Assembly (NCBI GenBank): GCA_002717505.1
Contig: PBEB01000016.1
Location: forward strand, 1 to 64,000
DNA length: 64,000 nt
From: Leptospiraceae bacterium
GTDB taxonomy: Bacteria; Spirochaetota; Leptospiria; Leptospirales; Leptonemataceae
Reading direction: 5' to 3'
The notes beneath the pieces are model-generated. The model was not told where the DNA came from and did no database searches. It worked only from the letters and a program-made list of their open reading frames with translations. This document shows, in pieces, positions 1-64,000 of the stretch. Positions within the stretch are counted from its first letter, which is position 1; each line of letters begins with the position of its first letter. The translations under genes were made by a program, and so were the position numbers.

Positions 1-31
1 CTCCATTTTTTATGAGCCTGTTTCCCGGGAT

Positions 32-1504
32 GTGAGTACCCTGTCTTCAGGCCCAGAACCGATGATTGCCTTTGACAATACCTACACCAGTCTTCCCGGA
101 AAATTCTATGTAAGGGTGCAGCCAGAGCAAGTAACACATCCTCAGCTCTTTGCCTTCAACGCTGAATTGGCCAGGGAATTGGGACTGGACCTTTTGTCTC
201 TATCGGAAGAAGATCGCGCCGCGCTGTTTACAGGGCAGGCCCTGCCGGCAGGAGCGAGCTCCATATCCCTTGCCTACGCAGGTCATCAGTTCGGACAGTT
301 CAATCCTCAACTGGGGGATGGTCGGGCTCTGCTTCTGGGCGAGGTGCAGGCGCCCAACGGCGAACGGTATGATATACAGCTCAAGGGTTCTGGCATCACA
401 CCCTGGTCCCGAGGAGGGGACGGTAAGTCCTGGGTGGGCCCGGTGATCCGGGAATACATCCTGAGCGAAGCCATGCACCATCTGGGCGTTCCCACCACAC
501 GGGCTCTGGCTGCGGCCACTACCGGCGATCCGGTTTATCGTGAGAGTTCATTGCCCGGCGGAATATTCACCCGGGTTGCCTCCAGTCATATTCGAATTGG
601 TACCTTTGAATTCTTTGCGGCTCGCCGGGATACGGAAAGCCTGAAGTTGTTGGCCGATTACTCCATCGAACGCCACTATCCGCAGTGCAAGCAGGCCGAA
701 AATCCGTATCTGGCTTTTCTGGAAGCAGTGGGTCGAAAGCATGCGGCGCTGGTTGCAAAGTGGATGTCACTGGGCTTCATACATGGAGTAATGAACACGG
801 ACAACATGTCCATCTCCGGCGAAACCATAGATTACGGCCCGTGTGCATTTATGGATACGTTCTCAGACGACAAGGTATTTAGCTCTATTGACCGGGGCGG
901 CCGCTATGCCTATGGGAATCAATTAACGATCGCACAATGGAACCTGGCCCAGTTGGCCAATTGCCTGGTCCCCCTGGTGGAGCCGGACATTAACAGCTCT
1001 GTTGAAAAGCTCCAGGAGTGTATGAGTCAGTTGATGAGGATCTACGATGAAGAGTGGCTAAGTGCAATGGCTGCGAAATTTGGCATCTTTGAACCCCGCA
1101 AAGAAGACACAGGAATCGTTCGGTCTTTCTTGAGCCACCTTGAAGAAGAAAAATTGGACTTCACCATTGAGTTTCGCAGGCTCATTGATGACCACGGAAT
1201 CAATAGCAAAGATGAGAGCCAGGGCTCCGATGATTTTCGTAGGATGTGGCGCCAGCGCCTTGGGGAGCAGCCGCAGAGCCTTGAGCAGGTCCGGGAGCGA
1301 ATGCGCCGTAGCAACCCGGTATATATACCGCGTAATCACCAGGTGGAGCGGGCTATCCGGGCTGGAATGGCGGGGGATTATTCGGTTTTCGAGAGCATGA
1401 ACGAATGCCTGAAAGCGCCCTACGAGAAGCACGAAGGGTTTTCCGAATTCGAGCGCCCACCGGAGCCAGAAGAAGTTGTAAGGGCTACATTTTGCGGCAC
1501 GTAG
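32..1504 (+). CDS. selO: Protein adenylyltransferase SelO (YdiU/UPF0061)
   Basis: SelO is a pseudokinase-fold enzyme that transfers AMP from ATP to Ser/Thr/Tyr of target proteins, with links to redox stress in known members. At 490 aa it has the usual family length. Visible signatures are YAGHQFGQFNPQLGDGRA (about 82-99), the nucleotide-binding KGSG (118-121) with SEAMHHLG (145-152), RVASSHIRIGTFEFFAAR (181-198), HGVMNTDNMSISG with DYGPCAFMD (251-275) and RYAYGNQ (291-297). The GPVIREYI version after the arginine loop marks the second SelO subgroup. The tail FCGT keeps the Cys near the C-terminus that is selenocysteine in some relatives. The start is GTG at 32; the ATG at 62 is an alternative that loses only ten residues. 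It ends directly at a tandem repeat. Confidence 0.95.
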   Translation: MSTLSSGPEPMIAFDNTYTSLPGKFYVRVQPEQVTHPQLFAFNAELARELGLDLLSLSEEDRAALFTGQALPAGASSISLAYAGHQFGQFNPQLGDGRALLLGEVQAPNGERYDIQLKGSGITPWSRGGDGKSWVGPVIREYILSEAMHHLGVPTTRALAAATTGDPVYRESSLPGGIFTRVASSHIRIGTFEFFAARRDTESLKLLADYSIERHYPQCKQAENPYLAFLEAVGRKHAALVAKWMSLGFIHGVMNTDNMSISGETIDYGPCAFMDTFSDDKVFSSIDRGGRYAYGNQLTIAQWNLAQLANCLVPLVEPDINSSVEKLQECMSQLMRIYDEEWLSAMAAKFGIFEPRKEDTGIVRSFLSHLEEEKLDFTIEFRRLIDDHGINSKDESQGSDDFRRMWRQRLGEQPQSLEQVRERMRRSNPVYIPRNHQVERAIRAGMAGDYSVFESMNECLKAPYEKHEGFSEFERPPEPEEVVRATFCGT

Positions 1505-1737
1505 CGACTACGCAAATCGACTACGACGGGCCAGAATTTCATCTCCTGCGCGAGGGGACGAACTACTAGCATTTGCAGCGACTACGCAAAGCGATTACCA
1601 CCGGCCAGAATTTCATCTCCTGTTCGCAGCGACGGAGCATTTGCACTTGCAGCGGCTACGCAAATCGACTACCACCATCCCCGAATTTCATGTCCTGCGC
1701 GAGGGGACGAACCACCTGTATTTGCAGCGACTACTGA
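1504..1737. repeat. 74-bp tandem repeat, three copies plus a fragment
   Basis: Three head-to-tail units occupy 1504-1577 (74 bp), 1578-1651 (74 bp) and 1652-1726 (75 bp), followed by about 11 bp of a fourth. Each unit starts GCGACTACGCAAA or a one-base variant, has GAATTTCATCTCCTG in the middle and ends in TTTGCA or CTTGCA. The first G of the array is the last base of the selO stop codon. Unit length is not a multiple of three in all copies and no reading frame runs through, so it is noncoding. The rest of the 1505-1953 gap holds only the terminator at 1853. Confidence 0.85.
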
Positions 1738-1852
1738 CAATCCGTGTCGAACCTGGTTTAAATCAATAGTGCACCCGGGGAAGTTTTCCATGCGAACCCA
1801 GGAAGGATCATTCAACAATCTCTGGCGTTCAGGGCAGCGCGGCTGAACACAA

Positions 1853-1882
1853 AAAAAGGCAGAGAATTCCCTGCCTTTTTTG
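1853..1882. terminator. Bidirectional rho-independent terminator
   Basis: An 11-bp perfect stem (AAAAAAGGCAG with CTGCCTTTTTT) encloses an 8-nt loop. The A run on one side and T run on the other let it work in both directions. It lies between the convergent ends of selO and the S1-domain gene. Confidence 0.8.
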
Positions 1883-1953
1883 CAGTAGCCGGCGCGAATT
1901 CAGTAGAGAGGTTTCATCCTCTGGACGTTGCGCCGACCCTGTAGAAGTGTGAA

Positions 1954-3120
1954 TCAGTTCTTATCGTTCTGGTTCAGGGATGCTAGAAGCGCCTTGCCGA
2001 AGCTGGAAACCTCTTCCTTTTCCTGGGGTTGGTTTTCTTGCATATACTGCTCGTATTCTTTTCGAGCATCTGCATCCTGAACCCTGCGAAGAGAAAGGCT
2101 GATCTTTTCTCTTTGACGATCTACATCTAGAATCATCAAGCGAAGCTCTTCACCTCTATGGAACTCTCGATCCGCCGCTACTCCCCGGGGAAGGCCGGTT
2201 TCGCTCATAGGAATGAGACCGCTAAATCCATCAGGCAGACGAGCGAAGACGCCGAAATTCTTTATGGATTCTACAGTAGCTTCTACGATATCGCCGGGGG
2301 CAAAAGGCATTTGTCCCTGCCATGGGTTTTCGAGAAGGGACTTTAAGGAAAGTGTAATGCGTTCCTCTTTCCAGTCTATAGAGAGCACTTTGACGCGAAT
2401 GGACTGGCCGGACTTAACAACTTCAGAAGGATGTCGAATTCTCTTGTAGGAAAGCTCGGACAATGGGATCAATCCTTCCATGCCTCCGATATCAACAAAG
2501 GCTCCGAAATCCAGCAGGTTGGTAACGGTGCCCTGGATAACGGCTCCTTCCTCCAGTTCATGCTGCAGGATTTCCTTTTGTCTTTCCTTCTCCATCTCTC
2601 GAAAGGAGCGATTGGATACTACAACCTTACGATCTGAGAGTTCAATAACCAGAAAACTCAGGATCGACCCAGGAGCAGGATCTCCTTCCATCTGAGACAT
2701 GGGGCAAAAAGCAGAAGCTTCGCCCAGAACGACCTCGTATCCGCCTTTGATCTTTCTCTGGATAGTGCCCTGAACGGGAAGTTTTTCCTGAAGGCTATGC
2801 TCCAGAATCGCTTTCTGAGCTTTTCCACTGGGAAATAGAGTTAGATGCAATTCGCCGTTTTCTCGGGAAAGGACGTAAGCCTGAATAGTCTCGCCCGGAT
2901 TAACAGTTACACGATTGTCCTGATCCAGCAGTTGTGCCTTGGGGATGACGCCGGCGCCCAGATGAGTGTTTACGAAGATAAAGTCTTTATCGCGAGTACT
3001 GGCAATGCGAGCCTGTACCGGGGTTCCAGGACGTGTTTCCTGGCGGCCATCCATGCTGGCCTCCAGCAATTCGGCGAAAGATGAATCCGCCTTTTCTCTA
3101 CCGATCTGCTTACTTTTCAT
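1954..3120 (-). CDS. S1 RNA-binding domain protein (four S1 repeats)
   Basis: 388 aa made almost wholly of S1/OB folds at about 31-97, 113-172, 192-261 and 274-345. The third is the most canonical (GTVTNLLDFGAFVDIGGMEG, then LIPLSELS), and the fourth has the same pattern. It is shorter than ribosomal protein S1 (about 550 aa, six domains), so it is probably a paralogue that binds mRNA or acts as a translation or RNA-decay accessory rather than rpsA itself. The ATG at 3120 has AGAGGGG just upstream. It diverges from the rhomboid-like gene across 56 bp and ends at the 1853-1882 terminator. The C-terminal 40 residues are charged and probably disordered. Confidence 0.85.
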   Translation of the reverse strand: MKSKQIGREKADSSFAELLEASMDGRQETRPGTPVQARIASTRDKDFIFVNTHLGAGVIPKAQLLDQDNRVTVNPGETIQAYVLSRENGELHLTLFPSGKAQKAILEHSLQEKLPVQGTIQRKIKGGYEVVLGEASAFCPMSQMEGDPAPGSILSFLVIELSDRKVVVSNRSFREMEKERQKEILQHELEEGAVIQGTVTNLLDFGAFVDIGGMEGLIPLSELSYKRIRHPSEVVKSGQSIRVKVLSIDWKEERITLSLKSLLENPWQGQMPFAPGDIVEATVESIKNFGVFARLPDGFSGLIPMSETGLPRGVAADREFHRGEELRLMILDVDRQREKISLSLRRVQDADARKEYEQYMQENQPQEKEEVSSFGKALLASLNQNDKN

Positions 3121-3176
3121 AGGGTACCCCTCTTCTTGTGCTTGCTAGTATGAGTTCTTAGAACGATTACGGAATC

Positions 3177-4079
3177 ATGCAGGCTGGTTCACAGATATCC
3201 GTCCCTCCGGTATCCCAGGGAGTGCTAAGAATTTTAGTGCTCCTGGGGGCCGCGTTCGTTCTGGAAGTCATCGCAGGTTCCATGGGGACGAATCTAAGCC
3301 CGCTGGCCCTGCATTTTGGTCAGAATTTTCATCCCGCCCAGATTCTCACTCACATTTTTGTAACGGACCCTCGCCCGGGAGCCCATTTCCTGAGCCGGCT
3401 GATCTCCGTATTCTTCGAAGGGATAATCATCTATGGATTTGGCTCCCAGCTGGAAATTCTCTGGGGACGACGCCATTTCTTGAAGTATTTTCTCATTTCT
3501 TTGCTGGGTGGAGTCCTGGTATGGTCGGCCGTAGGCTCGGTATTGCCCGTGGCGGTCTGGGGCATGGGAGCGGGAATTGCGGGGATGCTCATCGCCTATG
3601 CGGTAATCTGGCCGGACCGTCAGGTTCTTCTGTTCTTCGTGTTTCCGGTGAAGATGAAATGGCTGATTCTGGGATTGTTTATCTTCATCTTTCTCTTCGC
3701 ATTGGGGGGCAGCCTGGACACAGTTGTATTGTACTCCGGAGGTGCTCTGGCCGGAGCGCTGTATCTTTTCTACCATGCTCGCCGTGGTCGCGTGATGGCG
3801 GAAAGCTCTTCAGGTTTTCAGGGGTCTACGCGTAGCTCTTCCATAAGTAGTGGCATCGGCGCCGAGCATCTAAAGGAGAAGAAATCAGGTGGCCTTTTTA
3901 GCTGGTGGGAGAATCGCCAGAAGAAGAAGCGTCTGGCCAAAAAACAGGCAGAGATTGATCGCCGCATCTCTATGAAAGAAGAAGTAGATCGATTACTTGA
4001 AAAGATTTCCAACGAAGGGATGGATTCGCTTACAAGAAAAGAGAAGGCTTTCCTGGACGATGCCTCCAGGGAATTTTAG
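3177..4079 (+). CDS. Rhomboid-family membrane protein, predicted inactive
   Basis: 300 aa with about six membrane segments and rhomboid landmarks: WGRRHFLKYFL (96-106), the GxxxG-rich fourth helix (GMGAGIAG, 129-136), FPVKMKWL (156-163) and a last helix with GGALAG (188-193). In active rhomboids the fourth helix carries GxSG with the catalytic Ser, and the last helix starts with a catalytic His. Here no Ser lies in the GMGAGIAG stretch and the His position reads YSGG, so it looks like a pseudoprotease. The cytoplasmic tail (200-300) has a basic KKKRLAKK patch and ends in a helical ISNEGMDSLTRKEKAFLD segment like the small C-terminal domain of some bacterial rhomboids. Role unknown, perhaps membrane-protein binding. 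Confidence 0.75.
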   Translation: MQAGSQISVPPVSQGVLRILVLLGAAFVLEVIAGSMGTNLSPLALHFGQNFHPAQILTHIFVTDPRPGAHFLSRLISVFFEGIIIYGFGSQLEILWGRRHFLKYFLISLLGGVLVWSAVGSVLPVAVWGMGAGIAGMLIAYAVIWPDRQVLLFFVFPVKMKWLILGLFIFIFLFALGGSLDTVVLYSGGALAGALYLFYHARRGRVMAESSSGFQGSTRSSSISSGIGAEHLKEKKSGGLFSWWENRQKKKRLAKKQAEIDRRISMKEEVDRLLEKISNEGMDSLTRKEKAFLDDASREF

Positions 4080-4709
4080 TTAAAAGGCTGCATTTTATCT
4101 GGACCGCCGGGGGATGTTTCTAAGGGCGCAATGGCTCTAAAGGGGGCGCTTCGGGCAAAGCTTGTCGATCGGTGCCTGCAATCTGCCGCCAAAGGTTTGC
4201 GAGCCGCCTGGGCCTCGTTCTGGGGCCGCCGCGCAATGCACCGGTCAGTCCGTGGTTTTTGTTGTTTTTTTTGCAATACATCTGCTCTTCCCATGCTTGT
4301 CTGTACCGGCCCTAATTGATGGGTCTTAAACTCTCTTTCTGAGCATCCTTCAGCTACTTACGTATCTACATATAGAATTAAGCCTCTCAGCTGAGAGGCT
4401 TCCCGTTCGGATTATTCCGCCATTCCTTGGCCTCCCGGGACCGGCCGGATGCGGAAAGCGGAAACTGGGTATCCCATCCCCCATATCGCTCTGGCTTTTC
4501 CCAGGAAATGTATCTTCGATACGTTACGCATCATTCGCCGGAGAAAATGGGCCATGCGCAAAAGGAATAACCAAAATCGGAGCTACTGTGAGCATTGATG
4601 ATGGGGAAGCAACAGGTTCTTCCTGCGCAGGAAAAAATGTATATGCTTTAATAATCTTGTTGATAGGTGGCAATAACGAATAAGATTCGTTTATCATTGA
4701 GGATGCATG
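4080..4709. other. Intergenic region, 630 bp, GC-rich with a perfect palindrome
   Basis: No convincing gene. The first half (4082-4260) is GC-rich and could fold, and it is followed by a T-rich run (4257-4272). From 4380 to 4401 there is a perfect 22-bp inverted repeat made of AAGCCTCTCAG and its complement without a spacer, which would form a hairpin or bind a dimer. Close to the downstream lipoprotein a weak promoter can be drawn (TTGATA about 4660, TAAGAT about 4681), with low certainty. Confidence 0.4.
4380..4401. repeat. Perfect 22-bp palindrome
   Basis: Two 11-bp arms, AAGCCTCTCAG and CTGAGAGGCTT, abut with no loop. It may end transcription of the rhomboid-like gene, although no T tract follows, or it may be a protein-binding site upstream of the large lipoprotein. 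Confidence 0.6.
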
Positions 4710-7700
4710 ATGCTTCGTATTTTAACCGTTCCCTGCATTGTTGCCGCATTTTTCCTGTTCGGCGGTTGCATTGCTATTCTGAATGACCAGGAATCGGAGC
4801 AGCAGCCGCTTTCCTCGTCTGCTCTGGCCCTGGTTGCAATGGGGGGCGACGGCGCGATTTCAGGAACCCCGTCTGGGGGAGGAACGGCTGGACCTGCTGG
4901 TGCTACTATTGTCTCCTCTGATGGTTACTTAACTCTGCATATTCCGGAAGGTGCCATCCAGCAGGGGGACGAGAACCAGGAATTCACTATTACACGGTAT
5001 ACTGCTGGCACCTCGGCGATGCCAGGTTCATACATTCCCACAACTTTCGTATATCAGATAACGCCATCCTACCGTTTTCAAAAAGACGTCTCGGTAGAGA
5101 TCACTCTCAATTTGGCGACGATACAATCGAACAATTTGAATCAGTCGGCCACAAGAGGATTCTCCTGGAGCCTCACCTCTGTGGAGGATACAGCCGGGCG
5201 TATGCCAGGATGGACAGGCCATGAATCGATGGTGAACAGCGACAAAGTAGTATTCTCGACTCGTACGTTTTCCTTGTTCGGAGCCGGATCTCCTCCACCC
5301 GGAAATCAACCTCCCGATATCCAGGGGGCTTACTACTATTTCAAGTCCAACTGCGAATATCTCCCCTATAGAGTTCGGGCCAGAGTAGATGAACCGAACG
5401 GAGACAACATGAATGTGTACCTAATCACGGGGCCAGCCAACGGGGGCAACGTGGTCATCCCAATGGTCCCGGATGGCGCAGATTGGTACATTGCCGACAT
5501 TCCTTACGAAGCAATGGTTTCTAGCGGGATCGAAATTCAGGTGACGGCGGTGGATGAGCACGGCGCGAACACAACCGTACCGGCCACCGGTACCTTTCTC
5601 TATCCCTCGGATTCCGGCAATTCTCTATATATCAACAACTATAGTCCGGATGGTGACGGCGATAGCTATCTGGATGCCTGGGAAGTGGACAATGGATATG
5701 ATCCGACGAATCCAGCCTCCCCTTCCGGAATCCTTGATAGCGATGGCGATGGTATTCCAGACAGCGCGGATTATACACCAAATGGAGAGGCAAATCCAGT
5801 CATTGATAGTCTGAACATCTTTCCGGCTTCCGCTACGGCGAATGTGGGAGAAATCATTGTCTTTGCAGCGCAGGCGAGTCTTGCCGGACAGCCTCGGTAT
5901 GTGAACGCGAGTTTTGTCACTACGGGTAATGGCCGCGGTGGATCGCCCGTGGGTTCGATGAATGGGTCCTCGTTTACCGCTGAATATCCTGGCACTGCTG
6001 GGGTCATTGTTAGTGTCGGGCCTTACAATGATACAGCTTCTGTCCTGGTTCCGGATACGATCGGGCCTGGTGATATTTCCGACCTTGTGGCTTTTGCCCC
6101 TTCGCACAGTCGAGTTCGGCTTCAGTGGACAGCCCCCGGAAATGACGGGGCCGCGGGAAAACCGGCAGGATATCAGATTCGGCGGTCCAGTTCGCCAATA
6201 AACAATACACTGGAATGCTTCAGCGCCGCTATGGTAGCTCATTCGATAACTCCTCAAGTTTCCGGACAGATTGAAACCCTGGACGTGGATGGCCTGTCCG
6301 CAAATACGACCTATTCCTTCTGTGTCCTTGCCTTCGATGCTAACGGAAACTTCAACAGCTGGACTCAGGGAGTAGTCAGTGTTACGACACAAACAGCACC
6401 AGACCTGATAGCTCCGGCAAATGTCACTGGCGCGACGGCCGCTCCTCTTGACTCTGATGCGATTCGCTTGAGCTGGACCGCCGTGGGAGATGACGGAAAT
6501 GTAGGCTCGGCCAGTTCCTATGAAATCCGGCGTTCCACAATTCCAATAAATAACGATGCGGATTGCAGTAACGCCGGGAATGTTCCTAATGCTGTGGCAC
6601 CGTCCGGTGCGGGTTCGCCGCTCCAATTTGATGTGACTGGCCTTTCAGACAACACCGTATATTATTTCTGTATTCGGGCCTACGATGATACGAACAACCG
6701 ATCATCCTGGACGGGTTTTCTGAGTGCCACTACCCCGGATGGTAATGGAGCACCGGTAGCGGTGGCAGGGTCCGATCAAGAAACATTCGTAGGTTACCCC
6801 CTTGCCCTGGATGCCAGTAGTTCTGGAGACCCTGACGCTGCGGCCTGCGGCGCGAACTCTGGAAACTATTTGTATTCATGGACTCTGGCTCAGAAACCAG
6901 CTACCTCTGCGCGCACCTCTGCTGATATTCAGAATTCGAATTCTCTGCATGCCTCATTTACACCGGACGTTCCGGGACAGTACACCCTGCAATTTGCATT
7001 TACGGATGATGCCGGAGCCTGCGCCGGAGGAAATGCAACCAGCATTGATGATTTGGTTCTGATAGCGAATCCAGTCCTGGCCCCTTTGAAGACTTTCCAG
7101 AGTCAGTGCTGGGATGCAGCTGGCTCTATAATCCCCTGCGCGGGCACCGGCCAGGATGGGGAGCATCAAGCAGGTCGTGGCGTAAATTTCTCCGGTCCAA
7201 ACCAGCATCCCACCTTCGGCACGGACTATACCACAACGGATCACTCCACCGGATTGGTCTGGAAATCCTGTAGCGAAGGGCTTCATGGTCCGACTTGTGG
7301 AAGCGGGTCTTCACTACATTCTAACCGATCACTTGCCGCCAATGCCTGCAGCGCATTGAACAACGTTCATGCCGGGGCCGGATACGCCGGTCGCACTGAT
7401 TGGCGGATTCCCACTGTGAAGGAGCTATATACAATTATGAATTATGATGGGCAGTCGCCCACTGGCTTCCTTGCTTCATTTCCCGGCATGCTCGCCAGCA
7501 GCTACTGGACCTCCAATATGGTTCCACCCCCGATTGTTGACTTTTTCTGGGCCCCAGGATTCAATAGAGGTCGGGTAAACTTCACGCACGTAAATGACGT
7601 AAGCCCGTCTGTCCTTTGCGTTTCTCCGGGACCGGGCCTCCCGTCTCCAGAATACATCGACCATGGAGATGGTACGGTCACGGACCGGTCCACTGGTCTA

Positions 7701-8048
7701 ACCTGGCAGAAATGCAACCGAGGGCAGAATAATGACTCCGCGTGCACAGGCACAGGTACTCAACAGACCTGGACGGATGCCTTAGCTTATTGTAATAGCC
7801 TGAACCTTGCGGGTCGCAATTGGCGCTTGCCCAGTGTAAACGAGCTCAAGAGTTTGGCAAATTATTCAACCGCGAACCCCGCAGTCAATACGTCCATGTT
7901 TCCGGGGACGCGTGCCGATTTTTACTGGTCCGCGACGACCGTGCTTTCGAATACTTCCAGAGCATGGGTGGTCTGGTTTCAGCACGGCACGCTGGACGAA
8001 ACATACGGCAAGAATGAGCTATTCCGGGTGCAATGTGTTTCAGATTGA
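4710..8048 (+). CDS. Mosaic surface lipoprotein: FnIII, Ca-binding, PKD-like and two DUF1566 domains
   Basis: About 1112 aa. The signal peptide ends in FLFGGC, a spirochaete-type lipobox. Domains in order: a ZU5-like beta module (IPEGAI, about 90-195); an acidic DGDGDSYLDAWE / DSDGDGIPDSAD calcium-binding stretch (about 313-355); an Ig-like segment; two fibronectin type III domains (about 450-560 and 565-670), each with an IRRS.IPINN strand; a PKD-like module (about 675-790); and two DUF1566 domains (about 800-975 and 985-1113) with DHSTGLVWKSC / DRSTGLTWQKC, WRIPTVKEL / WRLPSVNEL and SSYWTS / FYWSAT. DUF1566 is abundant in Leptospira surface proteins and has a C-type-lectin-like look. Of two adjacent ATGs, 4710 suits the GAGG at 4699 better. 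Probable adhesin or surface binding protein. Confidence 0.88.
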   Translation: MLRILTVPCIVAAFFLFGGCIAILNDQESEQQPLSSSALALVAMGGDGAISGTPSGGGTAGPAGATIVSSDGYLTLHIPEGAIQQGDENQEFTITRYTAGTSAMPGSYIPTTFVYQITPSYRFQKDVSVEITLNLATIQSNNLNQSATRGFSWSLTSVEDTAGRMPGWTGHESMVNSDKVVFSTRTFSLFGAGSPPPGNQPPDIQGAYYYFKSNCEYLPYRVRARVDEPNGDNMNVYLITGPANGGNVVIPMVPDGADWYIADIPYEAMVSSGIEIQVTAVDEHGANTTVPATGTFLYPSDSGNSLYINNYSPDGDGDSYLDAWEVDNGYDPTNPASPSGILDSDGDGIPDSADYTPNGEANPVIDSLNIFPASATANVGEIIVFAAQASLAGQPRYVNASFVTTGNGRGGSPVGSMNGSSFTAEYPGTAGVIVSVGPYNDTASVLVPDTIGPGDISDLVAFAPSHSRVRLQWTAPGNDGAAGKPAGYQIRRSSSPINNTLECFSAAMVAHSITPQVSGQIETLDVDGLSANTTYSFCVLAFDANGNFNSWTQGVVSVTTQTAPDLIAPANVTGATAAPLDSDAIRLSWTAVGDDGNVGSASSYEIRRSTIPINNDADCSNAGNVPNAVAPSGAGSPLQFDVTGLSDNTVYYFCIRAYDDTNNRSSWTGFLSATTPDGNGAPVAVAGSDQETFVGYPLALDASSSGDPDAAACGANSGNYLYSWTLAQKPATSARTSADIQNSNSLHASFTPDVPGQYTLQFAFTDDAGACAGGNATSIDDLVLIANPVLAPLKTFQSQCWDAAGSIIPCAGTGQDGEHQAGRGVNFSGPNQHPTFGTDYTTTDHSTGLVWKSCSEGLHGPTCGSGSSLHSNRSLAANACSALNNVHAGAGYAGRTDWRIPTVKELYTIMNYDGQSPTGFLASFPGMLASSYWTSNMVPPPIVDFFWAPGFNRGRVNFTHVNDVSPSVLCVSPGPGLPSPEYIDHGDGTVTDRSTGLTWQKCNRGQNNDSACTGTGTQQTWTDALAYCNSLNLAGRNWRLPSVNELKSLANYSTANPAVNTSMFPGTRADFYWSATTVLSNTSRAWVVWFQHGTLDETYGKNELFRVQCVSD

Positions 8049-8140
8049 TTGTCAGAAATAGGAATCATGATTCCAGCATTGGCGGCGGATACTGGGAGCG
8101 CCCGCCTTACTCCAGCTCGCATAGGAAGCATTCGTACGGC
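8049..8140. other. Convergent gap with short inverted repeats
   Basis: Between the converging ends of the lipoprotein and the hydrolase lie a perfect 14-bp palindrome (GGAATCATGATTCC, 8061-8074) and a longer GGCGG/CCGCC pairing. No T tract is present, so termination here is only a possibility. Confidence 0.3.
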
Positions 8141-8968
8141 TCAGTTCGTTAAAAACATCCGCAGAGTATCTATAAATACTTTTTGTGCACTGTAATGCAG
8201 CCAGTGGTCGGCGCCCTTGAGTTCTACCATTTGGCTGGATGGAAAGTATCGGTTGAAAAGCGCTCGGTCTCCATCCTGGATGTAGTCGGAATGCTCCCCT
8301 TTAACTATGAGAGTGGGACCAGCAAAAGTTAGATCCGGGAAGCTCTCCTGGAATCCGCTGAGGTAAGCCGCATTTCGTAGCGGTTTGACGTTTATATTCC
8401 AGCTGTAGCCTTGTTTATCTCGTTCCAGGTTCATCTGCAAGAACTTGCGCACGGCCGTCACAGGATGGATCTTCGCCATAGCAGCATCGATCTCAGATCT
8501 GCTTTTGAATCCGGAAAGATCCATTTCCAGGGCATCAAATTCTTTTCCATGATGTGGTTCGTAACTTCTCGGTGCTATATCTACAACAACCAGCTTCTCT
8601 ACCAGTTCGGGAAAAATTAATGCCAGACCCATAACCGCAAGTCCGCCCATAGAATGCCCCACATACACTGCTTTGCCAGATACAGTTTCTTCGTGCCATT
8701 GTCTGAGGTCCGCCACCATATCATACAGGGTATGGGAGTGGGTATGAGGACTGTTTCCGTGGTTTCTCTGGTCCAGGCTATAGACCGTGCGTCCATCCGA
8801 AAGTTCCTGAGCGATGGACTGCCAGTTTCTGGAGGAACCAAACAATCCATGCACCAGAACGACAGGTGCTGCCTCGGACTCTGAGCCTGCCGTGGAATAA
8901 GAAAGGGCCACAGATTCTGTGGCCCTTACGGCTTGCTGAAGGTTTTCGCGAGACGAATGATCAGGCAT
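8141..8968 (-). CDS. Alpha/beta hydrolase (YbfF-like esterase)
   Basis: 275 aa, soluble. Family marks are the oxyanion HGLFGSSRNWQ (40-50), DQRNHGNSPH (66-75), the nucleophile elbow GHSMGG with Ser106, the acidic region LIVKGEHSDYI and the catalytic His in GADHWLHY. DQRNHG and the spacing match the acyl-CoA esterase YbfF and related carboxylesterases; the substrate cannot be read from sequence. The ATG lies inside the last codons of the M48 protease gene (8-bp overlap), so translation is probably coupled. It could also be called a generic carboxylesterase. Confidence 0.85.
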   Translation of the reverse strand: MPDHSSRENLQQAVRATESVALSYSTAGSESEAAPVVLVHGLFGSSRNWQSIAQELSDGRTVYSLDQRNHGNSPHTHSHTLYDMVADLRQWHEETVSGKAVYVGHSMGGLAVMGLALIFPELVEKLVVVDIAPRSYEPHHGKEFDALEMDLSGFKSRSEIDAAMAKIHPVTAVRKFLQMNLERDKQGYSWNINVKPLRNAAYLSGFQESFPDLTFAGPTLIVKGEHSDYIQDGDRALFNRYFPSSQMVELKGADHWLHYSAQKVFIDTLRMFLTN

Positions 8969-9932
8969 CGCAAGCGTTTCGAATCCGGTCGAAATACGGA
9001 GTGGAGACTACGCCGTTTCCAGCGCCCCCTACAGAGGAAGCCAGCTCATGCATTTGCTTTACCCGCTCTTCTGCCGGGGGATGAGTCGTCATGGCATCGT
9101 TCAGTTTGGAAAACAATTCGCTATCGTCATCGCCACTGGATTCGATCTGATACAGTTTCTCGTAGAATTTGCCTACATAGTCTTTGTGGTAGCCGGTCTT
9201 GACAGCTGTGCGAAAAGCCACGCGATCTGCTTCCATCTCATCTTCCTGGGAGTTGGCGAAGAAGGCATACTTACTGATCAAATAGCCGGCTCCGGCACCC
9301 AGACCGGTTCCAATAAGCGTGGCTGATGTTACACAATCGCTATCGCCTTTGGGGCAGGCCGAGCGACCAATTCCATAACCCAGTAAAGCGCCGATCAAAG
9401 CGCCAATTCCAGTGTAGAGCCAGTCATCCTTTTCTTCCTGCATGCGCTCCGCCGTATGGCGGGCTTTGATATGACCAATCTCATGCCCCAGAACTCCTGC
9501 AAGTTCCGCCTCGGTTTCGGCCATGGCTACCAGAGGTCTGGTAACAAATACAGTGCCGGCCGGTAAGGCGAATGCGTTGGGATACGGAGCCTCAACTACG
9601 CGAAAGCTGTAGGAATAGGGGTTTCGGGTTAGACCGTTTCGGGCCACAATCTTCTGGCCCACCTGATTGATGTAGCCCTGTACAGCGCCATTTTGCATTC
9701 TGGGAAAATCTTTCTCCAGCTCTGGTAGCACCGCTTTGGTAAGTTGTTTTTCTTGATCCACGGTGAGTGCCGAATCCTGGCCGGTGTTGTCACCTTCCCG
9801 GTTTCTGTCGCCGGAGACGCAGGCGGTCATCAGCATGGGCACTGCTGCTAGAAAGGTCTTTCGACCATAAGGAGTGGATGTCCACTTTTGCAATACATGT
9901 TCTAATTCTTCATTCTCGATAGGCTGAGGCAT
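8961..9932 (-). CDS. M48-family zinc metalloprotease, predicted lipoprotein
   Basis: 323 aa. The zinc site HEIGHIKARHT (HExxH at 150-154) and the downstream third ligand in EDEMEADRVAF are intact. A GRKTFLAA segment and hydrophobic core ending in LMTAC (34-38) indicate a lipoprotein, with a leader about 20 residues longer than normal and a twin-basic GRKxFL that resembles a Tat motif. Between the two zinc-site halves sit glycine-zipper helices (GIGALIGALLGYGIG and LIGTGLGAGAGYLIS) that could enter the membrane. Relatives such as BepA and LoiP act in envelope protein quality control. First gene of a pair with the esterase. No clear Shine-Dalgarno precedes the ATG. Confidence 0.88.
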   Translation of the reverse strand: MPQPIENEELEHVLQKWTSTPYGRKTFLAAVPMLMTACVSGDRNREGDNTGQDSALTVDQEKQLTKAVLPELEKDFPRMQNGAVQGYINQVGQKIVARNGLTRNPYSYSFRVVEAPYPNAFALPAGTVFVTRPLVAMAETEAELAGVLGHEIGHIKARHTAERMQEEKDDWLYTGIGALIGALLGYGIGRSACPKGDSDCVTSATLIGTGLGAGAGYLISKYAFFANSQEDEMEADRVAFRTAVKTGYHKDYVGKFYEKLYQIESSGDDDSELFSKLNDAMTTHPPAEERVKQMHELASSVGGAGNGVVSTPYFDRIRNACDA

Positions 9933-10037
9933 GGAATCTATGGTATCTCTGGGTGCTAATAATCAAGGAAAAAACGTAACCTCGTGGCTCATTTTCCTGC
10001 ATTCGGATTCACCGAGTCAGGCATGGATGGATTCTAC

Positions 10038-10067
10038 TTGACCGTTATACCTCGCTACGGCTTAAAT
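10038..10067 (+). promoter_or_regulatory. Likely sigma-70 promoter of the MoxR/DUF58 operon
   Basis: TTGACC (10038-10043), an 18-nt spacer and TTAAAT (10062-10067). A start site about seven bases on would fall only a few nucleotides before the ATG at 10079, giving a nearly leaderless message. No Shine-Dalgarno is seen before that ATG. Confidence 0.5.
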
Positions 10068-10078
10068 CGGACTTTCCT

Positions 10079-11062
10079 ATGACACCAGCGGCCTGGATAG
10101 AGAAATGCAATCCGGATTGGAATCGATTCCAGACTCTATTGCAGCTAATGGAATACAACCCTATGGGGGCCAGCTCGGAAGAGCTTCGTGAATTCTCCAG
10201 GCTATATCGCAAGGTTACCACTGATCTTTCGCTGGCAACTGTGTATCGTTTACCGGAAGATTTGACGGATCGCCTGCAAAACCTGGTGAGCCGCGCTCAT
10301 AGCTATCTTCATTCTGGCAGAAAGGACCGCGGCCGATTTAGCAAGTTCTTTCTGGAAACCCTTCCTGCGGGTGTCTTTTCCGATCGCTATGCCTGGAGTT
10401 GCATAGCTCTGTTCTATATTCTGTTTACGATTACCGGAGTACTGGGGTACCAGTACAGAGAATTCGCTGCTTCGTTGCTGGGAGAAGCCACGCTTCAACA
10501 ATACGAATCCATGCATTCTGGAGATCGCGAAGAATTGAGCGCAGGCGATGCCTTGATTGGAAGTAGCGGTTATGTTCTGAATAATCTCAGTCTTTCTCTT
10601 CTATGCTATGGTCTCGGTATTCTGGCTGGAGTTGGCTCTCTTTACATGCTGGTTTACAACGGGTTCTACCTGGGTACTCTCATTGGCTTTCTTTTGCATT
10701 CCCCTGCACGAGATAATATCATGAACTGGATTCTGGCCCATGGACCTTTCGAATTAACGGCCATAGGTCTGGCTGCGGGAGCAGGGATGCGAACCGGATT
10801 TGCTTTTTTCAGCCCCGGGAATCTGACCAGAATTCGAGCTGTGACCGAAGCCGGTTTGCGAAGTGTTCCCGCTCTTGTGGCGGATGTAATTCTAACTTTT
10901 ATTGCAGCCTTTATCGAAGGATTTGTAGCTCCTTCGGACCTTCCCACCTGGGTAAAAGGCTCCATTGGTGGCACCTGCATTTTAATCCTATTCCTGTACT
11001 TTATTGTTCTGGGCTGGAGGGCTCATTCTGGACGTAAGACGAATACAGTACGAACTGCGTAA
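10079..11062 (+). CDS. SpoIIM-like (DUF95) membrane protein
   Basis: 327 aa. A soluble helical head (1-105) with FSRLYRKVTTDLSLA is followed by about five membrane segments, including the NGFYLGTLIGFLL and HGPFELTAIGLAAGAG signatures typical of the stage II sporulation protein M family. Outside endospore formers this family is usually encoded with MoxR and DUF58 genes, as here, and its biochemical role is not known. First gene of a six-gene operon. If translation instead begins at the Met of YNPMGASS (residue 29), a normal leader would exist, but part of the conserved head would be lost. Confidence 0.85.
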   Translation: MTPAAWIEKCNPDWNRFQTLLQLMEYNPMGASSEELREFSRLYRKVTTDLSLATVYRLPEDLTDRLQNLVSRAHSYLHSGRKDRGRFSKFFLETLPAGVFSDRYAWSCIALFYILFTITGVLGYQYREFAASLLGEATLQQYESMHSGDREELSAGDALIGSSGYVLNNLSLSLLCYGLGILAGVGSLYMLVYNGFYLGTLIGFLLHSPARDNIMNWILAHGPFELTAIGLAAGAGMRTGFAFFSPGNLTRIRAVTEAGLRSVPALVADVILTFIAAFIEGFVAPSDLPTWVKGSIGGTCILILFLYFIVLGWRAHSGRKTNTVRTA

Positions 11063-11837
11063 GCGACGAGCGGATGAAATTCTGGATTTTGCCTTCGTAG
11101 TCATTCGCGAAAAGCTGGGCCAGATTCTGCGAGTTCTTCTGCCTATTGTGGTATTCTTTCTGCTAGTAGATGCAGGCTTGATTGCGCTTCTGAGCCAGCT
11201 ATCAGAAGGAGACGAAGCTCTGGACCAAATTTTCATGTTTCCTGTGATTCTGATCCAGGTGATGCTACTGCAGATTCCTGTATTTCATATGAATGCTCGC
11301 TGGTTGTTTGAAGCGGACGTCCGGGATAGGTCCATCTGGAAGGATACATGGAGGACTCTGTTTCCATTTCTGTTTCGCATTGTGTTGCCTTATTTCATCC
11401 AGCTTACTATTCTTGCCCCCCTGTTGATTTCACTATGGAATGTTCTAATTCGAGGCTTTTATCGACCGGAGGTGCTTTTCCTGGAGGGCTTGCGAGGAAA
11501 GGATATGCGAAAGCGGATTTCCTCGTTGACCAGCGCTCTTCAGGTCTTTACCTTCTGGTTATTTCACATCATCCTGTTCTGGATCGCAATGTTTCTGGGG
11601 CTTACCTTCTTTGAATCTGTTTTCGAATTGCTTAGAGTTCAGAACTTCGAGGTCTACACCTCCTTTTCACTCACTTCTTTGCTTTTCATATTTCTGATTT
11701 TTCTTTATTCAATCTTCTTTGCCGTATCAAGGTTCCTGTTCTACGTAGACGCTCGAACCTTTCTTGAGGGATGGGATCTGGAACTACAGTTCATTCGAGG
11801 GCTGGACGAAATGACATCGCAAAAAAGGATCACCTAG
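11004..11837 (+). CDS. Polytopic membrane protein of the MoxR cluster
   Basis: Up to 277 aa with four or five hydrophobic segments between a basic N-terminus (VRRIQYELRKRRADEILDFAF) split here by its run of charged residues and a C-terminal FYVDARTFLEGWDLELQ stretch. Proteins with this ending sit beside DUF4129 genes in many MoxR clusters and have no assigned activity. It overlaps the SpoIIM-like gene by up to 59 bp. The start is unsettled: TTG at 11004 has no Shine-Dalgarno, whereas GGAGGG at 11016-11021 stands six bases before a CTG at 11028 (an ATT lies at 11025), so a shorter protein from a rare start codon is plausible. Confidence 0.7.
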   Translation: MFWAGGLILDVRRIQYELRKRRADEILDFAFVVIREKLGQILRVLLPIVVFFLLVDAGLIALLSQLSEGDEALDQIFMFPVILIQVMLLQIPVFHMNARWLFEADVRDRSIWKDTWRTLFPFLFRIVLPYFIQLTILAPLLISLWNVLIRGFYRPEVLFLEGLRGKDMRKRISSLTSALQVFTFWLFHIILFWIAMFLGLTFFESVFELLRVQNFEVYTSFSLTSLLFIFLIFLYSIFFAVSRFLFYVDARTFLEGWDLELQFIRGLDEMTSQKRIT

Positions 11838-11839
11838 CA

Positions 11840-12616
11840 ATGTTCATGGGCCGAGAAAAATCGATAAAGGGTCAGGGCAGGAATAATCTGTCTGGCGTCT
11901 CGTATCTCTCCTTATTCTTGCTACTCGCTGTAACCGGCCCTTTCGGCGCATCCTGCGATCAGATGGGGGATTATTTCTCCGGAAGCGAAAGCTCCGAAAA
12001 GCAACTCAGTCCGTACGAAGAAGAACTGAAGGAGATGTCCTGGTACGATTTCAAAAAGAGAGACTACAGGGAATTTACCGAAGAGGATATGGAACCCTAT
12101 ATCCGAGAGGCTCCGGAGCGAAAACGGAGCGGTGGAGGATTTCCGGTCTTCAATCCTATTATCCTGCTATGGGGCCTTCTGGGGGCTGTTGTAGTACTGC
12201 TTCTTGTCTTTCTTTTTCGCAACGGAATTTCTTTTCAGCGAACTGCTCGTCAGGTCGAAGAGGACTCACCGGACCTTGCATTCTCCAGAGAAGAACCGCG
12301 TAAAAGGGATCCACTCTTTGACGATGCATTGAAAGCGATGGAGGAAGAGCGTTACTCGGACGTCATGGAGACTCTACTGGAAATTCTGGTCCGGTTCAGC
12401 CATGCGGAAAAGTATCTGGCACGACGCACCGGTTTCACACCCCGAGAATTTCAGAGATTGGTGCGAAAGGTTGCGCCAGCGTCCTTTGTTGAATTGGCAG
12501 ATGATCTTTCCCCGGCCTTCGAAGAAACGGTGTATGCGCTTCGACCCCGGAGCCAGGACTACTATCGGGAATTAATCCATCGCATGGAGAAGCAACTGCA
12601 GGGAGTAGGCCGATGA
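11840..12616 (+). CDS. DUF4129-like membrane-anchored protein
   Basis: About 258 aa from the ATG at 11840, two bases after the preceding stop; the same frame is open upstream but overlaps that gene. A hydrophobic leader ends in FGASC, compatible with a lipoprotein. An acidic region follows, then a transmembrane helix (ILLWGLLGAVVVLLLVFLF), then a cytoplasmic helical domain with RRTGFTPREFQRLV and YYRELIHRMEKQL, the arrangement of DUF4129 proteins of MoxR clusters. If both leader and internal helix are used, the short acidic part faces the periplasm. Function unknown; presumed partner of the neighbouring ATPase system. Confidence 0.65.
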   Translation: MFMGREKSIKGQGRNNLSGVSYLSLFLLLAVTGPFGASCDQMGDYFSGSESSEKQLSPYEEELKEMSWYDFKKRDYREFTEEDMEPYIREAPERKRSGGGFPVFNPIILLWGLLGAVVVLLLVFLFRNGISFQRTARQVEEDSPDLAFSREEPRKRDPLFDDALKAMEEERYSDVMETLLEILVRFSHAEKYLARRTGFTPREFQRLVRKVAPASFVELADDLSPAFEETVYALRPRSQDYYRELIHRMEKQLQGVGR

Positions 12617-14040
12617 ACAATCTGGCTCGAAAGTCCCTTCGGGTCCTGGCTTTGGCTTCTGTTCTCCTGGTTGCCATCAGTTGCGGCGAACCCGTGGTCA
12701 TCGAAGTCTACGGACTGGATGGAGTGGAGAGTATTAATGGTTTTGATCTGTTCGAAAAGACTGTGGGACGACAGGTCAATCTTCAAAGAAAAGGATTCCT
12801 GGAAGAAAGTTTTTTTGAAGAGCAGAACGTTATTCTATATCTGGATCGATATGGTCGCCCGGCGGCATTCGAAAGACTGGTACCTTTGCTAAATGAGCTG
12901 AACAATCGCTGGACGGATGAAGAAAGCAGCGATCAGCGGGCATCTCTTCTGATCCTGCTAAAAGACACCGATGCCAGCGTTGAGGCATGGCGTAGAATTG
13001 CGCTGGATATGCCCGAGGAGACCGAGGCCCGAAAGGTAGCGGAACAGATTACCGCCATTGAAATACTCAGAACCTACAAAGACAGGGATCCTCATCCTCC
13101 CATCCTGGGAATGGCACAGACAAGATCCGATCGAGAAGCAAAAGTTCCTCCGGAGTTGCCTTTCCAGTTCGAGGGCGGACTGCCAATCCTCAAAGACAGC
13201 GAATGGCCCCCCCTGAAGAAATGGTTTCCTTCGCTCAGGCTGGCCGAGCAGAACACAACCTGGAGCTATTACCCGCACTGGCGATCCGCTGTCTCAGATA
13301 AGGAAGAGGGCAATGAGCAATTTGGTCAGCTACCCAGGACCCTGCCCATTCGTCGTTTTATGCAGGCTTCCGATTACTCGGGCTATGGACCAAAGGGTAC
13401 ACCGGAAGATGAGCTGGATGAAGAATTGGTGGATGAACTGGAAGACTATGCGATATTCAACAACGGACATCGTACCATTATTTCGGTGGCCGGACGGCCT
13501 CTTCTTATTCGTGTGCAGTATGGTCAGGTGCCGGTGTACATTATGGCCGGTAGCGAACTATTCTTGAACTGGCATATGTCCAGATCTGAAAACGTGTCCT
13601 TTCTTACCTTTCTCCTTCATGCTGTGAGCGAAAGGCCATCCACGGGAGAACCCCTGAAAGTTACCTACATTGAGCGAGGACTTGTGAATGCCGGGCAACG
13701 CGCCACGGAAGAAAGAAGCCTCCTATTTCTTTTTGCCGAAGAACCCTGGGGTTTGATTCTGATGCAATTCATTCTGGTGCTGATTATATTTATCTGGTCT
13801 CGCTTTCCCCATGAACGGACTCCCCTTCAGCCTCAGGAGTCGGGCACCAGGAATTTCAAAGAACACTTCGAAGCTCTGGGGAGTCGTATGGTTCGCTCGC
13901 GAGATCGGATGCATGGATTGGCCCCCCTGACTCGCTGGAAAAAGAAGCAAGGTATAGATACAGTTTTTCCCGAAATCAATGCCAATACAAAGCTGGACGA
14001 ACAAACAATCTTGAGAAGGATACGAAAACTCTGGGAGTAG
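12613..14040 (+). CDS. DUF4350-like lipoprotein with C-terminal membrane helix
   Basis: 475 aa. The leader ends in LLVAISCGEP, a lipobox. The long extracytoplasmic part (about 22-370) lacks motifs I can name. One transmembrane helix (LILMQFILVLIIFIWSRF, about 380-397) leads to a short cytoplasmic tail that includes FKEHFEALGSRMVRSRDR. This layout, and its place between a DUF4129-like and a MoxR gene, match the DUF4350 component of such clusters. It starts within an ATGA overlap with the previous gene and is preceded by GGGAG. Assignment to DUF4350 rests mainly on position and topology. Confidence 0.6.
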   Translation: MNNLARKSLRVLALASVLLVAISCGEPVVIEVYGLDGVESINGFDLFEKTVGRQVNLQRKGFLEESFFEEQNVILYLDRYGRPAAFERLVPLLNELNNRWTDEESSDQRASLLILLKDTDASVEAWRRIALDMPEETEARKVAEQITAIEILRTYKDRDPHPPILGMAQTRSDREAKVPPELPFQFEGGLPILKDSEWPPLKKWFPSLRLAEQNTTWSYYPHWRSAVSDKEEGNEQFGQLPRTLPIRRFMQASDYSGYGPKGTPEDELDEELVDELEDYAIFNNGHRTIISVAGRPLLIRVQYGQVPVYIMAGSELFLNWHMSRSENVSFLTFLLHAVSERPSTGEPLKVTYIERGLVNAGQRATEERSLLFLFAEEPWGLILMQFILVLIIFIWSRFPHERTPLQPQESGTRNFKEHFEALGSRMVRSRDRMHGLAPLTRWKKKQGIDTVFPEINANTKLDEQTILRRIRKLWE

Positions 14041-14043
14041 ATG

Positions 14044-15006
14044 ATGTTAGGTGAACAGGAACAGGCGCAAATGCGCGATGTAATTCGAAAACTCAAGGAG
14101 CAAATGTCCCGGGTTTACGTTGGTCAGGATGAACTGATTCGCGGAATTCTGGCCGCGCTATTTGGTGGTGGGCATGCACTGATTGAAGGCGTTCCCGGTC
14201 TGGGAAAAACCCTGTTGGTGCGAACTCTGGGCAGTCTGCTCGGGTGCGACTTCAATCGAATTCAATTTACTCCAGACCTGATGCCTTCGGACATCACCGG
14301 TTCCCATATCTACGATCAAAAGGAACAGAAGTTTGTCTTCTACAAGGGTCCCGTATTTACGAATCTTCTTCTTGCAGATGAGATTAACCGGGCCCCTGCC
14401 AAGACTCATTCAGCGCTCCTGGAGATTATGCAGGAAGGCACTATCACTGTGGACAATAGCACCTTTCAGGTGGATGATCCTTTCTTCGTAATGGCCACGC
14501 AGAATCCGGTGGAGTCGGAAGGTACCTACAATCTGCCCGAGGCTCAATTGGATCGATTCCTGGTGAAGCTCTATATCGATTACCCCGTGGAATTAGAGGA
14601 ATACCGCATCTACTCGCAGCATGCGGGTCAGGGTGAGCCAGAGCCGGAGAAACTGGAACCAGTGATGGATTCCAGAGGTGTCCTGAACACAATGCAGCTC
14701 TGCGAAAAGGTTACAATATCCGATAGCATTCTGGAATACATCAATCGCCTGGTTCGAGAAAGTCGTAAGCGAATAGAAGTGCAGCTGGGATGTTCTCCCA
14801 GGGCGGGCATTGCTCTGATTCGAACAGCGCGGGTTCTGGCTTTGATGGATGGCCGGGACTACGTGATTGCAGACGACATCAAAGAAATGGCTCCGGCCTG
14901 CTTTCGACACAGGTTGATCTTGACCCCGGAAAGCGAAGTGGAGGGAATGAAACCGGACGATATAGTAAACAGTCTTCTGGAAAGTGTAGAAGTTCCGGGC
15001 ACCTGA
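14044..15006 (+). CDS. MoxR-family AAA+ ATPase
   Basis: About 320 aa. Walker A GVPGLGKT (near 50), Walker B LLLADEIN, sensor 1 ATQNPVESEGTYNLPEAQLDR split by family-typical spacing, and the C-terminal lid with SPRAGIALIRTARVLALMDGR are all present. MoxR ATPases act as chaperone-like remodelers, usually paired with von Willebrand A-like proteins such as DUF58 members. Two ATGs are adjacent (14041, 14044); the second is better spaced from GGGAG at 14033-14037. The next gene begins directly after its stop codon. Confidence 0.95.
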   Translation: MLGEQEQAQMRDVIRKLKEQMSRVYVGQDELIRGILAALFGGGHALIEGVPGLGKTLLVRTLGSLLGCDFNRIQFTPDLMPSDITGSHIYDQKEQKFVFYKGPVFTNLLLADEINRAPAKTHSALLEIMQEGTITVDNSTFQVDDPFFVMATQNPVESEGTYNLPEAQLDRFLVKLYIDYPVELEEYRIYSQHAGQGEPEPEKLEPVMDSRGVLNTMQLCEKVTISDSILEYINRLVRESRKRIEVQLGCSPRAGIALIRTARVLALMDGRDYVIADDIKEMAPACFRHRLILTPESEVEGMKPDDIVNSLLESVEVPGT

Positions 15007-16350
15007 ATGTTCTACCCAACGAACAGATTCTGGTACCCTTTACTGATCCTTGCGGCTCTCTCGGCCACAACGGCAGGGGTACTGTACTTTATTCCGTCCT
15101 TTCGGATTTACTACGATCCGGCGCGGCTGGTCATCCTGGGCAGCCTCAGTTTCTGGGCTTTGCTGGGTATCCTGGATGCCATCACAATTCCGCGGAAGAA
15201 ACGATTCTACGTTGAAAGGAAAACAGATCGGATTTTCTCTCAGGGATTTCGGCACCACGTTACTCTGGATGTGCATGTAAAGAGAACTATTCAGGGCAGA
15301 TTTCGTGTAAAAGTAGCAGATCATGAATTTGATCGGGCAAAACAATACGGAATGCCATTTACCGGTCGATTTCGCCGTGGTATCAACAGTCTATCATACA
15401 GGATTCGCATTTCAAAAAGGGGACTTTATCCGTTTCGACATGTCTATCTTACGTGCTATTCCTTGATCGGTCTCATGCGAAAGATCCATGTTCTACCCTG
15501 CGAAACCGATGTTCGAGTTTATCCAGATCTAAAAGCTATCAGTCGGTATTTGCTACTGGCTCGAAAAAGCCACCTTGGTCTCATGGGTGTGCGGAAATTT
15601 CGTCGTCGCGGAGGGGATCAGGAATTTGAGAGGTTACGGGACTATACCAGAGACGATGAGTTTCGACACATCGACTGGAAGGCCACAGCCAGAAACCAGA
15701 GATTAATTGTTCGAGAATATGAAATGAACCGTAACCAGAGCGTTTTGTTTCTGGTAGATTGCGGTCGTACCATGACTGCCATGGACGATGCCCAGAGTTA
15801 TCTGGATTATGCAATCAATGGATCCTTGCTTCTGTCGGCGGTGGCGGAGCGACAGCAGGACCGAGTGGGATTTCTGGCTTTTTCCAATCGAGTACTTCGT
15901 TACGTCAAACCAGCTAGAAATAGTCGCGAACGCATCATTCAGGCAGCCTACGACCTTGAGGCCGATTACACCGAGAGCGACTATGAAGGAGCTTTTCGCT
16001 TTCTGAACACTGTGCTACGAAAAAGAACTCTGCTTATATTACTTACCACAATTATCGATGATCGCACCGCAGATATGGTTCATGCCTATCTCGGCACTCT
16101 GAGCGGAAAACATTTACCCTTTGCTGTGATGCTGAATCCTCCGGATCTGCATCACAGCCTGGATAAGCCCCCTTCCACCCTGGATGAAGCCTTTTTTCAG
16201 TCTAACGTTGCCGATTATCTGCTCTGGAAAGCCGAGCTGCAGCAGAAGCTAAAGAATCGTGGAGTGCTGGTTATGGATACTTTGCCGGAAGATTTGAATG
16301 CCGGTATTATCAACGAGTATCTGCGTATCAAGGCTCGGAATCTGCTTTAA
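15007..16350 (+). CDS. DUF58 (von Willebrand A-like) protein
   Basis: 447 aa. Two N-terminal membrane helices (about 8-55) are followed by a beta-rich region, then the DUF58 signature LRDYTRDDEFRHIDWKATAR and a vWA-like part beginning VLFLVDCGRTM, which resembles a MIDAS DxSxS with Gly-Arg-Thr instead of the usual serines. DUF58 proteins are the usual partner of MoxR ATPases. It is the last gene of the operon and starts at the ATG immediately after the moxR stop codon. I see no clear terminator in the 176 bp that follow. Confidence 0.92.
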   Translation: MFYPTNRFWYPLLILAALSATTAGVLYFIPSFRIYYDPARLVILGSLSFWALLGILDAITIPRKKRFYVERKTDRIFSQGFRHHVTLDVHVKRTIQGRFRVKVADHEFDRAKQYGMPFTGRFRRGINSLSYRIRISKRGLYPFRHVYLTCYSLIGLMRKIHVLPCETDVRVYPDLKAISRYLLLARKSHLGLMGVRKFRRRGGDQEFERLRDYTRDDEFRHIDWKATARNQRLIVREYEMNRNQSVLFLVDCGRTMTAMDDAQSYLDYAINGSLLLSAVAERQQDRVGFLAFSNRVLRYVKPARNSRERIIQAAYDLEADYTESDYEGAFRFLNTVLRKRTLLILLTTIIDDRTADMVHAYLGTLSGKHLPFAVMLNPPDLHHSLDKPPSTLDEAFFQSNVADYLLWKAELQQKLKNRGVLVMDTLPEDLNAGIINEYLRIKARNLL

Positions 16351-16526
16351 ATTTCCTGCCAATCAGGAGCCAGTAAACTTGGCCGGCCTCTGGAATCACC
16401 CTGATTTACACATTCAGCTCAATTGACCCGGGCAGTGGCGAACAGCTCCCGGGACATTTCTGGTCTGGAGCAACTTCTGGCCTGTTTTACCCTCTGACCT
16501 GGTTTATTTCATGGGCCTTTGCGGCC

Positions 16527-17348
16527 CTATTGATCCTGCGATCTTGCAAGCACTGGACGAATGCTTCTCCAGATGTTTTCTGCCATTATTTGAGTTCCTT
16601 TTACATTCGGATGAATTCCATCGTCCTGGTTTAAATCATCCTCACCGGCAACACCTTTGAGAGGAAAGGCAATGAGATGTAAATCCAGTTCGTCGGCCAG
16701 TTCAGGAAAGGCTGCCTGGAACTTTTTTGCATAATCAGGCCCCATGCTCGGAAACGTCTGCAATTCATAGATAAAGATTTCTACCTGCGGATTGAACTTC
16801 CGCGTACGTTCTACAATATCTACGATGTTCCTTCGCATATCAGAAATGGAAAGGCCACGCATTCCATCGTTCGAACCAAGTCCAATGACCAGATATTCAA
16901 TCTGATTCTCTTTTCGCAAATACCAGTCCAGTCGGGAAAGTCCGCCGGATGTAGTATCGCCGGACACCCCAGCATTTATGACCTTGAGATTCCAACCCTC
17001 TTGATCGATCTTTTCCTGGATCAGGGCCGGAGCTGCCTGAAATTTCTCCAGGCCCAGTCCCGCTGTAAGACTGTCTCCAAGAAACAGTATGGCAGGGGCA
17101 GCTGCTGTATCCCGCTTGTCTGGCTCCGCCTTTGCCGTTTCCTCTCCACAGGACGTAACCATTAGCGATGCCGCAGTCAGTATGGAAACTCCCATCGCAC
17201 GAAAGAATGGCCGTCCCGAGAAAGTAGAGCGAAAAGACTGCATATTGGGTCCAGGTGTGCGAAATATTTTCATTTCAGAGGCAGAGCTCCGAAATAGATG
17301 CAGCTTGCGGGAAAGTGTGCGAAGGAGTCGGAAAGTCTGTAATTTCAT
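16527..17348 (-). CDS. SGNH/GDSL esterase lipoprotein (TesA-like)
   Basis: About 273 aa. All SGNH blocks are present: LFLGDSLTAGLGLE (block I, Ser), INAGVSGDTT (II, Gly), GLGSNDGMRG (III, Asn) and DGIHPNVKG (V, Asp/His). Members such as TesA hydrolyse acyl thioesters and lysophospholipids. The leader is odd: about 50 residues with repeated MKxFR/MQSFR segments precede the hydrophobic core that ends in LMVTSC. ATG at 17348 is chosen, with CCAGGT just upstream; in-frame TTG (17360) and later ATGs before MKIF or MQSF are alternatives and would give a normal-length signal. It lies about 50 bp after the GDPD gene on the same strand. Confidence 0.85.
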   Translation of the reverse strand: MKLQTFRLLRTLSRKLHLFRSSASEMKIFRTPGPNMQSFRSTFSGRPFFRAMGVSILTAASLMVTSCGEETAKAEPDKRDTAAAPAILFLGDSLTAGLGLEKFQAAPALIQEKIDQEGWNLKVINAGVSGDTTSGGLSRLDWYLRKENQIEYLVIGLGSNDGMRGLSISDMRRNIVDIVERTRKFNPQVEIFIYELQTFPSMGPDYAKKFQAAFPELADELDLHLIAFPLKGVAGEDDLNQDDGIHPNVKGTQIMAENIWRSIRPVLARSQDQ

Positions 17349-17400
17349 ACCTGGTCCCAATTAAAGTGAGAGGATTTCCTATGGCCACGATTTCTACGGT

Positions 17401-18306
17401 TCACGGATTCCGGTCGGACTGGGCGGAGCGAATCTCCAGAGCCTTCTCGGGAAAATCTGTCATTATTCCGTCCACGTTTCTCTGAACCAGTGTTTCCATC
17501 TGCTCCGGTTCATTGATGGTCCAGTAATGGGCTCTCAGTCCCCGGGTTCGAGCCCATTCAATGAAATCGACATCGGCCCTCAGGGCAGGCAGGATTGAAT
17601 TTGGCCGGTAGGGGATCTGCAGGGCTTGAAAGTCGAAATTGCATCTTGCATCCAGAAGATAGCAAATGGATGCTTGGATAACTTCGGAGGTGTAGGCCGA
17701 GGTAGGCAGTGAGGAATGGCGACGGAACTCTTCCAGAGCATCTGAATGGGCGCTGCCTACCATTACATCCTTCCGATCCTGTCTATTGGCCACCAGATTG
17801 GCCACCTTTCGGGCAAGCTCGCCACTGTCGTTTTTCAATTCAATATTTGTGGGTTGGTCCGGGAATGCTTCCAGGAATTCTTCCAGAGTGGCAATGCTGA
17901 AGCATTGCTCTAAACAACCATACGGAATCTTTAGCTCTTGAAGCTGCTCAAGGTCCAGATCCTGAATTCTTTCTGGCCGACCGGCCAGGCGGCTCAGATC
18001 ATCATCATGGAATAAAACTACAACTCCATCCCGGCTCAGTTGCACATCGGTTTCCAGGACATCGGTTCCCAGACTCAGCGCCCTTTCGAAGGACGGAATT
18101 GTGTTTTCCACAGTTCCGTCCGTGAGGCCTCTATGGGCAAACACCAGGTTCTGGCCGGAGGATTCGAAAAACGACGATGGAAACAGTATCTTTTCCGGCC
18201 GGCCAATGTTAAAGATGGCCACCGTCAGGATTGTGAGAAAATAAGTGGAGATGACCAGGGCGACGAAGCCCACCCCGTAGCGCACTGCAGCCTTTCTGGA
18301 AATCAT
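17401..18306 (-). CDS. Glycerophosphodiester phosphodiesterase, membrane-anchored
   Basis: 301 aa. One N-terminal membrane helix (about 12-33) places the catalytic domain outside the cytoplasm. GDPD residues are in place: HRG (58-60), E67 in ENT, ETDVQ (85-89, Glu and Asp) and LFHDDDLSR with His100, followed by a late IELKND metal-site Glu. The enzyme cleaves glycerophosphodiesters to an alcohol and glycerol-3-phosphate. The SGNH esterase directly downstream could supply deacylated phospholipids to it, so a phospholipid-salvage pair is a fair inference. Confidence 0.92.
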   Translation of the reverse strand: MISRKAAVRYGVGFVALVISTYFLTILTVAIFNIGRPEKILFPSSFFESSGQNLVFAHRGLTDGTVENTIPSFERALSLGTDVLETDVQLSRDGVVVLFHDDDLSRLAGRPERIQDLDLEQLQELKIPYGCLEQCFSIATLEEFLEAFPDQPTNIELKNDSGELARKVANLVANRQDRKDVMVGSAHSDALEEFRRHSSLPTSAYTSEVIQASICYLLDARCNFDFQALQIPYRPNSILPALRADVDFIEWARTRGLRAHYWTINEPEQMETLVQRNVDGIMTDFPEKALEIRSAQSDRNP

Positions 18307-18400
18307 GTTAGTCCCCCGTAAGAATCCTTAACTAAACCCGGCCCCCTGTACAGGAAAGAAAAAATATGGCCAGACTGTCGGGGAGGGGCAAATTGGCATC

Positions 18401-19153
18401 ATGCAGGGTACAGATCTGGATGTAAAGGACCGGGAGAAAATCCTTCAGGCCGTAAATGAAGGTAAACGAATCAGGTTCATTACTTACTCTCTCACCGATA
18501 CAATGGAGCGGCAACTGGATTTTGTCATCGCCGCCATTCTGAAAAAGCATGAGCATCCTTCCCTGCAAAGTACCCTGTATTCCTGCCTCAAGGAACTGGT
18601 GGTTAATGCCACAAAGGCCAATGCGAAACGGGTCTTTTTCGAAGAACTGAAGCTGGACATAAACGATCCGGGGGAATATCGCACCGGAATGGAAAAACTC
18701 AAGGGTAATATCTCGGAGAAATGGATTCGGGAGTACGGCGACAAAGCGAAGGCCCGGGGACTGGAGACTTCCATTACCTTCGACCATACAGACGATGGAT
18801 TAAGAATTCTTGTATTGAACGACACGGATTTGATCGGTGCCGATGAGAATCGAATTCGGGAAAAGCTGGCCGAAGGTATGAGTTACGATGATCTACTGTC
18901 TTTCTACATGGCCAATGGCGATCAGACGGAAGGAGAGGGGATGGGCCTCGTTATGAACCTTCTACTGATGAAAGGGGAGGAAATCGATCCTGCTCTATTT
19001 CGCATAGGGAATGTGGAGGGCAAAACCATGGGCCGAATTGAGATTCCTTTCAGTGAAAGGTTCGAAAGCGTTCGTGGCAAAGATCCCCGGGGCTGGCGAG
19101 ATAGACCGGCCGATGAAACTGTAAACCTGAACTTTACCTCGGATCCATCCTGA
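18401..19153 (+). CDS. GHKL ATPase-domain protein without kinase dimerisation domain
   Basis: 250 aa. The N box KELVVNATKANAKR (64-77, Asn69) and a GEGMGLVMNLLLM lid correspond to the Bergerat fold of histidine-kinase and anti-sigma ATPases. No sensor, PAS or phospho-acceptor His region is visible. Between N box and lid lies a helical insert of about 50 residues (GMEKLKGNISEKWIREYG). Stand-alone proteins of this type are frequent in Leptospira; it may bind ATP and regulate a partner in the way RsbW does. No cognate regulator is next to it. A 40-bp tandem repeat follows the stop codon. Confidence 0.65.
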   Translation: MQGTDLDVKDREKILQAVNEGKRIRFITYSLTDTMERQLDFVIAAILKKHEHPSLQSTLYSCLKELVVNATKANAKRVFFEELKLDINDPGEYRTGMEKLKGNISEKWIREYGDKAKARGLETSITFDHTDDGLRILVLNDTDLIGADENRIREKLAEGMSYDDLLSFYMANGDQTEGEGMGLVMNLLLMKGEEIDPALFRIGNVEGKTMGRIEIPFSERFESVRGKDPRGWRDRPADETVNLNFTSDPS

Positions 19154-19170
19154 AGCGAGGTATGACCATG

Positions 19171-19299
19171 GGCTGAACTCCTTGCCGAAAGGAAATCCTT
19201 CACCGAGTCAGCCTGCATCCCTTGGCGAAAGGAAATCCTTCACCGAGTCTGCCTGAATCCTCTGCCGAAGTGGAATCTTTCAGGGCGGCCGCCTGAATA
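19171..19299. repeat. 40-bp tandem repeat, three copies plus a fragment
   Basis: Exact 40-bp spacing gives units at 19171-19210, 19211-19250 and 19251-19290, with the beginning of a fourth. Each starts G(G/C)CTGAA(T/C) or GCCTGCATC; units 1 and 2 share GAAAGGAAATCCTTCACCGA, and unit 3 is diverged. It sits between the GHKL gene and the convergent cytochrome gene and is not obviously coding. A 13-base piece, TTCACCGAGTCAG, recurs at 10008-10020. Confidence 0.85.
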
Positions 19300-20592
19300 C
19301 TAATCCTGGATTGGAGTCTGGCCTGAAAAAGGGATCAAAATGTCCTCACTATGTAGCAGTCTTTGCATCGGATAGTGCTCTCGCAATCGCGCAATCTTGC
19401 TACGATACTGTTCCGGTACCCTTTGAGACGATTGCTCCATGTATCGAGCATTCTTTTCGCTCAAGCGAATATGAACAGCTTCCAGGCGAATGCGATTGGG
19501 TCTGGCTCCCGGAGAAACGGACTCCTGCCATACCCGGACTTCTCCGGATCTTAAGCGATTGTCCTGGATCTGTTTTGCTTCCGGTTCCCATTGCCAGTGC
19601 TGTCCAATTCTGTATGTCTTCTCTACTTCGTTGCCGGGAGCAAAGATCTTCAGGCGAATTTTTATGAACCGTTCCGGATCTCCTGTGGGCAAATAATGCC
19701 CGATATTCAGATTACGCATCTCTACAGAAAAGCGAAAGGTCTTTGTTTCGGGATTCCATGTATAATCCAGGAGCTTCAATCCCAGGCCGCTGCGATACCC
19801 CCCCTTTTCCTGCGCATCCATCAGCGCGAATTCCTTGGGAATGCCGCCGCCTACGAAAAAATGCATATGCGAAACTCGGTCTGCATAGTCACCGGACAGC
19901 TGTACAATCTTTCTCTGGATTTCCGGCATATGACAATCCGAGCAGGCTTTATGCGAGAGATCGGATTCTGCCAGTTCATTTCCTGTATTGAAAAAACAAA
20001 CTAGAGAGGAGCTGACCTTGTAATTGACGTTGTGGCAATCCAGGCATCGATTCTGCAAAGCTTCGCGATTAACGACTACAGGGTGTGGAGCCCGACCTGT
20101 GCCCAGAGGGCCAATTACTACAGTCTTTCCGTCTTGTTCTTTTAAATGGCAGGTGGCGCAACTCACCCCTTCCTTGCGCATCTCAGGATCAAAGGCCGGA
20201 TTTGGTTCTGCCACCGGCCGTAACAGATCTCCATTTTCCACCATACGTACAATTTCTTTTCGCTGGTTGCCTGCAGGTATATGACAGTTCAGACAAAGCC
20301 ACTGCGGAGAAGAAGGCTTGGAAAGCTCCGATTGAAATTGCAGATCGGAAAGAGCATGAGCATGGGTAGATTGCGACCATTCGCTGTAATGATCCGAATG
20401 GCAGGTTCCACAATCGCGGGCGGTGATGCCAGGGGAGCCATCCAGAGGACCTAAATTCTCCATGGGCAAAGCCCATTTTTCCCCGGGAAAAAGTTCCTGT
20501 ACTGAAACGCGACTCCCTTCCTCAGAGTTCGGCTTGCATAAAGTGATATTGATAAGTATCAGGAAGAGTACCGGTTGTAGTTTTGCTTTCAA
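19300..20592 (-). CDS. Pentaheme c-type cytochrome, predicted lipoprotein
   Basis: 430 aa from the TTG at 20592, chosen because GAGGAAG stands five bases before it and because it directly precedes a normal leader (LKAKLQPVLFLILINITLC, lipobox ITLC). Five CxxCH heme sites follow: CGTCH, CLNCH, CATCH, CLDCH and CSDCH, within the first half; additional His (HSDHY, HAHAL) could serve as distal ligands. The spacing resembles the cytochrome c554/c552-4 group. The second half is beta-rich (FRFSVEMRNLNIGHYLPTGDP) and heme-free. It would sit in the periplasm or at the outer membrane as an electron carrier or reductase. About 108 bp separate it from the upstream rhodanese gene, so co-transcription is likely. 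Confidence 0.85.
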   Translation of the reverse strand: MKAKLQPVLFLILINITLCKPNSEEGSRVSVQELFPGEKWALPMENLGPLDGSPGITARDCGTCHSDHYSEWSQSTHAHALSDLQFQSELSKPSSPQWLCLNCHIPAGNQRKEIVRMVENGDLLRPVAEPNPAFDPEMRKEGVSCATCHLKEQDGKTVVIGPLGTGRAPHPVVVNREALQNRCLDCHNVNYKVSSSLVCFFNTGNELAESDLSHKACSDCHMPEIQRKIVQLSGDYADRVSHMHFFVGGGIPKEFALMDAQEKGGYRSGLGLKLLDYTWNPETKTFRFSVEMRNLNIGHYLPTGDPERFIKIRLKIFAPGNEVEKTYRIGQHWQWEPEAKQIQDNRLRSGEVRVWQESVSPGARPNRIRLEAVHIRLSEKNARYMEQSSQRVPEQYRSKIARLREHYPMQRLLHSEDILIPFSGQTPIQD

Positions 20593-20700
20593 AGGGCTTC
20601 CTCGTGCTATCAGCTTTCGTATTTGTTGCGAGTCCAGGGTAACGGTAGGAGCCAATTCGCTCCTCTAAATTCTGGGGAGTTCGTTCGAGCAAGGCAGGAG

Positions 20701-21879
20701 TTATTCATATTGCATTTCGCCGGGAGCCAACTCCAATGTGAGAGGAAATTCTACTTTCGGTTGTGCAGACCATTCCCACATACTGCCGGGATAGTTTCGG
20801 GCCTGGAGCCCATAATGACGAAGTACTGCTGTAACAAAAGCCGATCGCACTCCACCGGTACAATACGTAATAAATACAAGATTTCGGAGCTCGTCAGAAA
20901 GCCCATCCTTTCTGTGTTTCGGGTGGCGCTCCGGTAACACATCCTTTCGGTCTTTCGATATTTCCCCTGGCAGGGCCCCTCGTTTGTCTGATGGGCTTTC
21001 GTGCGCAGAAGAATTCTTTGCTGATCTTTTCCCTGGAGCACCATCGAGTTTTTGATTTTTCAGTGCAGCGCGAATGGCCTCTCTGGATAACAGGAGCTCG
21101 GCCAGTTCGCTGGCAGACAGAATACGCCCGTCTTCGCGAATCAGATCCTGGTAATAAATATGCACGGCACCGGGAATATGTCCTCCGCGGCTTTCGCCAT
21201 AAGGTGTGGCTCCGAGATACTCCTCTTTCTTGCGACTATCGATGAGGATGATTCCTGGCCGATTTCGCAGTTCATTCAGCTCATCTTTAGTAACCGTAAG
21301 GGAGTCTGCCCGCTGAAAGATAGCGTCCAGTGCAGGCGAATCATGTGTTGTTGGTAAAGAGTCCGGTTGCCCTTCCAGAGGGCCGTAGGTAACTTTCAGA
21401 AGCGGATGCAAACCTTCGAAGCCGCCATCCACAACATAGGCCGGATAGCCCAGTGTGCGAAGCATCCAGGTGATGCGGCCTTCTTCCCCCCATCCATTTT
21501 TCGATCCACCGTACACGAGAATAAGGCCATTGGCATCGATGCCATATTCTTTAAGCTTTCGCTTGAGCTCGTCCGATTGAAGCAGCAAACCTGAATTCTC
21601 CCGGGCAAACTCTTTCCAGGAAATGCTGCTTGCTCCGCTGATATGGGACACTGAATACAATGCATAGTGTCGCGCATCCAGAAGGATAGTATCTTCGGTT
21701 CGGATGTCGGCCGCCAGTTCCGGTGAAATAAACCATGTCTCCCTTTCTTGCATTGCTTTCAGCTCTTCCGTATTACTGGACTCATCTCTCCGGGTATTTC
21801 GCTCCAGCCCGGTGCAAAAAACAGGAAAGAGCAGGAAACAGCCCAGAACCATTTTCCTTATCACAAAATCGCTCTTCAT
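20701..21879 (-). CDS. Tandem-rhodanese sulfurtransferase, predicted lipoprotein
   Basis: 392 aa. The leader ends in LLFPVFCTG, a plausible lipobox. Domain one (about 48-165) has the rhodanese frame (LLDARHYALYSVSHISGA, LVYGG) but no catalytic Cys, as usual. Domain two (about 195-375) carries the active loop YCTGGVRS with Cys340 and RGGHIPGAVHIYY. The architecture matches thiosulfate or 3-mercaptopyruvate sulfurtransferases, here exported. Residues about 279-328 are a Lys/Arg/Asp/Ser-rich, low-complexity insertion just before the active-site loop, unusual for the family. It precedes the pentaheme cytochrome gene, suggesting periplasmic sulfur chemistry coupled to electron transfer. Confidence 0.88.
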   Translation of the reverse strand: MKSDFVIRKMVLGCFLLFPVFCTGLERNTRRDESSNTEELKAMQERETWFISPELAADIRTEDTILLDARHYALYSVSHISGASSISWKEFARENSGLLLQSDELKRKLKEYGIDANGLILVYGGSKNGWGEEGRITWMLRTLGYPAYVVDGGFEGLHPLLKVTYGPLEGQPDSLPTTHDSPALDAIFQRADSLTVTKDELNELRNRPGIILIDSRKKEEYLGATPYGESRGGHIPGAVHIYYQDLIREDGRILSASELAELLLSREAIRAALKNQKLDGAPGKRSAKNSSAHESPSDKRGALPGEISKDRKDVLPERHPKHRKDGLSDELRNLVFITYCTGGVRSAFVTAVLRHYGLQARNYPGSMWEWSAQPKVEFPLTLELAPGEMQYE

Positions 21880-21886
21880 CGTATTC

Positions 21887-22198
21887 TTAATCCATCGTCC
21901 GTGCGAATTCCAGAATGCCAGGGTTTCCTCCAGCGGATTTTTTCTGCCGATTCAGTCCATTGCGATTGGGAATTCCTGCATCGAGAATTCTTGAATATTG
22001 GCCATTCGCTGGCAGATAAAGAAGATACCTGTTTTTTCCGAATAGTGGCATTCCCGGTCTTGCTAGAAAGAAGGGTGAAATTGACAGCACTTCTAAGGCA
22101 TTGGGACCTATCGCTCCGAGTCCTGCCGGAAAACCGCTGCCAACGCTCCTGCCCAGTCGGGTTACATTCGGAAGGTTAGAGACTTCGGTTTCTGGCAA
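21887..22198 (-). other. Gap between epimerase and rhodanese genes with an uncertain 103-codon frame
   Basis: The 320 bp between the two genes contain one open frame that begins at a TTG straight after the epimerase stop and ends eight bases before the rhodanese ATG. Its product would be Gly/Pro-rich (SGFPAGLGAIGPNALEV) with no recognisable domain or Shine-Dalgarno. It may be a decayed or very fast-evolving gene, or simply open by chance. Nothing else is visible here. Confidence 0.25.
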
Positions 22199-22199
22199 T

Positions 22200-23201
22200 T
22201 TAGTGAGATGATTCGTTTCCTGCTTCCGCCAGGTATTTGCGATGGAACTCCACCGTTCTCTGGATTGTATCTTCGATGGGGCGAATCTCCAGCCCTAGGT
22301 CGCGAATTTTAGAGTTATCCAGAAGCTTCTTTCGCCCTCTCTGACGCACCCGATCCACAGTCATCTTTGGCGCTTTATGAGTAATCCAATCGGATGTCTT
22401 TTCCATCAGGTAGCCAATGCAATATACCAGGAATCGCGGCATACGAAGAGAGGGCGCTTTGACTCCGCTGTGCTTCTCCAGCAGCTTGAAAAACTGATGT
22501 AGAGAAACATCATGGCCCGCCAGAATGTATCGCTGTCCGGGCTTACCCTTTTCCAGAGCAAGAATTTGTCCTGCAGAAAGATCATCCACATCAATGACAT
22601 TGAAGTAGCCATAGAAATAGAAAGGGATCTTGCTCCTGAGAAAATCCTGTACAACCTTGCCTGTAGGCCCCGTATCGCCCGGACCAAAAGGGCCAGATGG
22701 ATTCAGTATTACAATCTCCGGGCTTGCATTCGCCTTAATAAACTTCCAGACCTCTTCCTCGGCCAGGTATTTGCTCTTTGTATAATGCGAGCTCTTCTTG
22801 AACTCCTGGAAAGGTGTTTCCTCATCGGAAAGGCCGCGAGGGTTCCAGCCAATGACATTCTGAGTGCTTGTATAGACTATGCGTCGAACACCGTGCTCGC
22901 GACTCTTTTCCAGAAGTAGCCTGGTTCCATCCACATTCACTCGATACATTGGACGAAAGTCAGGCATCCATTGAGCGTGTACCGCAGCCAGGTGAAAAAC
23001 CGAGTCAATGCCTTTCAGGGCCCGGTCCAGATCTGCGGGATTCGTAAGATCTCCATCCATAATCTCAACGTCCAGGCCTTCCAGCCGGTTTCTTGGCTCA
23101 GAAGGAAGGGCCAGAACTCGAACTTTGTATTTTCTTTCTAGAAGATTTCTGACAACATGGGATCCTATAAAACCGGCGCCTCCGGTTACCAGGCAATGCA
23201 T
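22200..23201 (-). CDS. NAD-dependent epimerase/dehydratase (extended SDR, HpnA-like)
   Basis: 333 aa. Rossmann motif TGGAGFIGSH (7-16), DGDL (54-57), FHLAAVHA, the catalytic YTKSK with an upstream STQN serine, and NPSGPFGPGD are typical of extended SDRs acting on nucleotide sugars, dihydroflavonol or 3-beta-hydroxysteroid-like substrates. The closest pattern I recognise is the hopanoid-associated HpnA/dihydroflavonol-reductase group, but no other hopanoid gene is present, so the substrate stays open. It diverges from the SRPBCC gene. Confidence 0.85.
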   Translation of the reverse strand: MHCLVTGGAGFIGSHVVRNLLERKYKVRVLALPSEPRNRLEGLDVEIMDGDLTNPADLDRALKGIDSVFHLAAVHAQWMPDFRPMYRVNVDGTRLLLEKSREHGVRRIVYTSTQNVIGWNPRGLSDEETPFQEFKKSSHYTKSKYLAEEEVWKFIKANASPEIVILNPSGPFGPGDTGPTGKVVQDFLRSKIPFYFYGYFNVIDVDDLSAGQILALEKGKPGQRYILAGHDVSLHQFFKLLEKHSGVKAPSLRMPRFLVYCIGYLMEKTSDWITHKAPKMTVDRVRQRGRKKLLDNSKIRDLGLEIRPIEDTIQRTVEFHRKYLAEAGNESSH

Positions 23202-23246
23202 AATCCTGAATGCTGCCTGGCTTCCCGGATGTCAAGGGAGGATCAA

Positions 23247-23747
23247 TTGCGGCGAATTATAGTAGAAACCCGGGTGGATGCAAACCTGGAAACGGTGCTG
23301 GCATCTCTGAATCTGGAGCTTTTTCGCAAGCTCAATCCTCCCTTCCCGCCGGTGCAGGTTCTTCAGTTCGATGGGACGAAAAAGGGCGGGATTACCCATT
23401 TGAGCCTGCACTTTCTTTTGTTCAAGCAGCAGTGGATCAGCGAGAACGTGGAGTCTGGATTCCAGGGGGATTCAATATTTCAGTTTGTTGACGAAGGAAA
23501 GAAGCTGCCGTTTTTTCTGAGCTTTTGGAGGCATACACACCGATTCGAAGAGATCCGATCCGCTGAATCAGCGGTGGAAACAAGGATTCTGGACTCCATC
23601 GAATACAGGGGAAGGGGCCTTATGGGCATATTTTTGCAACCCATCCTAAAAATGCAGTTCCTATATCGTAAGCCTGTGTACAGAAGTATATCTGAAGGAC
23701 GTTTTTTGCTTTCGGAGCAAGATTCGCAGGCGAAAAATAAAAACTGA
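23247..23747 (+). CDS. SRPBCC/START-like ligand-binding protein
   Basis: About 166 aa. The start is set at TTG 23247 because AGGGAGG (23235-23241) stands five bases upstream, while the in-frame ATG at 23229 has none. The product starts RRIIVETRVDANLETV, the usual first strand and helix of this fold, and continues with alternating strands (ISENVESGFQ, FWRHTHRFEEI, TRILDSIEYRG). Members bind lipids or hydrophobic ligands or act as cyclases. Only 17 bp separate it from the acyltransferase, supporting a shared lipid-related role. Confidence 0.6.
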   Translation: MRRIIVETRVDANLETVLASLNLELFRKLNPPFPPVQVLQFDGTKKGGITHLSLHFLLFKQQWISENVESGFQGDSIFQFVDEGKKLPFFLSFWRHTHRFEEIRSAESAVETRILDSIEYRGRGLMGIFLQPILKMQFLYRKPVYRSISEGRFLLSEQDSQAKNKN

Positions 23748-23764
23748 AACCAGCGAGGGTCAAG

Positions 23765-24454
23765 GTGTCTCGGATTTATAAGAAGTATGAAGGTCATCCC
23801 GGAAAGAAACGATACGCGGTATATCTGCTAGAGCTGTTCGGCCAACTCTACACGCGGTTGCGATTCAGAGTAAAGGTCCAGGGCATTGAAAATGTGCCCA
23901 AAGAAGGGGGAGTCCTGATTCTGGCCAAACATGTGCGGAACTCGGACATCCCTCTGGGATTGGTGCGAGCCCTGCATCCGGCCCGCTGGGATGTCTGGTG
24001 CATTATGAAAGATAGTCTGGCAAAAGGACTGGCAGCTAAATTCTTTCTTCATTGCGGTGGAATACCTGTAGACCGAAAAAATCCGGAGAAGAGCAAAAGG
24101 GACCTATTGATTGCCAGAAATATTCTGCATGATGGGCACCTTGTAACTATCTTTCCCGAGCAGACCCACTATAAAGGCAAGATGGGCAAAGGCCGAACCC
24201 CTGGCTTTCGCTTCGTGGTGGGCCGTCCAGAAACGCCAGTACACATTGTTCCTCTGGGCTTCGAATATAAGGACCATCGTTTTCCCCGACGCACCGAGGT
24301 AATGATCCGTATTGGAGTTCCCACTTCTTACGATAAGCACTCAGTGCCCGATACCTTTTTGCATGAAAGAATGCATGAGATTGCCGAACTGAGTGGCCTG
24401 AAATACAATCATGAACTGCTGGCCAGGGGAAAGCCTACCGGCGTAAATACCTGA
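23765..24454 (+). CDS. PlsC-type 1-acyl-glycerol-3-phosphate acyltransferase
   Basis: 229 aa. The catalytic HxxxxD is KHVRNSDIPLG, and the acyl-acceptor motif is FPEQTHYKG in place of the usual FPEGTRS. The GGIPVDRKNPEKSKRD strand between them fits the family. The odd acceptor motif (QTH for GTR) suggests a substrate other than standard lysophosphatidate. Start is GTG at 23765, preceded by GAGGG. The last 46 bp overlap the convergent cyclase gene. Confidence 0.85.
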   Translation: MSRIYKKYEGHPGKKRYAVYLLELFGQLYTRLRFRVKVQGIENVPKEGGVLILAKHVRNSDIPLGLVRALHPARWDVWCIMKDSLAKGLAAKFFLHCGGIPVDRKNPEKSKRDLLIARNILHDGHLVTIFPEQTHYKGKMGKGRTPGFRFVVGRPETPVHIVPLGFEYKDHRFPRRTEVMIRIGVPTSYDKHSVPDTFLHERMHEIAELSGLKYNHELLARGKPTGVNT

Positions 24455-25713
24455 ACCGGCTGACTCCTGCCCCGCACCTGAACCCTGGCTACGCTTTCGA
24501 ATCCTGTGGCGCCTGCCTGATCCACAAGTTCCTTGCTAACGATCAGTCGGCGTCCCAATCGCTTGCATAGAGATTCCAGCCTGGAAGCAGTATTTACGGT
24601 ATCTCCCAGCACCGTGTATTCCAGACGGTTTTCCGAGCCGATGGTGCCTGCAAAAACTTCTCCGGAATGTAAGCCGATTCCAATATCCAGCTTCGCAGGT
24701 AGCCATTTGGCCAGTTGCTTGTTGAAGTCAGGAAGGGTGATGAGCATTTCTTTGCTGCATTCCACCGCGGCTCGAGCATCCTCCTCACTGCCTTTACTTT
24801 CCGGTACTCCGAACACAGCCATCACGGCATCGCCAATGAACTTATCGATCATCCCTCCATGTTTGAAGATGATGTCGGTGACCAGCTCCCGGTATTCGGT
24901 GAGCATGCGAGCCAGATCCTCCGGCGGCAAATGCTCTGATAGTGTGGTAAAACCGCGAATATCGCTGAAAAGAATGGTCACAAATCTTCGATCCCCTGTG
25001 CGAAGCTGGTCCGGTTGCGATGTCAATCGCTCCGCAAGTTCCGGGCTAAAGTAGCGAGAAAGCACGGTCTTCTGCGCTTCTGCGCTGGCCAGTCTGCGAA
25101 GCATATTGAGAGATCTGCGAATTGTGAGCCCGGCTGTAAGGGCCACCAGTCCAAAGAGCATGGGGCGGGTTGGAATAACGTCAGCCAGTATCACTCCTTC
25201 ACCCATTACATATGAATACCAACTACCGGTTGTTTGTGCGCCCAGGTGTAGAGATAGAGCAATGCTTCCCAGGTGAATGAGGACAAACAGGATATAAGAA
25301 ATAACAACATACTTGATGCGAAACTGAAATGTGGGGATTAGCAGGGGAATTAGATAGTACAGATTCGTGGGATTCTTGATGGCAAACCCTGCATCGTCCG
25401 GGCTCTCAGCGACAGTCCAGAAAACGATCAGCCCGGTAATCAATACATAGTCAAAAAGCAAAGTAATGTAGTTGAAGGCTTTGATCCAGAATGCATTGCC
25501 CAGCCGAAGAATAAATGTATGTAGTACTGTTACAAAAGCGAACAAAGCAAAAGATAACAGATTGGCCAGAACACCAGTACCTTCCAGGTTCAAGGTATTC
25601 CAGGTAATAGCCACACCTATGAAGACCATGGCGCCATAGCGGAAGCGGTTCCCCAGCACCGCTCCATGTACTTCTTCCTGTGCTAAAATATCTTTTACAG
25701 TGCTCTTACTCAA
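24409..25713 (-). CDS. Membrane adenylate/guanylate cyclase (class III)
   Basis: 434 aa. About six hydrophobic segments (35-220) are followed by a linker helix and a class III catalytic domain: FVTILFSDIRGFTTLSE with the first metal Asp, FIGDAVMAVFG with the second, then LGDTVNTASRLE including the transition-state Asn-Arg pair. All catalytic positions look intact, so it probably makes cAMP in response to a membrane signal. Its 3' end overlaps the acyltransferase gene on the opposite strand by 46 bp. Confidence 0.92.
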   Translation of the reverse strand: MSKSTVKDILAQEEVHGAVLGNRFRYGAMVFIGVAITWNTLNLEGTGVLANLLSFALFAFVTVLHTFILRLGNAFWIKAFNYITLLFDYVLITGLIVFWTVAESPDDAGFAIKNPTNLYYLIPLLIPTFQFRIKYVVISYILFVLIHLGSIALSLHLGAQTTGSWYSYVMGEGVILADVIPTRPMLFGLVALTAGLTIRRSLNMLRRLASAEAQKTVLSRYFSPELAERLTSQPDQLRTGDRRFVTILFSDIRGFTTLSEHLPPEDLARMLTEYRELVTDIIFKHGGMIDKFIGDAVMAVFGVPESKGSEEDARAAVECSKEMLITLPDFNKQLAKWLPAKLDIGIGLHSGEVFAGTIGSENRLEYTVLGDTVNTASRLESLCKRLGRRLIVSKELVDQAGATGFESVARVQVRGRSQPVQVFTPVGFPLASSS

Positions 25714-25767
25714 AATGGTGACCTTCCGCTGGAAAAAATCCGATTGATTGGCCGGAGACCAGATGCT

Positions 25768-27021
25768 CTAATTCGAGAAGTCTTCTTGAAGTACGCTTCG
25801 AAGAATTCTTGAGGTGGCTGGATCGTTCAAGATCTGAAAGTGGTTCCTGCCCAGGATACAATGCACTCGATTGGATGGATTCTTTTTCTTCGCATAGACC
25901 CGGGCAGAAAGATAGGCCAGCGAGACTTCTTCGACTACGCCATCCCCCAGCCAGGATTCCCAGACATTATTATTCTTGGTGATCAAGCTGTAGATTTGAG
26001 TGGCGGGCACGGCATCAAGTTCACCGAAATACAGTCGATTGTCTTGCTCCTGGTCCTGAGGACGAATGCGACCCTGACTCAAGTCTTCGATGGCTGCACT
26101 TCGTTCCAGTTCCGGATAATTCAACAATTGATTGGCCAGCTGCGATAGCCCGGCCAGTCCGAGCCCAATCCAGAATCCCATCTTCTCCAGAAAGGAACCT
26201 GCATCTGGCGAACTGATCATCAGTACATGACGAATCCAGTGCTGCAGGCTCTTTTCCGAAGATTGATCCTGGTCCAGGGCCGATCTCAGGATCAGGCCGC
26301 CTTCGCTATAAGCGATAAGATCGATGGGCTCGGAATGAAGCTCTTTGAGGCTTCGCAGGAGGCTCAGAAGCTGTGCTCCTGTTTCTGGAATGGATTGCAG
26401 AGGCGGAAAGCGCAAAAAGGCAGGATAGATTTCCATGGAGTCCACGGTTTCAGGAAAAGAAAATGGAGTACCGGAGTTACTCCAGAGGCTTTCATCGGAA
26501 AAAAGGCCGGGCAGAAACACTGCCATCCTGGAGTGGCCGGATTGTTTGAAGTCGGCCATCAGCTCTTCAAGACTGAGATCAGATCCGTTTTTGCGAAAGG
26601 ATGTTTGAATACTCTGCTCTGCGGCCCGGAAGCTGGAGCCCATGATACTGACGGTGGGCACATTCTCAAGCACCGAGCGTCTCACCGAGGTGTCGGCCAG
26701 ACGATAGGATTCCACCGTGGACTGGAATGCTCCCTCAAAGGCCTGGTGAAGGTCTGCCAGGGTAGTTTCCAGAATTTGAGGTGCATCCTGGGCTGCCTGC
26801 TGCAGACGATCTCCGGCGCTCTTAACTGCTCTGGCAAAGCCAGTGCGATCCACAAATGGAGAATCGGAGAGCTTTTCCAGTTGCTGCCCGGACCAGGACA
26901 GACTATGGGAAAGAAATCGCTGCAGTCGTTCCGCTCCATCCTCTGGAATGGCTTTATGGATCTCGTCCTCCAGCCGGGGCCGCCGCTTCTTTCGGCTTTC
27001 GGAAGGGTCAGAATCTGCCAT
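25768..27021 (-). CDS. Alpha/beta hydrolase with long helical N-terminus
   Basis: About 417 aa from the ATG at 27021; the frame is open a further 29 codons, but the extension looks unrelated and no Shine-Dalgarno settles the choice. The first 170 residues are helical and polar. The hydrolase domain begins near VFLPGLFSDESLW, has the nucleophile elbow AYSEGGL (Ser), and offers LGDGVV and RNHFQIL for the acid and His. LISSPDAG-like text after the elbow resembles PGAP1/lipase-type enzymes. No signal peptide. It sits next to the cyclase on the same strand and diverges from the aldehyde dehydrogenase gene. Confidence 0.65.
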   Translation of the reverse strand: MADSDPSESRKKRRPRLEDEIHKAIPEDGAERLQRFLSHSLSWSGQQLEKLSDSPFVDRTGFARAVKSAGDRLQQAAQDAPQILETTLADLHQAFEGAFQSTVESYRLADTSVRRSVLENVPTVSIMGSSFRAAEQSIQTSFRKNGSDLSLEELMADFKQSGHSRMAVFLPGLFSDESLWSNSGTPFSFPETVDSMEIYPAFLRFPPLQSIPETGAQLLSLLRSLKELHSEPIDLIAYSEGGLILRSALDQDQSSEKSLQHWIRHVLMISSPDAGSFLEKMGFWIGLGLAGLSQLANQLLNYPELERSAAIEDLSQGRIRPQDQEQDNRLYFGELDAVPATQIYSLITKNNNVWESWLGDGVVEEVSLAYLSARVYAKKKNPSNRVHCILGRNHFQILNDPATSRILRSVLQEDFSN

Positions 27022-27193
27022 AATGCAAGACACAGGCTGGCGGTCTGAATTACAAGCCTTTCGGAAAAAGCTTGTAACCCTGGTTCCAGACCGGTCATCC
27101 TGCCTCATAGTGGAGGGGATCGGTCAGGCAGAATCGACTACCTCCTGGTAAATATAGATGATGTCGGAAGATCATTCGGCGAACGGGGGAATT

Positions 27194-28804
27194 ATGTCAG
27201 AAACAATCTTGCAAGAGCGAACCGGATCCGGTTCCAGACAGGCCTTCAGCCCTGCGACGGGAGAAGTAATTGGCCAGTATGAGCCCACAGATATGAGTCA
27301 TGTGCCTGAATTGGTAGCCAGAGCACGAAAAGCGCAGAAGGACTGGGCTTCACTGAGCTTTCGTCAGCGAAAGAAGCAGATTCTTAAGATGCGAGACTAT
27401 ATTGTGGAGCATGCAGAAGAGCTGGCAGACATAGTGAGCAAAGAGAACGGAAAGTCCAGAGTGGATGCTCTGGCCACTGAAGTGGTGCCCTGCGCTCTGG
27501 CTGCGAACTGGTATGCGAAAAGGGCCAAAGGGGTGCTGAAACCTTTTAAACTGTCCGGCTCTACGATTCTGTTCTTCAATAAGAAAAATGAAATGATGCA
27601 TGTGCCTCTGGGTGTGGTAGGCATAATCAGCCCCTGGAACTATCCACTGTCCATTCCATTCGGTGAGGTAGTGATGGGGCTTATGGCCGGAAATGCCATT
27701 GTTCTGAAGGTTGCCGGAGCTACGGTCATGGTAGGAAAAGCCATTGAAAAGATCGTAGCCGCTGCAGATCTTCCTTCCGGATTGTTTACCCATATCATTG
27801 GTAGCGGAGGGGCTGTTTCCACCGCGATGTTCGAAAACGGGGTAGATAAGATCTTTTTTACAGGCAGTGTTCCTACCGGCAAAGAACTGATGAAGCAGGC
27901 GGCGGACACATTGACTCCGCTTTCTCTGGAACTGGGTGGAAAGGATCCTATGGTTGTGTTCGAAGATGCAGATCTCGAACGTGCCACCAACGGTGCCGTC
28001 TGGGCTGGTTATCAGAATGCCGGTCAGAGTTGCGGTGGAGTGGAAAGGATTTACGTTCAGGAGAAGGTCTATGATCGCTTTGTAGATATGCTGGCGAAAA
28101 AGACATCAGCTCTGCGACATGGACCGGATCGGGACTTCGATGTGGATATGGGTTCCATGACTACGGAAGCTCAGCGAAACATCGTACACCGTCATGTTCA
28201 GAGCGCCATCGAGCATGGAGCCTCAGTGGTTGCCACCTCTCGTTCTATAGACTCGCAGGCGGAAGAGAAAGGCTATTTCTATCCTGCAACTCTGATGACC
28301 GGCGTTGATCACTCTATGGATGTGATGCGCGAAGAAACCTTCGGCCCTGTACTTCCGGTGATGAAGTTCAGAACAGAACAGGAGGCTGTGGAACTGGCCA
28401 ATGATAGCACCATGGCTCTGACATCATCCGTATGGACCAGGAACAAGAAACGGGCTCGTCGCGTGGGAGCTGCACTTCAATCCGGAGTAACCACCGTTAA
28501 CGATCATCTCTATACTCATGGCCAATCGGAAACTCCCTGGGGAGGCTGGAAGGAATCTGGCATAGGACGAACCCATGGAAAGTTCGGTCTTCTGGAGATG
28601 ACCCATCCGAAGCTCATTAACTATGATATTCTGCCTTCTCGCAGAAATCTGTGGTGGCATCCGTTCTCCCGTAGAACGTACGATGCTCTACTTCAGGCTC
28701 TTCGCTTCAACTACGCTGGCGGAAATCCGTTTCGCAAGCTTTCAAACGGACTGAGATTAATGGGATATATGATTCCCAAAATGTTCGGTCGCTGGAAAGT
28801 CTAA
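27194..28804 (+). CDS. Aldehyde dehydrogenase (succinate-semialdehyde type)
   Basis: About 536 aa from ATG 27194, which has GGGGGA seven bases before it; an upstream ATGATG (27158) in frame has no such site. NAD(P) aldehyde dehydrogenase features: SPWNYPLSIPFGEV, the Gly-rich FTGSVPTGKEL, LELGGKDP with the general-base Glu, and GQSCGG with the catalytic Cys. The C-terminal 55 residues (RRNLWWHPFSRRTYDALL) extend past the usual end and match a group of actinobacterial-style succinate-semialdehyde dehydrogenases. Substrate not certain. Confidence 0.9.
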   Translation: MSETILQERTGSGSRQAFSPATGEVIGQYEPTDMSHVPELVARARKAQKDWASLSFRQRKKQILKMRDYIVEHAEELADIVSKENGKSRVDALATEVVPCALAANWYAKRAKGVLKPFKLSGSTILFFNKKNEMMHVPLGVVGIISPWNYPLSIPFGEVVMGLMAGNAIVLKVAGATVMVGKAIEKIVAAADLPSGLFTHIIGSGGAVSTAMFENGVDKIFFTGSVPTGKELMKQAADTLTPLSLELGGKDPMVVFEDADLERATNGAVWAGYQNAGQSCGGVERIYVQEKVYDRFVDMLAKKTSALRHGPDRDFDVDMGSMTTEAQRNIVHRHVQSAIEHGASVVATSRSIDSQAEEKGYFYPATLMTGVDHSMDVMREETFGPVLPVMKFRTEQEAVELANDSTMALTSSVWTRNKKRARRVGAALQSGVTTVNDHLYTHGQSETPWGGWKESGIGRTHGKFGLLEMTHPKLINYDILPSRRNLWWHPFSRRTYDALLQALRFNYAGGNPFRKLSNGLRLMGYMIPKMFGRWKV

Positions 28805-28813
28805 TCCTGTGCC

Positions 28814-28832
28814 GGGCCTCCGGGTCCGGCCC
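28814..28832 (+). terminator. Possible weak hairpin after the aldehyde dehydrogenase
   Basis: A GGGCC/GGCCC stem with a 9-nt loop lies ten bases after the stop codon. It has no T tract, so termination is uncertain. Confidence 0.3.
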
Positions 28833-28907
28833 ATCTATTCGGGGGCGAAGCCTTCCCTTCGAAGCGGAATAGAATCAATTAAAATATAGGACAGAAGAAA
28901 GATAGAT

Positions 28908-29678
28908 ATGAACCTGGAAGGAAAAACTGTACTGGTAACTGGATCTGCATCTGGATTGGGCTACGCTATGATTCAGGCATTTGCTCGCAAGAAAGCCAGA
29001 GTGGTAGTAAGCGATATTAATCAAGAAAAAGTAGATCAGGCTCTTGCTTCATTGAAATCGGAGGGTATTGAGGCTCTGGGTATCCCCTGTAACGTTAGTG
29101 ATGAAAAAGAAGTGGAGCATCTGTTTGCCGAGGTTGTAAAGCAGACCTCCCGATTGGATGTGGCGGTGCTAAATGCAGGTATTCTGCGAGACGGAAAGCT
29201 AGTAAGCGTAGATCGTCAGACCAGTGCTGTAAAAGATAAAATGAGTCTATCCCAGTGGCAATCGGTAATCGATGTGAACCTTACCGGCGTTTTTCTATGT
29301 GCCCGGGAAGCGGCGGCGGCCATGATCAATCTCCAGAGTCCTGGTGTTATTATTCCCATCTCTTCGGTGGCCCGCCATGGAAACCCGGGACAGACCAACT
29401 ATTCCGCTGCAAAAGCAGGAGTGGCCGCTATGACCAGAGCCTGGGCTCTGGAGCTGGCACGGCATTCCATTCGAGTGGCCGGGGTTTCCCCTGGATTCAT
29501 TGCCACCGAGATGGTTCTACAGGTAATGAATCAGAAAGCCCTGGAGCAATGGCAGCAAAAGATTCCCATCGGTCGTCTGGGTAAACCGGAAGAGATCGCA
29601 GATACTACGGTATTCATTGCTGAAAACGACCTGGTGAATGGGGAGATTATGGAAATTACCGGCGGAGTAAGGGTGTGA
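28908..29678 (+). CDS. Short-chain dehydrogenase/reductase (FabG-like)
   Basis: 256 aa. Classical [11 protein letters not shown] (11-18) for the cofactor, NAGI (near 88-91), the catalytic Ser in [14 protein letters not shown] for Tyr/Lys, and PGFIATEM. Asp in VSDIN at the end of the second strand favours NAD(H). The length and C-terminal ITGG are those of 3-oxoacyl-ACP or hydroxyacyl-CoA reductases. Its stop codon overlaps the start of the sensor gene that follows. Confidence 0.9.
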
Positions 29679-31816
29679 ATCGAAAGGTTTTTTCTGTCCT
29701 TGCAGTCTGGACACTCTGCATGATGCCTGTGGCCCAAGAACTCGGGGCAGCGCCCGGGGAATCTTTGAGTCTTACAGATTCTCTGGAGCGAACATCGATT
29801 CAACCTTTTGCCAGCTTTTCAAAAGGGGGGAGGAATGCTCTAGAAATCTGGAATTCCCGGGATTCATTCCAGCCCCTGGAAGACAATTCCTTCGGATATT
29901 CCGATGAAGTCTACTGGGTGCGATTCTCTGTTAGCAACTCCTCCGCGAAATCGCTGAAACTGTTTCTCGAATACGATTTTTCTCCATTCGACGATATTCA
30001 GATTTTCCGTGTTGGGAGCGGAGAAGATCCGGCCCAGGCTTTAAAGGAACCTGTGGCCACCGGCGGCGATCGATTTCCATTTTCGCATCGGGAGATCTCA
30101 TACAGGAATGTGATCTTTTCTTTTGACCAGGCCGCGAACACGGACTATCAGTACCTGCTCAGGCTGGAAACCTCCAGTTCTATGATAATTCCCATCTATG
30201 CGATGGGCGGACCGGCCATGACTTCTCGCATCGGTACCGAACAGATCATCCTTGGGCTGTACTATGGCATTATGCTGGCCATGGTGGTGACCAACCTTTT
30301 CCTGTTATTCTCAACGCGAGATCGGACTTATCTGTTTTATGTTCTATTCATACTTTCCTATGTGCTATTCCAGGCTACGCTCAACGGTCTGTCCTTTCAA
30401 TATCTGTGGCCGAATGCAGTAACCTGGGGAAATAATAGTCTGCCGTTCTTTATCTTTCTAACCTGCGGACTCATCCTGATATTCTGCCGGGCATATCTGC
30501 GCACGAAAAACTACACCCCCAGGACAGATCGCATCTACTGGATTGTGCTGGTTCTCAATATTACCGGAATGCTTTCAGCGCTTTTTCTGTTCAATTACAG
30601 GATCAATCTGATCGCTTCTATGGTTCTGACCCTGTCTACACTTGTTCTGGTTCTGACCAACGGAATTCATATCATGGTCCTGGGAGCGCGACAGGCCCGT
30701 TTTTTTCTGGCGGCCTGGCTTTTCTTTTTAATGGGCGGCGCTTTGAATGTGTTAAAATCTGCCGGTATTTTGCCGGATTCAATGCTTACGACCTATGGGA
30801 TTCAGATTGGTTCTGCTCTGGAAGCAATGATATTGTCCCTGGGAATGGGGGACCGAATCAATCAGCTCTCTGCGTCGTTACAGCGAAACGTAAAGGCATT
30901 GAGCGTTGCTCAAAATGAATCGGAAAAGGTAAGCATTCGCCTGCAAACACTTGTAGAAGAAGCGGATGACTTTATCTTCACTCTGGACGAGTCCTGGAAC
31001 TTTACCATGGTCAACAAGACCTTTAGGCGAATCCTGAAATACGATCAGGATGAATTGCTGAGTATGAACTTTCTGGAACTGATCTACAATCGGGACTGGA
31101 AGGATTCTCTGAATAAGATCTTCGCCCTGGAAAAACTGGAAGAATTGACCAAACCCGGAACATCGGTCTCTTTCCAAACGGAATTCAAGCAAAAGCATGT
31201 CATGGAGCCCCGAGATGCTCAAATCCAACTGCAGTACCTTCAATATGAAGACGGTCGTAGAGAGATTCTGGGCCGGGGAAGTATCATTACCGAAGATGTT
31301 CTGGCCCGCTATCTGATCAAGGAGAGAGTAGAGTTTTCCATTGAGAATTACGTGCGAAATGCAGAGATATTGAGCCAGAGGTTGAGTTCTCTGATTTCGC
31401 GATTCGCAGATGCAGAGGTTCAAATGACAGTTCGAACCAGTCTGCGAGAAATCATCATCAATGCCATCGAACATGGAAACCTGGAAATCACTTTTGATGA
31501 AAAAACGAAGGCTCTGGAAGAAGGAAGTTATCTGGCATTAATCGAGGAGCGTCGAGAGGTTCCGGAGTTCAAAAGCCGTAAGGTATTTCTGGAATACTCC
31601 ATCGATGAGGATAGAGTTGCTTTTCGGGTAACCGATGAAGGCAAAGGCTTTGATCATCGAAAGATGCTCAAGACCGATGAGAAAAAGCTAAACGAAGACT
31701 TCATGGCCCATGGCCGGGGAATCATGATGACAGTGTCTGCATTTGACATTGTTCGCTACAATGAGAAAGGGAATCGAGTAGCGCTGGTTAAGTATTTCAA
31801 AAAGAACCAATCCTGA
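29675..31816 (+). CDS. 7TM-DISM sensor with PAS and RsbW-like ATPase domain
   Basis: 713 aa. Signal peptide (1-25); an extracellular 7TMR-DISM type 2 beta domain (about 30-175); seven membrane helices (about 185-395) with [18 protein letters not shown]-type first helix; a coiled linker; a PAS domain (about 420-545); and a GHKL ATPase (about 560-713) with N box [19 protein letters not shown] and GRGIMMTV. The phospho-acceptor H box of a histidine kinase is absent, so it probably acts as an anti-sigma-type serine kinase or ATP-dependent switch on an STAS-type partner. Starts with GTG overlapping the SDR stop by 4 nt. Confidence 0.88.
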
Positions 31817-32716
31817 ATGAAAAAATCCCGGTATCGCGGAAGGCTGGCCCCATCGCCCACGGGCTTTCTTCATCCCGGTCATCTTTCTACGTTTCTGATG
31901 GCTGCCAGGCGAAGCAGAGAAAACGACGGAACCTTGATTCTGCGTATGGAGGATCTGGACCGGGCCCGCTGCAAAAAAGAATATGATGATGCGGCACTGG
32001 AAGATCTCAGCCATTTTCTGACCTGGGATGAGGGGCCGGATTTGGGAGGTCCATTCCAGCCCTATCGACAATCCCAGCGTTTCAGCGAGAATATCTACCT
32101 GGAATTCTGGCGACGATTGCGCGACGGTGGATGGATTTATCCCTGCAATTACACTCGAAGAGAAATTCGAGCAAGGCAGAGCGAATTGAATCTGAAAGCA
32201 GGTCCTACAGGTGAGATTCCCTTTCCAGTACAGCTTCGGTCCGATCCTGCTCAATCCAGGGATTTTGATCGACCGGGCAGGCAGGCATTTCGCTTTCGCA
32301 TCCCTTCGGAAAAGGTAGCCTTTCTGGATCATTACCTGGGCTCTCTGGAATACGATGCCGGAAAGGAGTTTGGGGATTTCTTGATCTGGAGCGTGGAAGG
32401 TTATCCGTCTTACGAATTCGCTGTGGTGGTGGACGATGCTTTGATGGGAATAACAGAGGTGGTACGGGGGCAGGATCTCTTACTCTCTACCGCCCGGCAG
32501 ATATTGATTTATCGGGCCCTGCAACTATCAATACCCGAATTCTTTCATTGTCCGCTGTTAAAGGATGCAAAGGGAGAACGCCTGGCAAAACGGAAAGGAT
32601 CGGCTACCATTCGATCATTGTTGCAGAATGGCTGGAGCGTTCATCGCATCTCTGAAAGCTGTATGGCTGATTCTCCTGATCCAGATCTGATCCAGGCGAT
32701 TTCGAAAGGCGTTTAG
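31817..32716 (+). CDS. gluQ: Glutamyl-Q tRNA(Asp) synthetase
   Basis: 299 aa, a truncated class I GluRS catalytic domain without anticodon-binding domain. Signatures: RLAPSPTGFLHPGH (HIGH-type), LRMEDLDRAR, EFAVVVDDALMGITEVVRGQDL and AKRKGS in the KMSKS position. Known members attach glutamate to queuosine at position 34 of tRNA(Asp). In the E. coli enzyme a zinc is held by CxC plus a later Tyr/Cys; here only YPCNY remains and the distal Cys is missing, so zinc binding looks lost. It begins immediately after the sensor gene stop codon. Confidence 0.9.
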   Translation: MKKSRYRGRLAPSPTGFLHPGHLSTFLMAARRSRENDGTLILRMEDLDRARCKKEYDDAALEDLSHFLTWDEGPDLGGPFQPYRQSQRFSENIYLEFWRRLRDGGWIYPCNYTRREIRARQSELNLKAGPTGEIPFPVQLRSDPAQSRDFDRPGRQAFRFRIPSEKVAFLDHYLGSLEYDAGKEFGDFLIWSVEGYPSYEFAVVVDDALMGITEVVRGQDLLLSTARQILIYRALQLSIPEFFHCPLLKDAKGERLAKRKGSATIRSLLQNGWSVHRISESCMADSPDPDLIQAISKGV

Positions 32717-32776
32717 GCGGCAGCGGATGGAAAAGGAAAGGGTGGGCACACTGAAGCAAATTGCATCCATGGCACT

Positions 32777-34510
32777 GTGAAGAGCCGAGAACCCTTCGAG
32801 CAATCCAATAGCCCTGAGCGGGAAGCGAATTCCAACACCAGGAAGTTGGAGAAATACATCGGCAGAAGACAATTTCTGAAGCTTGGAGCGGCCGCAGGCG
32901 CCGGTCTGGCTCTCAGTCATTGCTCCAGCCTGCGAACCCTGCGACGAATGTCCGGGGATTTTGATGTAATCCTGCGCAATGGCACAATCGTGGATGGCAC
33001 CGGCAACGCAGCCTTTCGCGCCGATGTAGGTATTTTCGACGATGAAATCGGGGCGATTGGCAATCTAGCGGATGCCCGAGCATCCACTATCTACGATTGT
33101 ACCGGCCTTCATGTATTTCCAGGATTTGTGGATCTACATTCCCATAGCGACTATGTACTGTTCCAGGATCGAAGGGCAATATCCAAGATATTCCAGGGAG
33201 TTACTACAGAGATTGTAGGGCAGGATGGTCGGTCCCCGGGGCCTTTCACCGATTCCCTTGGCCGAGCCATGCATTCCTATATGCAGTCTCGCTTCGGCAC
33301 ATTGCCCTACTGGAAAACAGTGGCCGGATACTACGATGCTCTGGAAGACCTGGGAACTACCGTTAATGTCAAAACTATGATAGGCTCCGGTGTGCTCAGA
33401 CAGGGGCAGGCCGGTTATGAGCGGCGAAAGCTCACTTCCAGAGAAATGCGAAATATCCGGGCTCTGATTGATGATGCCCTGGATCAGGGAGCCTGCGGTC
33501 TGAGTAGCGGCCTGGAATACATGCCCAACGCTCATTCCAGCACAGAAGAACTGATCGAAATGTGCAGAAATGTTCGAGTGTATTCCACGCATATGAGAAA
33601 TGAAGATGACCGGGTTCTGGAGGCGATGATCGAAGCCATTCGCATAGCCACAGAGTCAAGGGTTCGGTTGAACATAAGTCACTTCAAACTGCAGGGGCAG
33701 AGAAACTGGGACAAGGTAGGCTCTGCCTTTCATTTGATTCATGAAGCCAGGGAAAACGGATTAAAGCTGACTATGGATAGGTATCCCTATACTGCCTACC
33801 ATACAGCTCTGAACAGTTTGTTCCCTATCTGGGCTCAAAAGAAAGGAATCAATCTTTCGCTGGCTCGTGGCCGCGATGGGGATGTTCTGCGACGTCAGGT
33901 AGAAGATAAGATTTCCGGTATTGGGGGGTATGATCGTATTCGACTGGGTGTGGTTTATTCCAATAGATACAAAAAGTACTCGGGAAAAAGCCTGGCTGAA
34001 GTAGCGCGTTCCACCGGAAAACCTCCCTATGAACTGATGTTCGACATTGCTTCCAGCGGTTCTGCCTCTACGGTTGTATTTGCCATGAGCGAGGAGAATT
34101 TGATTCGCATCTATTCAGATCCAGAGGCGGCCATAGCTTCAGATGGATCGGGTTTAAATCCTGGAATGAAAGGAAATCCACATCCGCGAAACTACGGTAC
34201 TTTCAGTCATTTTTTGAGATATTTTGTTTTAGAGAAGAGTATTATGCCTCTGGAGCAAGCGGTTCGAAAATGTAGTTCGCTGCCAGCGTCCATTGCAGGA
34301 ATTACCGACCGGGGCCAGATCCAGGAAGGATGGAAAGCTGACATCGCAGTGTTTGATCTAAAAAAGGTGCGTAGCTATGCCAGCTATGATAACCCTATAC
34401 GAATCTCAGCTGGTGTGGAGGCGCTCCTTGTGAATGGATCTTTTACCATTCGCAATGCCCGGTTCAACGGAACTTACAGCGGGCGGCCGTTGCGCAATGT
34501 AGTGAGCTAA
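32777..34510 (+). CDS. D-aminoacylase-type amidohydrolase, Tat lipoprotein
   Basis: 577 aa. The N-terminus carries a twin-arginine motif (GRRQFLK, about 29-35), a hydrophobic core and a lipobox LSHC, so it should be exported folded and lipidated. The amidohydrolase part starts FDVILRNGTIVDGTG, has the metal motif HSHSD, and continues with STHMRNEDD and ISHFKLQG, as in N-acyl-D-amino-acid deacylases. Start is GTG at 32777, about 60 bp after gluQ. A role in recycling D-amino-acid derivatives in the envelope is inferred from the family. Confidence 0.88.
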   Translation: MKSREPFEQSNSPEREANSNTRKLEKYIGRRQFLKLGAAAGAGLALSHCSSLRTLRRMSGDFDVILRNGTIVDGTGNAAFRADVGIFDDEIGAIGNLADARASTIYDCTGLHVFPGFVDLHSHSDYVLFQDRRAISKIFQGVTTEIVGQDGRSPGPFTDSLGRAMHSYMQSRFGTLPYWKTVAGYYDALEDLGTTVNVKTMIGSGVLRQGQAGYERRKLTSREMRNIRALIDDALDQGACGLSSGLEYMPNAHSSTEELIEMCRNVRVYSTHMRNEDDRVLEAMIEAIRIATESRVRLNISHFKLQGQRNWDKVGSAFHLIHEARENGLKLTMDRYPYTAYHTALNSLFPIWAQKKGINLSLARGRDGDVLRRQVEDKISGIGGYDRIRLGVVYSNRYKKYSGKSLAEVARSTGKPPYELMFDIASSGSASTVVFAMSEENLIRIYSDPEAAIASDGSGLNPGMKGNPHPRNYGTFSHFLRYFVLEKSIMPLEQAVRKCSSLPASIAGITDRGQIQEGWKADIAVFDLKKVRSYASYDNPIRISAGVEALLVNGSFTIRNARFNGTYSGRPLRNVVS

Positions 34511-34681
34511 GGGGCTCACCGCAAGGCCCTGAAAGGCGGAGTCAGAGCCACATGGCAAGATTCTGTCATGGAGTATTTGCTCAGCGGCGCATGGCCACGA
34601 ATCGAGCAAAGGGGGCTGGGATACCGGCGGTCTAAACCTGGATGACTCAGTTTGAACCGCCAGGCTGGTCCAGCAGTTAGG

Positions 34682-35404
34682 CTAGAGTCCCATATCCTCG
34701 CGAATATTTCTCAGAAAGGTGCTGCCCACCGGTAACACTGTTTCATCATCATTCTTCAGAACTAAGAGGAATTTACCATTCTCCTGGGTATCCAGACGGT
34801 CCAGAAAATCGATGTTAATGGCATATTTCTTATGGATTCGCAGAAATTGGGGATCGGGCAGGCGTTCCAGCAAATCCTTGATCAACGCATTGCAGTCCAG
34901 ATCCTGTTCTAGAGTGTGTATGATTGTGCTCTTGTTGTTCGCCGTCAGATAGATAATGTCTGAGAACTTCACAAATTGATGGGAGCCCTTTTGCTGCAAG
35001 AAGAGGCCTTTGCTCCTGCTGTGGTCTGAGTCTTCCGCGGTGAGGCTGGGAATCAATGAGGCTGCTTTCGCCACAGCTTTCTTGAACCGTTCCCGGCTTA
35101 TGGGCTTCAGTAGATAATCCACGGCCCCCAGTTCAAAAGCTTCCACTGCGTATTCTTTGTACACCGTTGTGAAGATAATGTAGGGCACGTAATCCAGTTG
35201 TTCGATGACCTGTAAACCATTCAGAAAGGGCAGGTTGATATCCAGAAAGCAAAGATCGTATCGGTTCTCTTTGAGCTTTTCCAGAGCTTCTCTTCCGTTT
35301 CGGGCCACAGCCCCCAGATTCAGCTGCTCCTCACCGATTACGTATTCAATAAGCAGTTCCCTGGAGGGAGCCTCATCTTCCACCACAATGGTGTTTAGAT
35401 ACAT
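34682..35404 (-). CDS. LytTR-family response regulator
   Basis: 240 aa. The receiver domain (1-120) has VVEDE, phospho-acceptor Asp in LCFLDINLP, TTVYKEYA and DYLLKPIS. The LytTR DNA-binding domain (about 145-240) shows DIIYLTANNKSTIIHT and FLRIHKKYAIN. Regulators of this class usually have a LytS-type or 7TM kinase next door; none is encoded here, so it is an orphan, possibly served by a sensor elsewhere such as the 7TM-DISM protein 3 kb upstream (speculative). Confidence 0.92.
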   Translation of the reverse strand: MYLNTIVVEDEAPSRELLIEYVIGEEQLNLGAVARNGREALEKLKENRYDLCFLDINLPFLNGLQVIEQLDYVPYIIFTTVYKEYAVEAFELGAVDYLLKPISRERFKKAVAKAASLIPSLTAEDSDHSRSKGLFLQQKGSHQFVKFSDIIYLTANNKSTIIHTLEQDLDCNALIKDLLERLPDPQFLRIHKKYAINIDFLDRLDTQENGKFLLVLKNDDETVLPVGSTFLRNIREDMGL

Positions 35405-35451
35405 GATATTACAGAAATTTAGATCCCCTTAAGGTCAATGCAATTCGGGGC

Positions 35452-35474
35452 AAAAAGAGGGCCCCTCAGGGCCC
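35452..35474 (-). terminator. Rho-independent terminator of the porin gene
   Basis: On the minus strand, GGGCCC-TGAG-GGGCCC is followed by TCTTTTTG, 80 bases after the porin stop. It separates the porin from the LytTR gene on the same strand. Confidence 0.75.
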
Positions 35475-35553
35475 GGAGTTCTTTGCATTGCAGTCCTCTG
35501 AAAAGAGGTGCAGCCTTCTGATGGGAAAGCTGCATTTGGGGTTCTGAATTAGC

Positions 35554-37161
35554 TCAGAAGATGAAGGTTACGGCAAGATTGAATCGATCAATCTTGTTGT
35601 TGCTACCATTCTTTTCTTCTATGTCTGCTGTGAGGTTGGATTTGGAATCCCAGCTTTCGTAGTCTGCTTTGATGGCAACATTGGGATGCGGAAAGTAGGC
35701 CAGGCCGTAGGTAATGATGCGACGGTCCAGTGTTCGGTCTGCCGTGCCCTGAACTCCATATAGTTCTGCACCGGCTTTCGAATTGGAAATGACGCCTACA
35801 TTCTGGTTGCTGGCTACCTCGAACAGTCCGCCTGAATTACTGGCCACTGAATCCTGAATATCTTCCAGTCCGCCCTGGTATCGTCGGACGGTCTCTTTCT
35901 GCGTATTGACGTATTCGTTACGCACAATGGCCATCAGTCGGTGACTGGTATCGAAGAAACTAAGGATATCATAGCCCAGTTCCACATAACCGCCTTCTAC
36001 AACCACGCCAACATTGTTGCCTGTATTCGCATTGATTGCTCTGGCTGTTTCTTCGTCCATCCAGCCTCGTGCGAAAAGTCCCTGCAGATGGAATGGACCT
36101 GTCTGATAACGGATATGACCTTCAGCTAGATGAAATCGGGCTCGCTCCTGCCGGCCAGCTCGAAATTCTCTCTGGGCATCTGATTTCAGGATAGGATCTG
36201 TAATTCCCAGGTTATCAAAATCCAGGCGACTCATGAAATTGACCTGCTGAATCTCATCCTGTCCTGATCCGCCATAATAGTAGGATCCACCTACCATAAG
36301 GCCGGCCAGAGGAAAAACATCCAGGGATGCAACGTAGGCAAGGTCTTCGCTCTTTACTTCACTACCTTTGGTTCGTCCACCGCGAATCCAGCTACTGCCT
36401 GAGAATCCGCTTCCTTTCATACCGGTGAGAACTCCCAGTTTGTATCGCAGCAGTCCTTCCAGAGGTTCTCCATGGATCAAGATTCCAATATCTCTCCATG
36501 TGCTGGGTATAATGCTGCTCTCGGTCTGAGGTCTTTCCACTGTGTAGAAAGTAGTGGGCTCATGCATGTAGTTAGTGATTCCCATAGGGACCAGTTGCAA
36601 TCCCGCAGCAACTTGAAACCAATTGGCAAACTTAAAATCCAGGTAAGCAAACTCGACGAACACTTCTGCTTCATTGAAGCTTTTGCTACTGGAACTGGAA
36701 CAGGTGGAATCGGAACACTGGTTTACGGATTCAGTAACAAATCCTGCATGCTCGTATTCAATCTCAGTGTTCAATACAATCCAGTAGTTGAATTTGTATC
36801 CGGCATACAGAATAAAGCGGTGAACGTCCGCCTCATCTGTCTTTACGTCGGAGCGATAATCTCGGAATTTAATCTCACCGTAGCCACCCCAGCTAAGACC
36901 TTCGTCTACATAGTAAACTCCGGATGCTGCAGGACCGAGTCCGCCGTAGGACTTGTACTGCTTGGTAGCACGATTCAGCTTCATTTTCTCGATTTCTTCT
37001 TCGAGAATGCCGATCCGCTCGGAATTGTTGCTGCGTCTTTCCCGATCTACCTGTCTTTCCTCATCGGGTTGCTCCGCAATGAGAGCTGATGACAGGGTGC
37101 CCAATGTAGCGATGAGTAGGATGCGACTAATAATAGTAAAAACTCTCAATCTGTCTTTCAT
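35554..37161 (-). CDS. Outer-membrane porin-like beta-barrel protein
   Basis: 535 aa. A cleavable signal (ending near ALIAEQ) is followed by a charged coiled-coil stretch (SERIGILEEEIEKMKLN, about 47-63) and a long run of alternating amphipathic strands typical of phosphate/oligo-type porins, for example GYGEIKFRDYRSD, NYWIVLNTEIEYEH and VAAGLQLVPMG. It ends in the aromatic VTFIF needed for outer-membrane assembly. Start has an ideal GAGGAA site five bases upstream. A Fur-like operator lies 78 bp before the start, so control by iron or another metal is likely; substrate unknown. Confidence 0.85.
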   Translation of the reverse strand: MKDRLRVFTIISRILLIATLGTLSSALIAEQPDEERQVDRERRSNNSERIGILEEEIEKMKLNRATKQYKSYGGLGPAASGVYYVDEGLSWGGYGEIKFRDYRSDVKTDEADVHRFILYAGYKFNYWIVLNTEIEYEHAGFVTESVNQCSDSTCSSSSSKSFNEAEVFVEFAYLDFKFANWFQVAAGLQLVPMGITNYMHEPTTFYTVERPQTESSIIPSTWRDIGILIHGEPLEGLLRYKLGVLTGMKGSGFSGSSWIRGGRTKGSEVKSEDLAYVASLDVFPLAGLMVGGSYYYGGSGQDEIQQVNFMSRLDFDNLGITDPILKSDAQREFRAGRQERARFHLAEGHIRYQTGPFHLQGLFARGWMDEETARAINANTGNNVGVVVEGGYVELGYDILSFFDTSHRLMAIVRNEYVNTQKETVRRYQGGLEDIQDSVASNSGGLFEVASNQNVGVISNSKAGAELYGVQGTADRTLDRRIITYGLAYFPHPNVAIKADYESWDSKSNLTADIEEKNGSNNKIDRFNLAVTFIF

Positions 37162-37238
37162 GGTTCCTCAAATAATTGGCGCTAACGCCCAAGTTTGAGA
37201 TCGAGAATCAGAATCGGACGCAGGGGGTCAATAAAAAA

Positions 37239-37253
37239 TGAGAATCAGTCTCA
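37239..37253. promoter_or_regulatory. Fur-box-like operator upstream of the porin
   Basis: TGAGAATCAGTCTCA is a 7-1-7 style inverted repeat that matches 12 of 15 positions of TGATAATCATTATCA. It lies next to a TTGACC (minus strand) that could be a -35 element. GAGAATCA recurs at 37203-37210. Fur-family assignment is inferred from the pattern alone. Confidence 0.5.
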
Positions 37254-37261
37254 TGCTCAGA

Positions 37262-37525
37262 GAGCAGGAAAGGAGAATTGGCCCAGGGGTTACCGGGTAC
37301 AGGAACTCCTGGGGCTGTAGCGGATTTCGGAATGGACCCTGGACTGGGCCAGGGGGCAGGCATCTGTCCGGCGCCTGAGCAGGCTCAGCAGGGACCCGGC
37401 CGAACTTCGGCCCTTACGATAATGTTAATTGAAGGCTGCAATGGTTTGTATCATCCGTTACTGCTCTAAAGCTCGGTGCATACGGATTGTGGATGCGATC
37501 AAATCCCCTGAATCCGAACTGACTC
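37262..37525. other. GC-rich hairpin-forming gap between porin and ArsC-like gene
   Basis: Several short inverted repeats lie here: CCTGG/CCAGG, CTGAGC/CTCAG, and GGCCGAA-C-TTCGGCC (37398-37412). An open frame of 63 codons crosses the area but is Gly/Pro-rich and has no Shine-Dalgarno, so I do not call it. It may be a structured leader of the ArsC-like gene or a small RNA; I recognise no known riboswitch. Confidence 0.3.
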
Positions 37526-37858
37526 ATGAGTCTTCAGATTTTTGGCACCCGGAAATGCAAATCTTCGCGCAAGGCGGAAATGTTCTTCAAAGAGCGAAGA
37601 GTGAGCTACCATTTTATAAACATCGAAGAAAAGCCCATGAGTCGCGGGGAATTGGAATCGGTAATCAGAAATATTGCGGCGGAAGAACTGGTGGATCCAG
37701 AAAGCAAAGAGTACAAAAAGCAGCAGCTCCAGTATATACAGTTCGATCCATTGAGCAAGCTAATGGAATTTCCCCTTCTGTTGAAGACTCCGGTGGTGCG
37801 AACCAGGGACCGCGCTACATGCGGTTACGATCCAGAAGGCTGGAAGTCATTTCTCTAA
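37526..37858 (+). CDS. ArsC/Spx-like thioredoxin-fold protein
   Basis: 110 aa. The N-terminal strand and loop FGTRKCKSSRKAEMFF place a Cys (Cys11) at the ArsC/Spx/YffB active site, in a CxxS setting, and FINIEEKP, FPLLLKTPVVR and DPEGWKSFL follow the family pattern. The Arg in TPVVRTRD fits the cis-Pro loop. True arsenate reductases have CX5R or three Cys; here the redox partner is unclear, so it may be a Spx-type regulator or glutaredoxin-dependent reductase. No strong Shine-Dalgarno. Confidence 0.8.
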   Translation: MSLQIFGTRKCKSSRKAEMFFKERRVSYHFINIEEKPMSRGELESVIRNIAAEELVDPESKEYKKQQLQYIQFDPLSKLMEFPLLLKTPVVRTRDRATCGYDPEGWKSFL

Positions 37859-37977
37859 TTTTTCTCATCGTCAGGTCCGTAAAGACTTGAACCTGAATAA
37901 GGTTTATGCCACATTAACGACGAAGAAAGCGGCGCCGGTAATGGTATTCGCGCAAACATGAGAGGAAAGGAGTTTGT

Positions 37978-38568
37978 ATGAGCAGATTTAAGAAATGGAT
38001 AGCAGGTCTGGCTGTAGCCAGTATTGTCCCTCTGGCATTCGGTGGATGTTACGGTCACTTTCCGATGGTTCGAACCATTTATAAATTCAATGGTTCAGTA
38101 ACTGTTGGAGGTCCCAAGATTAATGGTGTTGTTCAGAGCATTTTGATGATTATCCTGGCAGTGGTTCCGGTCTACGGAATTTCCATGCTTCTGGATCTGA
38201 TCGTATTCAACCTGATCGAGTTCTGGAGTGGTCGTCCGGTATTTACTGCTCATGAAGGTCCGGATGGTTCGCGAGTGACTATGAAGAGTCTGGATGAGAA
38301 TACTCTGGAAATCAAGATAGAGAAGGATGGTAATAGCGATACCTACTATGCCCTACGAGACAGACCTTCTGAGATATTTGTAATCCGCAACGGTCAGTGG
38401 GTATCTGTGGATGCAAGCTATATGGACGCTGGCGAGCTACGAGCCATTACCATTCGTGAAGGCGATAAAGTAATCGCTTCTGGCATGCAATGGAAAGAAG
38501 AAGCCATCAAAGCGGAGAATCGTCTGAACATGATTCAAGCGGAGATGGAGCTACAGGCTACCAGATAA
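37978..38568 (+). CDS. DUF3332 family lipoprotein
   Basis: 196 aa. Leader ends in LAFGGCYG, where the cysteine begins a CYGHFP motif typical of DUF3332. A membrane helix (SILMIILAVVPVYGISMLLDLIV) followed by NLIEFWSGRP completes the signature; the C-terminal half is soluble and charged. Function is unknown. A strong Shine-Dalgarno (AGGAAAGGAG) precedes the ATG, and a perfect terminator ends the transcript, so it is probably a single-gene unit with high expression. Confidence 0.85.
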   Translation: MSRFKKWIAGLAVASIVPLAFGGCYGHFPMVRTIYKFNGSVTVGGPKINGVVQSILMIILAVVPVYGISMLLDLIVFNLIEFWSGRPVFTAHEGPDGSRVTMKSLDENTLEIKIEKDGNSDTYYALRDRPSEIFVIRNGQWVSVDASYMDAGELRAITIREGDKVIASGMQWKEEAIKAENRLNMIQAEMELQATR

Positions 38569-38574
38569 TTCTAC

Positions 38575-38606
38575 CGCTGCTTCGGTTCGCCGAAGCAGCG
38601 TTTCTG
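38575..38606 (+). terminator. Rho-independent terminator with UUCG loop
   Basis: An 11-bp stem, CGCTGCTTCGG with CCGAAGCAGCG, closed by TTCG and followed by TTTCTGATTT, starts six bases after the DUF3332 stop. Confidence 0.88.
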
Positions 38607-38651
38607 ATTTGGCACAACCTGTATCGAGAATCCATCATTCAGACGCATGGT

Positions 38652-38831
38652 TCACGTTGCTTCTATATGATTTTGTAGCAGGTACTTTTTCAGGAGCTCT
38701 GCTTTCTTTCCATTGAAGCGATAGGCTTCCTTCTTTCTAAAGACAACCAGTACATCGCCATTTTCTTCTATCTGAACTCTGCGAGCTCGCTTGATATTCA
38801 GATAGGTGTTTTCCAGTTTCAAAAACTTCAT
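38652..38831 (-). CDS. Small hypothetical protein, 59 aa
   Basis: Found by translating the 336-bp gap between the DUF3332 and membrane-protein genes. ATG at 38831, TGA ending at 38652. The product starts MKFLKLENTYLNIKR, continues with VQIEENGDVLVVFRKKEAY and ends LLQNHIEAT; it has a strand-turn-strand pattern and many Lys/Glu, as a real small basic protein would. No membrane segment. Not recognised. Shine-Dalgarno is weak (GAG about ten bases upstream). It lies opposite to its neighbours. Confidence 0.55.
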   Translation of the reverse strand: MKFLKLENTYLNIKRARRVQIEENGDVLVVFRKKEAYRFNGKKAELLKKYLLQNHIEAT

Positions 38832-38910
38832 TCTACAACTCGTATTTCACTTGTTCTCCGCCCAGGCTGATGGCTGAATACGATATGGCAATACAAATCC
38901 TGGGGTGTTC

Positions 38911-39597
38911 ATGTATCGTTCGATTCTAATTCTCACTGGCGTCTTCGCTGCCTTATGCGCAGGCACTCTGCTTCTGCCCTTGCCGGTGGGATGGCAGTTT
39001 TTGATTCTTGTGCTGCTTTTCGCTGCATTGTTTGGAAGCTTTTCATTTCGGCACAGAACAGAATGGCCGGAGCTCTGGAGGGTCTGGCTTTTTTCCACGT
39101 TGGTAAGTTTTTTCCAGGTATTTCCAGACTGGTTTCTTTCTGCTGTGCTGGAGGTCTTGATCTTTCCGGAGGATGGTCTCTTTAAGTTCGGAACGGTAAG
39201 TGGCTATATGGCCGGACTCTGGGCAATACCTTTCTTTTATATTCTGCTGGGCACTCGGTTGTATCAATCCAGCTACTCATCCAGTCAATGGCTGGCCCAT
39301 GGATCGGATTTCAAAGGGGCCCTGGTGGGGGCTGCAATCGCACTATTGATTTTTGGATGCTCGGAGGCCACGCTCTGGATGCTGGGCTCCTGGTACGCTC
39401 AGAACGTTATGGTCATAGGTCACGTGGCGCTCTACGTTCTCATACCGGAGTTCCTGCTGGGATTTTTTCTCTATCAGTACTTTCATGAAAGCCAGAATCG
39501 CGGATGGGCGATTCATCTCTACAATGCGGCCAAGGTCAGCCTTCTTTACACCGGCTGTCTGGCTTTGTCCTATTTACTTCTGGAAAAGGTAGCTTGA
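38911..39597 (+). CDS. Polytopic membrane protein, unknown function
   Basis: About 228 aa with roughly seven hydrophobic segments and almost no loops; charged residues appear mainly at SFRHRTEWPEL and HESQNRGW. A DW motif (VFPDWFLSAVLEVLIFPEDG) and a mid-helix EATLW may be functional. No family recognised. GGGG five bases before ATG 38911 supports that start over GTG 38905. The SDR gene starts about 30 bp downstream, possibly in the same operon. Confidence 0.75.
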   Translation: MYRSILILTGVFAALCAGTLLLPLPVGWQFLILVLLFAALFGSFSFRHRTEWPELWRVWLFSTLVSFFQVFPDWFLSAVLEVLIFPEDGLFKFGTVSGYMAGLWAIPFFYILLGTRLYQSSYSSSQWLAHGSDFKGALVGAAIALLIFGCSEATLWMLGSWYAQNVMVIGHVALYVLIPEFLLGFFLYQYFHESQNRGWAIHLYNAAKVSLLYTGCLALSYLLLEKVA

Positions 39598-39627
39598 CGT
39601 TCTGTGCCCGGACAATGGTTTCAACGA

Positions 39628-40425
39628 ATGGATTGGACTGGTAAGAAGATTCTACTGACAGGAGCTACAGGAGGTTTCGGTTCCAGGCTGGCCCGGCAAC
39701 TGTCACTGCGGGGCGGTACGTTGCTGATGGCAGATCTCAAGGTCAGTCCTGCATTTCTTGAGGAGATCAAGAGCGTCTCCAACGGAGAGATTTATTCCGA
39801 AAACTGCGATCTTTCCACCGAGGCCGGTTGCAAGAAACTGGTCCGATCCACCATAAAGAAGCTGGGACATGTAGACCTGGTAATCCACAATGCAGGGATT
39901 GCGCGAAAAGGTTCCTTTCAGAATGTCCCTCTCGATGAAACAGAGCGTGTAGTTGCTGTAAATCTCCTGGCTCCCATTCGAATTACTCACGGCCTGCATG
40001 ATCGAATCAACCAGAACGGAATGATTGTCCATATTTCTTCGGTGGCCGGAATTCTCGCTCCAGCGGGTCTGGCCTCCTACGTGGTGAGTAAATGGGGGAT
40101 TCGTTCCCTGGGGGATGTCCTGGACCAGGAACTGGCGGGGCGCAACATCCGGGTACTGAACATTCACCCCTTTTTCACAAAAACTGCCATTCTGGATTCT
40201 CCAGGCTATGGCGAGGACAGATCCTCCAGCATCCCTTCCTGGCTGGTGGATGATCCTGATAAGGTTGTGGCCGGAATGGTTCGGGCCATGGAAAAGAGAA
40301 AGAGAAGGTATTTGCCCGGTCTCATGGCCAGGCTTTCCTATTTTGGATCCCGCTGGATGCCCGATGTGATTCATTTCATCAGTCGCCGCCAGGTGGCTCA
40401 AGGTAAGCATCCTATAGCTACCTGA
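39628..40425 (+). CDS. Short-chain dehydrogenase/reductase
   Basis: About 265 aa. TGATGGFG cofactor loop, HNAGIA, catalytic Ser in HISSVAG and YVVSK for Tyr/Lys. The extended C-terminus (RRYLPGLMARLSYFGSRWMPDVIHFI) resembles membrane-associated SDRs acting on lipids or retinol-like substrates. ATG 39628 is chosen because the fold starts at once; an in-frame GTG at 39604 is possible and no Shine-Dalgarno decides. Followed 37 bp later by recC. Confidence 0.85.
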   Translation: MDWTGKKILLTGATGGFGSRLARQLSLRGGTLLMADLKVSPAFLEEIKSVSNGEIYSENCDLSTEAGCKKLVRSTIKKLGHVDLVIHNAGIARKGSFQNVPLDETERVVAVNLLAPIRITHGLHDRINQNGMIVHISSVAGILAPAGLASYVVSKWGIRSLGDVLDQELAGRNIRVLNIHPFFTKTAILDSPGYGEDRSSSIPSWLVDDPDKVVAGMVRAMEKRKRRYLPGLMARLSYFGSRWMPDVIHFISRRQVAQGKHPIAT

Positions 40426-40462
40426 TATTGTCACACATAGGCGGTATTCTGTAGCAGTGAGT

Positions 40463-43400
40463 ATGGAGCTCTACATAGCGGATAGCCTGGAGCGGCTTCT
40501 ACAGAAACTGCAAAGTCAGCTACAGGAGAACCTGGATCCGTTGAAGGCCCCTCGTATCCTGGTGCCGAACCGAAATCTCCGTCGCTGGATGCAGATGCAA
40601 CTGGCTCAGAAGCAGGGGGTTGCCGCGAATCTGAATTTTCAGTATCTGGAGCAGGGAATATCCTCCATTCTGGGTTCTGGCATCCGCCAGAAGCAGGCCT
40701 CCGCCGGACTTCAGCTATGGTCTTTGATCCATGCATTGAAGAACTCCTCCGCGACTTCGGATGATTCTCTCGATGTTTACCGTCGGGCTACTCATCTAAC
40801 TTTTTTATTTCGAGACTATGAGTACCATAGAAATCCCATGATTCGTGGCTGGCAGAAGGAGCTGGAGAGTAGCTGCACAGACTTCGAGCCAGATATCTTT
40901 GCTCTGGAAGAAGAGTTCCCGGTTGAGCAGGAAAACCGCTATCTTAAAGAGCAACGTAACCTTTATCAGCGAACTCTAAGTCAAATCCATAAAGCTGGCT
41001 ATTTATCCTTTTCAGAAATGGCAGGGTTGGCATTGGAATCTGGAGGATTTTCCAGCCAGCCAGTGTACGTATTTGGGCTTTCCAGAATGTCCAGATTACA
41101 CCTATCGCTACTGTTTCGCCTATCGCTGCATTTTCCAGTGCGCATCTTTCTTTTTGATGTATTCGCAGGTTCCATGGATCTTTCGCTACGCGAAGACTGG
41201 CAGAAGATCAATCCTCCGGAGTTTAGTACCAGAAAGGAAGAAAAAACAATGATCGTGGATCATCCCGATCTAAGCGAAAAGGAGTACAGCTTCCAGAGAG
41301 ATGGTCTCGAGCTACTCTATCTATTTCGCCGGGGCCAACAATTCCTTCAGGAAAAGGGAAGTGATCTGTCCTGGTATAGATCTCCGGGAAAAACCACTGC
41401 AGGCATATTGAAACAACTACCGACCAGCGACTCAATACGCATAGTTGAAGCTCCGGGAATGCGTAAGGAAGTTGAATTTATCCATGACGATATATTACTG
41501 AAATTGGCCCGGGACCGGGACCTCAAGCCCGAGGACATAGGCATTCTGGTTCCGACAATGCATCGATATCGGGCCCACTTTGAATATGTCTTCGGCGGCC
41601 GAAAACAATTGCCATTTAATTTAACGGACTTCTCTGCCAGGGAAACCAGTCGCCTGGGAGATGCGTTGCGAACCATACTGAAGTTCGATCAGCCACTGGA
41701 TCGCCGAAATGTCTTTCATTTACTCTCCAATCCTTTGATTCGCAAAAAATGGGGCTTTCAGTCCGATGAATTCCAGTCGCTTCTGGAGAAGATAGATGAG
41801 CTGAATATTTTTCGCGGCAGCGAGGACAGCGTCTTTCCTGTGCACTCATGGAAATATGGCCTGAGGCGTTTGCGGCTATCAGAGATCATGGTGGGGCAGC
41901 AAAAGCCCTTCCAGGGGTATATGCCAGCCGGTCCGGGTATATATGACCCGGACCTCTTCGCTCGACTGTGGGATTTCCTGAGTCAGCTGGAGCGCTTTCG
42001 CAGGGAAATTCGAACATCGCAGGATCCGTTTAACGTTATTCGGGAGCTCATACAGAACTTTATTAGCATCGAGGATCATCGGCAGGAGAGTCGAATTTAT
42101 CTGACTTTGATGGAAGGGCTTCAGGCTGCCCGGGAAGAGAGTCAGAAACCCGGAGCGATGACGGATGCATTGATGGCCCGGGAGTGGGTTCTGGAGTCTC
42201 TTAAGGAAGTAGCCGGTGGCATCGGAGAGTATCTGGTGCAGGGAGTGACGATTTCAGCATTACAGCCCATGCGCCCCATACCATTTCGCTATCTGTACAT
42301 AGCTGGATTGAAGGAGGGGGATTTCCCCGGATTCCCCATGACCCATCCGGAAGATCTTCGCCGCCAATATCGTCTGCCCGGGGATTCCTCCCTTCCGGAC
42401 GGAAATCGATTTCTCTTTCTGGAGGCGCTTACCAGCTGCCAGGAGGGACTGATCCTTAGCTACATTGGTCGGGATCTTGCCCGGGACGATGAATACCAGC
42501 CTTCATCGGTAATCCTGGAATTGGAAGATTTCCTGCCGGATCATTCCCGGGAAAGGTTACCGGCTCTATGGATGTCAGATCAATATCGAAATAGAGCAGT
42601 GCTCGATCCTTTGCATGTTCGAGTTCTCCAGGAGCGCTGGCAACTACCAGAGAAAACCGGCAATCCTGTGGCCGAGGAAGTCCAGGCTGCCGCCCTGTAT
42701 CGCAAGAGCTATAAGCCCCATCAACTGGTTCGCCTGTTTACTGAGCCATTAAGAGCCTTCCTGGAATTCAAGCTCAATGCCTTTCCGTTGCGTCAGGAGG
42801 ATTCCTCGGATGTTTCCGATGAACCCTATCGGTTACTCTTTCAAGAGCGAAAGAATCTGAAATATCTTTTTCTGAGCCTGGCTCCGCATTTCCTGGGGCG
42901 CACATCCGAATACAAAAATCTGCTTGAGAGTTGCTACGAAGACCTGATTGCTCGAGGGGCTGCTCCTGCCGATTTCTTTGCGGACCTGGATTTTCGCTCC
43001 ATCCTTCAAAAGCAACCCTGGACTGCCCTCAAAAATCAGGCCTTCCTCGATCTGGCAGAAAAGGGGCAGTATATATCCTCCCTGAGGCCCGGCATTCCTC
43101 TCCAGGAGTTTATGGAACTGAGTACTCCCTTTACTCATAGAGGACTGGAATTCCATTTTATCATTCCGCATTATTCAGAGCAGGAGCGTTCCTTTTTAGT
43201 GCCGGCTTCCAGCACAGATGCAACGGCCTTGAACATTACCTTTCTTAACATCCTTTTCTTCGCTCTTCATCGAGGTCTGGCTCTGGACCACCGGGTTCAT
43301 TTCCTCAATTTTTCCGGCGAAGGCAAACTGGCCAGCTTTCGCTTAAAGCTCTCTAGAGATGAACTCCTGGAGATGGCTGATTTTCTTTGCGATGAGTTGC

Positions 43401-43660
43401 AGGCCTATGGCCCATTGATGTTCTATGAAGCACTGCAGGAGGGCGAGGAACTCACCGATCATCGCCTGGAAGAATTGCTTCTGGAATCCTGGCAGGAGTT
43501 ACAAGACTCTTCGCATCCAGTGCTGGGGATGGTAATGGAAAAACTCAGTGCACGGCAGCTGATGGATCTTATTTTGCAATCCAGAAATGAATCCAGCGAT
43601 GAGTCCATCCTCCAGCGTCGCGTGGAGATGCGATCCAGAATCGAGGAAGTGTGGCAATGA
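40463..43660 (+). CDS. recC: Exodeoxyribonuclease V subunit gamma (RecC)
   Basis: About 1065 aa. RecC is the inactive-helicase subunit of RecBCD that splits the strands and reads Chi. Recognisable parts: VPNRNLRRWMQMQLAQKQGVAANLNF split here as the N-terminal family signature (VPNRNLRRWM, then GVAANLNFQYL), VYVFGLSRMSRLHLSLLFRL, the AH-type region EDIGILVPTMHRYR and ISALQPMRPIPFRYLYIAGLKEGDFPG broken across two strands of the second domain. Length is close to that of E. coli RecC (1122). ATG 40463 or GTG 40457 may be used. First gene of recC-recB-recD; ATGA overlap with recB. Confidence 0.92.
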   Translation: MELYIADSLERLLQKLQSQLQENLDPLKAPRILVPNRNLRRWMQMQLAQKQGVAANLNFQYLEQGISSILGSGIRQKQASAGLQLWSLIHALKNSSATSDDSLDVYRRATHLTFLFRDYEYHRNPMIRGWQKELESSCTDFEPDIFALEEEFPVEQENRYLKEQRNLYQRTLSQIHKAGYLSFSEMAGLALESGGFSSQPVYVFGLSRMSRLHLSLLFRLSLHFPVRIFLFDVFAGSMDLSLREDWQKINPPEFSTRKEEKTMIVDHPDLSEKEYSFQRDGLELLYLFRRGQQFLQEKGSDLSWYRSPGKTTAGILKQLPTSDSIRIVEAPGMRKEVEFIHDDILLKLARDRDLKPEDIGILVPTMHRYRAHFEYVFGGRKQLPFNLTDFSARETSRLGDALRTILKFDQPLDRRNVFHLLSNPLIRKKWGFQSDEFQSLLEKIDELNIFRGSEDSVFPVHSWKYGLRRLRLSEIMVGQQKPFQGYMPAGPGIYDPDLFARLWDFLSQLERFRREIRTSQDPFNVIRELIQNFISIEDHRQESRIYLTLMEGLQAAREESQKPGAMTDALMAREWVLESLKEVAGGIGEYLVQGVTISALQPMRPIPFRYLYIAGLKEGDFPGFPMTHPEDLRRQYRLPGDSSLPDGNRFLFLEALTSCQEGLILSYIGRDLARDDEYQPSSVILELEDFLPDHSRERLPALWMSDQYRNRAVLDPLHVRVLQERWQLPEKTGNPVAEEVQAAALYRKSYKPHQLVRLFTEPLRAFLEFKLNAFPLRQEDSSDVSDEPYRLLFQERKNLKYLFLSLAPHFLGRTSEYKNLLESCYEDLIARGAAPADFFADLDFRSILQKQPWTALKNQAFLDLAEKGQYISSLRPGIPLQEFMELSTPFTHRGLEFHFIIPHYSEQERSFLVPASSTDATALNITFLNILFFALHRGLALDHRVHFLNFSGEGKLASFRLKLSRDELLEMADFLCDELQAYGPLMFYEALQEGEELTDHRLEELLLESWQELQDSSHPVLGMVMEKLSARQLMDLILQSRNESSDESILQRRVEMRSRIEEVWQ

Positions 43661-46600
43661 AGTTTAGCTTCCATAATCCTTACGATCCAGAATTCCTGGG
43701 CAGCGGACACCATCGCATTATTGAAGCGTCTGCGGGCACCGGTAAAACCCACTTTATAGAGGAACAGGTTCTTTTCTGGATTCTACATGGAGCTCATCTG
43801 AAGGGAAGCGAAAGCCCGGTTGTGCCGGAGATTCATCAGGTGCTGGTGCTTACCTTCACAGAAAAGGCTACTGGTGAACTGAAATTACGCATTCGTCAGA
43901 GGCTGGCTGATTTTGTCAGGCAGGGCATCAGTAGCCTCACCAGTCCTCTGCCTTCCGGGGCCAGTGAACCGGAGATGATCCAAAGAGCGGATCGAGCGTT
44001 GAAGCGATTCGACTCTGCTTGTATCTTCACCATCCATGGATTCTGTAATCATATCATTCGTACCACGGGAATCTCGGGCGATGCGGATTTCAAAATCGAA
44101 CAGAACGATTTGCTCAGAGAGGAGGCTATTACCGAGACGGTGCGACGTCATTTGCTTCGTTGGTTTGGTCCCCGCCTGGCGCTGGCATTGACCGTGGCCG
44201 GCTTCTTTGACTATAAACAGCGGCTAAATTCCGAGGGATTTGCATTCGATACGCGGTTGCTAAGTCTGCTGGAGCATATCCGCGAGGAGGGCTTACCGCT
44301 GGACTATAGTCCAACGGCGGAGTTAATGGAAACCTCGGAACCCTTGTCCGGGGATCTATTTGGCCATCTAGAACCCACTCCATCGCCTACCGCCCCCTTT
44401 GCGGAGGAAGCGGATGAATTGCCCACGGAACTCAATCAAAGAGTCAGGGAACTGAATCAGAACCTCTTGAATCTTGAGGAAAGTGTGTTGTTCGCGGCCT
44501 CTTTTCTGCAGGCCGGTCTGGACAGGAAGTGGCAGGAGAATTCTGGCTCGGAAAGCTCCTTTCACCAGGAACTGTTTGGAGCCAGGAAACAATTCAATTC
44601 CAGAATCAAAACTGTACCTCCGGCCTGGATGGAAGCGCTCGAGCAGCTGCTGAACTCCTTGAGCGAGCATCCGACGCCGGAGCCAGCAGTGTTGTGGCCC
44701 TTGCTGAAGGAGGCAGCGGAATCCACCGTCCAGAAGATGGGGCCCGCAATAGATCCCTCCTGGGATAAAGTGGACTCCTCTCTGGGGCTCTGGCTCAAGA
44801 GTCTCGTGGAACTCTGGGAAGGCCTGCAGGGCCAGTATCGTCCTCTATACGAGAAGTTTATGGAGCTTTGCAGTCTTCAGGTTGATCGAATCACTTCCTC
44901 CTGGAAACGCACAAATCGGAGTCTGGAATTCCAGGATCTACTTCGCTTTGTAGATCGAGAAGTGCAGAAGCAGCCGGAACTCCCTGCCATACTGAGAGAA
45001 AGATTCCCCTTTGCCGTCATCGATGAGTTTCAGGACACGGATCCAGTTCAGTGGAGCATCTTCAAGAATATCTACCTGGTCTCGAATCCGAAGGCCTCCA
45101 TCACTGTTGTGGGCGATCCGAAACAGTCCATTTATGGCTTCCGGGGAGCGGATATTTCGGCCTACGGCATGGCCCGCCAGGCAATCGTCCAGGATGGACT
45201 GGAAGGCAGGCTTGCAGTTAGCTATCGTTCTTCCGCTCCACTGCTTGCGGCCTTCAATTCCATGTTTTCCGATGAGCGCTGGTTCGGGGATATCTATCAT
45301 CCTGTGGAGGCAGCCCCGGATGACAAAAGAAAGTGGACCTGGTCCCAGAAGATGGCGGGCTCTCCGGTGGAAGTCCATGATTTAAAGGATGCAGGGAATC
45401 AAACCCAGCGAATGTTTGAGACCGGACGAATCATTGCCTCCGATATTAGCAATCTGGAGGGCAAATGGGAAATTCTAGAACGTGGCCAGTCCCAACCCAG
45501 GGCATTGAACTATGAGGACCTGGCCATTCTGGTTTCCAGAAATAAGGATGCCCGCATCATAGAGAGGGTGCTCCGCGAAAGGTCCATTCCCTGTAGCATA
45601 TACAAGGAAGGCGGTCTCTACACAAGTGTGCCTGCCTATGAATTTCTGGTTCTGCTACACTCTCTTCAGGATCTCAATCGACACTATCGGCAGCTACGGC
45701 TTACCTCCTATTTTCCTGCGCCCCTGGTCTCAGTGGCAACCCTCGCTGAGCCCGGAGCTGATCATACAGTTCTCAAAATCCTGGATGGATTACGAGAACT
45801 GGCTCTTTCGCATCGCTGGCCTGGTTTTTTTCGAGAGCTACTGGATTCTACATTCGTCCTGGAAAAGCGAGAGTCCAACCACCTTTATGAAGCGAGAATA
45901 TCAGTGACGCTTCAATTACTGGAAGAGTTTTCCGAGTACGCCATAGGTTATGCATGCAGCCTGGAGGAATTAATCCAATACGTGCAGAGGGCGGCTTATG
46001 GAGCAGAAATTCAGCAGGATCTAATGAGGCGAAAAAGAGATAAGGCCGGGGTCTCCATTATGACCATCCATGCGAGTAAAGGCCTTCAGTTTCCGGTGGT
46101 CTTTAGCGCGCTCCAGTTTACAGGAAAAGCCGGAGCTCCGGATTTGCTTCGATATCAGGGGAAGGCCGGTATGAAGCTCAGTCTCAGCCACGATCCAGAT
46201 CGAGTGGCATTGCATGAACTGGAAAGGCTGAACGAAGATAGAAGACTGGCATACGTTGCTTTCACCCGAGCGGCATTGAAACTCTATGTTTACTTCGTAT
46301 CCAATGCGAATAGCATTCATCCGCTGCAAAAAGAGGTGATGGGACCGATATTCTCCGATCTGCAGGAATCCAGAAAGATGAAAGAACTTCACTTTCGAAA
46401 TGCTCCTTCTGCAGGAATTGGACAAACGAAGGAAATAGTCTCTGAAAAGGAAAGGGCTGAAGAGGAATTTGTTTTTCATCAGCCGGATTTGAGGTTGTCC
46501 TTCGAGAAGAGTGGTATACAGTCGTTCAGCAGTCTGCTTGGCCGTATCGCATCGCCTATGGAGAGCAGGTCTTTGCAAGAAAAGCTTGAAGAGATGCTGA

Positions 46601-47274
46601 GTCCCTTCCAGGCTCCCACGGAACCTGCCACAGACGAGATAGGCGAATCGTTGCCCGCTGGTATCGACTTTGGTCTGATGGTGCACAGCATTCTGGAAGA
46701 CCTGGACTTTGATGCTCTGGAGCAAGTAAATTCCATCATTCATCGAAGGGCCGAACAGTATTTCCCGGATTTGGCCAGGGACTCTGGTTTCCAGGCCGCT
46801 TTACTGGGTCTAATCCAGAACACTGTTCAAAGCAGATTACCTGGATGCTCCGTTGCCTTGAACCAGGTGCCAGCCAGCGATCGTCTGGCGGAAATGGAGT
46901 TCTTTCTTTCATCGAATCCAGAAGAAATTGCCGGACTAACTGGAGTAGATCTAAGCGAATTCAAAGGCATCTATTTGCGGGGATTTGTGGACCTGATCTT
47001 TCGCCGTGAAAATCGATACTATCTTCTGGACTGGAAAACCAATCGGTTGCCATCCTATGGACCGGAACAACTACAAAAGGAAATGCAGCATCATAGGTAC
47101 GATGTTCAGGCTCGTATCTACTTTCAAGCCATGCGAAAATGGCTGGCTGCCAGTATTGCCGACTTTGATCCGAGCACAGACCTTGGGGGGGCCTATTACC
47201 TCTTTGTTCGTGGAATGAAACCCGAGACTCAAAACGGCATTCTATTTCTACGCCCGGAGGAATTGAATGTCTGA
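43657..47274 (+). CDS. recB: Exodeoxyribonuclease V subunit beta (RecB)
   Basis: About 1205 aa. A UvrD-type 3'-5' helicase plus RecB nuclease. Walker A ASAGTGKTHF near the start, LTFTEKATGELK, motif II IDEFQDTDPVQW, GDPKQSIYGFRGAD, motif V/VI MTIHASKGLQFPVV and AFTRAALKLYV. The C-terminal PD-(D/E)xK nuclease is intact: GFVDLIFR with Asp and LLDWKTNR with Asp and Lys. So it should both unwind and degrade DNA ends. Begins within the recC stop codon and overlaps recD by 8 bp. Confidence 0.96.
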   Translation: MKFSFHNPYDPEFLGSGHHRIIEASAGTGKTHFIEEQVLFWILHGAHLKGSESPVVPEIHQVLVLTFTEKATGELKLRIRQRLADFVRQGISSLTSPLPSGASEPEMIQRADRALKRFDSACIFTIHGFCNHIIRTTGISGDADFKIEQNDLLREEAITETVRRHLLRWFGPRLALALTVAGFFDYKQRLNSEGFAFDTRLLSLLEHIREEGLPLDYSPTAELMETSEPLSGDLFGHLEPTPSPTAPFAEEADELPTELNQRVRELNQNLLNLEESVLFAASFLQAGLDRKWQENSGSESSFHQELFGARKQFNSRIKTVPPAWMEALEQLLNSLSEHPTPEPAVLWPLLKEAAESTVQKMGPAIDPSWDKVDSSLGLWLKSLVELWEGLQGQYRPLYEKFMELCSLQVDRITSSWKRTNRSLEFQDLLRFVDREVQKQPELPAILRERFPFAVIDEFQDTDPVQWSIFKNIYLVSNPKASITVVGDPKQSIYGFRGADISAYGMARQAIVQDGLEGRLAVSYRSSAPLLAAFNSMFSDERWFGDIYHPVEAAPDDKRKWTWSQKMAGSPVEVHDLKDAGNQTQRMFETGRIIASDISNLEGKWEILERGQSQPRALNYEDLAILVSRNKDARIIERVLRERSIPCSIYKEGGLYTSVPAYEFLVLLHSLQDLNRHYRQLRLTSYFPAPLVSVATLAEPGADHTVLKILDGLRELALSHRWPGFFRELLDSTFVLEKRESNHLYEARISVTLQLLEEFSEYAIGYACSLEELIQYVQRAAYGAEIQQDLMRRKRDKAGVSIMTIHASKGLQFPVVFSALQFTGKAGAPDLLRYQGKAGMKLSLSHDPDRVALHELERLNEDRRLAYVAFTRAALKLYVYFVSNANSIHPLQKEVMGPIFSDLQESRKMKELHFRNAPSAGIGQTKEIVSEKERAEEEFVFHQPDLRLSFEKSGIQSFSSLLGRIASPMESRSLQEKLEEMLSPFQAPTEPATDEIGESLPAGIDFGLMVHSILEDLDFDALEQVNSIIHRRAEQYFPDLARDSGFQAALLGLIQNTVQSRLPGCSVALNQVPASDRLAEMEFFLSSNPEEIAGLTGVDLSEFKGIYLRGFVDLIFRRENRYYLLDWKTNRLPSYGPEQLQKEMQHHRYDVQARIYFQAMRKWLAASIADFDPSTDLGGAYYLFVRGMKPETQNGILFLRPEELNV

Positions 47275-49165
47275 GCGTCTCTGGTTACAGCGGATCAAAT
47301 CCGAAGGCTGGCTGGAGCTGCATCGGCTACAGCTCTGTGAGGATTTACAGGACATGGGATCAGTTAAGGAAGGACTGTTCTGGATTATTTCCCTGCTTCT
47401 GGCGAATTCCTCCGGAAGTCTTTGCATCCCTGTTTCCAATGATTATTCCCGTTTGAGATCTATACTGGAAGGTACATTGCCTCTGGAGGCCGTGGACTGG
47501 TGGCTGGATCAGGCTATCCCATTTCAAGCGGAGTCCCTGACGGGAGTATTGAAGGAAGTGCAAAGCGAAAGCGATTTCGTGCCATTTGTGCCGCTGGTTT
47601 TGAAGGATGGCTATCTCTTCTTTCAGGCTCATTTCTATTACAGAGAACGTTTTCTGGATTCGCTACGGCGACGAGCAGGGCTTGGCGGATTGCTCTCCGA
47701 TGATGAGGCCCTGACCGGCATGAAGGAAGTATTGAAAGATGAGATCGCTCTTACGCCGGAGCAGATCTATGCTGTATTGTTGGCTGCATCTCTTCCGCTG
47801 GCATTGATTACCGGCGGGCCGGGGTCCGGGAAGACTTCTACCATCTACGCAATTTTGAAGCTGGCTCTTCGGAGCGGTATCCATCCAGAGGAGATTCGTA
47901 TCGCAGCTCCTACGGGCAGGGCAGCCAGTCGAGTTCTGGAAAGCCTGGACCGCAGGGCCAGAAATGATAACTCCTCACTCCAGAAATCTAAATCCACCAG
48001 CGAATCGAATGACCTTGCGGAATCTATGCAGCGAATTCGTAGTAGCACCATACATCGTTTGCTGGGAGTGAGTAGCACCGGGTTCTATCATGACCAGGAC
48101 CTTCCTCTGCCTGCCCGACTGGTAATTATCGATGAGCTTTCTATGGTGGATGTAACCTTAATGGGGCGACTTCTGGAAGCGATAGATCCGGGAAATACGA
48201 CCCTGGTTCTGCTAGGAGATCCAGATCAGTTACCTTCGGTGGAGGCAGGAGCTGTACTTCAGGATTTTCTCAGGCTTCCAGGAGCCCGGTCTGGCGCAAC
48301 AGCAACCGCCTCGCTGTATTCCAGACTTGCCGATGAGAACCCCGGCTTGCCTGCAAACATCGAGACTGAACCATCCTTTTCAGTCTTTCTTCAGGGTAGT
48401 CATCGGTTTGGTGGAGATCTAATGGAATTTGCCACTCGATTGCGAAAAGGTGAGCTGGAGGAGGCCTCGATCAATTCCATCGCATTGAAAGGAAGTATCC
48501 ATGAAATCCAGGGGAACGGCGTTTCCTTTATCGATTCCGATGAGCTATCGCTTACCGAGCTCTTGCTACAATGGTTCGAAGATGCCAATCCTTCCCTTTT
48601 CGGAAGCGAAATGGATATGATGGGAGCCTTTGAAAGCTTGAACCATGCAAGAATTCTCAGCCCTGTTCGCAAAGGTCCATTTGGTGTGGAATCGGTGAAC
48701 CGGGCCTGCAGTCAGATCATAATGGATCGGTTTTCTCCAGAAGGAAGGTCAGGCTGGTTCTCCGGCATGCCCATAATGCTTCATCGAAATGACAACGTGC
48801 GAAGACTTTACAATGGCGATACGGGCATTGTGGGCCCCTCAGGCGGCGAATTGCTGGGTTTTTTCCCCTCTCTGGCTGAAGGCTCGGATGAAAATGATCC
48901 ACGAATTTCTCTGCGCTCCTTCCAAAAGGATGCACTGCCAGACCATGAAGCGGCTTTCTGTCATACGATCCATAAGTCTCAGGGTTCAGAATACGACGTA
49001 GTATTGGTACTGCTGGGCATGCAGAGTCGGCAGAGCCTGAGCCGGGAACTTCTGTATACTGCGTTGACCAGGGCGCGAAAGAAATGTATCCTTTATGGCA
49101 AAGCGTCTGAAATCGCTCGAGCCTCCAGGACCTCTCTGGTTAGAGAAACTGGCTTGAGTGCCTGA
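47267..49165 (+). CDS. recD: Exodeoxyribonuclease V subunit alpha (RecD)
   Basis: 632 aa. SF1B 5'-3' helicase. Walker A TGGPGSGKTST (about 184-194), APTGRAASRVLES, VIIDELSMVD (motif II), LLGDPDQLPSVEAG, and the C-terminal HKSQGSEYDVVLVLL and LLYTALTRARKKCILYG motifs. An N-terminal 150-residue domain before the ATPase fits RecD1, the RecBCD partner, rather than stand-alone RecD2. Ends the operon. Just past the stop, TGCCTGAA at 49160 pairs with TTCAGGCA at 49187, a possible weak hairpin. Confidence 0.95.
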   Translation: MSERLWLQRIKSEGWLELHRLQLCEDLQDMGSVKEGLFWIISLLLANSSGSLCIPVSNDYSRLRSILEGTLPLEAVDWWLDQAIPFQAESLTGVLKEVQSESDFVPFVPLVLKDGYLFFQAHFYYRERFLDSLRRRAGLGGLLSDDEALTGMKEVLKDEIALTPEQIYAVLLAASLPLALITGGPGSGKTSTIYAILKLALRSGIHPEEIRIAAPTGRAASRVLESLDRRARNDNSSLQKSKSTSESNDLAESMQRIRSSTIHRLLGVSSTGFYHDQDLPLPARLVIIDELSMVDVTLMGRLLEAIDPGNTTLVLLGDPDQLPSVEAGAVLQDFLRLPGARSGATATASLYSRLADENPGLPANIETEPSFSVFLQGSHRFGGDLMEFATRLRKGELEEASINSIALKGSIHEIQGNGVSFIDSDELSLTELLLQWFEDANPSLFGSEMDMMGAFESLNHARILSPVRKGPFGVESVNRACSQIIMDRFSPEGRSGWFSGMPIMLHRNDNVRRLYNGDTGIVGPSGGELLGFFPSLAEGSDENDPRISLRSFQKDALPDHEAAFCHTIHKSQGSEYDVVLVLLGMQSRQSLSRELLYTALTRARKKCILYGKASEIARASRTSLVRETGLSA

Positions 49166-49354
49166 ATCGAATTCTTTGATCCAATCTTCAGGCAGGCATG
49201 CGACTCTAATCCCTATGCCGCCCAATGAGGGAGCACGGAGATTTCCGTCAGGAAGATGCACAGACCGATTTGCAGGGAGGCGCAGACGTTCCGTGTAATT
49301 CGCTGGTTGGAATTGCTACATAGCCCCAGTTCCTGAGTTCCGGCTGCCCCGAAA

Positions 49355-52135
49355 TCAATATAGCTGGTGTGTGCGCGAAATCTGATAGGTACCTTCTATG
49401 ATGCGCGACGTGAGTGTAGTAGACTCAACGGGTGGACTGAACAGAAAGCCCTGACAGCGAATACATCCCAGGTCGCGAAGGATTTCGATCTGAGTTCTGG
49501 TCTCAGTACCTTCTGCGACTACTGTGAGCTTCATATTCTTGGCCATATCGATCATTGATTTCACAATGGCCTGGTTTCTGTGGTTCTCCGGCAGGCCGGA
49601 TATGAAGCTGCGATCGATCTTTATGCCGGTAATAGGAAAGGCTCGTATCGCTGAAAGCGAAGAGTAACCGGTGCCAAAATCATCCAGGCTGATGCGCAGG
49701 TTTCTGGCACGGAGGCGAGTCATCTGGGTTTCTGCAATTTGATAGTCGGAGAACAGTGCCGTTTCAGTAATTTCCAATTCCAGGAAAGGCTCGTCGTCCT
49801 GGAACTCCTCCAGCAAAGCGCCAATTTTTTCCACCAGATGAGGATCTCGGAATTGAGCGGGGGACAGATTGATTGCGATGGGTAGAGTTCGACCCAGTTT
49901 TTGCTTCCATTCCTTTTCCAGTCGCAGAAGCTCCTGAAAGAGGAAGTCTCCCAGGTCAAGGATGCTTCCGAAATGCTCGGCTACTGGAATGAAGTTAGCC
50001 GGAGAAACCTCGCCTTTTTCGGGATGATTCCATCGCATGAGTGCTTCGAACCGGAAGACTTCCTGTGTTAATACGTTGAACTCCGGCTGAAAGACCAGGC
50101 GAAACTGGCCGCGATCCAGAGCGCTGTATATTTCCTGATGCAACTTCAGCGTATTTCTGCTCTCGCGCACCATTTCCTCCGAGAATTGAAGGATCTTTCC
50201 GGGCCCCTGCTGTCTTGCCTGATCCTGGGCGATCTCGGCGCTATTAAACAATTGCTCGAACGATCCTCCATCCACCGGGAAAAAGGCGAGGCCTCCATGA
50301 ATTTCCCTTACCCAGGTGTGACTTCCAATGGCCACATTGCTTCCCACACACTGAGCGATTCGATGAGCAAATTTCACAGCCGAGTCCGGATTTTCCAGGT
50401 TTTCCAGAAGTACTCCAAATACATCGCTATCGAGACGAAACAGAGTACCATTTTCCGGAATCTCTTCTTTGAGAGTTTTTGAAAGTTCTTGTAGATAGGT
50501 ATCGCCTCCGCGAAAACCCATTTGCTCATTGATTTCTTTGAAACGCACTATATCGAAAACAAATAGGCCCAGAAGCTCATTTTTCTTCTGAGCATCTTCA
50601 ATGGCGCGGCTGAGAATCTGTTCAAACCGTTTTCGGTTGGGCAGACCGGTTACTGTGTCGAATATGGAAATGCTCTGTATCCTTTTTTCAGCCTCTCTGA
50701 CCTCTGTAATGTCTTCCTGGACTACAGACAGATAGCGGATCTGACCGGTGTCGTTTTCGATGGGCGTTACAGTCAGAAAAGCGATGCGACTGCCTCCCTG
50801 CGAAGGTCCTTCAATTATTTCACCGGTCCAGACTCGACCGCTCAGTAGAGTACGGCCCAGAGCTTCTTGATAATCTCGCCCTTCCAGATACGGAATCTCG
50901 GATACAGGCTTCTGGAAGAGGTCTGAATGCCCCAGTTCGCTTCGTTCCTGAAAGGCCCGGTTACTCCAGACCATTCGCAATAGATGGTCTACGACAAAGA
51001 TTACATTGGCTGCTGAATCCATGGCTCGGGAAAACAGCTCCAGTCGTTCTTTCTTGAGAGAGAAGCTAATGCTTAGCGAAAGCCTTTCGGCTACCTCATC
51101 CAGCTCGGCCAGCACATCGTCTCGAAAGCCGTGGCTATCTTCCGAGTATAGGCAGAATACTCCAATGGAGCGCCGATCCACCACCAGAGGAAAGGCCACA
51201 GCAGATTTCAAGTTATGGGTGAACATGGCCACTGCCCAGGGCCCCATGTTCATCTCCGGCTGATCGGATCGATAGACTTGCTGGAATCGGATAGCCCGTC
51301 CGGCAGGACCTTCGCCTGCTACACTTTCATCCCATCTTACACTGAGACTACGGAGGTAATCCTTCCGTGGACCGGCATGAGCTGCTATGCGAACACTGAA
51401 ATCTGGTTCGGCTACACCGATCCAGCAAAGGGGGAGGCCATAGATTTCCTGAAACCGATGGCAGAGGAAATGAAAAATCTGATACTGAGACTGTTCGTTG
51501 ATGATCATTTGATCCAGATCTTTGAGAGTCCGTTGAATACGATCTCTGCGATAGGATCGGGTGATGTCTGTCAGCTCAAAGCGCCTTCCTGCTGCGCCAC
51601 CCGGTGTTTCAGATGGACGATAGAAACAACGAATGCGAAAGGCTTTCTGATCCGGACTCATGCCAGAGGATTGCCAGAGAGAAAGCACTTCCGGGACATT
51701 GGCACCCTGTAGGTTGGAATCCATTATCTGCGAAACCTCGGGAAAAAAATCCTGAATGTATTGATTGATTATTCGCTTTTTCTCCAGGCCGGCAATTTCT
51801 ACAAATCGATCGGAGACAAAGTCTACACGGCCGGATGCATCGGTTTCGGCCAGTCCGGCAGGAAGGCTTTCAATAATGTTTCGCAGTTTATTTCTGGAAT
51901 CTTGAAGCCGACTCCGACTGGCCTCCAGGCTTCTTGCATAAAGGTAGACTAGAGCAAAAAGTATGAGCGATGAAACTCCAACATAGGCCAGGCCTTTGAT
52001 AGTTTGTAGTCGGCTGATCTCTACCGGATCTCCAACCTCAGAAAGTGCGATCTTGTCTGATAACAGTATCCAGAGACAACTCAGGATAAAGTAGATAAGC
52101 GGAATGTAGAAGATACCCCTTAGATCGCGTTTCAT
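49355..52135 (-). CDS. c-di-GMP phosphodiesterase: PAS-GAF-PAS-degenerate GGDEF-EAL
   Basis: 926 aa. Two membrane helices (about 8-27, 48-67); PAS (about 80-200); GAF (about 215-365); PAS (about 375-490); a GGDEF fold (about 500-660) whose active loop reads RLDSD instead of GG(D/E)EF, so no cyclase activity is expected; and an EAL domain (about 670-920) with FEALMRW, NLSPAQF, ELEITETAL, DDFGTGYSSL, KIDRSFI and VAEGTET intact, so it should hydrolyse c-di-GMP. The degenerate GGDEF may bind GTP as a regulator. It lies 41 bp after the OPT transporter on the same strand. Confidence 0.93.
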   Translation of the reverse strand: MKRDLRGIFYIPLIYFILSCLWILLSDKIALSEVGDPVEISRLQTIKGLAYVGVSSLILFALVYLYARSLEASRSRLQDSRNKLRNIIESLPAGLAETDASGRVDFVSDRFVEIAGLEKKRIINQYIQDFFPEVSQIMDSNLQGANVPEVLSLWQSSGMSPDQKAFRIRCFYRPSETPGGAAGRRFELTDITRSYRRDRIQRTLKDLDQMIINEQSQYQIFHFLCHRFQEIYGLPLCWIGVAEPDFSVRIAAHAGPRKDYLRSLSVRWDESVAGEGPAGRAIRFQQVYRSDQPEMNMGPWAVAMFTHNLKSAVAFPLVVDRRSIGVFCLYSEDSHGFRDDVLAELDEVAERLSLSISFSLKKERLELFSRAMDSAANVIFVVDHLLRMVWSNRAFQERSELGHSDLFQKPVSEIPYLEGRDYQEALGRTLLSGRVWTGEIIEGPSQGGSRIAFLTVTPIENDTGQIRYLSVVQEDITEVREAEKRIQSISIFDTVTGLPNRKRFEQILSRAIEDAQKKNELLGLFVFDIVRFKEINEQMGFRGGDTYLQELSKTLKEEIPENGTLFRLDSDVFGVLLENLENPDSAVKFAHRIAQCVGSNVAIGSHTWVREIHGGLAFFPVDGGSFEQLFNSAEIAQDQARQQGPGKILQFSEEMVRESRNTLKLHQEIYSALDRGQFRLVFQPEFNVLTQEVFRFEALMRWNHPEKGEVSPANFIPVAEHFGSILDLGDFLFQELLRLEKEWKQKLGRTLPIAINLSPAQFRDPHLVEKIGALLEEFQDDEPFLELEITETALFSDYQIAETQMTRLRARNLRISLDDFGTGYSSLSAIRAFPITGIKIDRSFISGLPENHRNQAIVKSMIDMAKNMKLTVVAEGTETRTQIEILRDLGCIRCQGFLFSPPVESTTLTSRIIEGTYQISRTHQLY

Positions 52136-52176
52136 CTTGACTTAAATCGTTCCTATCGACTATACCGGTTGCGAAT

Positions 52177-54108
52177 TCAGGAACGCCTGGAGAATCTTGA
52201 AATAAGCGGAGTCATTGGCAACAACACAATTAAAAATATCAGAAATCCTGCGATGGAAGAACCGGTAGTTGCTGTGCTTCCACCTGCATACAGGATCCAG
52301 AGTGCCAGCAAGATTCCACCCAGAGCTTCGCCAGCGATCAAGCCGGAGCTATACAGGAGTGGATCTCCAAACCATTTTCTGAGATTAATGCGTCCGGTAG
52401 GAGGTTCTGCCTCTGGGTTTTCGGGATCCTGATTTGAACCTGTACTCCACTTTCTGTGAACGTGAAAGAGTAACCCTCCCAGAAGTAAAGGCGTAGACAC
52501 GCTTAATGGTAGGTACATCCCCACTGCCACTGGCATAATCGGAATACGGTAGGTACCGTACCGATTCCAGAGAAACAGTATAGCACCCAGCAGCGCACCG
52601 GTGGCGATCATGAAGACAGGCAATGGTGCATTGGAAAACATACTACTGGCCAGGGAGGCAAAGAGAGTGGCCTGAGGGGCTTTCAGAAGTCCATGGTCGC
52701 CAATTCCGTAGGTCTCATGGAGCAATTGTAGCACCAGGGCAAAGATAGGAGCGCTGACAGCTACTCCCAGAATTTCTGCAAATTGCTGTTTGTACGGGTG
52801 TGCCCCGATCAACGATCCGGTCCGCAAATCCTGGGCGATGTCTCCAGCAGTGGCTGCCGCACAACAAATCATACCTGCAACCAGCAGCATGGCTAGAACG
52901 CCATGCTCTCCATCCATAAAGGGAACCAGGATGATACCCGTAAGCAGTAATACTGTGAGTGTGATTCCAGATACCGGTGAATTTGAAGAACCAACGAGAC
53001 CTACGAGATAGGCGGCCACTGCCACCACCGGTAATGAAAGCAGCAAGACCCAGAATAGAAGGGGGATTGCCAGCCACCCGCTCATCTGTACAATCAGAAA
53101 TCCAGCTGTTAGGGCAGTGAATACCAGAAGTAGTGCGACAAGCCATACAGGTAGATCTCTCTCGGTTTCCGGATCACCGACTTTCGTTTCTTTGTTTTCG
53201 GATCGAGTCTGGAACTTGCCGGCGAAGAGATCCTTGATTTTTGCTTTTAAGGATTTCAGGGAAAAGGTTTGCAGCACGGAAGAAGCGAGCAAAAGAGATT
53301 CTACAGTGCCAATAAGCATGGCCCCTACACCAGCGAATCGACCTTGCGATGACCAGAAGCTAAAAACCTGCGGCTCCATTGAAGTAACCGGATTGATCGG
53401 ACCGAACAGGGGTAGAATGATCATCCAGGTGATTATTCCTCCAAGAAATACCATTGCTGCAATGCGAAGACCTACAATGAAGCCTACGCCCGCCAGAGCT
53501 GCAGAAAAATCCAGCCCCAGATATCCCACCCTTCGCCCGGAGCTGCTGAGCGGGATCACGGAATACATACTGGCTTTTACCAGTAGCGATGTAAGAAACT
53601 TAAAGATTATTCCCAGGCTCATTCCGGAGAAGATGGATCCAGCCTGGCCGCTATCGCCGGTTCTAAGCACTACTGCGCATGCTTCTCCTTCCGGGTAGAT
53701 CAGATCCTGCTTGAGCTCGGCATTCTGCTGTTCCGTCGAAATAAAGGGCTTGCGAAAAGGAATCAAGAATAGGATCCCCAGCATGCCCCCGGAAAACGCA
53801 ACCAGAGTGGTGGGCCAGAACTGAAAATCATGCCAGTTTCTGGAAATGATGAGAGCGGGAACGGTAAAAATGACTCCGGCCGCCAGAGATTCGCCGGCCG
53901 AAGCCATGGATTGAACGATGTTGTTTTCCAGAATGCTTCCGGATCGAAGCACTTTTCGCAGTAGAAACATGGAAATAACGGCCGCCGGTATAGAAGCGGA
54001 CACCGTCAGACCGGCGTATAGCCCTAGATAGGTATTGGCCGCGCCCAGTACCACCGAAAGAAGAAGTCCCAGCAGGACTGCACGAACAGTAAATTCTCTG
54101 GTTTTCAA
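52177..54108 (-). CDS. OPT-family oligopeptide/metal-chelate transporter
   Basis: 643 aa with about 14-16 hydrophobic segments. Family marks include NTYLGLYAGLTVSASIPAAV at the first helix pair, IYPEGEACAVVLRTG, ENNIVQSMASAGESLAAGV and, later, CCAAATAGDIAQDLRTG. Bacterial OPT proteins import small peptides or iron/siderophore-like chelates using the proton gradient; substrate not readable. Upstream partner of the c-di-GMP phosphodiesterase in a probable operon. Ends with a basic tail. Confidence 0.92.
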   Translation of the reverse strand: MKTREFTVRAVLLGLLLSVVLGAANTYLGLYAGLTVSASIPAAVISMFLLRKVLRSGSILENNIVQSMASAGESLAAGVIFTVPALIISRNWHDFQFWPTTLVAFSGGMLGILFLIPFRKPFISTEQQNAELKQDLIYPEGEACAVVLRTGDSGQAGSIFSGMSLGIIFKFLTSLLVKASMYSVIPLSSSGRRVGYLGLDFSAALAGVGFIVGLRIAAMVFLGGIITWMIILPLFGPINPVTSMEPQVFSFWSSQGRFAGVGAMLIGTVESLLLASSVLQTFSLKSLKAKIKDLFAGKFQTRSENKETKVGDPETERDLPVWLVALLLVFTALTAGFLIVQMSGWLAIPLLFWVLLLSLPVVAVAAYLVGLVGSSNSPVSGITLTVLLLTGIILVPFMDGEHGVLAMLLVAGMICCAAATAGDIAQDLRTGSLIGAHPYKQQFAEILGVAVSAPIFALVLQLLHETYGIGDHGLLKAPQATLFASLASSMFSNAPLPVFMIATGALLGAILFLWNRYGTYRIPIMPVAVGMYLPLSVSTPLLLGGLLFHVHRKWSTGSNQDPENPEAEPPTGRINLRKWFGDPLLYSSGLIAGEALGGILLALWILYAGGSTATTGSSIAGFLIFLIVLLPMTPLISRFSRRS

Positions 54109-54235
54109 CGGGGATGATATTCATTCTGCAGAAGAGAAGATCAAGATAATTGCGAACTGGATGGCTTCCTGGACAGGAAAAAGCGGGCTGACCACGGAAG
54201 CTGGAAAGAAAAGAAGTAACCCTCCGGGTTGTAGG

Positions 54236-55033
54236 ATGACAAACTTAGCAATGAACCGTTATTCTTTTATAAGTCATGGGGCTCCCACAATGGTCCTGGA
54301 TCGAGAGCGGGGTCAGCAGTACAGCAACTGGGCTCAAGAGACGGGTGCGGCTCCAGATTTGATTCTGGTTGTTTCGGCCCACTGGGAAACGGAAGATCTG
54401 AGGCTGGGCACAGATCAGTCTCAAGAATTAATCTACGATTTCTATGGATTTCCGGATGAGCTGTATAAGATTCAGTATCCGGCCCCGGGAGCTCCGGAAG
54501 CTCGTAAATCGTTGAATTCTTTTCTGATAGAACAGGGCTACTCGGTGGAGCTCACGGATCGTGGATGGGATCATGGGGTCTGGACTCCCCTTAGCTGGCT
54601 TTTTCCCGATGCGAATGTTCCTGTGCTTCAAATCAGCATTCCCGCTTTTTCCACCAGGGGATTGTTTGAGCTGGGTCAGAAACTGGCAGCCTGGAAAGCT
54701 GATGGTTCTGTGTGGCTCATAGGCAGTGGAGGCCTCACCCATAACCTGCGCGCTATAGACTTTAGCGGAAATATGCCTGTGCCGGAGCCAATGCAATTGT
54801 TCCAGGACTTCATCAAGGATTGTCTGGAAAAAGGGGATTACAATTCCATTCTGGATTATCGTAAAAAAGCACCCCATGCGGCTATCAATCATCCTTCTGA
54901 GGAGCACTTTCTTCCGCTGATTGTTGTGGCAGGCGCTGCCAGCGCAGCGGAGCAGCCGACTCCGAATTATAAACTGGACGGATTCGAGTTCGGTTCTCTG
55001 TCCCGGGTGGCCATCGATTTTTTACCGGCCTGA
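54236..55033 (+). CDS. Class III extradiol dioxygenase-fold protein (YgiD/DODA type)
   Basis: About 265 aa from ATG 54236; ATG 54251 is equally plausible, and an upstream start would overlap the opposite-strand OPT gene. It opens with FISHGAPTMVL and has the metal-site histidines in SHG, SAHWET, GGLTHNLR and NHPSEEHFLPL. YDFYGFPDELYKIQYPAPG is characteristic of the DODA/YgiD group, zinc or iron enzymes that open catechol-type rings such as DOPA. The true substrate in bacteria is mostly unknown. It diverges from the OPT gene. Confidence 0.88.
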   Translation: MTNLAMNRYSFISHGAPTMVLDRERGQQYSNWAQETGAAPDLILVVSAHWETEDLRLGTDQSQELIYDFYGFPDELYKIQYPAPGAPEARKSLNSFLIEQGYSVELTDRGWDHGVWTPLSWLFPDANVPVLQISIPAFSTRGLFELGQKLAAWKADGSVWLIGSGGLTHNLRAIDFSGNMPVPEPMQLFQDFIKDCLEKGDYNSILDYRKKAPHAAINHPSEEHFLPLIVVAGAASAAEQPTPNYKLDGFEFGSLSRVAIDFLPA

Positions 55034-55115
55034 ATCTTTTCAATCCGAACCAGAATTGTCTTGCGACGAAAACAAGCTGGTAACGGGTCCTGTCCCAATA
55101 TCGCTAGAGTCCAAT

Positions 55116-56141
55116 CTATTGATTACTGGTGCTACTATTTTCGGGGCGAATGGCAATGCTATGTTCAAAGGTCTTCTTTTGACCGGGCTCTAAAACAGGT
55201 ACTTCGCACTGACCTCTAGAATGCAGAAACATTGCATTGGTGGGCGCGCTCATTGGTTCCAGACATACAAATCGCTCCGCCGGCGGGCTGTAGACAATGC
55301 CAACTGGAAAATCCTGTCCACAATGAAGGTCGATGCTCAGATCCGGACGAATTAGTCGAAACACAGGGTCTTCTCCCTGAAGGTCTGTAAACACAGTATC
55401 AAATTTATGGCTACCCAGCACCATATCGCCATGCTCTGGCCATTTTTCGCTTACAGAAATGCTGGATCCATCGGGCAGGTACTGATTGTCCAGGATCATG
55501 GAGCTTCTGGCCGGAATCGATAAGCGAATATCGTTTCGGTCAAAGTGTCCCAGCGAAAAGTAGGGATGGAATCCAGGGCTTACAGGGAAGGGATTTCTGT
55601 CTCGATTCTCAATCTCCAGAAGGATTCGCAGCTCTCTTTGCTGTAGCTCAAAAGTCAAAAACAATGCCTGGGCGAAAGGAAAGTTCATTCGCATGCTCAG
55701 ATCCGCTTCCAGATTGAATTCGAAGAGAGCTCTTGCGAAGTCTCGGGAAGCATTCAGATCTTTGAGGCTCCAGGAGTTGCTTTTGAGAATGAGCCCGTGG
55801 ATGGGAAGACCGTTTCCATCGCGGTAAATCTCTTCGCCAGCCAGAGGAAACTCCTTACCGCGAAAAGGTATGAAGTCCTTTTCCAGTCGGTTCGCCCAGG
55901 GATAAAGCAACGGTATGCCAGCCAGGTCTTTACTTGCTCGATAATGATTTAGATTGAAGGGAAAATGAAGGAGCTCTTCCCCTCTGTAGCGCAGGGAAAA
56001 ACAGGTGCATCCTATTTCCGGACAGATTTCTGCTTCAATGGACTCATCCGGACCGGCAAGGTACACGGAGGTGAGCTCTTCCTCTCCCGGAGCTACAGCA
56101 GTACCCGGAAGTCTTAGCTTTCTGTGTTCTGCATTAAACAT
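55116..56141 (-). CDS. Aldose 1-epimerase family protein
   Basis: 341 aa. Galactose-mutarotase fold: PEIGCTCFSLRYRGEELLH, YPWANRLEKD, the catalytic His in GLPIHGLI, SPGFHPYFSLG and KFDTVFTDLQG match, and a late CLEPMSAPTNAM carries the catalytic Glu. Substrate class (hexose or hexose-6-phosphate) is not settled. It follows the OPA-type transporter by 11 bp on the same strand, so a sugar or sugar-phosphate import unit is likely. Confidence 0.88.
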   Translation of the reverse strand: MFNAEHRKLRLPGTAVAPGEEELTSVYLAGPDESIEAEICPEIGCTCFSLRYRGEELLHFPFNLNHYRASKDLAGIPLLYPWANRLEKDFIPFRGKEFPLAGEEIYRDGNGLPIHGLILKSNSWSLKDLNASRDFARALFEFNLEADLSMRMNFPFAQALFLTFELQQRELRILLEIENRDRNPFPVSPGFHPYFSLGHFDRNDIRLSIPARSSMILDNQYLPDGSSISVSEKWPEHGDMVLGSHKFDTVFTDLQGEDPVFRLIRPDLSIDLHCGQDFPVGIVYSPPAERFVCLEPMSAPTNAMFLHSRGQCEVPVLEPGQKKTFEHSIAIRPENSSTSNQ

Positions 56142-56152
56142 TACGATTCTGG

Positions 56153-57634
56153 TTAACTGTGCGGACGAAGCTTCCAGGTAAACGATAGCAAGACAATGGC
56201 CAGAACCATACAGACTGCTATGGCTGACAGAGAAGCATTCCAGCCATAGTTATCTGCGATCCAGCCAAGTCCGGTACCCTGCACGGCCCGCCCGGCATAG
56301 CCAAAGAGACCTATGAAGCCCGCGGCTGCTCCCACCGCTTTTTTAGATGTGAAGTCCAGTCCGGCCACTCCCAGAAGCATGACCGGAGGATAGATAAAGA
56401 AGCCTATTACCCCGAAGAAAAACAAATCCAGATAAAGATGGCCTGGAGGAATCATCCAGATAGCGATGACCGAACCAAGGATGGGCACCAGACAGAGCAG
56501 GGAAACCATACCTCGTCGGCCCCCCAGTCGATCCGAGAGCCAGCCCACCAGCAGGGTGGAAAATATACCGGCCACTTCAAATATAGTATTACTGTTGCCG
56601 CCCTGGAGCAATGTTGCTCCTTTCTCTTCTGCTAAATAGGTTGGTCCCCAATCCAGCAGGCTGTAACGACCTATGTAAACGAAGAAATTGCAGAGTGCGA
56701 AGAGCCAGAGTGCCGGGTTCGATAGTATGTAGTTTAAAAAGAGCTCCTTTGTCGTTAATTCTCTTTCCGGATCTTCTACCTCTGGATGGTGCAACAGTTC
56801 CGGCTCATGCTCACTGGACTCGTCCTGCTTGTACGACTTTCCGGAAAAGTCCAGGGCACGGTCTGGATGATTTTTTATATAGGTCTCCACCGGAGGTAGA
56901 CCCACCGATTGAGGAGTATCTCTCAGTCGCCAGATCAAATAGGCTGCACCGATTAGGGCAATGATTCCCGGAACGATGAAGGCGTTTTCCCATCCATAAT
57001 TTTTTGCCAGATAGCCAGATAGAGCCCCGATGGCTGCGCCGCCTACGTTGTGCGCGATATTCCATACGCCGAAGATGGTTCCTCTTTCGCGCAATGCAAA
57101 CCAGTGACCCAGACTTCTTCCGCAGGGGCCCCATCCCATTCCCTGAAAAAAACCGTTCAAGGACCACAGAAACAGGTGTGCTTGATAATCCTGGGCCATT
57201 CCAAAGAGGAAATTACAGATAGCGCTCAGAATCAGTCCCGTGGCCATGAAGACCCGGGGATTACTTCGGTCAGACATGCCACCCATAATGAACTTACCCA
57301 TGCCATAGGAGATGGCTGTGGCCGTAATGATGGTGCCCAGCATGGTCTTGTCATATCCCATCGCATCGCCAAAGGCGGCCTGAGCTGGAGCAAGGTTGTT
57401 GCGGACCAGATAAAATGTGGCGTAGCCCAGAAACGTGGACTCAAGGATCTGCCATCTCATCCATGGGTACTTTTTCTCGGCTTCCTGCGGTGACAGGGCA
57501 CTGGTGGCTGGTGCCGGAGCATAGAATCGTTTTATTGAGCGCTCCAGGGCATTAAAGGGGTTCACAGACTCTTGAAAGGCCTCGTCTGGTTGATGTGTCA
57601 AGAAAAACCGGGTGATTTGACTTGACTGAGTCAT
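56153..57634 (-). CDS. OPA-family MFS transporter (GlpT/UhpT type)
   Basis: 493 aa, twelve membrane helices. OPA-type features are YFLV-like FYLVRNN on helix 1, SYGMGKFIMGGMSDRSNPR, GFFQGMGWGPCGRSLGHWF and GVWNIAHNVGGAA. Family members exchange glycerol-3-phosphate or hexose phosphates for phosphate. A soluble N-terminal extension of about 55 residues and a charged central loop (about 265-300) are longer than in GlpT. Upstream gene of the pair with the aldose epimerase; diverges by 27 bp from the next gene. Confidence 0.9.
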   Translation of the reverse strand: MTQSSQITRFFLTHQPDEAFQESVNPFNALERSIKRFYAPAPATSALSPQEAEKKYPWMRWQILESTFLGYATFYLVRNNLAPAQAAFGDAMGYDKTMLGTIITATAISYGMGKFIMGGMSDRSNPRVFMATGLILSAICNFLFGMAQDYQAHLFLWSLNGFFQGMGWGPCGRSLGHWFALRERGTIFGVWNIAHNVGGAAIGALSGYLAKNYGWENAFIVPGIIALIGAAYLIWRLRDTPQSVGLPPVETYIKNHPDRALDFSGKSYKQDESSEHEPELLHHPEVEDPERELTTKELFLNYILSNPALWLFALCNFFVYIGRYSLLDWGPTYLAEEKGATLLQGGNSNTIFEVAGIFSTLLVGWLSDRLGGRRGMVSLLCLVPILGSVIAIWMIPPGHLYLDLFFFGVIGFFIYPPVMLLGVAGLDFTSKKAVGAAAGFIGLFGYAGRAVQGTGLGWIADNYGWNASLSAIAVCMVLAIVLLSFTWKLRPHS

Positions 57635-57661
57635 GCCCTGCAGGCGTTTTCCCAGAGATCT

Positions 57662-57946
57662 ATGGCGCGTAAGAAACAGGAATCCATTCCACTGGATGAC
57701 ATTGAATTACTGAACATTCATAATTATCCTGAGTCCTATCCTAAATCCGTGGTGAATCAGGTCCGAAACAATCGACTGGCCCAGAAGCGCCTGGAAGAAC
57801 TTCTCAGGGACATGCCTCAGCGTGGTAAACGTAAGCGTGACACGGCTGCTTTCCAGGTAGATGAGCAGGCTCTGGAAGAAATGCAATCGGAAACTGCTGA
57901 AAAGGAACAGGGCAAGGGCGGATTCTTTCGAAGAGGGAAGTCGTGA
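57662..57946 (+). CDS. Small charged hypothetical protein
   Basis: 94 aa, soluble, rich in Lys, Arg, Glu and Gln, with a helical centre (YPKSVVNQVRNNRLAQKRLEE shortened here to its repeated Arg/Gln pattern) and a C-terminal GGFFRRGKS. Not recognised. Its stop codon overlaps the GTG of the homoserine dehydrogenase gene by 4 nt, so it is co-translated with it; AGAGA stands before the ATG. Confidence 0.65.
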   Translation: MARKKQESIPLDDIELLNIHNYPESYPKSVVNQVRNNRLAQKRLEELLRDMPQRGKRKRDTAAFQVDEQALEEMQSETAEKEQGKGGFFRRGKS

Positions 57947-59223
57947 GAGAATTGCGCATCGCTTTGCTGGGCGCCGGCACCGTGGGAGGGGGACTGATTG
58001 AGTTGATTCAGAATCGGGCCCAGGCCCTCCAGGCAAGAACGGGAACCGAAATCAAGATTACGGCCGTAGCAGACCGATCTCATAGAAAAAAGGCCTTTCT
58101 ACAAAACCAGAGCTTTGATGTTTCCGACGATGCGATATCCGTAATCGAACGAGACGATGTAGACGTTGTAGTGGAGCTCATTGGAGGGCTGGAACCGGCC
58201 AGGGAGTGGGTTCTCCATGCCCTCAAAAAGGGTAAGCATGTGGTAACGGCGAACAAAGCGTTGCTGGCCAATCATGGAAAAGAGATTTTCGCTCAGGCAG
58301 CGGAAGTGGGACGGGAGATCGGTTTTGAAGCGGCCGTGGCCGGAGCCCTTCCTGTGGTCCGAAACCTTCGTCGAGTCTGGGTGGGCAGCGACATGCATGA
58401 AATGTTCGGAATTCTAAACGGAACATGCAATTTTATTATCACAAGAATGCAAAAAGAGGACATGGCTTACGAGGATGCTTTAAAAATTGCTCAAGAAAAA
58501 GGTTTCGCAGAAGCAGACCCTGCATTTGACGTTAGTGGTCGCGATGCGGCCCAGAAGCTGGCCATTCTGTCTACCCTTGCCTTCGATCATCTGGTTCAGG
58601 AGTCCGACATTCGAGTGGAGGGAATTACGGAGTTAAGCCCCCTGGATCATGCTATGGCCATGAGGATGGGAAAGGTGATTCGCCTGCTTGCCGTGGCCAA
58701 AAAGAAATCGGACGGCTACCATCTAAGGGTCCATCCTGCTCTTATTTCTTCGAAGCACTTACTGGCTTCCGTGGAGGAAGAGAACAACGCACTATTCACC
58801 GATGATCCCTATTCCGGACCAACTATGATTGTGGGTCGTGGGGCAGGGGCCTTTCCTACAGCCAGCGCCGTATTGAGCGACATTGCAGCCATTGCGCGAA
58901 ATCCAGAAGGCCAACCGGAAATCTGGGTTTCGGGATCACAGAGCATGCAGTGTGCCAGCGATGCCAGTTACCGGTTTTATCTGCGCTTTCGTACTCTGGA
59001 CCGAGCCGGAGTTCTGGCCGCCATCTCGAAGGTTCTCGCAGATCATGAGATCAGCATCGCTACCATGCATCAGGAAGAAGGACCGGAGCCTGTAGATGTG
59101 GTCATTGTTACCCATGGAGCTCGTGAGAGCAAACTGGCCAGCGCGCTGGATATCATTAATGCCATGGAGATCATTCGCGCTCCCACCGTAGCATTGCGGC
59201 TGGAGGAGCCTGGCCAGGGTTAA
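57943..59223 (+). CDS. hom: Homoserine dehydrogenase
   Basis: 426 aa. Catalyses NAD(P)H-dependent reduction of aspartate semialdehyde to homoserine for threonine and methionine synthesis. Rossmann LLGAGTVGGGL, VVELIGGLEPAREWV, VTANKALLA, the GILNGTCNFIITRM substrate loop and KGFAEADPAFDVSGRDAAQKL with catalytic Asp and Lys. A C-terminal ACT domain (RTLDRAGVLAAISKVLADH) indicates amino-acid feedback. Start is GTG overlapping the previous gene. The next gene starts at its last base. Confidence 0.96.
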   Translation: MRELRIALLGAGTVGGGLIELIQNRAQALQARTGTEIKITAVADRSHRKKAFLQNQSFDVSDDAISVIERDDVDVVVELIGGLEPAREWVLHALKKGKHVVTANKALLANHGKEIFAQAAEVGREIGFEAAVAGALPVVRNLRRVWVGSDMHEMFGILNGTCNFIITRMQKEDMAYEDALKIAQEKGFAEADPAFDVSGRDAAQKLAILSTLAFDHLVQESDIRVEGITELSPLDHAMAMRMGKVIRLLAVAKKKSDGYHLRVHPALISSKHLLASVEEENNALFTDDPYSGPTMIVGRGAGAFPTASAVLSDIAAIARNPEGQPEIWVSGSQSMQCASDASYRFYLRFRTLDRAGVLAAISKVLADHEISIATMHQEEGPEPVDVVIVTHGARESKLASALDIINAMEIIRAPTVALRLEEPGQG

Positions 59224-59606
59224 TGCCTGACTGTCCCTTTCATCTTGCTCATCATATTCTGGAAGATACAGGCCATGGAGATCTCTTCCTGGATACGGGG
59301 GATGCAACTCTGCCTACCTACGAAGTGTCTCAGGAGGATTTGCAGGCCATTCGAGATGCGCTCGCGCGAATTCCCGATCCGATATACTCATTGCACCGCG
59401 ATGCGATAGAATCGCCAGACCAGGTGTGGCCGCTGAAAAGAAAATCAGATCATCGAAAAAAGTACCTTTCCTATGAAGGACCTGTATCCAATAACCGCGG
59501 ACAGCTGTATTCGGTTTTGAAGGGCAGACTAAAATTTACTTTTCCGCTGAAGCCGCTGCCAGAAAAACTGTGGTTCGGTGTACACGCCGCTTCCGATGGT
59601 CAATAA
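59223..59606 (+). CDS. LigD 3'-phosphoesterase-like small protein (tentative)
   Basis: 127 aa. FHLAHHILEDTGHGDLFLDTGD and, later, YLSYEGPVSNNRGQLYSVLKG resemble the histidine-and-acid phosphoesterase module found at the N-terminus of bacterial LigD and in short free-standing proteins (H, DLFLE and YEGPVS...RG landmarks). If right, it would trim 3'-phosphates or ribonucleotides at DNA ends. No ligase or Ku gene is near. It overlaps the hom stop codon by one base. Otherwise a conserved hypothetical. Confidence 0.45.
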   Translation: MPDCPFHLAHHILEDTGHGDLFLDTGDATLPTYEVSQEDLQAIRDALARIPDPIYSLHRDAIESPDQVWPLKRKSDHRKKYLSYEGPVSNNRGQLYSVLKGRLKFTFPLKPLPEKLWFGVHAASDGQ

Positions 59607-59724
59607 GCCAATGGATATAGCGGTGCAGGGGCCTGTCCTTCAGCAGGATGGTTTTTCTACCCTTTGGAGTATTTGATAATGTTTTCTTCGTCCAATCAAC
59701 CGATGAAAGCCAACGGGGTTTATC

Positions 59725-60108
59725 ATGGAGCTTGAGTTCCCGGAACTCAAAGTAGCGGTTGAGGAGAAGGAGCTTGGCTCGTCGTCCATTCGTGTGGTGA
59801 AGCTTGTAGGGCGGATTACCAATTCGAACTCCCAGGATTTCAATCGGAAGTTCTACAAACTCCTGGCCAACTCAAGTCAGATCATGGTATTCGATCTTTC
59901 CGAACTGGACTATATCAACTCCACCGGCGTTGCCATCCTGTTCTCCATTCACTACCGGGCCAGAGAAAATGGCGGACGATTGGTGATAGGAGGTCTGCAC
60001 AATTTCCTTCGTAAGGTTTTTGGCTTGATGGATTTGCCCCCCGAACTGAAGCTCTACCCGACTCTGGAAGAAGCTCTGGAAGCTACTGAGTCTGAACTTT
60101 CCAACTAA
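59725..60108 (+). CDS. STAS-domain anti-sigma factor antagonist
   Basis: 127 aa. One STAS domain: VVKLVGRI, LANSSQIMVFDLSELDYINSTG, where Ser of INSTG is the residue phosphorylated by RsbW-like kinases, then FSIHYRARENGGRLVIGG. It could partner with one of the GHKL or 7TM-DISM ATPase proteins in this window (inference). GGGG precedes the ATG. 14 bp from the aminotransferase gene. Confidence 0.9.
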   Translation: MELEFPELKVAVEEKELGSSSIRVVKLVGRITNSNSQDFNRKFYKLLANSSQIMVFDLSELDYINSTGVAILFSIHYRARENGGRLVIGGLHNFLRKVFGLMDLPPELKLYPTLEEALEATESELSN

Positions 60109-60122
60109 TACCGGCGGTATTC

Positions 60123-61235
60123 ATGTCTGTACCTTTTATTGAACTCAAACGATTTGAAGATGGTTTTCTGGATTCCTGGAATGCAAAAGTAGCGGATCTT
60201 TCTGCGAACACTCGATTCATTGGTGGACCCGAGGTTGAAAATCTGGAAGCCACATTGAAGCAGGAATGCGGCGTTTCCCATGCAATCGGTTGTGCCAATG
60301 GCACGGATGCGCTGCAGCTGGCCCTTCGGGCCGCAGGAGTCGGCAAAGGCGATGCCGTTCTTTTACCTGACCTAACGTTCTGGGCCACATTCGAATCAGT
60401 GGTCAATGTAGGCGGAGACCCGGTAACCGTGGATGTTTCTGCAGAAGATCTACAGCTTGATTTTGATTTGTTCTGTAAGGCCTGCGATGAGCATAAGCCG
60501 AAGGCTGCCATCCTGGTTCATCTTTATGGCTGGGGATCTTCGAGAATTCAAGACTTTCGCAACTTTGCGCGAGAGAAAGGCATTGCACTGATTGAAGATG
60601 GGGCGCAGGCCTATGGCGTGACGTATAACGGCAAATCCATTTACGAGGGCGCACAGCTTTCTACCATTAGCTTTTATCCGGCCAAGGTCTTTGGAGCTGC
60701 AGGCGATGCCGGTGCGGTCCTGACTTCGGACGATGAGCTGGCCCACCGTGTACGAAGCCTGGAGAACCATGGAAGAACTACGCATTACTCATATGGTCTG
60801 GTAGGATGGAATTCCCGCATGGATACGTTCCAGGCCGCCTATCTTAACTTGAGTCATCCGCATCTAAAAGCACGTCTGGAAAGCCGCCGCAAATCTGCGG
60901 AATTCTACCGTCAAGAACTGGCGAACCTGCCCATTCGAGTTGTAGAAGCCCCTGCAGGGTATTTGGAGAATGCTTATCTGAATGTTTTGATAGTGGATTC
61001 CGAGAAGAGACCGGAGCTCGAGGCTGCTCTGAAAGATAAGGGGATTGGGTTTGGGATCGTTTACCCCGGGCCCATGTCCACTCAAGAGGCTTCTCCTGCA
61101 TACCTCAAGGCTAAAGTAGGCGGGGAAACCGCAGAAAGAATCTGTAAGAGTGTTTTGAACCTGCCGCTCTTTCCTTATATGCGAGAGGAAGAACTGGGCG
61201 AAGTCGTGGATGTAGTTCGAAAATTCTACTCCTGA
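60123..61235 (+). CDS. DegT/DnrJ/EryC1/StrS aminotransferase
   Basis: 370 aa. PLP-dependent sugar aminotransferase: ANGTDALQLALRAAG, DGAQAYG, and the PLP lysine in FYPAKVFGAAGDAG, then LENHGRTTHYSYGLVGWNSRMD and a terminal LPLFPYM. The enzymes transaminate 3- or 4-keto nucleotide sugars for O-antigen or glycan parts. No other glycan genes are adjacent. Fold type I family length is normal. Confidence 0.93.
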   Translation: MSVPFIELKRFEDGFLDSWNAKVADLSANTRFIGGPEVENLEATLKQECGVSHAIGCANGTDALQLALRAAGVGKGDAVLLPDLTFWATFESVVNVGGDPVTVDVSAEDLQLDFDLFCKACDEHKPKAAILVHLYGWGSSRIQDFRNFAREKGIALIEDGAQAYGVTYNGKSIYEGAQLSTISFYPAKVFGAAGDAGAVLTSDDELAHRVRSLENHGRTTHYSYGLVGWNSRMDTFQAAYLNLSHPHLKARLESRRKSAEFYRQELANLPIRVVEAPAGYLENAYLNVLIVDSEKRPELEAALKDKGIGFGIVYPGPMSTQEASPAYLKAKVGGETAERICKSVLNLPLFPYMREEELGEVVDVVRKFYS

Positions 61236-61863
61236 GTCAATACCGGAAAGTTACAGATCCGTTCGCTATGATCGTGGAGTCAGTGAGTTCCATCGAAGTT
61301 ATGGATCTCCCCGGGAAATCCATGACATCGCATCGGCGCAGCTCTTCCCGGAATTGATAAGAAAAATCAGAGACCGCTGTGAAGGCTGTAGAGTTCCCTG
61401 ACAGCCGTCTATCAGCAACGGCTGATGATCCATTTCAACTCTTCGCTTGTGGCCAGAAGCTGGGGTCCAATTCACCGGCAGGCTATTACCAATCCTACAG
61501 CGAGCTGTTCAAACTACAGCCATCACCGGAATTCCCATCTTAAAACAAGATAATCAGGAAACATGGATCATCGGAGTAGCAATCCTACGCCGAGATAGTC
61601 AGCTAGCGGCCAAAATCCGAACAGCCGCCTGGCGGTGAGATAGTCAGCTAACAGCCATAACCGGAACAGCAGCCTGGCGGTGAGATAGTCAGCTAACAGC
61701 CATAACCGGAACAGCAGCCTGGCGGCCAGAGCATATTCAATGCAAAACTGGACTGCAACGATATACGCAGAAAATGATGATCATTCATGGACCAAACACT
61801 TCATCAGATTTTCAGAATGTGCAGGATGCGATGCCGTGGCAAGGATGCTTTCTTTTTCTCGCA
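61236..61863. other. Intergenic region with a 45-bp tandem repeat
   Basis: Outside the repeat (61502-61725) I see no gene, promoter or terminator that I would defend. A 48-codon frame at 61740 reads like chance sequence. Confidence 0.5.
61502..61725. repeat. 45-bp tandem repeat, about five copies of graded divergence
   Basis: Units at exact 45-bp spacing: 61502-61546 and 61547-61591 (diverged), 61592-61636 (moderately diverged), and 61637-61681 with 61682-61725 (near identical). The youngest copies share GATAGTCAGCTAACAGCCAT and GGAACAGCAGCCTGGCGG. A weakly similar segment precedes at 61457. In one frame the units would encode 15-residue repeats (QLTAITGTAAWR), but the last copies are separated by TGA codons, so if ever coding it is now broken. 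Confidence 0.85.
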
Positions 61864-62811
61864 TCAGTAGCGAAAGTAATAGATGAAATGAAAGAAAAGA
61901 GGTGCCGTAAATGTTAGCGAGTCGATACGATCTAGAATGCCTCCATGGCCGGGCAGCATGGAGCCGCTATCTTTGACCTGAATATCTCGCTTCACCGCAG
62001 ATAGAGTAACATCTCCTACAAATCCCGAAAATCCTATAAGCAGTCCTGCTCCCAGGGATTCGTATAGATTCAGAGGCGTCAGTAAAGGGGCCAGAAAATA
62101 AGAAAGTACAACCGTGGTTACCAGCCCTCCCAGAAATCCTTCCACGGTTTTTTTGGGGCTAACCTTTGGAGTAATGGGATGTCTTCCCAGTAGCTTACCC
62201 CAGATGTATTGAGCCACATCGTTAAACTGTGTTAGCAGGAGTAGATAGAGTACCAGACCGGGACCACCGCCCGCGGGGTTCTTTTCCTGGTCCAGAACCA
62301 TTAGATACGCACCATGACTGATGGAAAAAACGCAGGTCATCAGTCCCCACTGAAGGGTGCCCACTGCCTTGAGGAACCCTCTGGTTTCTCCTATGCTGAC
62401 CATGGCCAGAGGAAAAAACAGGAAAGCATACACAGGAATAAATACGATGAACATTCCGTACCATCGCTCGTAGATCCAGAAATACTGAACCGGAATGACC
62501 AGAAATGGCACCCAGAGCACCTTGCGATCCGATTTGCGAAGATCTATGAGAGAGAGAAACTCATAGAGGGCCAGGACACTGATTAACGAAAAGAAGAGAA
62601 TGCTCAGTTCAATGGTGCTGAGCAATACTGCAGCGATCAATCCTACCAGAACCCACCAGGTATTGATACGTAGTTTTAGTTCGGTGAAGTCGCTTTCCTT
62701 CTTGATTCGAGAAAGCGCGAAGGCGATGATAGAAGCTAAAACCAGGCCGGCCAGAATTCCCCCAAAAGTATAGATTACGTTAGGGGTTAATGTATTGAAG
62801 GTCCATTTCAT
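61864..62811 (-). CDS. CdsA-type phosphatidate cytidylyltransferase (YnbB-like)
   Basis: 315 aa, about eight membrane helices. The CdsA signature runs SAVKRDIQVKDSGSMLPGHG and then GILDRIDS, with all Asp/Lys positions kept; SPKKTVEGFLGG is also typical. It makes CDP-diacylglycerol or a similar CDP-alcohol. Start overlaps the YnbA-like gene (ATGA). That order and the neighbour type match E. coli ynbA-ynbB, so this is more likely the accessory YnbB-type enzyme than the housekeeping CdsA; a second cdsA elsewhere would fit this. Confidence 0.88.
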   Translation of the reverse strand: MKWTFNTLTPNVIYTFGGILAGLVLASIIAFALSRIKKESDFTELKLRINTWWVLVGLIAAVLLSTIELSILFFSLISVLALYEFLSLIDLRKSDRKVLWVPFLVIPVQYFWIYERWYGMFIVFIPVYAFLFFPLAMVSIGETRGFLKAVGTLQWGLMTCVFSISHGAYLMVLDQEKNPAGGGPGLVLYLLLLTQFNDVAQYIWGKLLGRHPITPKVSPKKTVEGFLGGLVTTVVLSYFLAPLLTPLNLYESLGAGLLIGFSGFVGDVTLSAVKRDIQVKDSGSMLPGHGGILDRIDSLTFTAPLFFHFIYYFRY

Positions 62812-63440
62812 TCTTTTAATGCCTGCCTTGCACGGACGATAACCGTTAGAAGGGCAAGTGCAGCCAGAAGTGCAAAGAAAATTTCAACATAAGGTCTGGC
62901 CGGACCTCCGAAAGCAAGGTATATGGCCAGAACACTGCACCAGAAAGCGCGGTCTGACTTTCCCATAGGACCATCGTAGCGACGACTTGAGCCGGTAGCC
63001 TGGGAAAGGACTCCCATGAACTCTGTTATGATGGCGAATTTGACAAACATTACTACAGAGAGCGCAATCCAGGGCTGGATTATGCCGCTCCGAATGCCAT
63101 ACAATGCGAAAGGAAGATAAAGAAAGGCATCCGAAAGCACATCTCCCAGTTCATTCAAGAAGGCGCCTAGATGGCTCTTCATGTTATGCTCTCTTGCCAG
63201 CATTCCATCGATAGCGTTGAGTGCCATTCGTAGAAGCAATACCGCTGGAAGCCCCAGAAGAAATAATTGATGCTCGGGAAAATACAAGAAGCGAAAGCAT
63301 AGATAGCCACCGAAGAAAAGGGAAATCAACAAAGCCAGGATGGTAACTTGATTTGCGGTGATACCCATTCGGGCCAGACCCCGACAAAGAGGTCTGAGGA
63401 TATTCTGGAAACGAGACTTGAGCTGATAAATGCTTGCCAC
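62808..63440 (-). CDS. CDP-alcohol phosphatidyltransferase (YnbA-like)
   Basis: 210 aa, about six membrane helices. It begins ASIYQLKSRFQNILRP and carries ALNAIDGMLARE...GAFLNELGDVLSD and SSRRYDGPMGKSDRAF. Compared with the canonical Dx2DGx2ARx8Gx3Dx3D motif the first and third Asp are Asn (NAIDG, GAFLN). The E. coli YnbA protein, as I recall it, has the same Asn pair and the same RRYDGPMGKSDRAF ending, so this is a family trait. The alcohol substrate is unknown. Start is GTG at 63440. Diverges from the hydrolase-fold gene by 41 bp. Confidence 0.88.
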   Translation of the reverse strand: MASIYQLKSRFQNILRPLCRGLARMGITANQVTILALLISLFFGGYLCFRFLYFPEHQLFLLGLPAVLLLRMALNAIDGMLAREHNMKSHLGAFLNELGDVLSDAFLYLPFALYGIRSGIIQPWIALSVVMFVKFAIITEFMGVLSQATGSSRRYDGPMGKSDRAFWCSVLAIYLAFGGPARPYVEIFFALLAALALLTVIVRARQALKE

Positions 63441-63481
63441 GGCAAATGGTATGCCTTAAACCCAGGGAGGGTCAACGAAAA

Positions 63482-64000
63482 ATGAGTCTATTCCCCGCAA
63501 AGTCTCTTGAGCTGAAGAATGGAAACTCCCGGGCTTTGCTGGTAGTACCTGGCATCGGTTACGGTCCCTCTGGACGAAAGTCCATGCAGCGTTTTTTCCG
63601 TCTTTCCAGCCTGGATCTTTTTGTGCCCGATTACATCCAGAAGTCCGGAATCAATGACTCGGTTCGATATCTCCAGGACTACTGGTCCAAAAATCATCTG
63701 GATCATTACTCCAGGGTCTATGTCTTTTGCTTTATTGCCGGCGGATATGTTCTTGATCGCTGGCTTCAATTAGATGCTCCGCAGATGTCTGGAGTGCTTC
63801 TGGATCGTAGTCCTTATCAAGAGAGAGCCCCGTCCATTGTTACCAATCGCATCCCTCGTATTGCCAGAATGCTTTTAGGTGATTTTGTATTCCAGCTGGC
63901 TGCTGCCCGATATCCGGATCTCTGGGCCGCGCTTAAAACCAGGGGAATACGTCCGGGACTGGTAATTGAAGAGAAACGCTCCTGGGTGATTAAGCTTTTC
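63482..64000 (+). CDS. Hydrolase-fold protein, cut by window end
   Basis: 173 codons are open to the window edge, so the gene is partial at its 3' end. It begins LLVVPGIGYGPSGRKSMQRFF, like an alpha/beta-hydrolase first loop, and shows VFCFIAGGYVLDRWL where the nucleophile elbow GxSxG would be, with no Ser. It may be a non-catalytic or differently built hydrolase. AGGGAGGG about nine bases upstream supports the ATG at 63482. Divergent from the YnbA-like gene, as a partner in the same pathway could be; E. coli places a hydrolase gene (ynbC) after ynbB. Confidence 0.7.
   Translation, partial: MSLFPAKSLELKNGNSRALLVVPGIGYGPSGRKSMQRFFRLSSLDLFVPDYIQKSGINDSVRYLQDYWSKNHLDHYSRVYVFCFIAGGYVLDRWLQLDAPQMSGVLLDRSPYQERAPSIVTNRIPRIARMLLGDFVFQLAAARYPDLWAALKTRGIRPGLVIEEKRSWVIKLF

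Follow-up and report, generated by a model that had tools for sequence, protein, structure and literature searches.

What does a bacterium make with a CDP-alcohol phosphotransferase of the YnbA type, a second CdsA-like enzyme encoded behind it, and a divergent hydrolase-like protein that has no nucleophile serine? The question is raised by three genes at the end of the window, the 64,000 bases analysed here, which are the first part of an 83,027-base contig from a Leptospiraceae genome that is 88% complete. For ynbA, which belongs to the best-studied bacterium, Escherichia coli, no published tested activity was found in the titles and abstracts of the literature searched, subscription papers lying outside its scope; in the available part of one report, YnbA is termed a predicted diacylglycerol choline-phosphotransferase and is 3-fold up after peptide treatment (PMC12871917). 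Relatives with the same two active-site asparagines occur, according to record titles, in many phyla. The Ynb pair itself is known, as an uncharacterised kind, and the Asn/Asn site and the serine-less partner appear undescribed in the literature searched. A conserved change at residues termed "absolutely conserved", together with a second CDP-diacylglycerol synthase and a frequent acyltransferase, points to an unnamed membrane lipid, and a spirochaete with the ynbA-ynbB module and the serine-less hydrolase-like gene probably makes a minor membrane lipid.

Identity of the ynbA-ynbB pair and layout of the locus

The three genes are here called wA, wB, and wC. wA (positions 62,808 to 63,440, minus strand; 210 amino acids, GTG start) encodes a YnbA-type CDP-alcohol phosphotransferase according to blastp, PF01066, and its structural model, and wB (61,864 to 62,811, minus strand; 315 amino acids) encodes a YnbB-type CdsA paralogue according to blastp and PF01148, with its catalytic C-terminal half intact. 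The two overlap by 4 nucleotides, in the order wA then wB. The divergent wC begins 41 bases from wA on the plus strand, most likely at the ATG at 63,482, where the mechanical list of open reading frames has the TTG at 63,434. It runs out of the window at 64,000; the gene, truncated when first described, could be completed from the contig, on which it ends at 64,198 and encodes 238 amino acids. In the gap between wB and an aminotransferase-like gene lie three 45-base tandem units (61,592 to 61,725; 93% matches). A fatty-acid-hydroxylase/sterol-desaturase-like membrane protein, named by eye from its His boxes, is encoded near wC (contig positions 65,076 to 65,915, minus strand; L008:10077-10916); loci L036 and L037 also have such a gene, and in L099 one adjoins a wC fragment.

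The BLAST comparison with ynbABCD that the first-pass annotation proposed places wA closest to E. coli YnbA (42% over 210 columns, E 6e-37, 117 bits by blastp), the four other CDP-alcohol phosphotransferases of its own genome scoring at most 31.6 bits. Those four carry the canonical signature, and wA is the sole exception among the five. PF01066 is matched at 34.1 bits (cut-off 22), and the model (mean pLDDT 93.4) has the family fold, with phosphatidylinositol-phosphate (PIP) synthases as its nearest solved structures; one of these, 5d91, gives Z 20.7 and rmsd 2.6 over 191 aligned residues. By descent and fold, wA is a member of the CDP-alcohol phosphotransferase superfamily without the full eight-residue signature. 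A closer kinship to PgsA or PssA, named at the outset as an objection, did not emerge: TIGR00560 (PgsA) gives 23.8 bits against a cut-off of 109.1, TIGR00473 (PssA) gives 19.6 against 107, and the fold compares at Z 12.7 with PSS and 11.6 with PGP synthase, versus about 20 with PIP synthases. The model scores and the fold comparison rule out that wA is PgsA or PssA. That it is a spare PgsA- or PssA-like enzyme with an ordinary phospholipid product, sharing the superfamily and presumably also the donor, is very improbable in view of the same weak scores and fold comparison and the four canonical CDP-alcohol phosphotransferases already in the genome.

wB follows E. coli YnbB over nearly its full length (48% over 298 columns, E 1e-80 by blastp; wB 19-315 to YnbB 9-298) and matches PF01148 at E 3.8e-65, confirming that a CdsA paralogue stands after the phosphatidyltransferase in the ynbA-ynbB order. 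Residues D198, K221, T222, D267, K274, R275, H289, D294, and D297 are conserved in at least 48 of 49-50 family rows, and all nine are also found in the canonical CdsA of the genome. That second cdsA lies elsewhere, between uppS and dxr in a frr-uppS-cdsA-dxr row (gene names by eye), so the possibility that wB is the only CdsA of the genome, which would have spoken against a dedicated pair, is ruled out. Similarity between wB and this CdsA is confined to residues 188-305 (84.7 bits, versus 237 bits to YnbB); E. coli YnbB is likewise described as CdsA-like in its C-terminal half only, in the accessible text of PMC7018664. According to the portions available, E. coli YnbB synthesises CDP-diacylglycerol in vitro and is unable to take the place of CdsA (PMC7018664, PMC6362211), and ynbB was a hit in a transposon screen but was later found not necessary for ECA-PG (PMC8609368).

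Where dS is computable, dN/dS is 0.033-0.088 for wA, 0.013-0.038 for wB, and 0.18-0.30 for wC, values that are rough because dS is always above 2 and synonymous sites are near or at saturation. They indicate that all three genes are kept as proteins, with the loosest constraint on wC.

The Asn/Asn active site of wA

The superfamily signature D1xxD2G1xxAR...G2xxxD3xxxD4 is incomplete in wA, which reads N75-x2-D78-G-x2-A-R-x8-G-x3-N96-x3-D100 (63,141 to 63,218, minus strand), with N75 in the place of Asp 1 and N96 in that of Asp 3. The Asn-substituted motif noticed in the first-pass annotation is thus real, with two Asp replaced and not one. Asn at both places, with Asp 2 and Asp 4 (D100) kept, is found in all 62 YnbA-type rows with letters there, E. 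coli YnbA included, and these rows form 41 clusters at 70% identity by greedy clustering. The 22 other CDP-alcohol phosphotransferases checked (four from the same genome, 18 from phylum relatives) all have Asp at the two positions. The count left out same-genome duplicates (L009, L036-L038, L044, and L046) and L095, considered another kind of enzyme on account of its weak 29% match with Asp at signature positions 1 and 3; the fragment L094 shows a gap. The search seeds (for example MLAREHNM and KSDRAFWC) include neither N75 nor N96, yet they favour close relatives, so that 62 of 62 describes the YnbA subfamily and not all remote relatives.

Further along the protein, R153-F166 (RRYDGPMGKSDRAF; 62,943 to 62,984, minus strand) includes R153, G157, P158, G160, K161, and R164, all invariant in the 54 rows of the YnbA-family alignment A2. 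The first-pass annotation had ascribed this ending to E. coli YnbA, which holds only in part: wA does have it, and the E. coli protein has the similar, non-identical RSYAGPFGKSDRAL. R164 and R203 align with Arg155 and Arg195 of the phosphate site of Mycobacterium tuberculosis PgsA1, and R203 too is invariant in those 54 rows. On these kept arginines, the acceptor of wA is probably phosphorylated. Elsewhere in the mapping of PgsA1 onto the YnbA-type profile, Arg94 becomes Val, Lys135 becomes Ala, Arg137 becomes Gln, Ser132 becomes Gly, and Arg152 becomes Lys.

In the accessible parts of the structure papers (PMC4634129, PMC6506517), the eight signature residues are called absolutely conserved; in PgsA1, Asp 1-3 are ligands of Mg-1, Asp 3 being a ligand of Mg-2 too, and Asp 4 is presumed to act as the base. 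The residues replaced in wA are therefore ones that bind Mg-1 and bridge to Mg-2 (PMC6506517, in the portion available), which favours a pseudo-enzyme that would carry out no transfer without Asp 1 and Asp 3 and would instead bind CDP-diacylglycerol or regulate wB. Such a protein should hardly require all that is retained, since Asp 2, Asp 4, the DG and AR of the signature, and the phosphate-site Arg pair are kept in every covering row, which exceeds the needs of binding. Moreover, Asn itself can bind Mg2+, and a pseudo-enzyme is accordingly considered rather unlikely.

The place of Arg94 bears on the nature of the acceptor. It is taken by Val101 in wA and by V, I, L, or M in 62 of 62 rows, with no basic residue, and the available text of PMC6506517 describes Arg94 as crucial and conserved among inositol-phosphate users. 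A search of the 88%-complete genome for inositol-1-phosphate synthase (PF01658) gave no match. With the Arg94 equivalent missing and PF01658 not found, inositol phosphate is unlikely as the acceptor of wA, which is probably a different compound. An ordinary phosphatidylinositol-phosphate or archaetidylinositol-phosphate synthase would agree with the nearest folds, those of PIP synthases at Z about 20, and with the best curated model, that of archaetidylinositol-phosphate synthase at 82.9 bits; this score is far under the cut-off of 180, NF045883 (PIP synthase, NCBIfam) reaches 59 bits against 170, and the hydrophobic residue at Arg94 and the lack of an inositol-1-phosphate synthase match also speak against such an enzyme, making it very unlikely.

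Neighbours of the pair and co-occurrence with wC

Scanning genome contigs for YnbA-type genes gave 60 loci, with titles including Proteobacteria, Planctomycetes, Verrucomicrobia, Nitrospira, Shimazuella, and Latescibacterota; many are metagenome bins, some of which may be mis-binned. The neighbour counts use a set of 60 loci (L008, L015, L016, and L036-L092; L093-L095 were excluded). At least 900 bases are available downstream in 57 loci, and in 39 of these the next gene after ynbA, in the same orientation, is ynbB. The gene after that encodes a plsC-type acyltransferase in 29 of the 35 loci with enough sequence (PF01553 in the two members tested), so that the usual order elsewhere is ynbA-ynbB-plsC; the six without it are the window genome, its three congeners, L041, and L052. 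In the 18 of 57 loci without ynbB next to ynbA, ynbC is next in 10, and a YnbB/CdsA-type gene is found elsewhere in the locus in 14 (only 28-33% identical in L055, L072, and L076) and is missing from four. ynbC occurs within 6 kb in at least 15 and ynbD within 8 kb in at least 12 of the 60 loci, both lower bounds because the sequence of the loci is often incomplete. E. coli YnbC combines Hydrolase_4 and Methyltransf_20, and YnbD has a dual-specificity phosphatase domain, its PAP2 similarity being weak and under cut-offs. The spirochaete genome itself gave no clear ynbC (three matches, to the YnbC hydrolase half only, query residues 10-280), no clear ynbD (one 79-residue phosphatase match), and no PlsC partner beside the pair. 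Its six general acyltransferase matches (best E 2.3e-9) include one on the contig of the pair, at a distance of about 7.6 kb.

These neighbours also weigh on a serious rival, namely that the pair serves MPIase or a similar glycolipid, with YnbB making both CDP-diacylglycerol and GlcNAc-PP-diacylglycerol and YnbA acting as an accessory or as the actual transferase. MPIase levels in E. coli rise when YnbB is overproduced, and a backup role has been proposed (PMC6362211, PMC7018664); however, deletion of ynbB caused no significant change in MPIase (PMC6362211), and YnbA has no role in the accessible portions of both accounts. With plsC, ynbC, and ynbD as frequent neighbours, a phospholipid fits better, and an MPIase role, which may overlap with the phospholipid branch proposed below, is on balance fairly improbable. 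A more speculative variant starts from the two negative charges that Asn/Asn removes: a phosphate instead of a hydroxyl might then act as nucleophile, so that the CDP-diacylglycerol made by YnbB would end up in a pyrophosphate-linked lipid (sugar-PP-diacylglycerol type), which wC would handle without a serine. It would also fit the published MPIase rise on YnbB overproduction, and is regarded as a long shot.

Other neighbours recur in subsets of the loci. A membrane-protein-like family of ~180 amino acids (cluster 6) overlaps the plsC end in 8 of its 9 loci, which include L043 (10230-10769), L050, L053, L056, L059, L065, L068, and L040; two members were scanned and reached no family cut-off, and the protein may also belong to the ynbA-ynbB-plsC module. 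Close upstream of ynbA, alphaproteobacterial loci encode an alpha/beta-hydrolase-like protein in which THSMGG is intact (cluster 16; L050:3870-4574, L059:7182-7937, and L068:3813-4583), the shorter L065 copy having THSNSS. Cluster 5 consists of ABC-transporter proteins with no bearing on the pair.

For wC and its relatives, no Pfam or NCBIfam family was matched above its curated cut-off, with sub-threshold matches only. The fold was derived from the L036 orthologue, whose model is of moderate confidence (mean pLDDT 77.1; five models, 51-77; four alignment rows). With this model, Foldseek returned alpha/beta hydrolases (best E 1.7e-6; 126 chains at E <= 0.001), and VIA gave Z about 12-13.1 over about 200 aligned residues (rmsd 3.3-3.9, identity 8-16% in the best rows), esterases being tied with the cofactor-free dioxygenases HOD, QDO, and AqdC. 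In cofactor-free dioxygenases, the catalytic residue is a His, with an Asp that follows strand 6. The wC relatives conserve His204-Asp205 and DRSPxQERAP (108-117), with H204 and D108 invariant (L036 numbering). At the nucleophile elbow (CFIAGG), Ile85 (63,734 to 63,736, plus strand) takes the place of the Ser that an active serine hydrolase carries, and F-I-A-G is present in 8 of 8 distinct covering sequences (the window gene, the five adjacent genes of L016, L036, L037, L044, and L046, the L099 fragment, and the L104 paralogue; L103, which has no coverage of the elbow, was left out). wC is thus, judging by the moderate-confidence model, an alpha/beta-hydrolase-fold protein without nucleophile Ser, as had been suspected from its hydrolase-like start. 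It is no YnbC homologue: blastp finds no significant match (best E 8.5), and all 16 YnbC rows retain the Ser, so that the likeness is one of analogy only and Ser loss is not general among hydrolases beside YnbA. By eye, lipoprotein-like starts are seen in L016, L044, L046, and L104, and none in the window gene, L036, or L037.

Across the 296 genomes of the phylum set, ynbA is found in 8 (E 1e-15) and wC in 8 (E 1e-4), with 7 shared (Fisher P 1.7e-12 in the phylum and 3.5e-4 within the family of 22, P values that ignore relatedness). Both exceptions lie at contig ends, L015 stopping 66 bases past ynbA and the wC match of genome G001 starting 22 bases into contig C202 with its N terminus missing. 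Judged by co-occurrence, wC goes with the ynbA-ynbB pair in this family. Plasmid records gave no match to wC at E 0.01. Genome G001 also holds a wC paralogue (L104:1426-2202, plus strand) with a serine-less elbow and a lipoprotein-like start, beside a DUF3419 protein (L104:2371-3360, minus strand; PF11899, E 2.3e-58). The DUF3419 family includes betaine-lipid enzymes, and this neighbour may tie wC-type proteins to lipids more generally.

A candidate second CDP-diacylglycerol branch and comparison with known systems

The reading preferred here, with a probability of roughly 55%, is that wA and wB form a second CDP-diacylglycerol branch that makes a minor phosphatidyl-X, with wC as lipid binder or processor. 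By analogy with YnbB, wB would convert phosphatidic acid and CTP to CDP-diacylglycerol apart from the housekeeping CdsA, and wA would transfer the phosphatidyl group to the acceptor X with D100 as base. The kept R164 and R203 suggest that X carries phosphate or another anion, and the features disfavouring inositol phosphate apply to X as well. Metal use is probably altered, since Asn in both places should leave the two-metal site weaker or differently shaped. The hydrolase-fold pocket of wC might serve to bind or process the lipid product, with no acyl-enzyme step involved, a role that, taken on its own, is tentative at best.

This branch reading builds on observed homology, gene order, motif conservation, model fold, and co-occurrence, from which we infer each catalytic step, the acceptor, and the role of wC. 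In its favour are the full-length YnbA and YnbB similarity, a separate canonical CdsA, and the published CDP-diacylglycerol synthesis by YnbB, along with the downstream ynbB (39/57) and following plsC (29/35), D100 in 62/62 rows, and the invariant R164 and R203. Val at the Arg94 place, no PF01658 match in the genome, the 7 genomes shared between wC and ynbA (8 each), and the low dN/dS of wA are also consistent with it. Against it, only two of the four metal-binding Asp remain, so that wA could be catalytically inactive, and Ser132 and Arg152 of the PgsA1 phosphate site align with Gly and Lys. The genome is without clear ynbC and ynbD, in this genus the pair has no plsC next to it, the absence of inositol-1-phosphate synthase rests on an 88%-complete genome, and 18 of 57 loci have no adjacent ynbB, four of them having none in the locus.

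Compared with known systems, wA resembles the PIP synthases (M. tuberculosis PgsA1 and R. salmoninarum PIPS) in fold (Z 19-21, rmsd 2.3-2.9, 181-195 aligned) and in the equivalents of Asp 2, Asp 4, Arg155, and Arg195, but differs in having Asn for Asp 1 and Asp 3, in an identity of about 20%, and in the Val, Ala, and Gln of the YnbA-type profile at Arg94, Lys135, and Arg137. wB shares the C-terminal catalytic half of CdsA (T. maritima, 4q2e/4q2g), whereas its N-terminal half follows YnbB. wC has the fold of the alpha/beta hydrolases, including HOD, QDO, and AqdC, and a conserved His-Asp near its C terminus, with Ile at the nucleophile place and its own invariant DRSPxQERAP after strand 6 setting it apart. 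The locus as a whole is most like E. coli ynbABCD (b1408-b1411), with orthologue-level similarity of YnbA and YnbB, the same gene order, and the same Asn/Asn signature; in place of a clear ynbC and ynbD, it has a divergent gene for a serine-less alpha/beta-hydrolase-fold protein.
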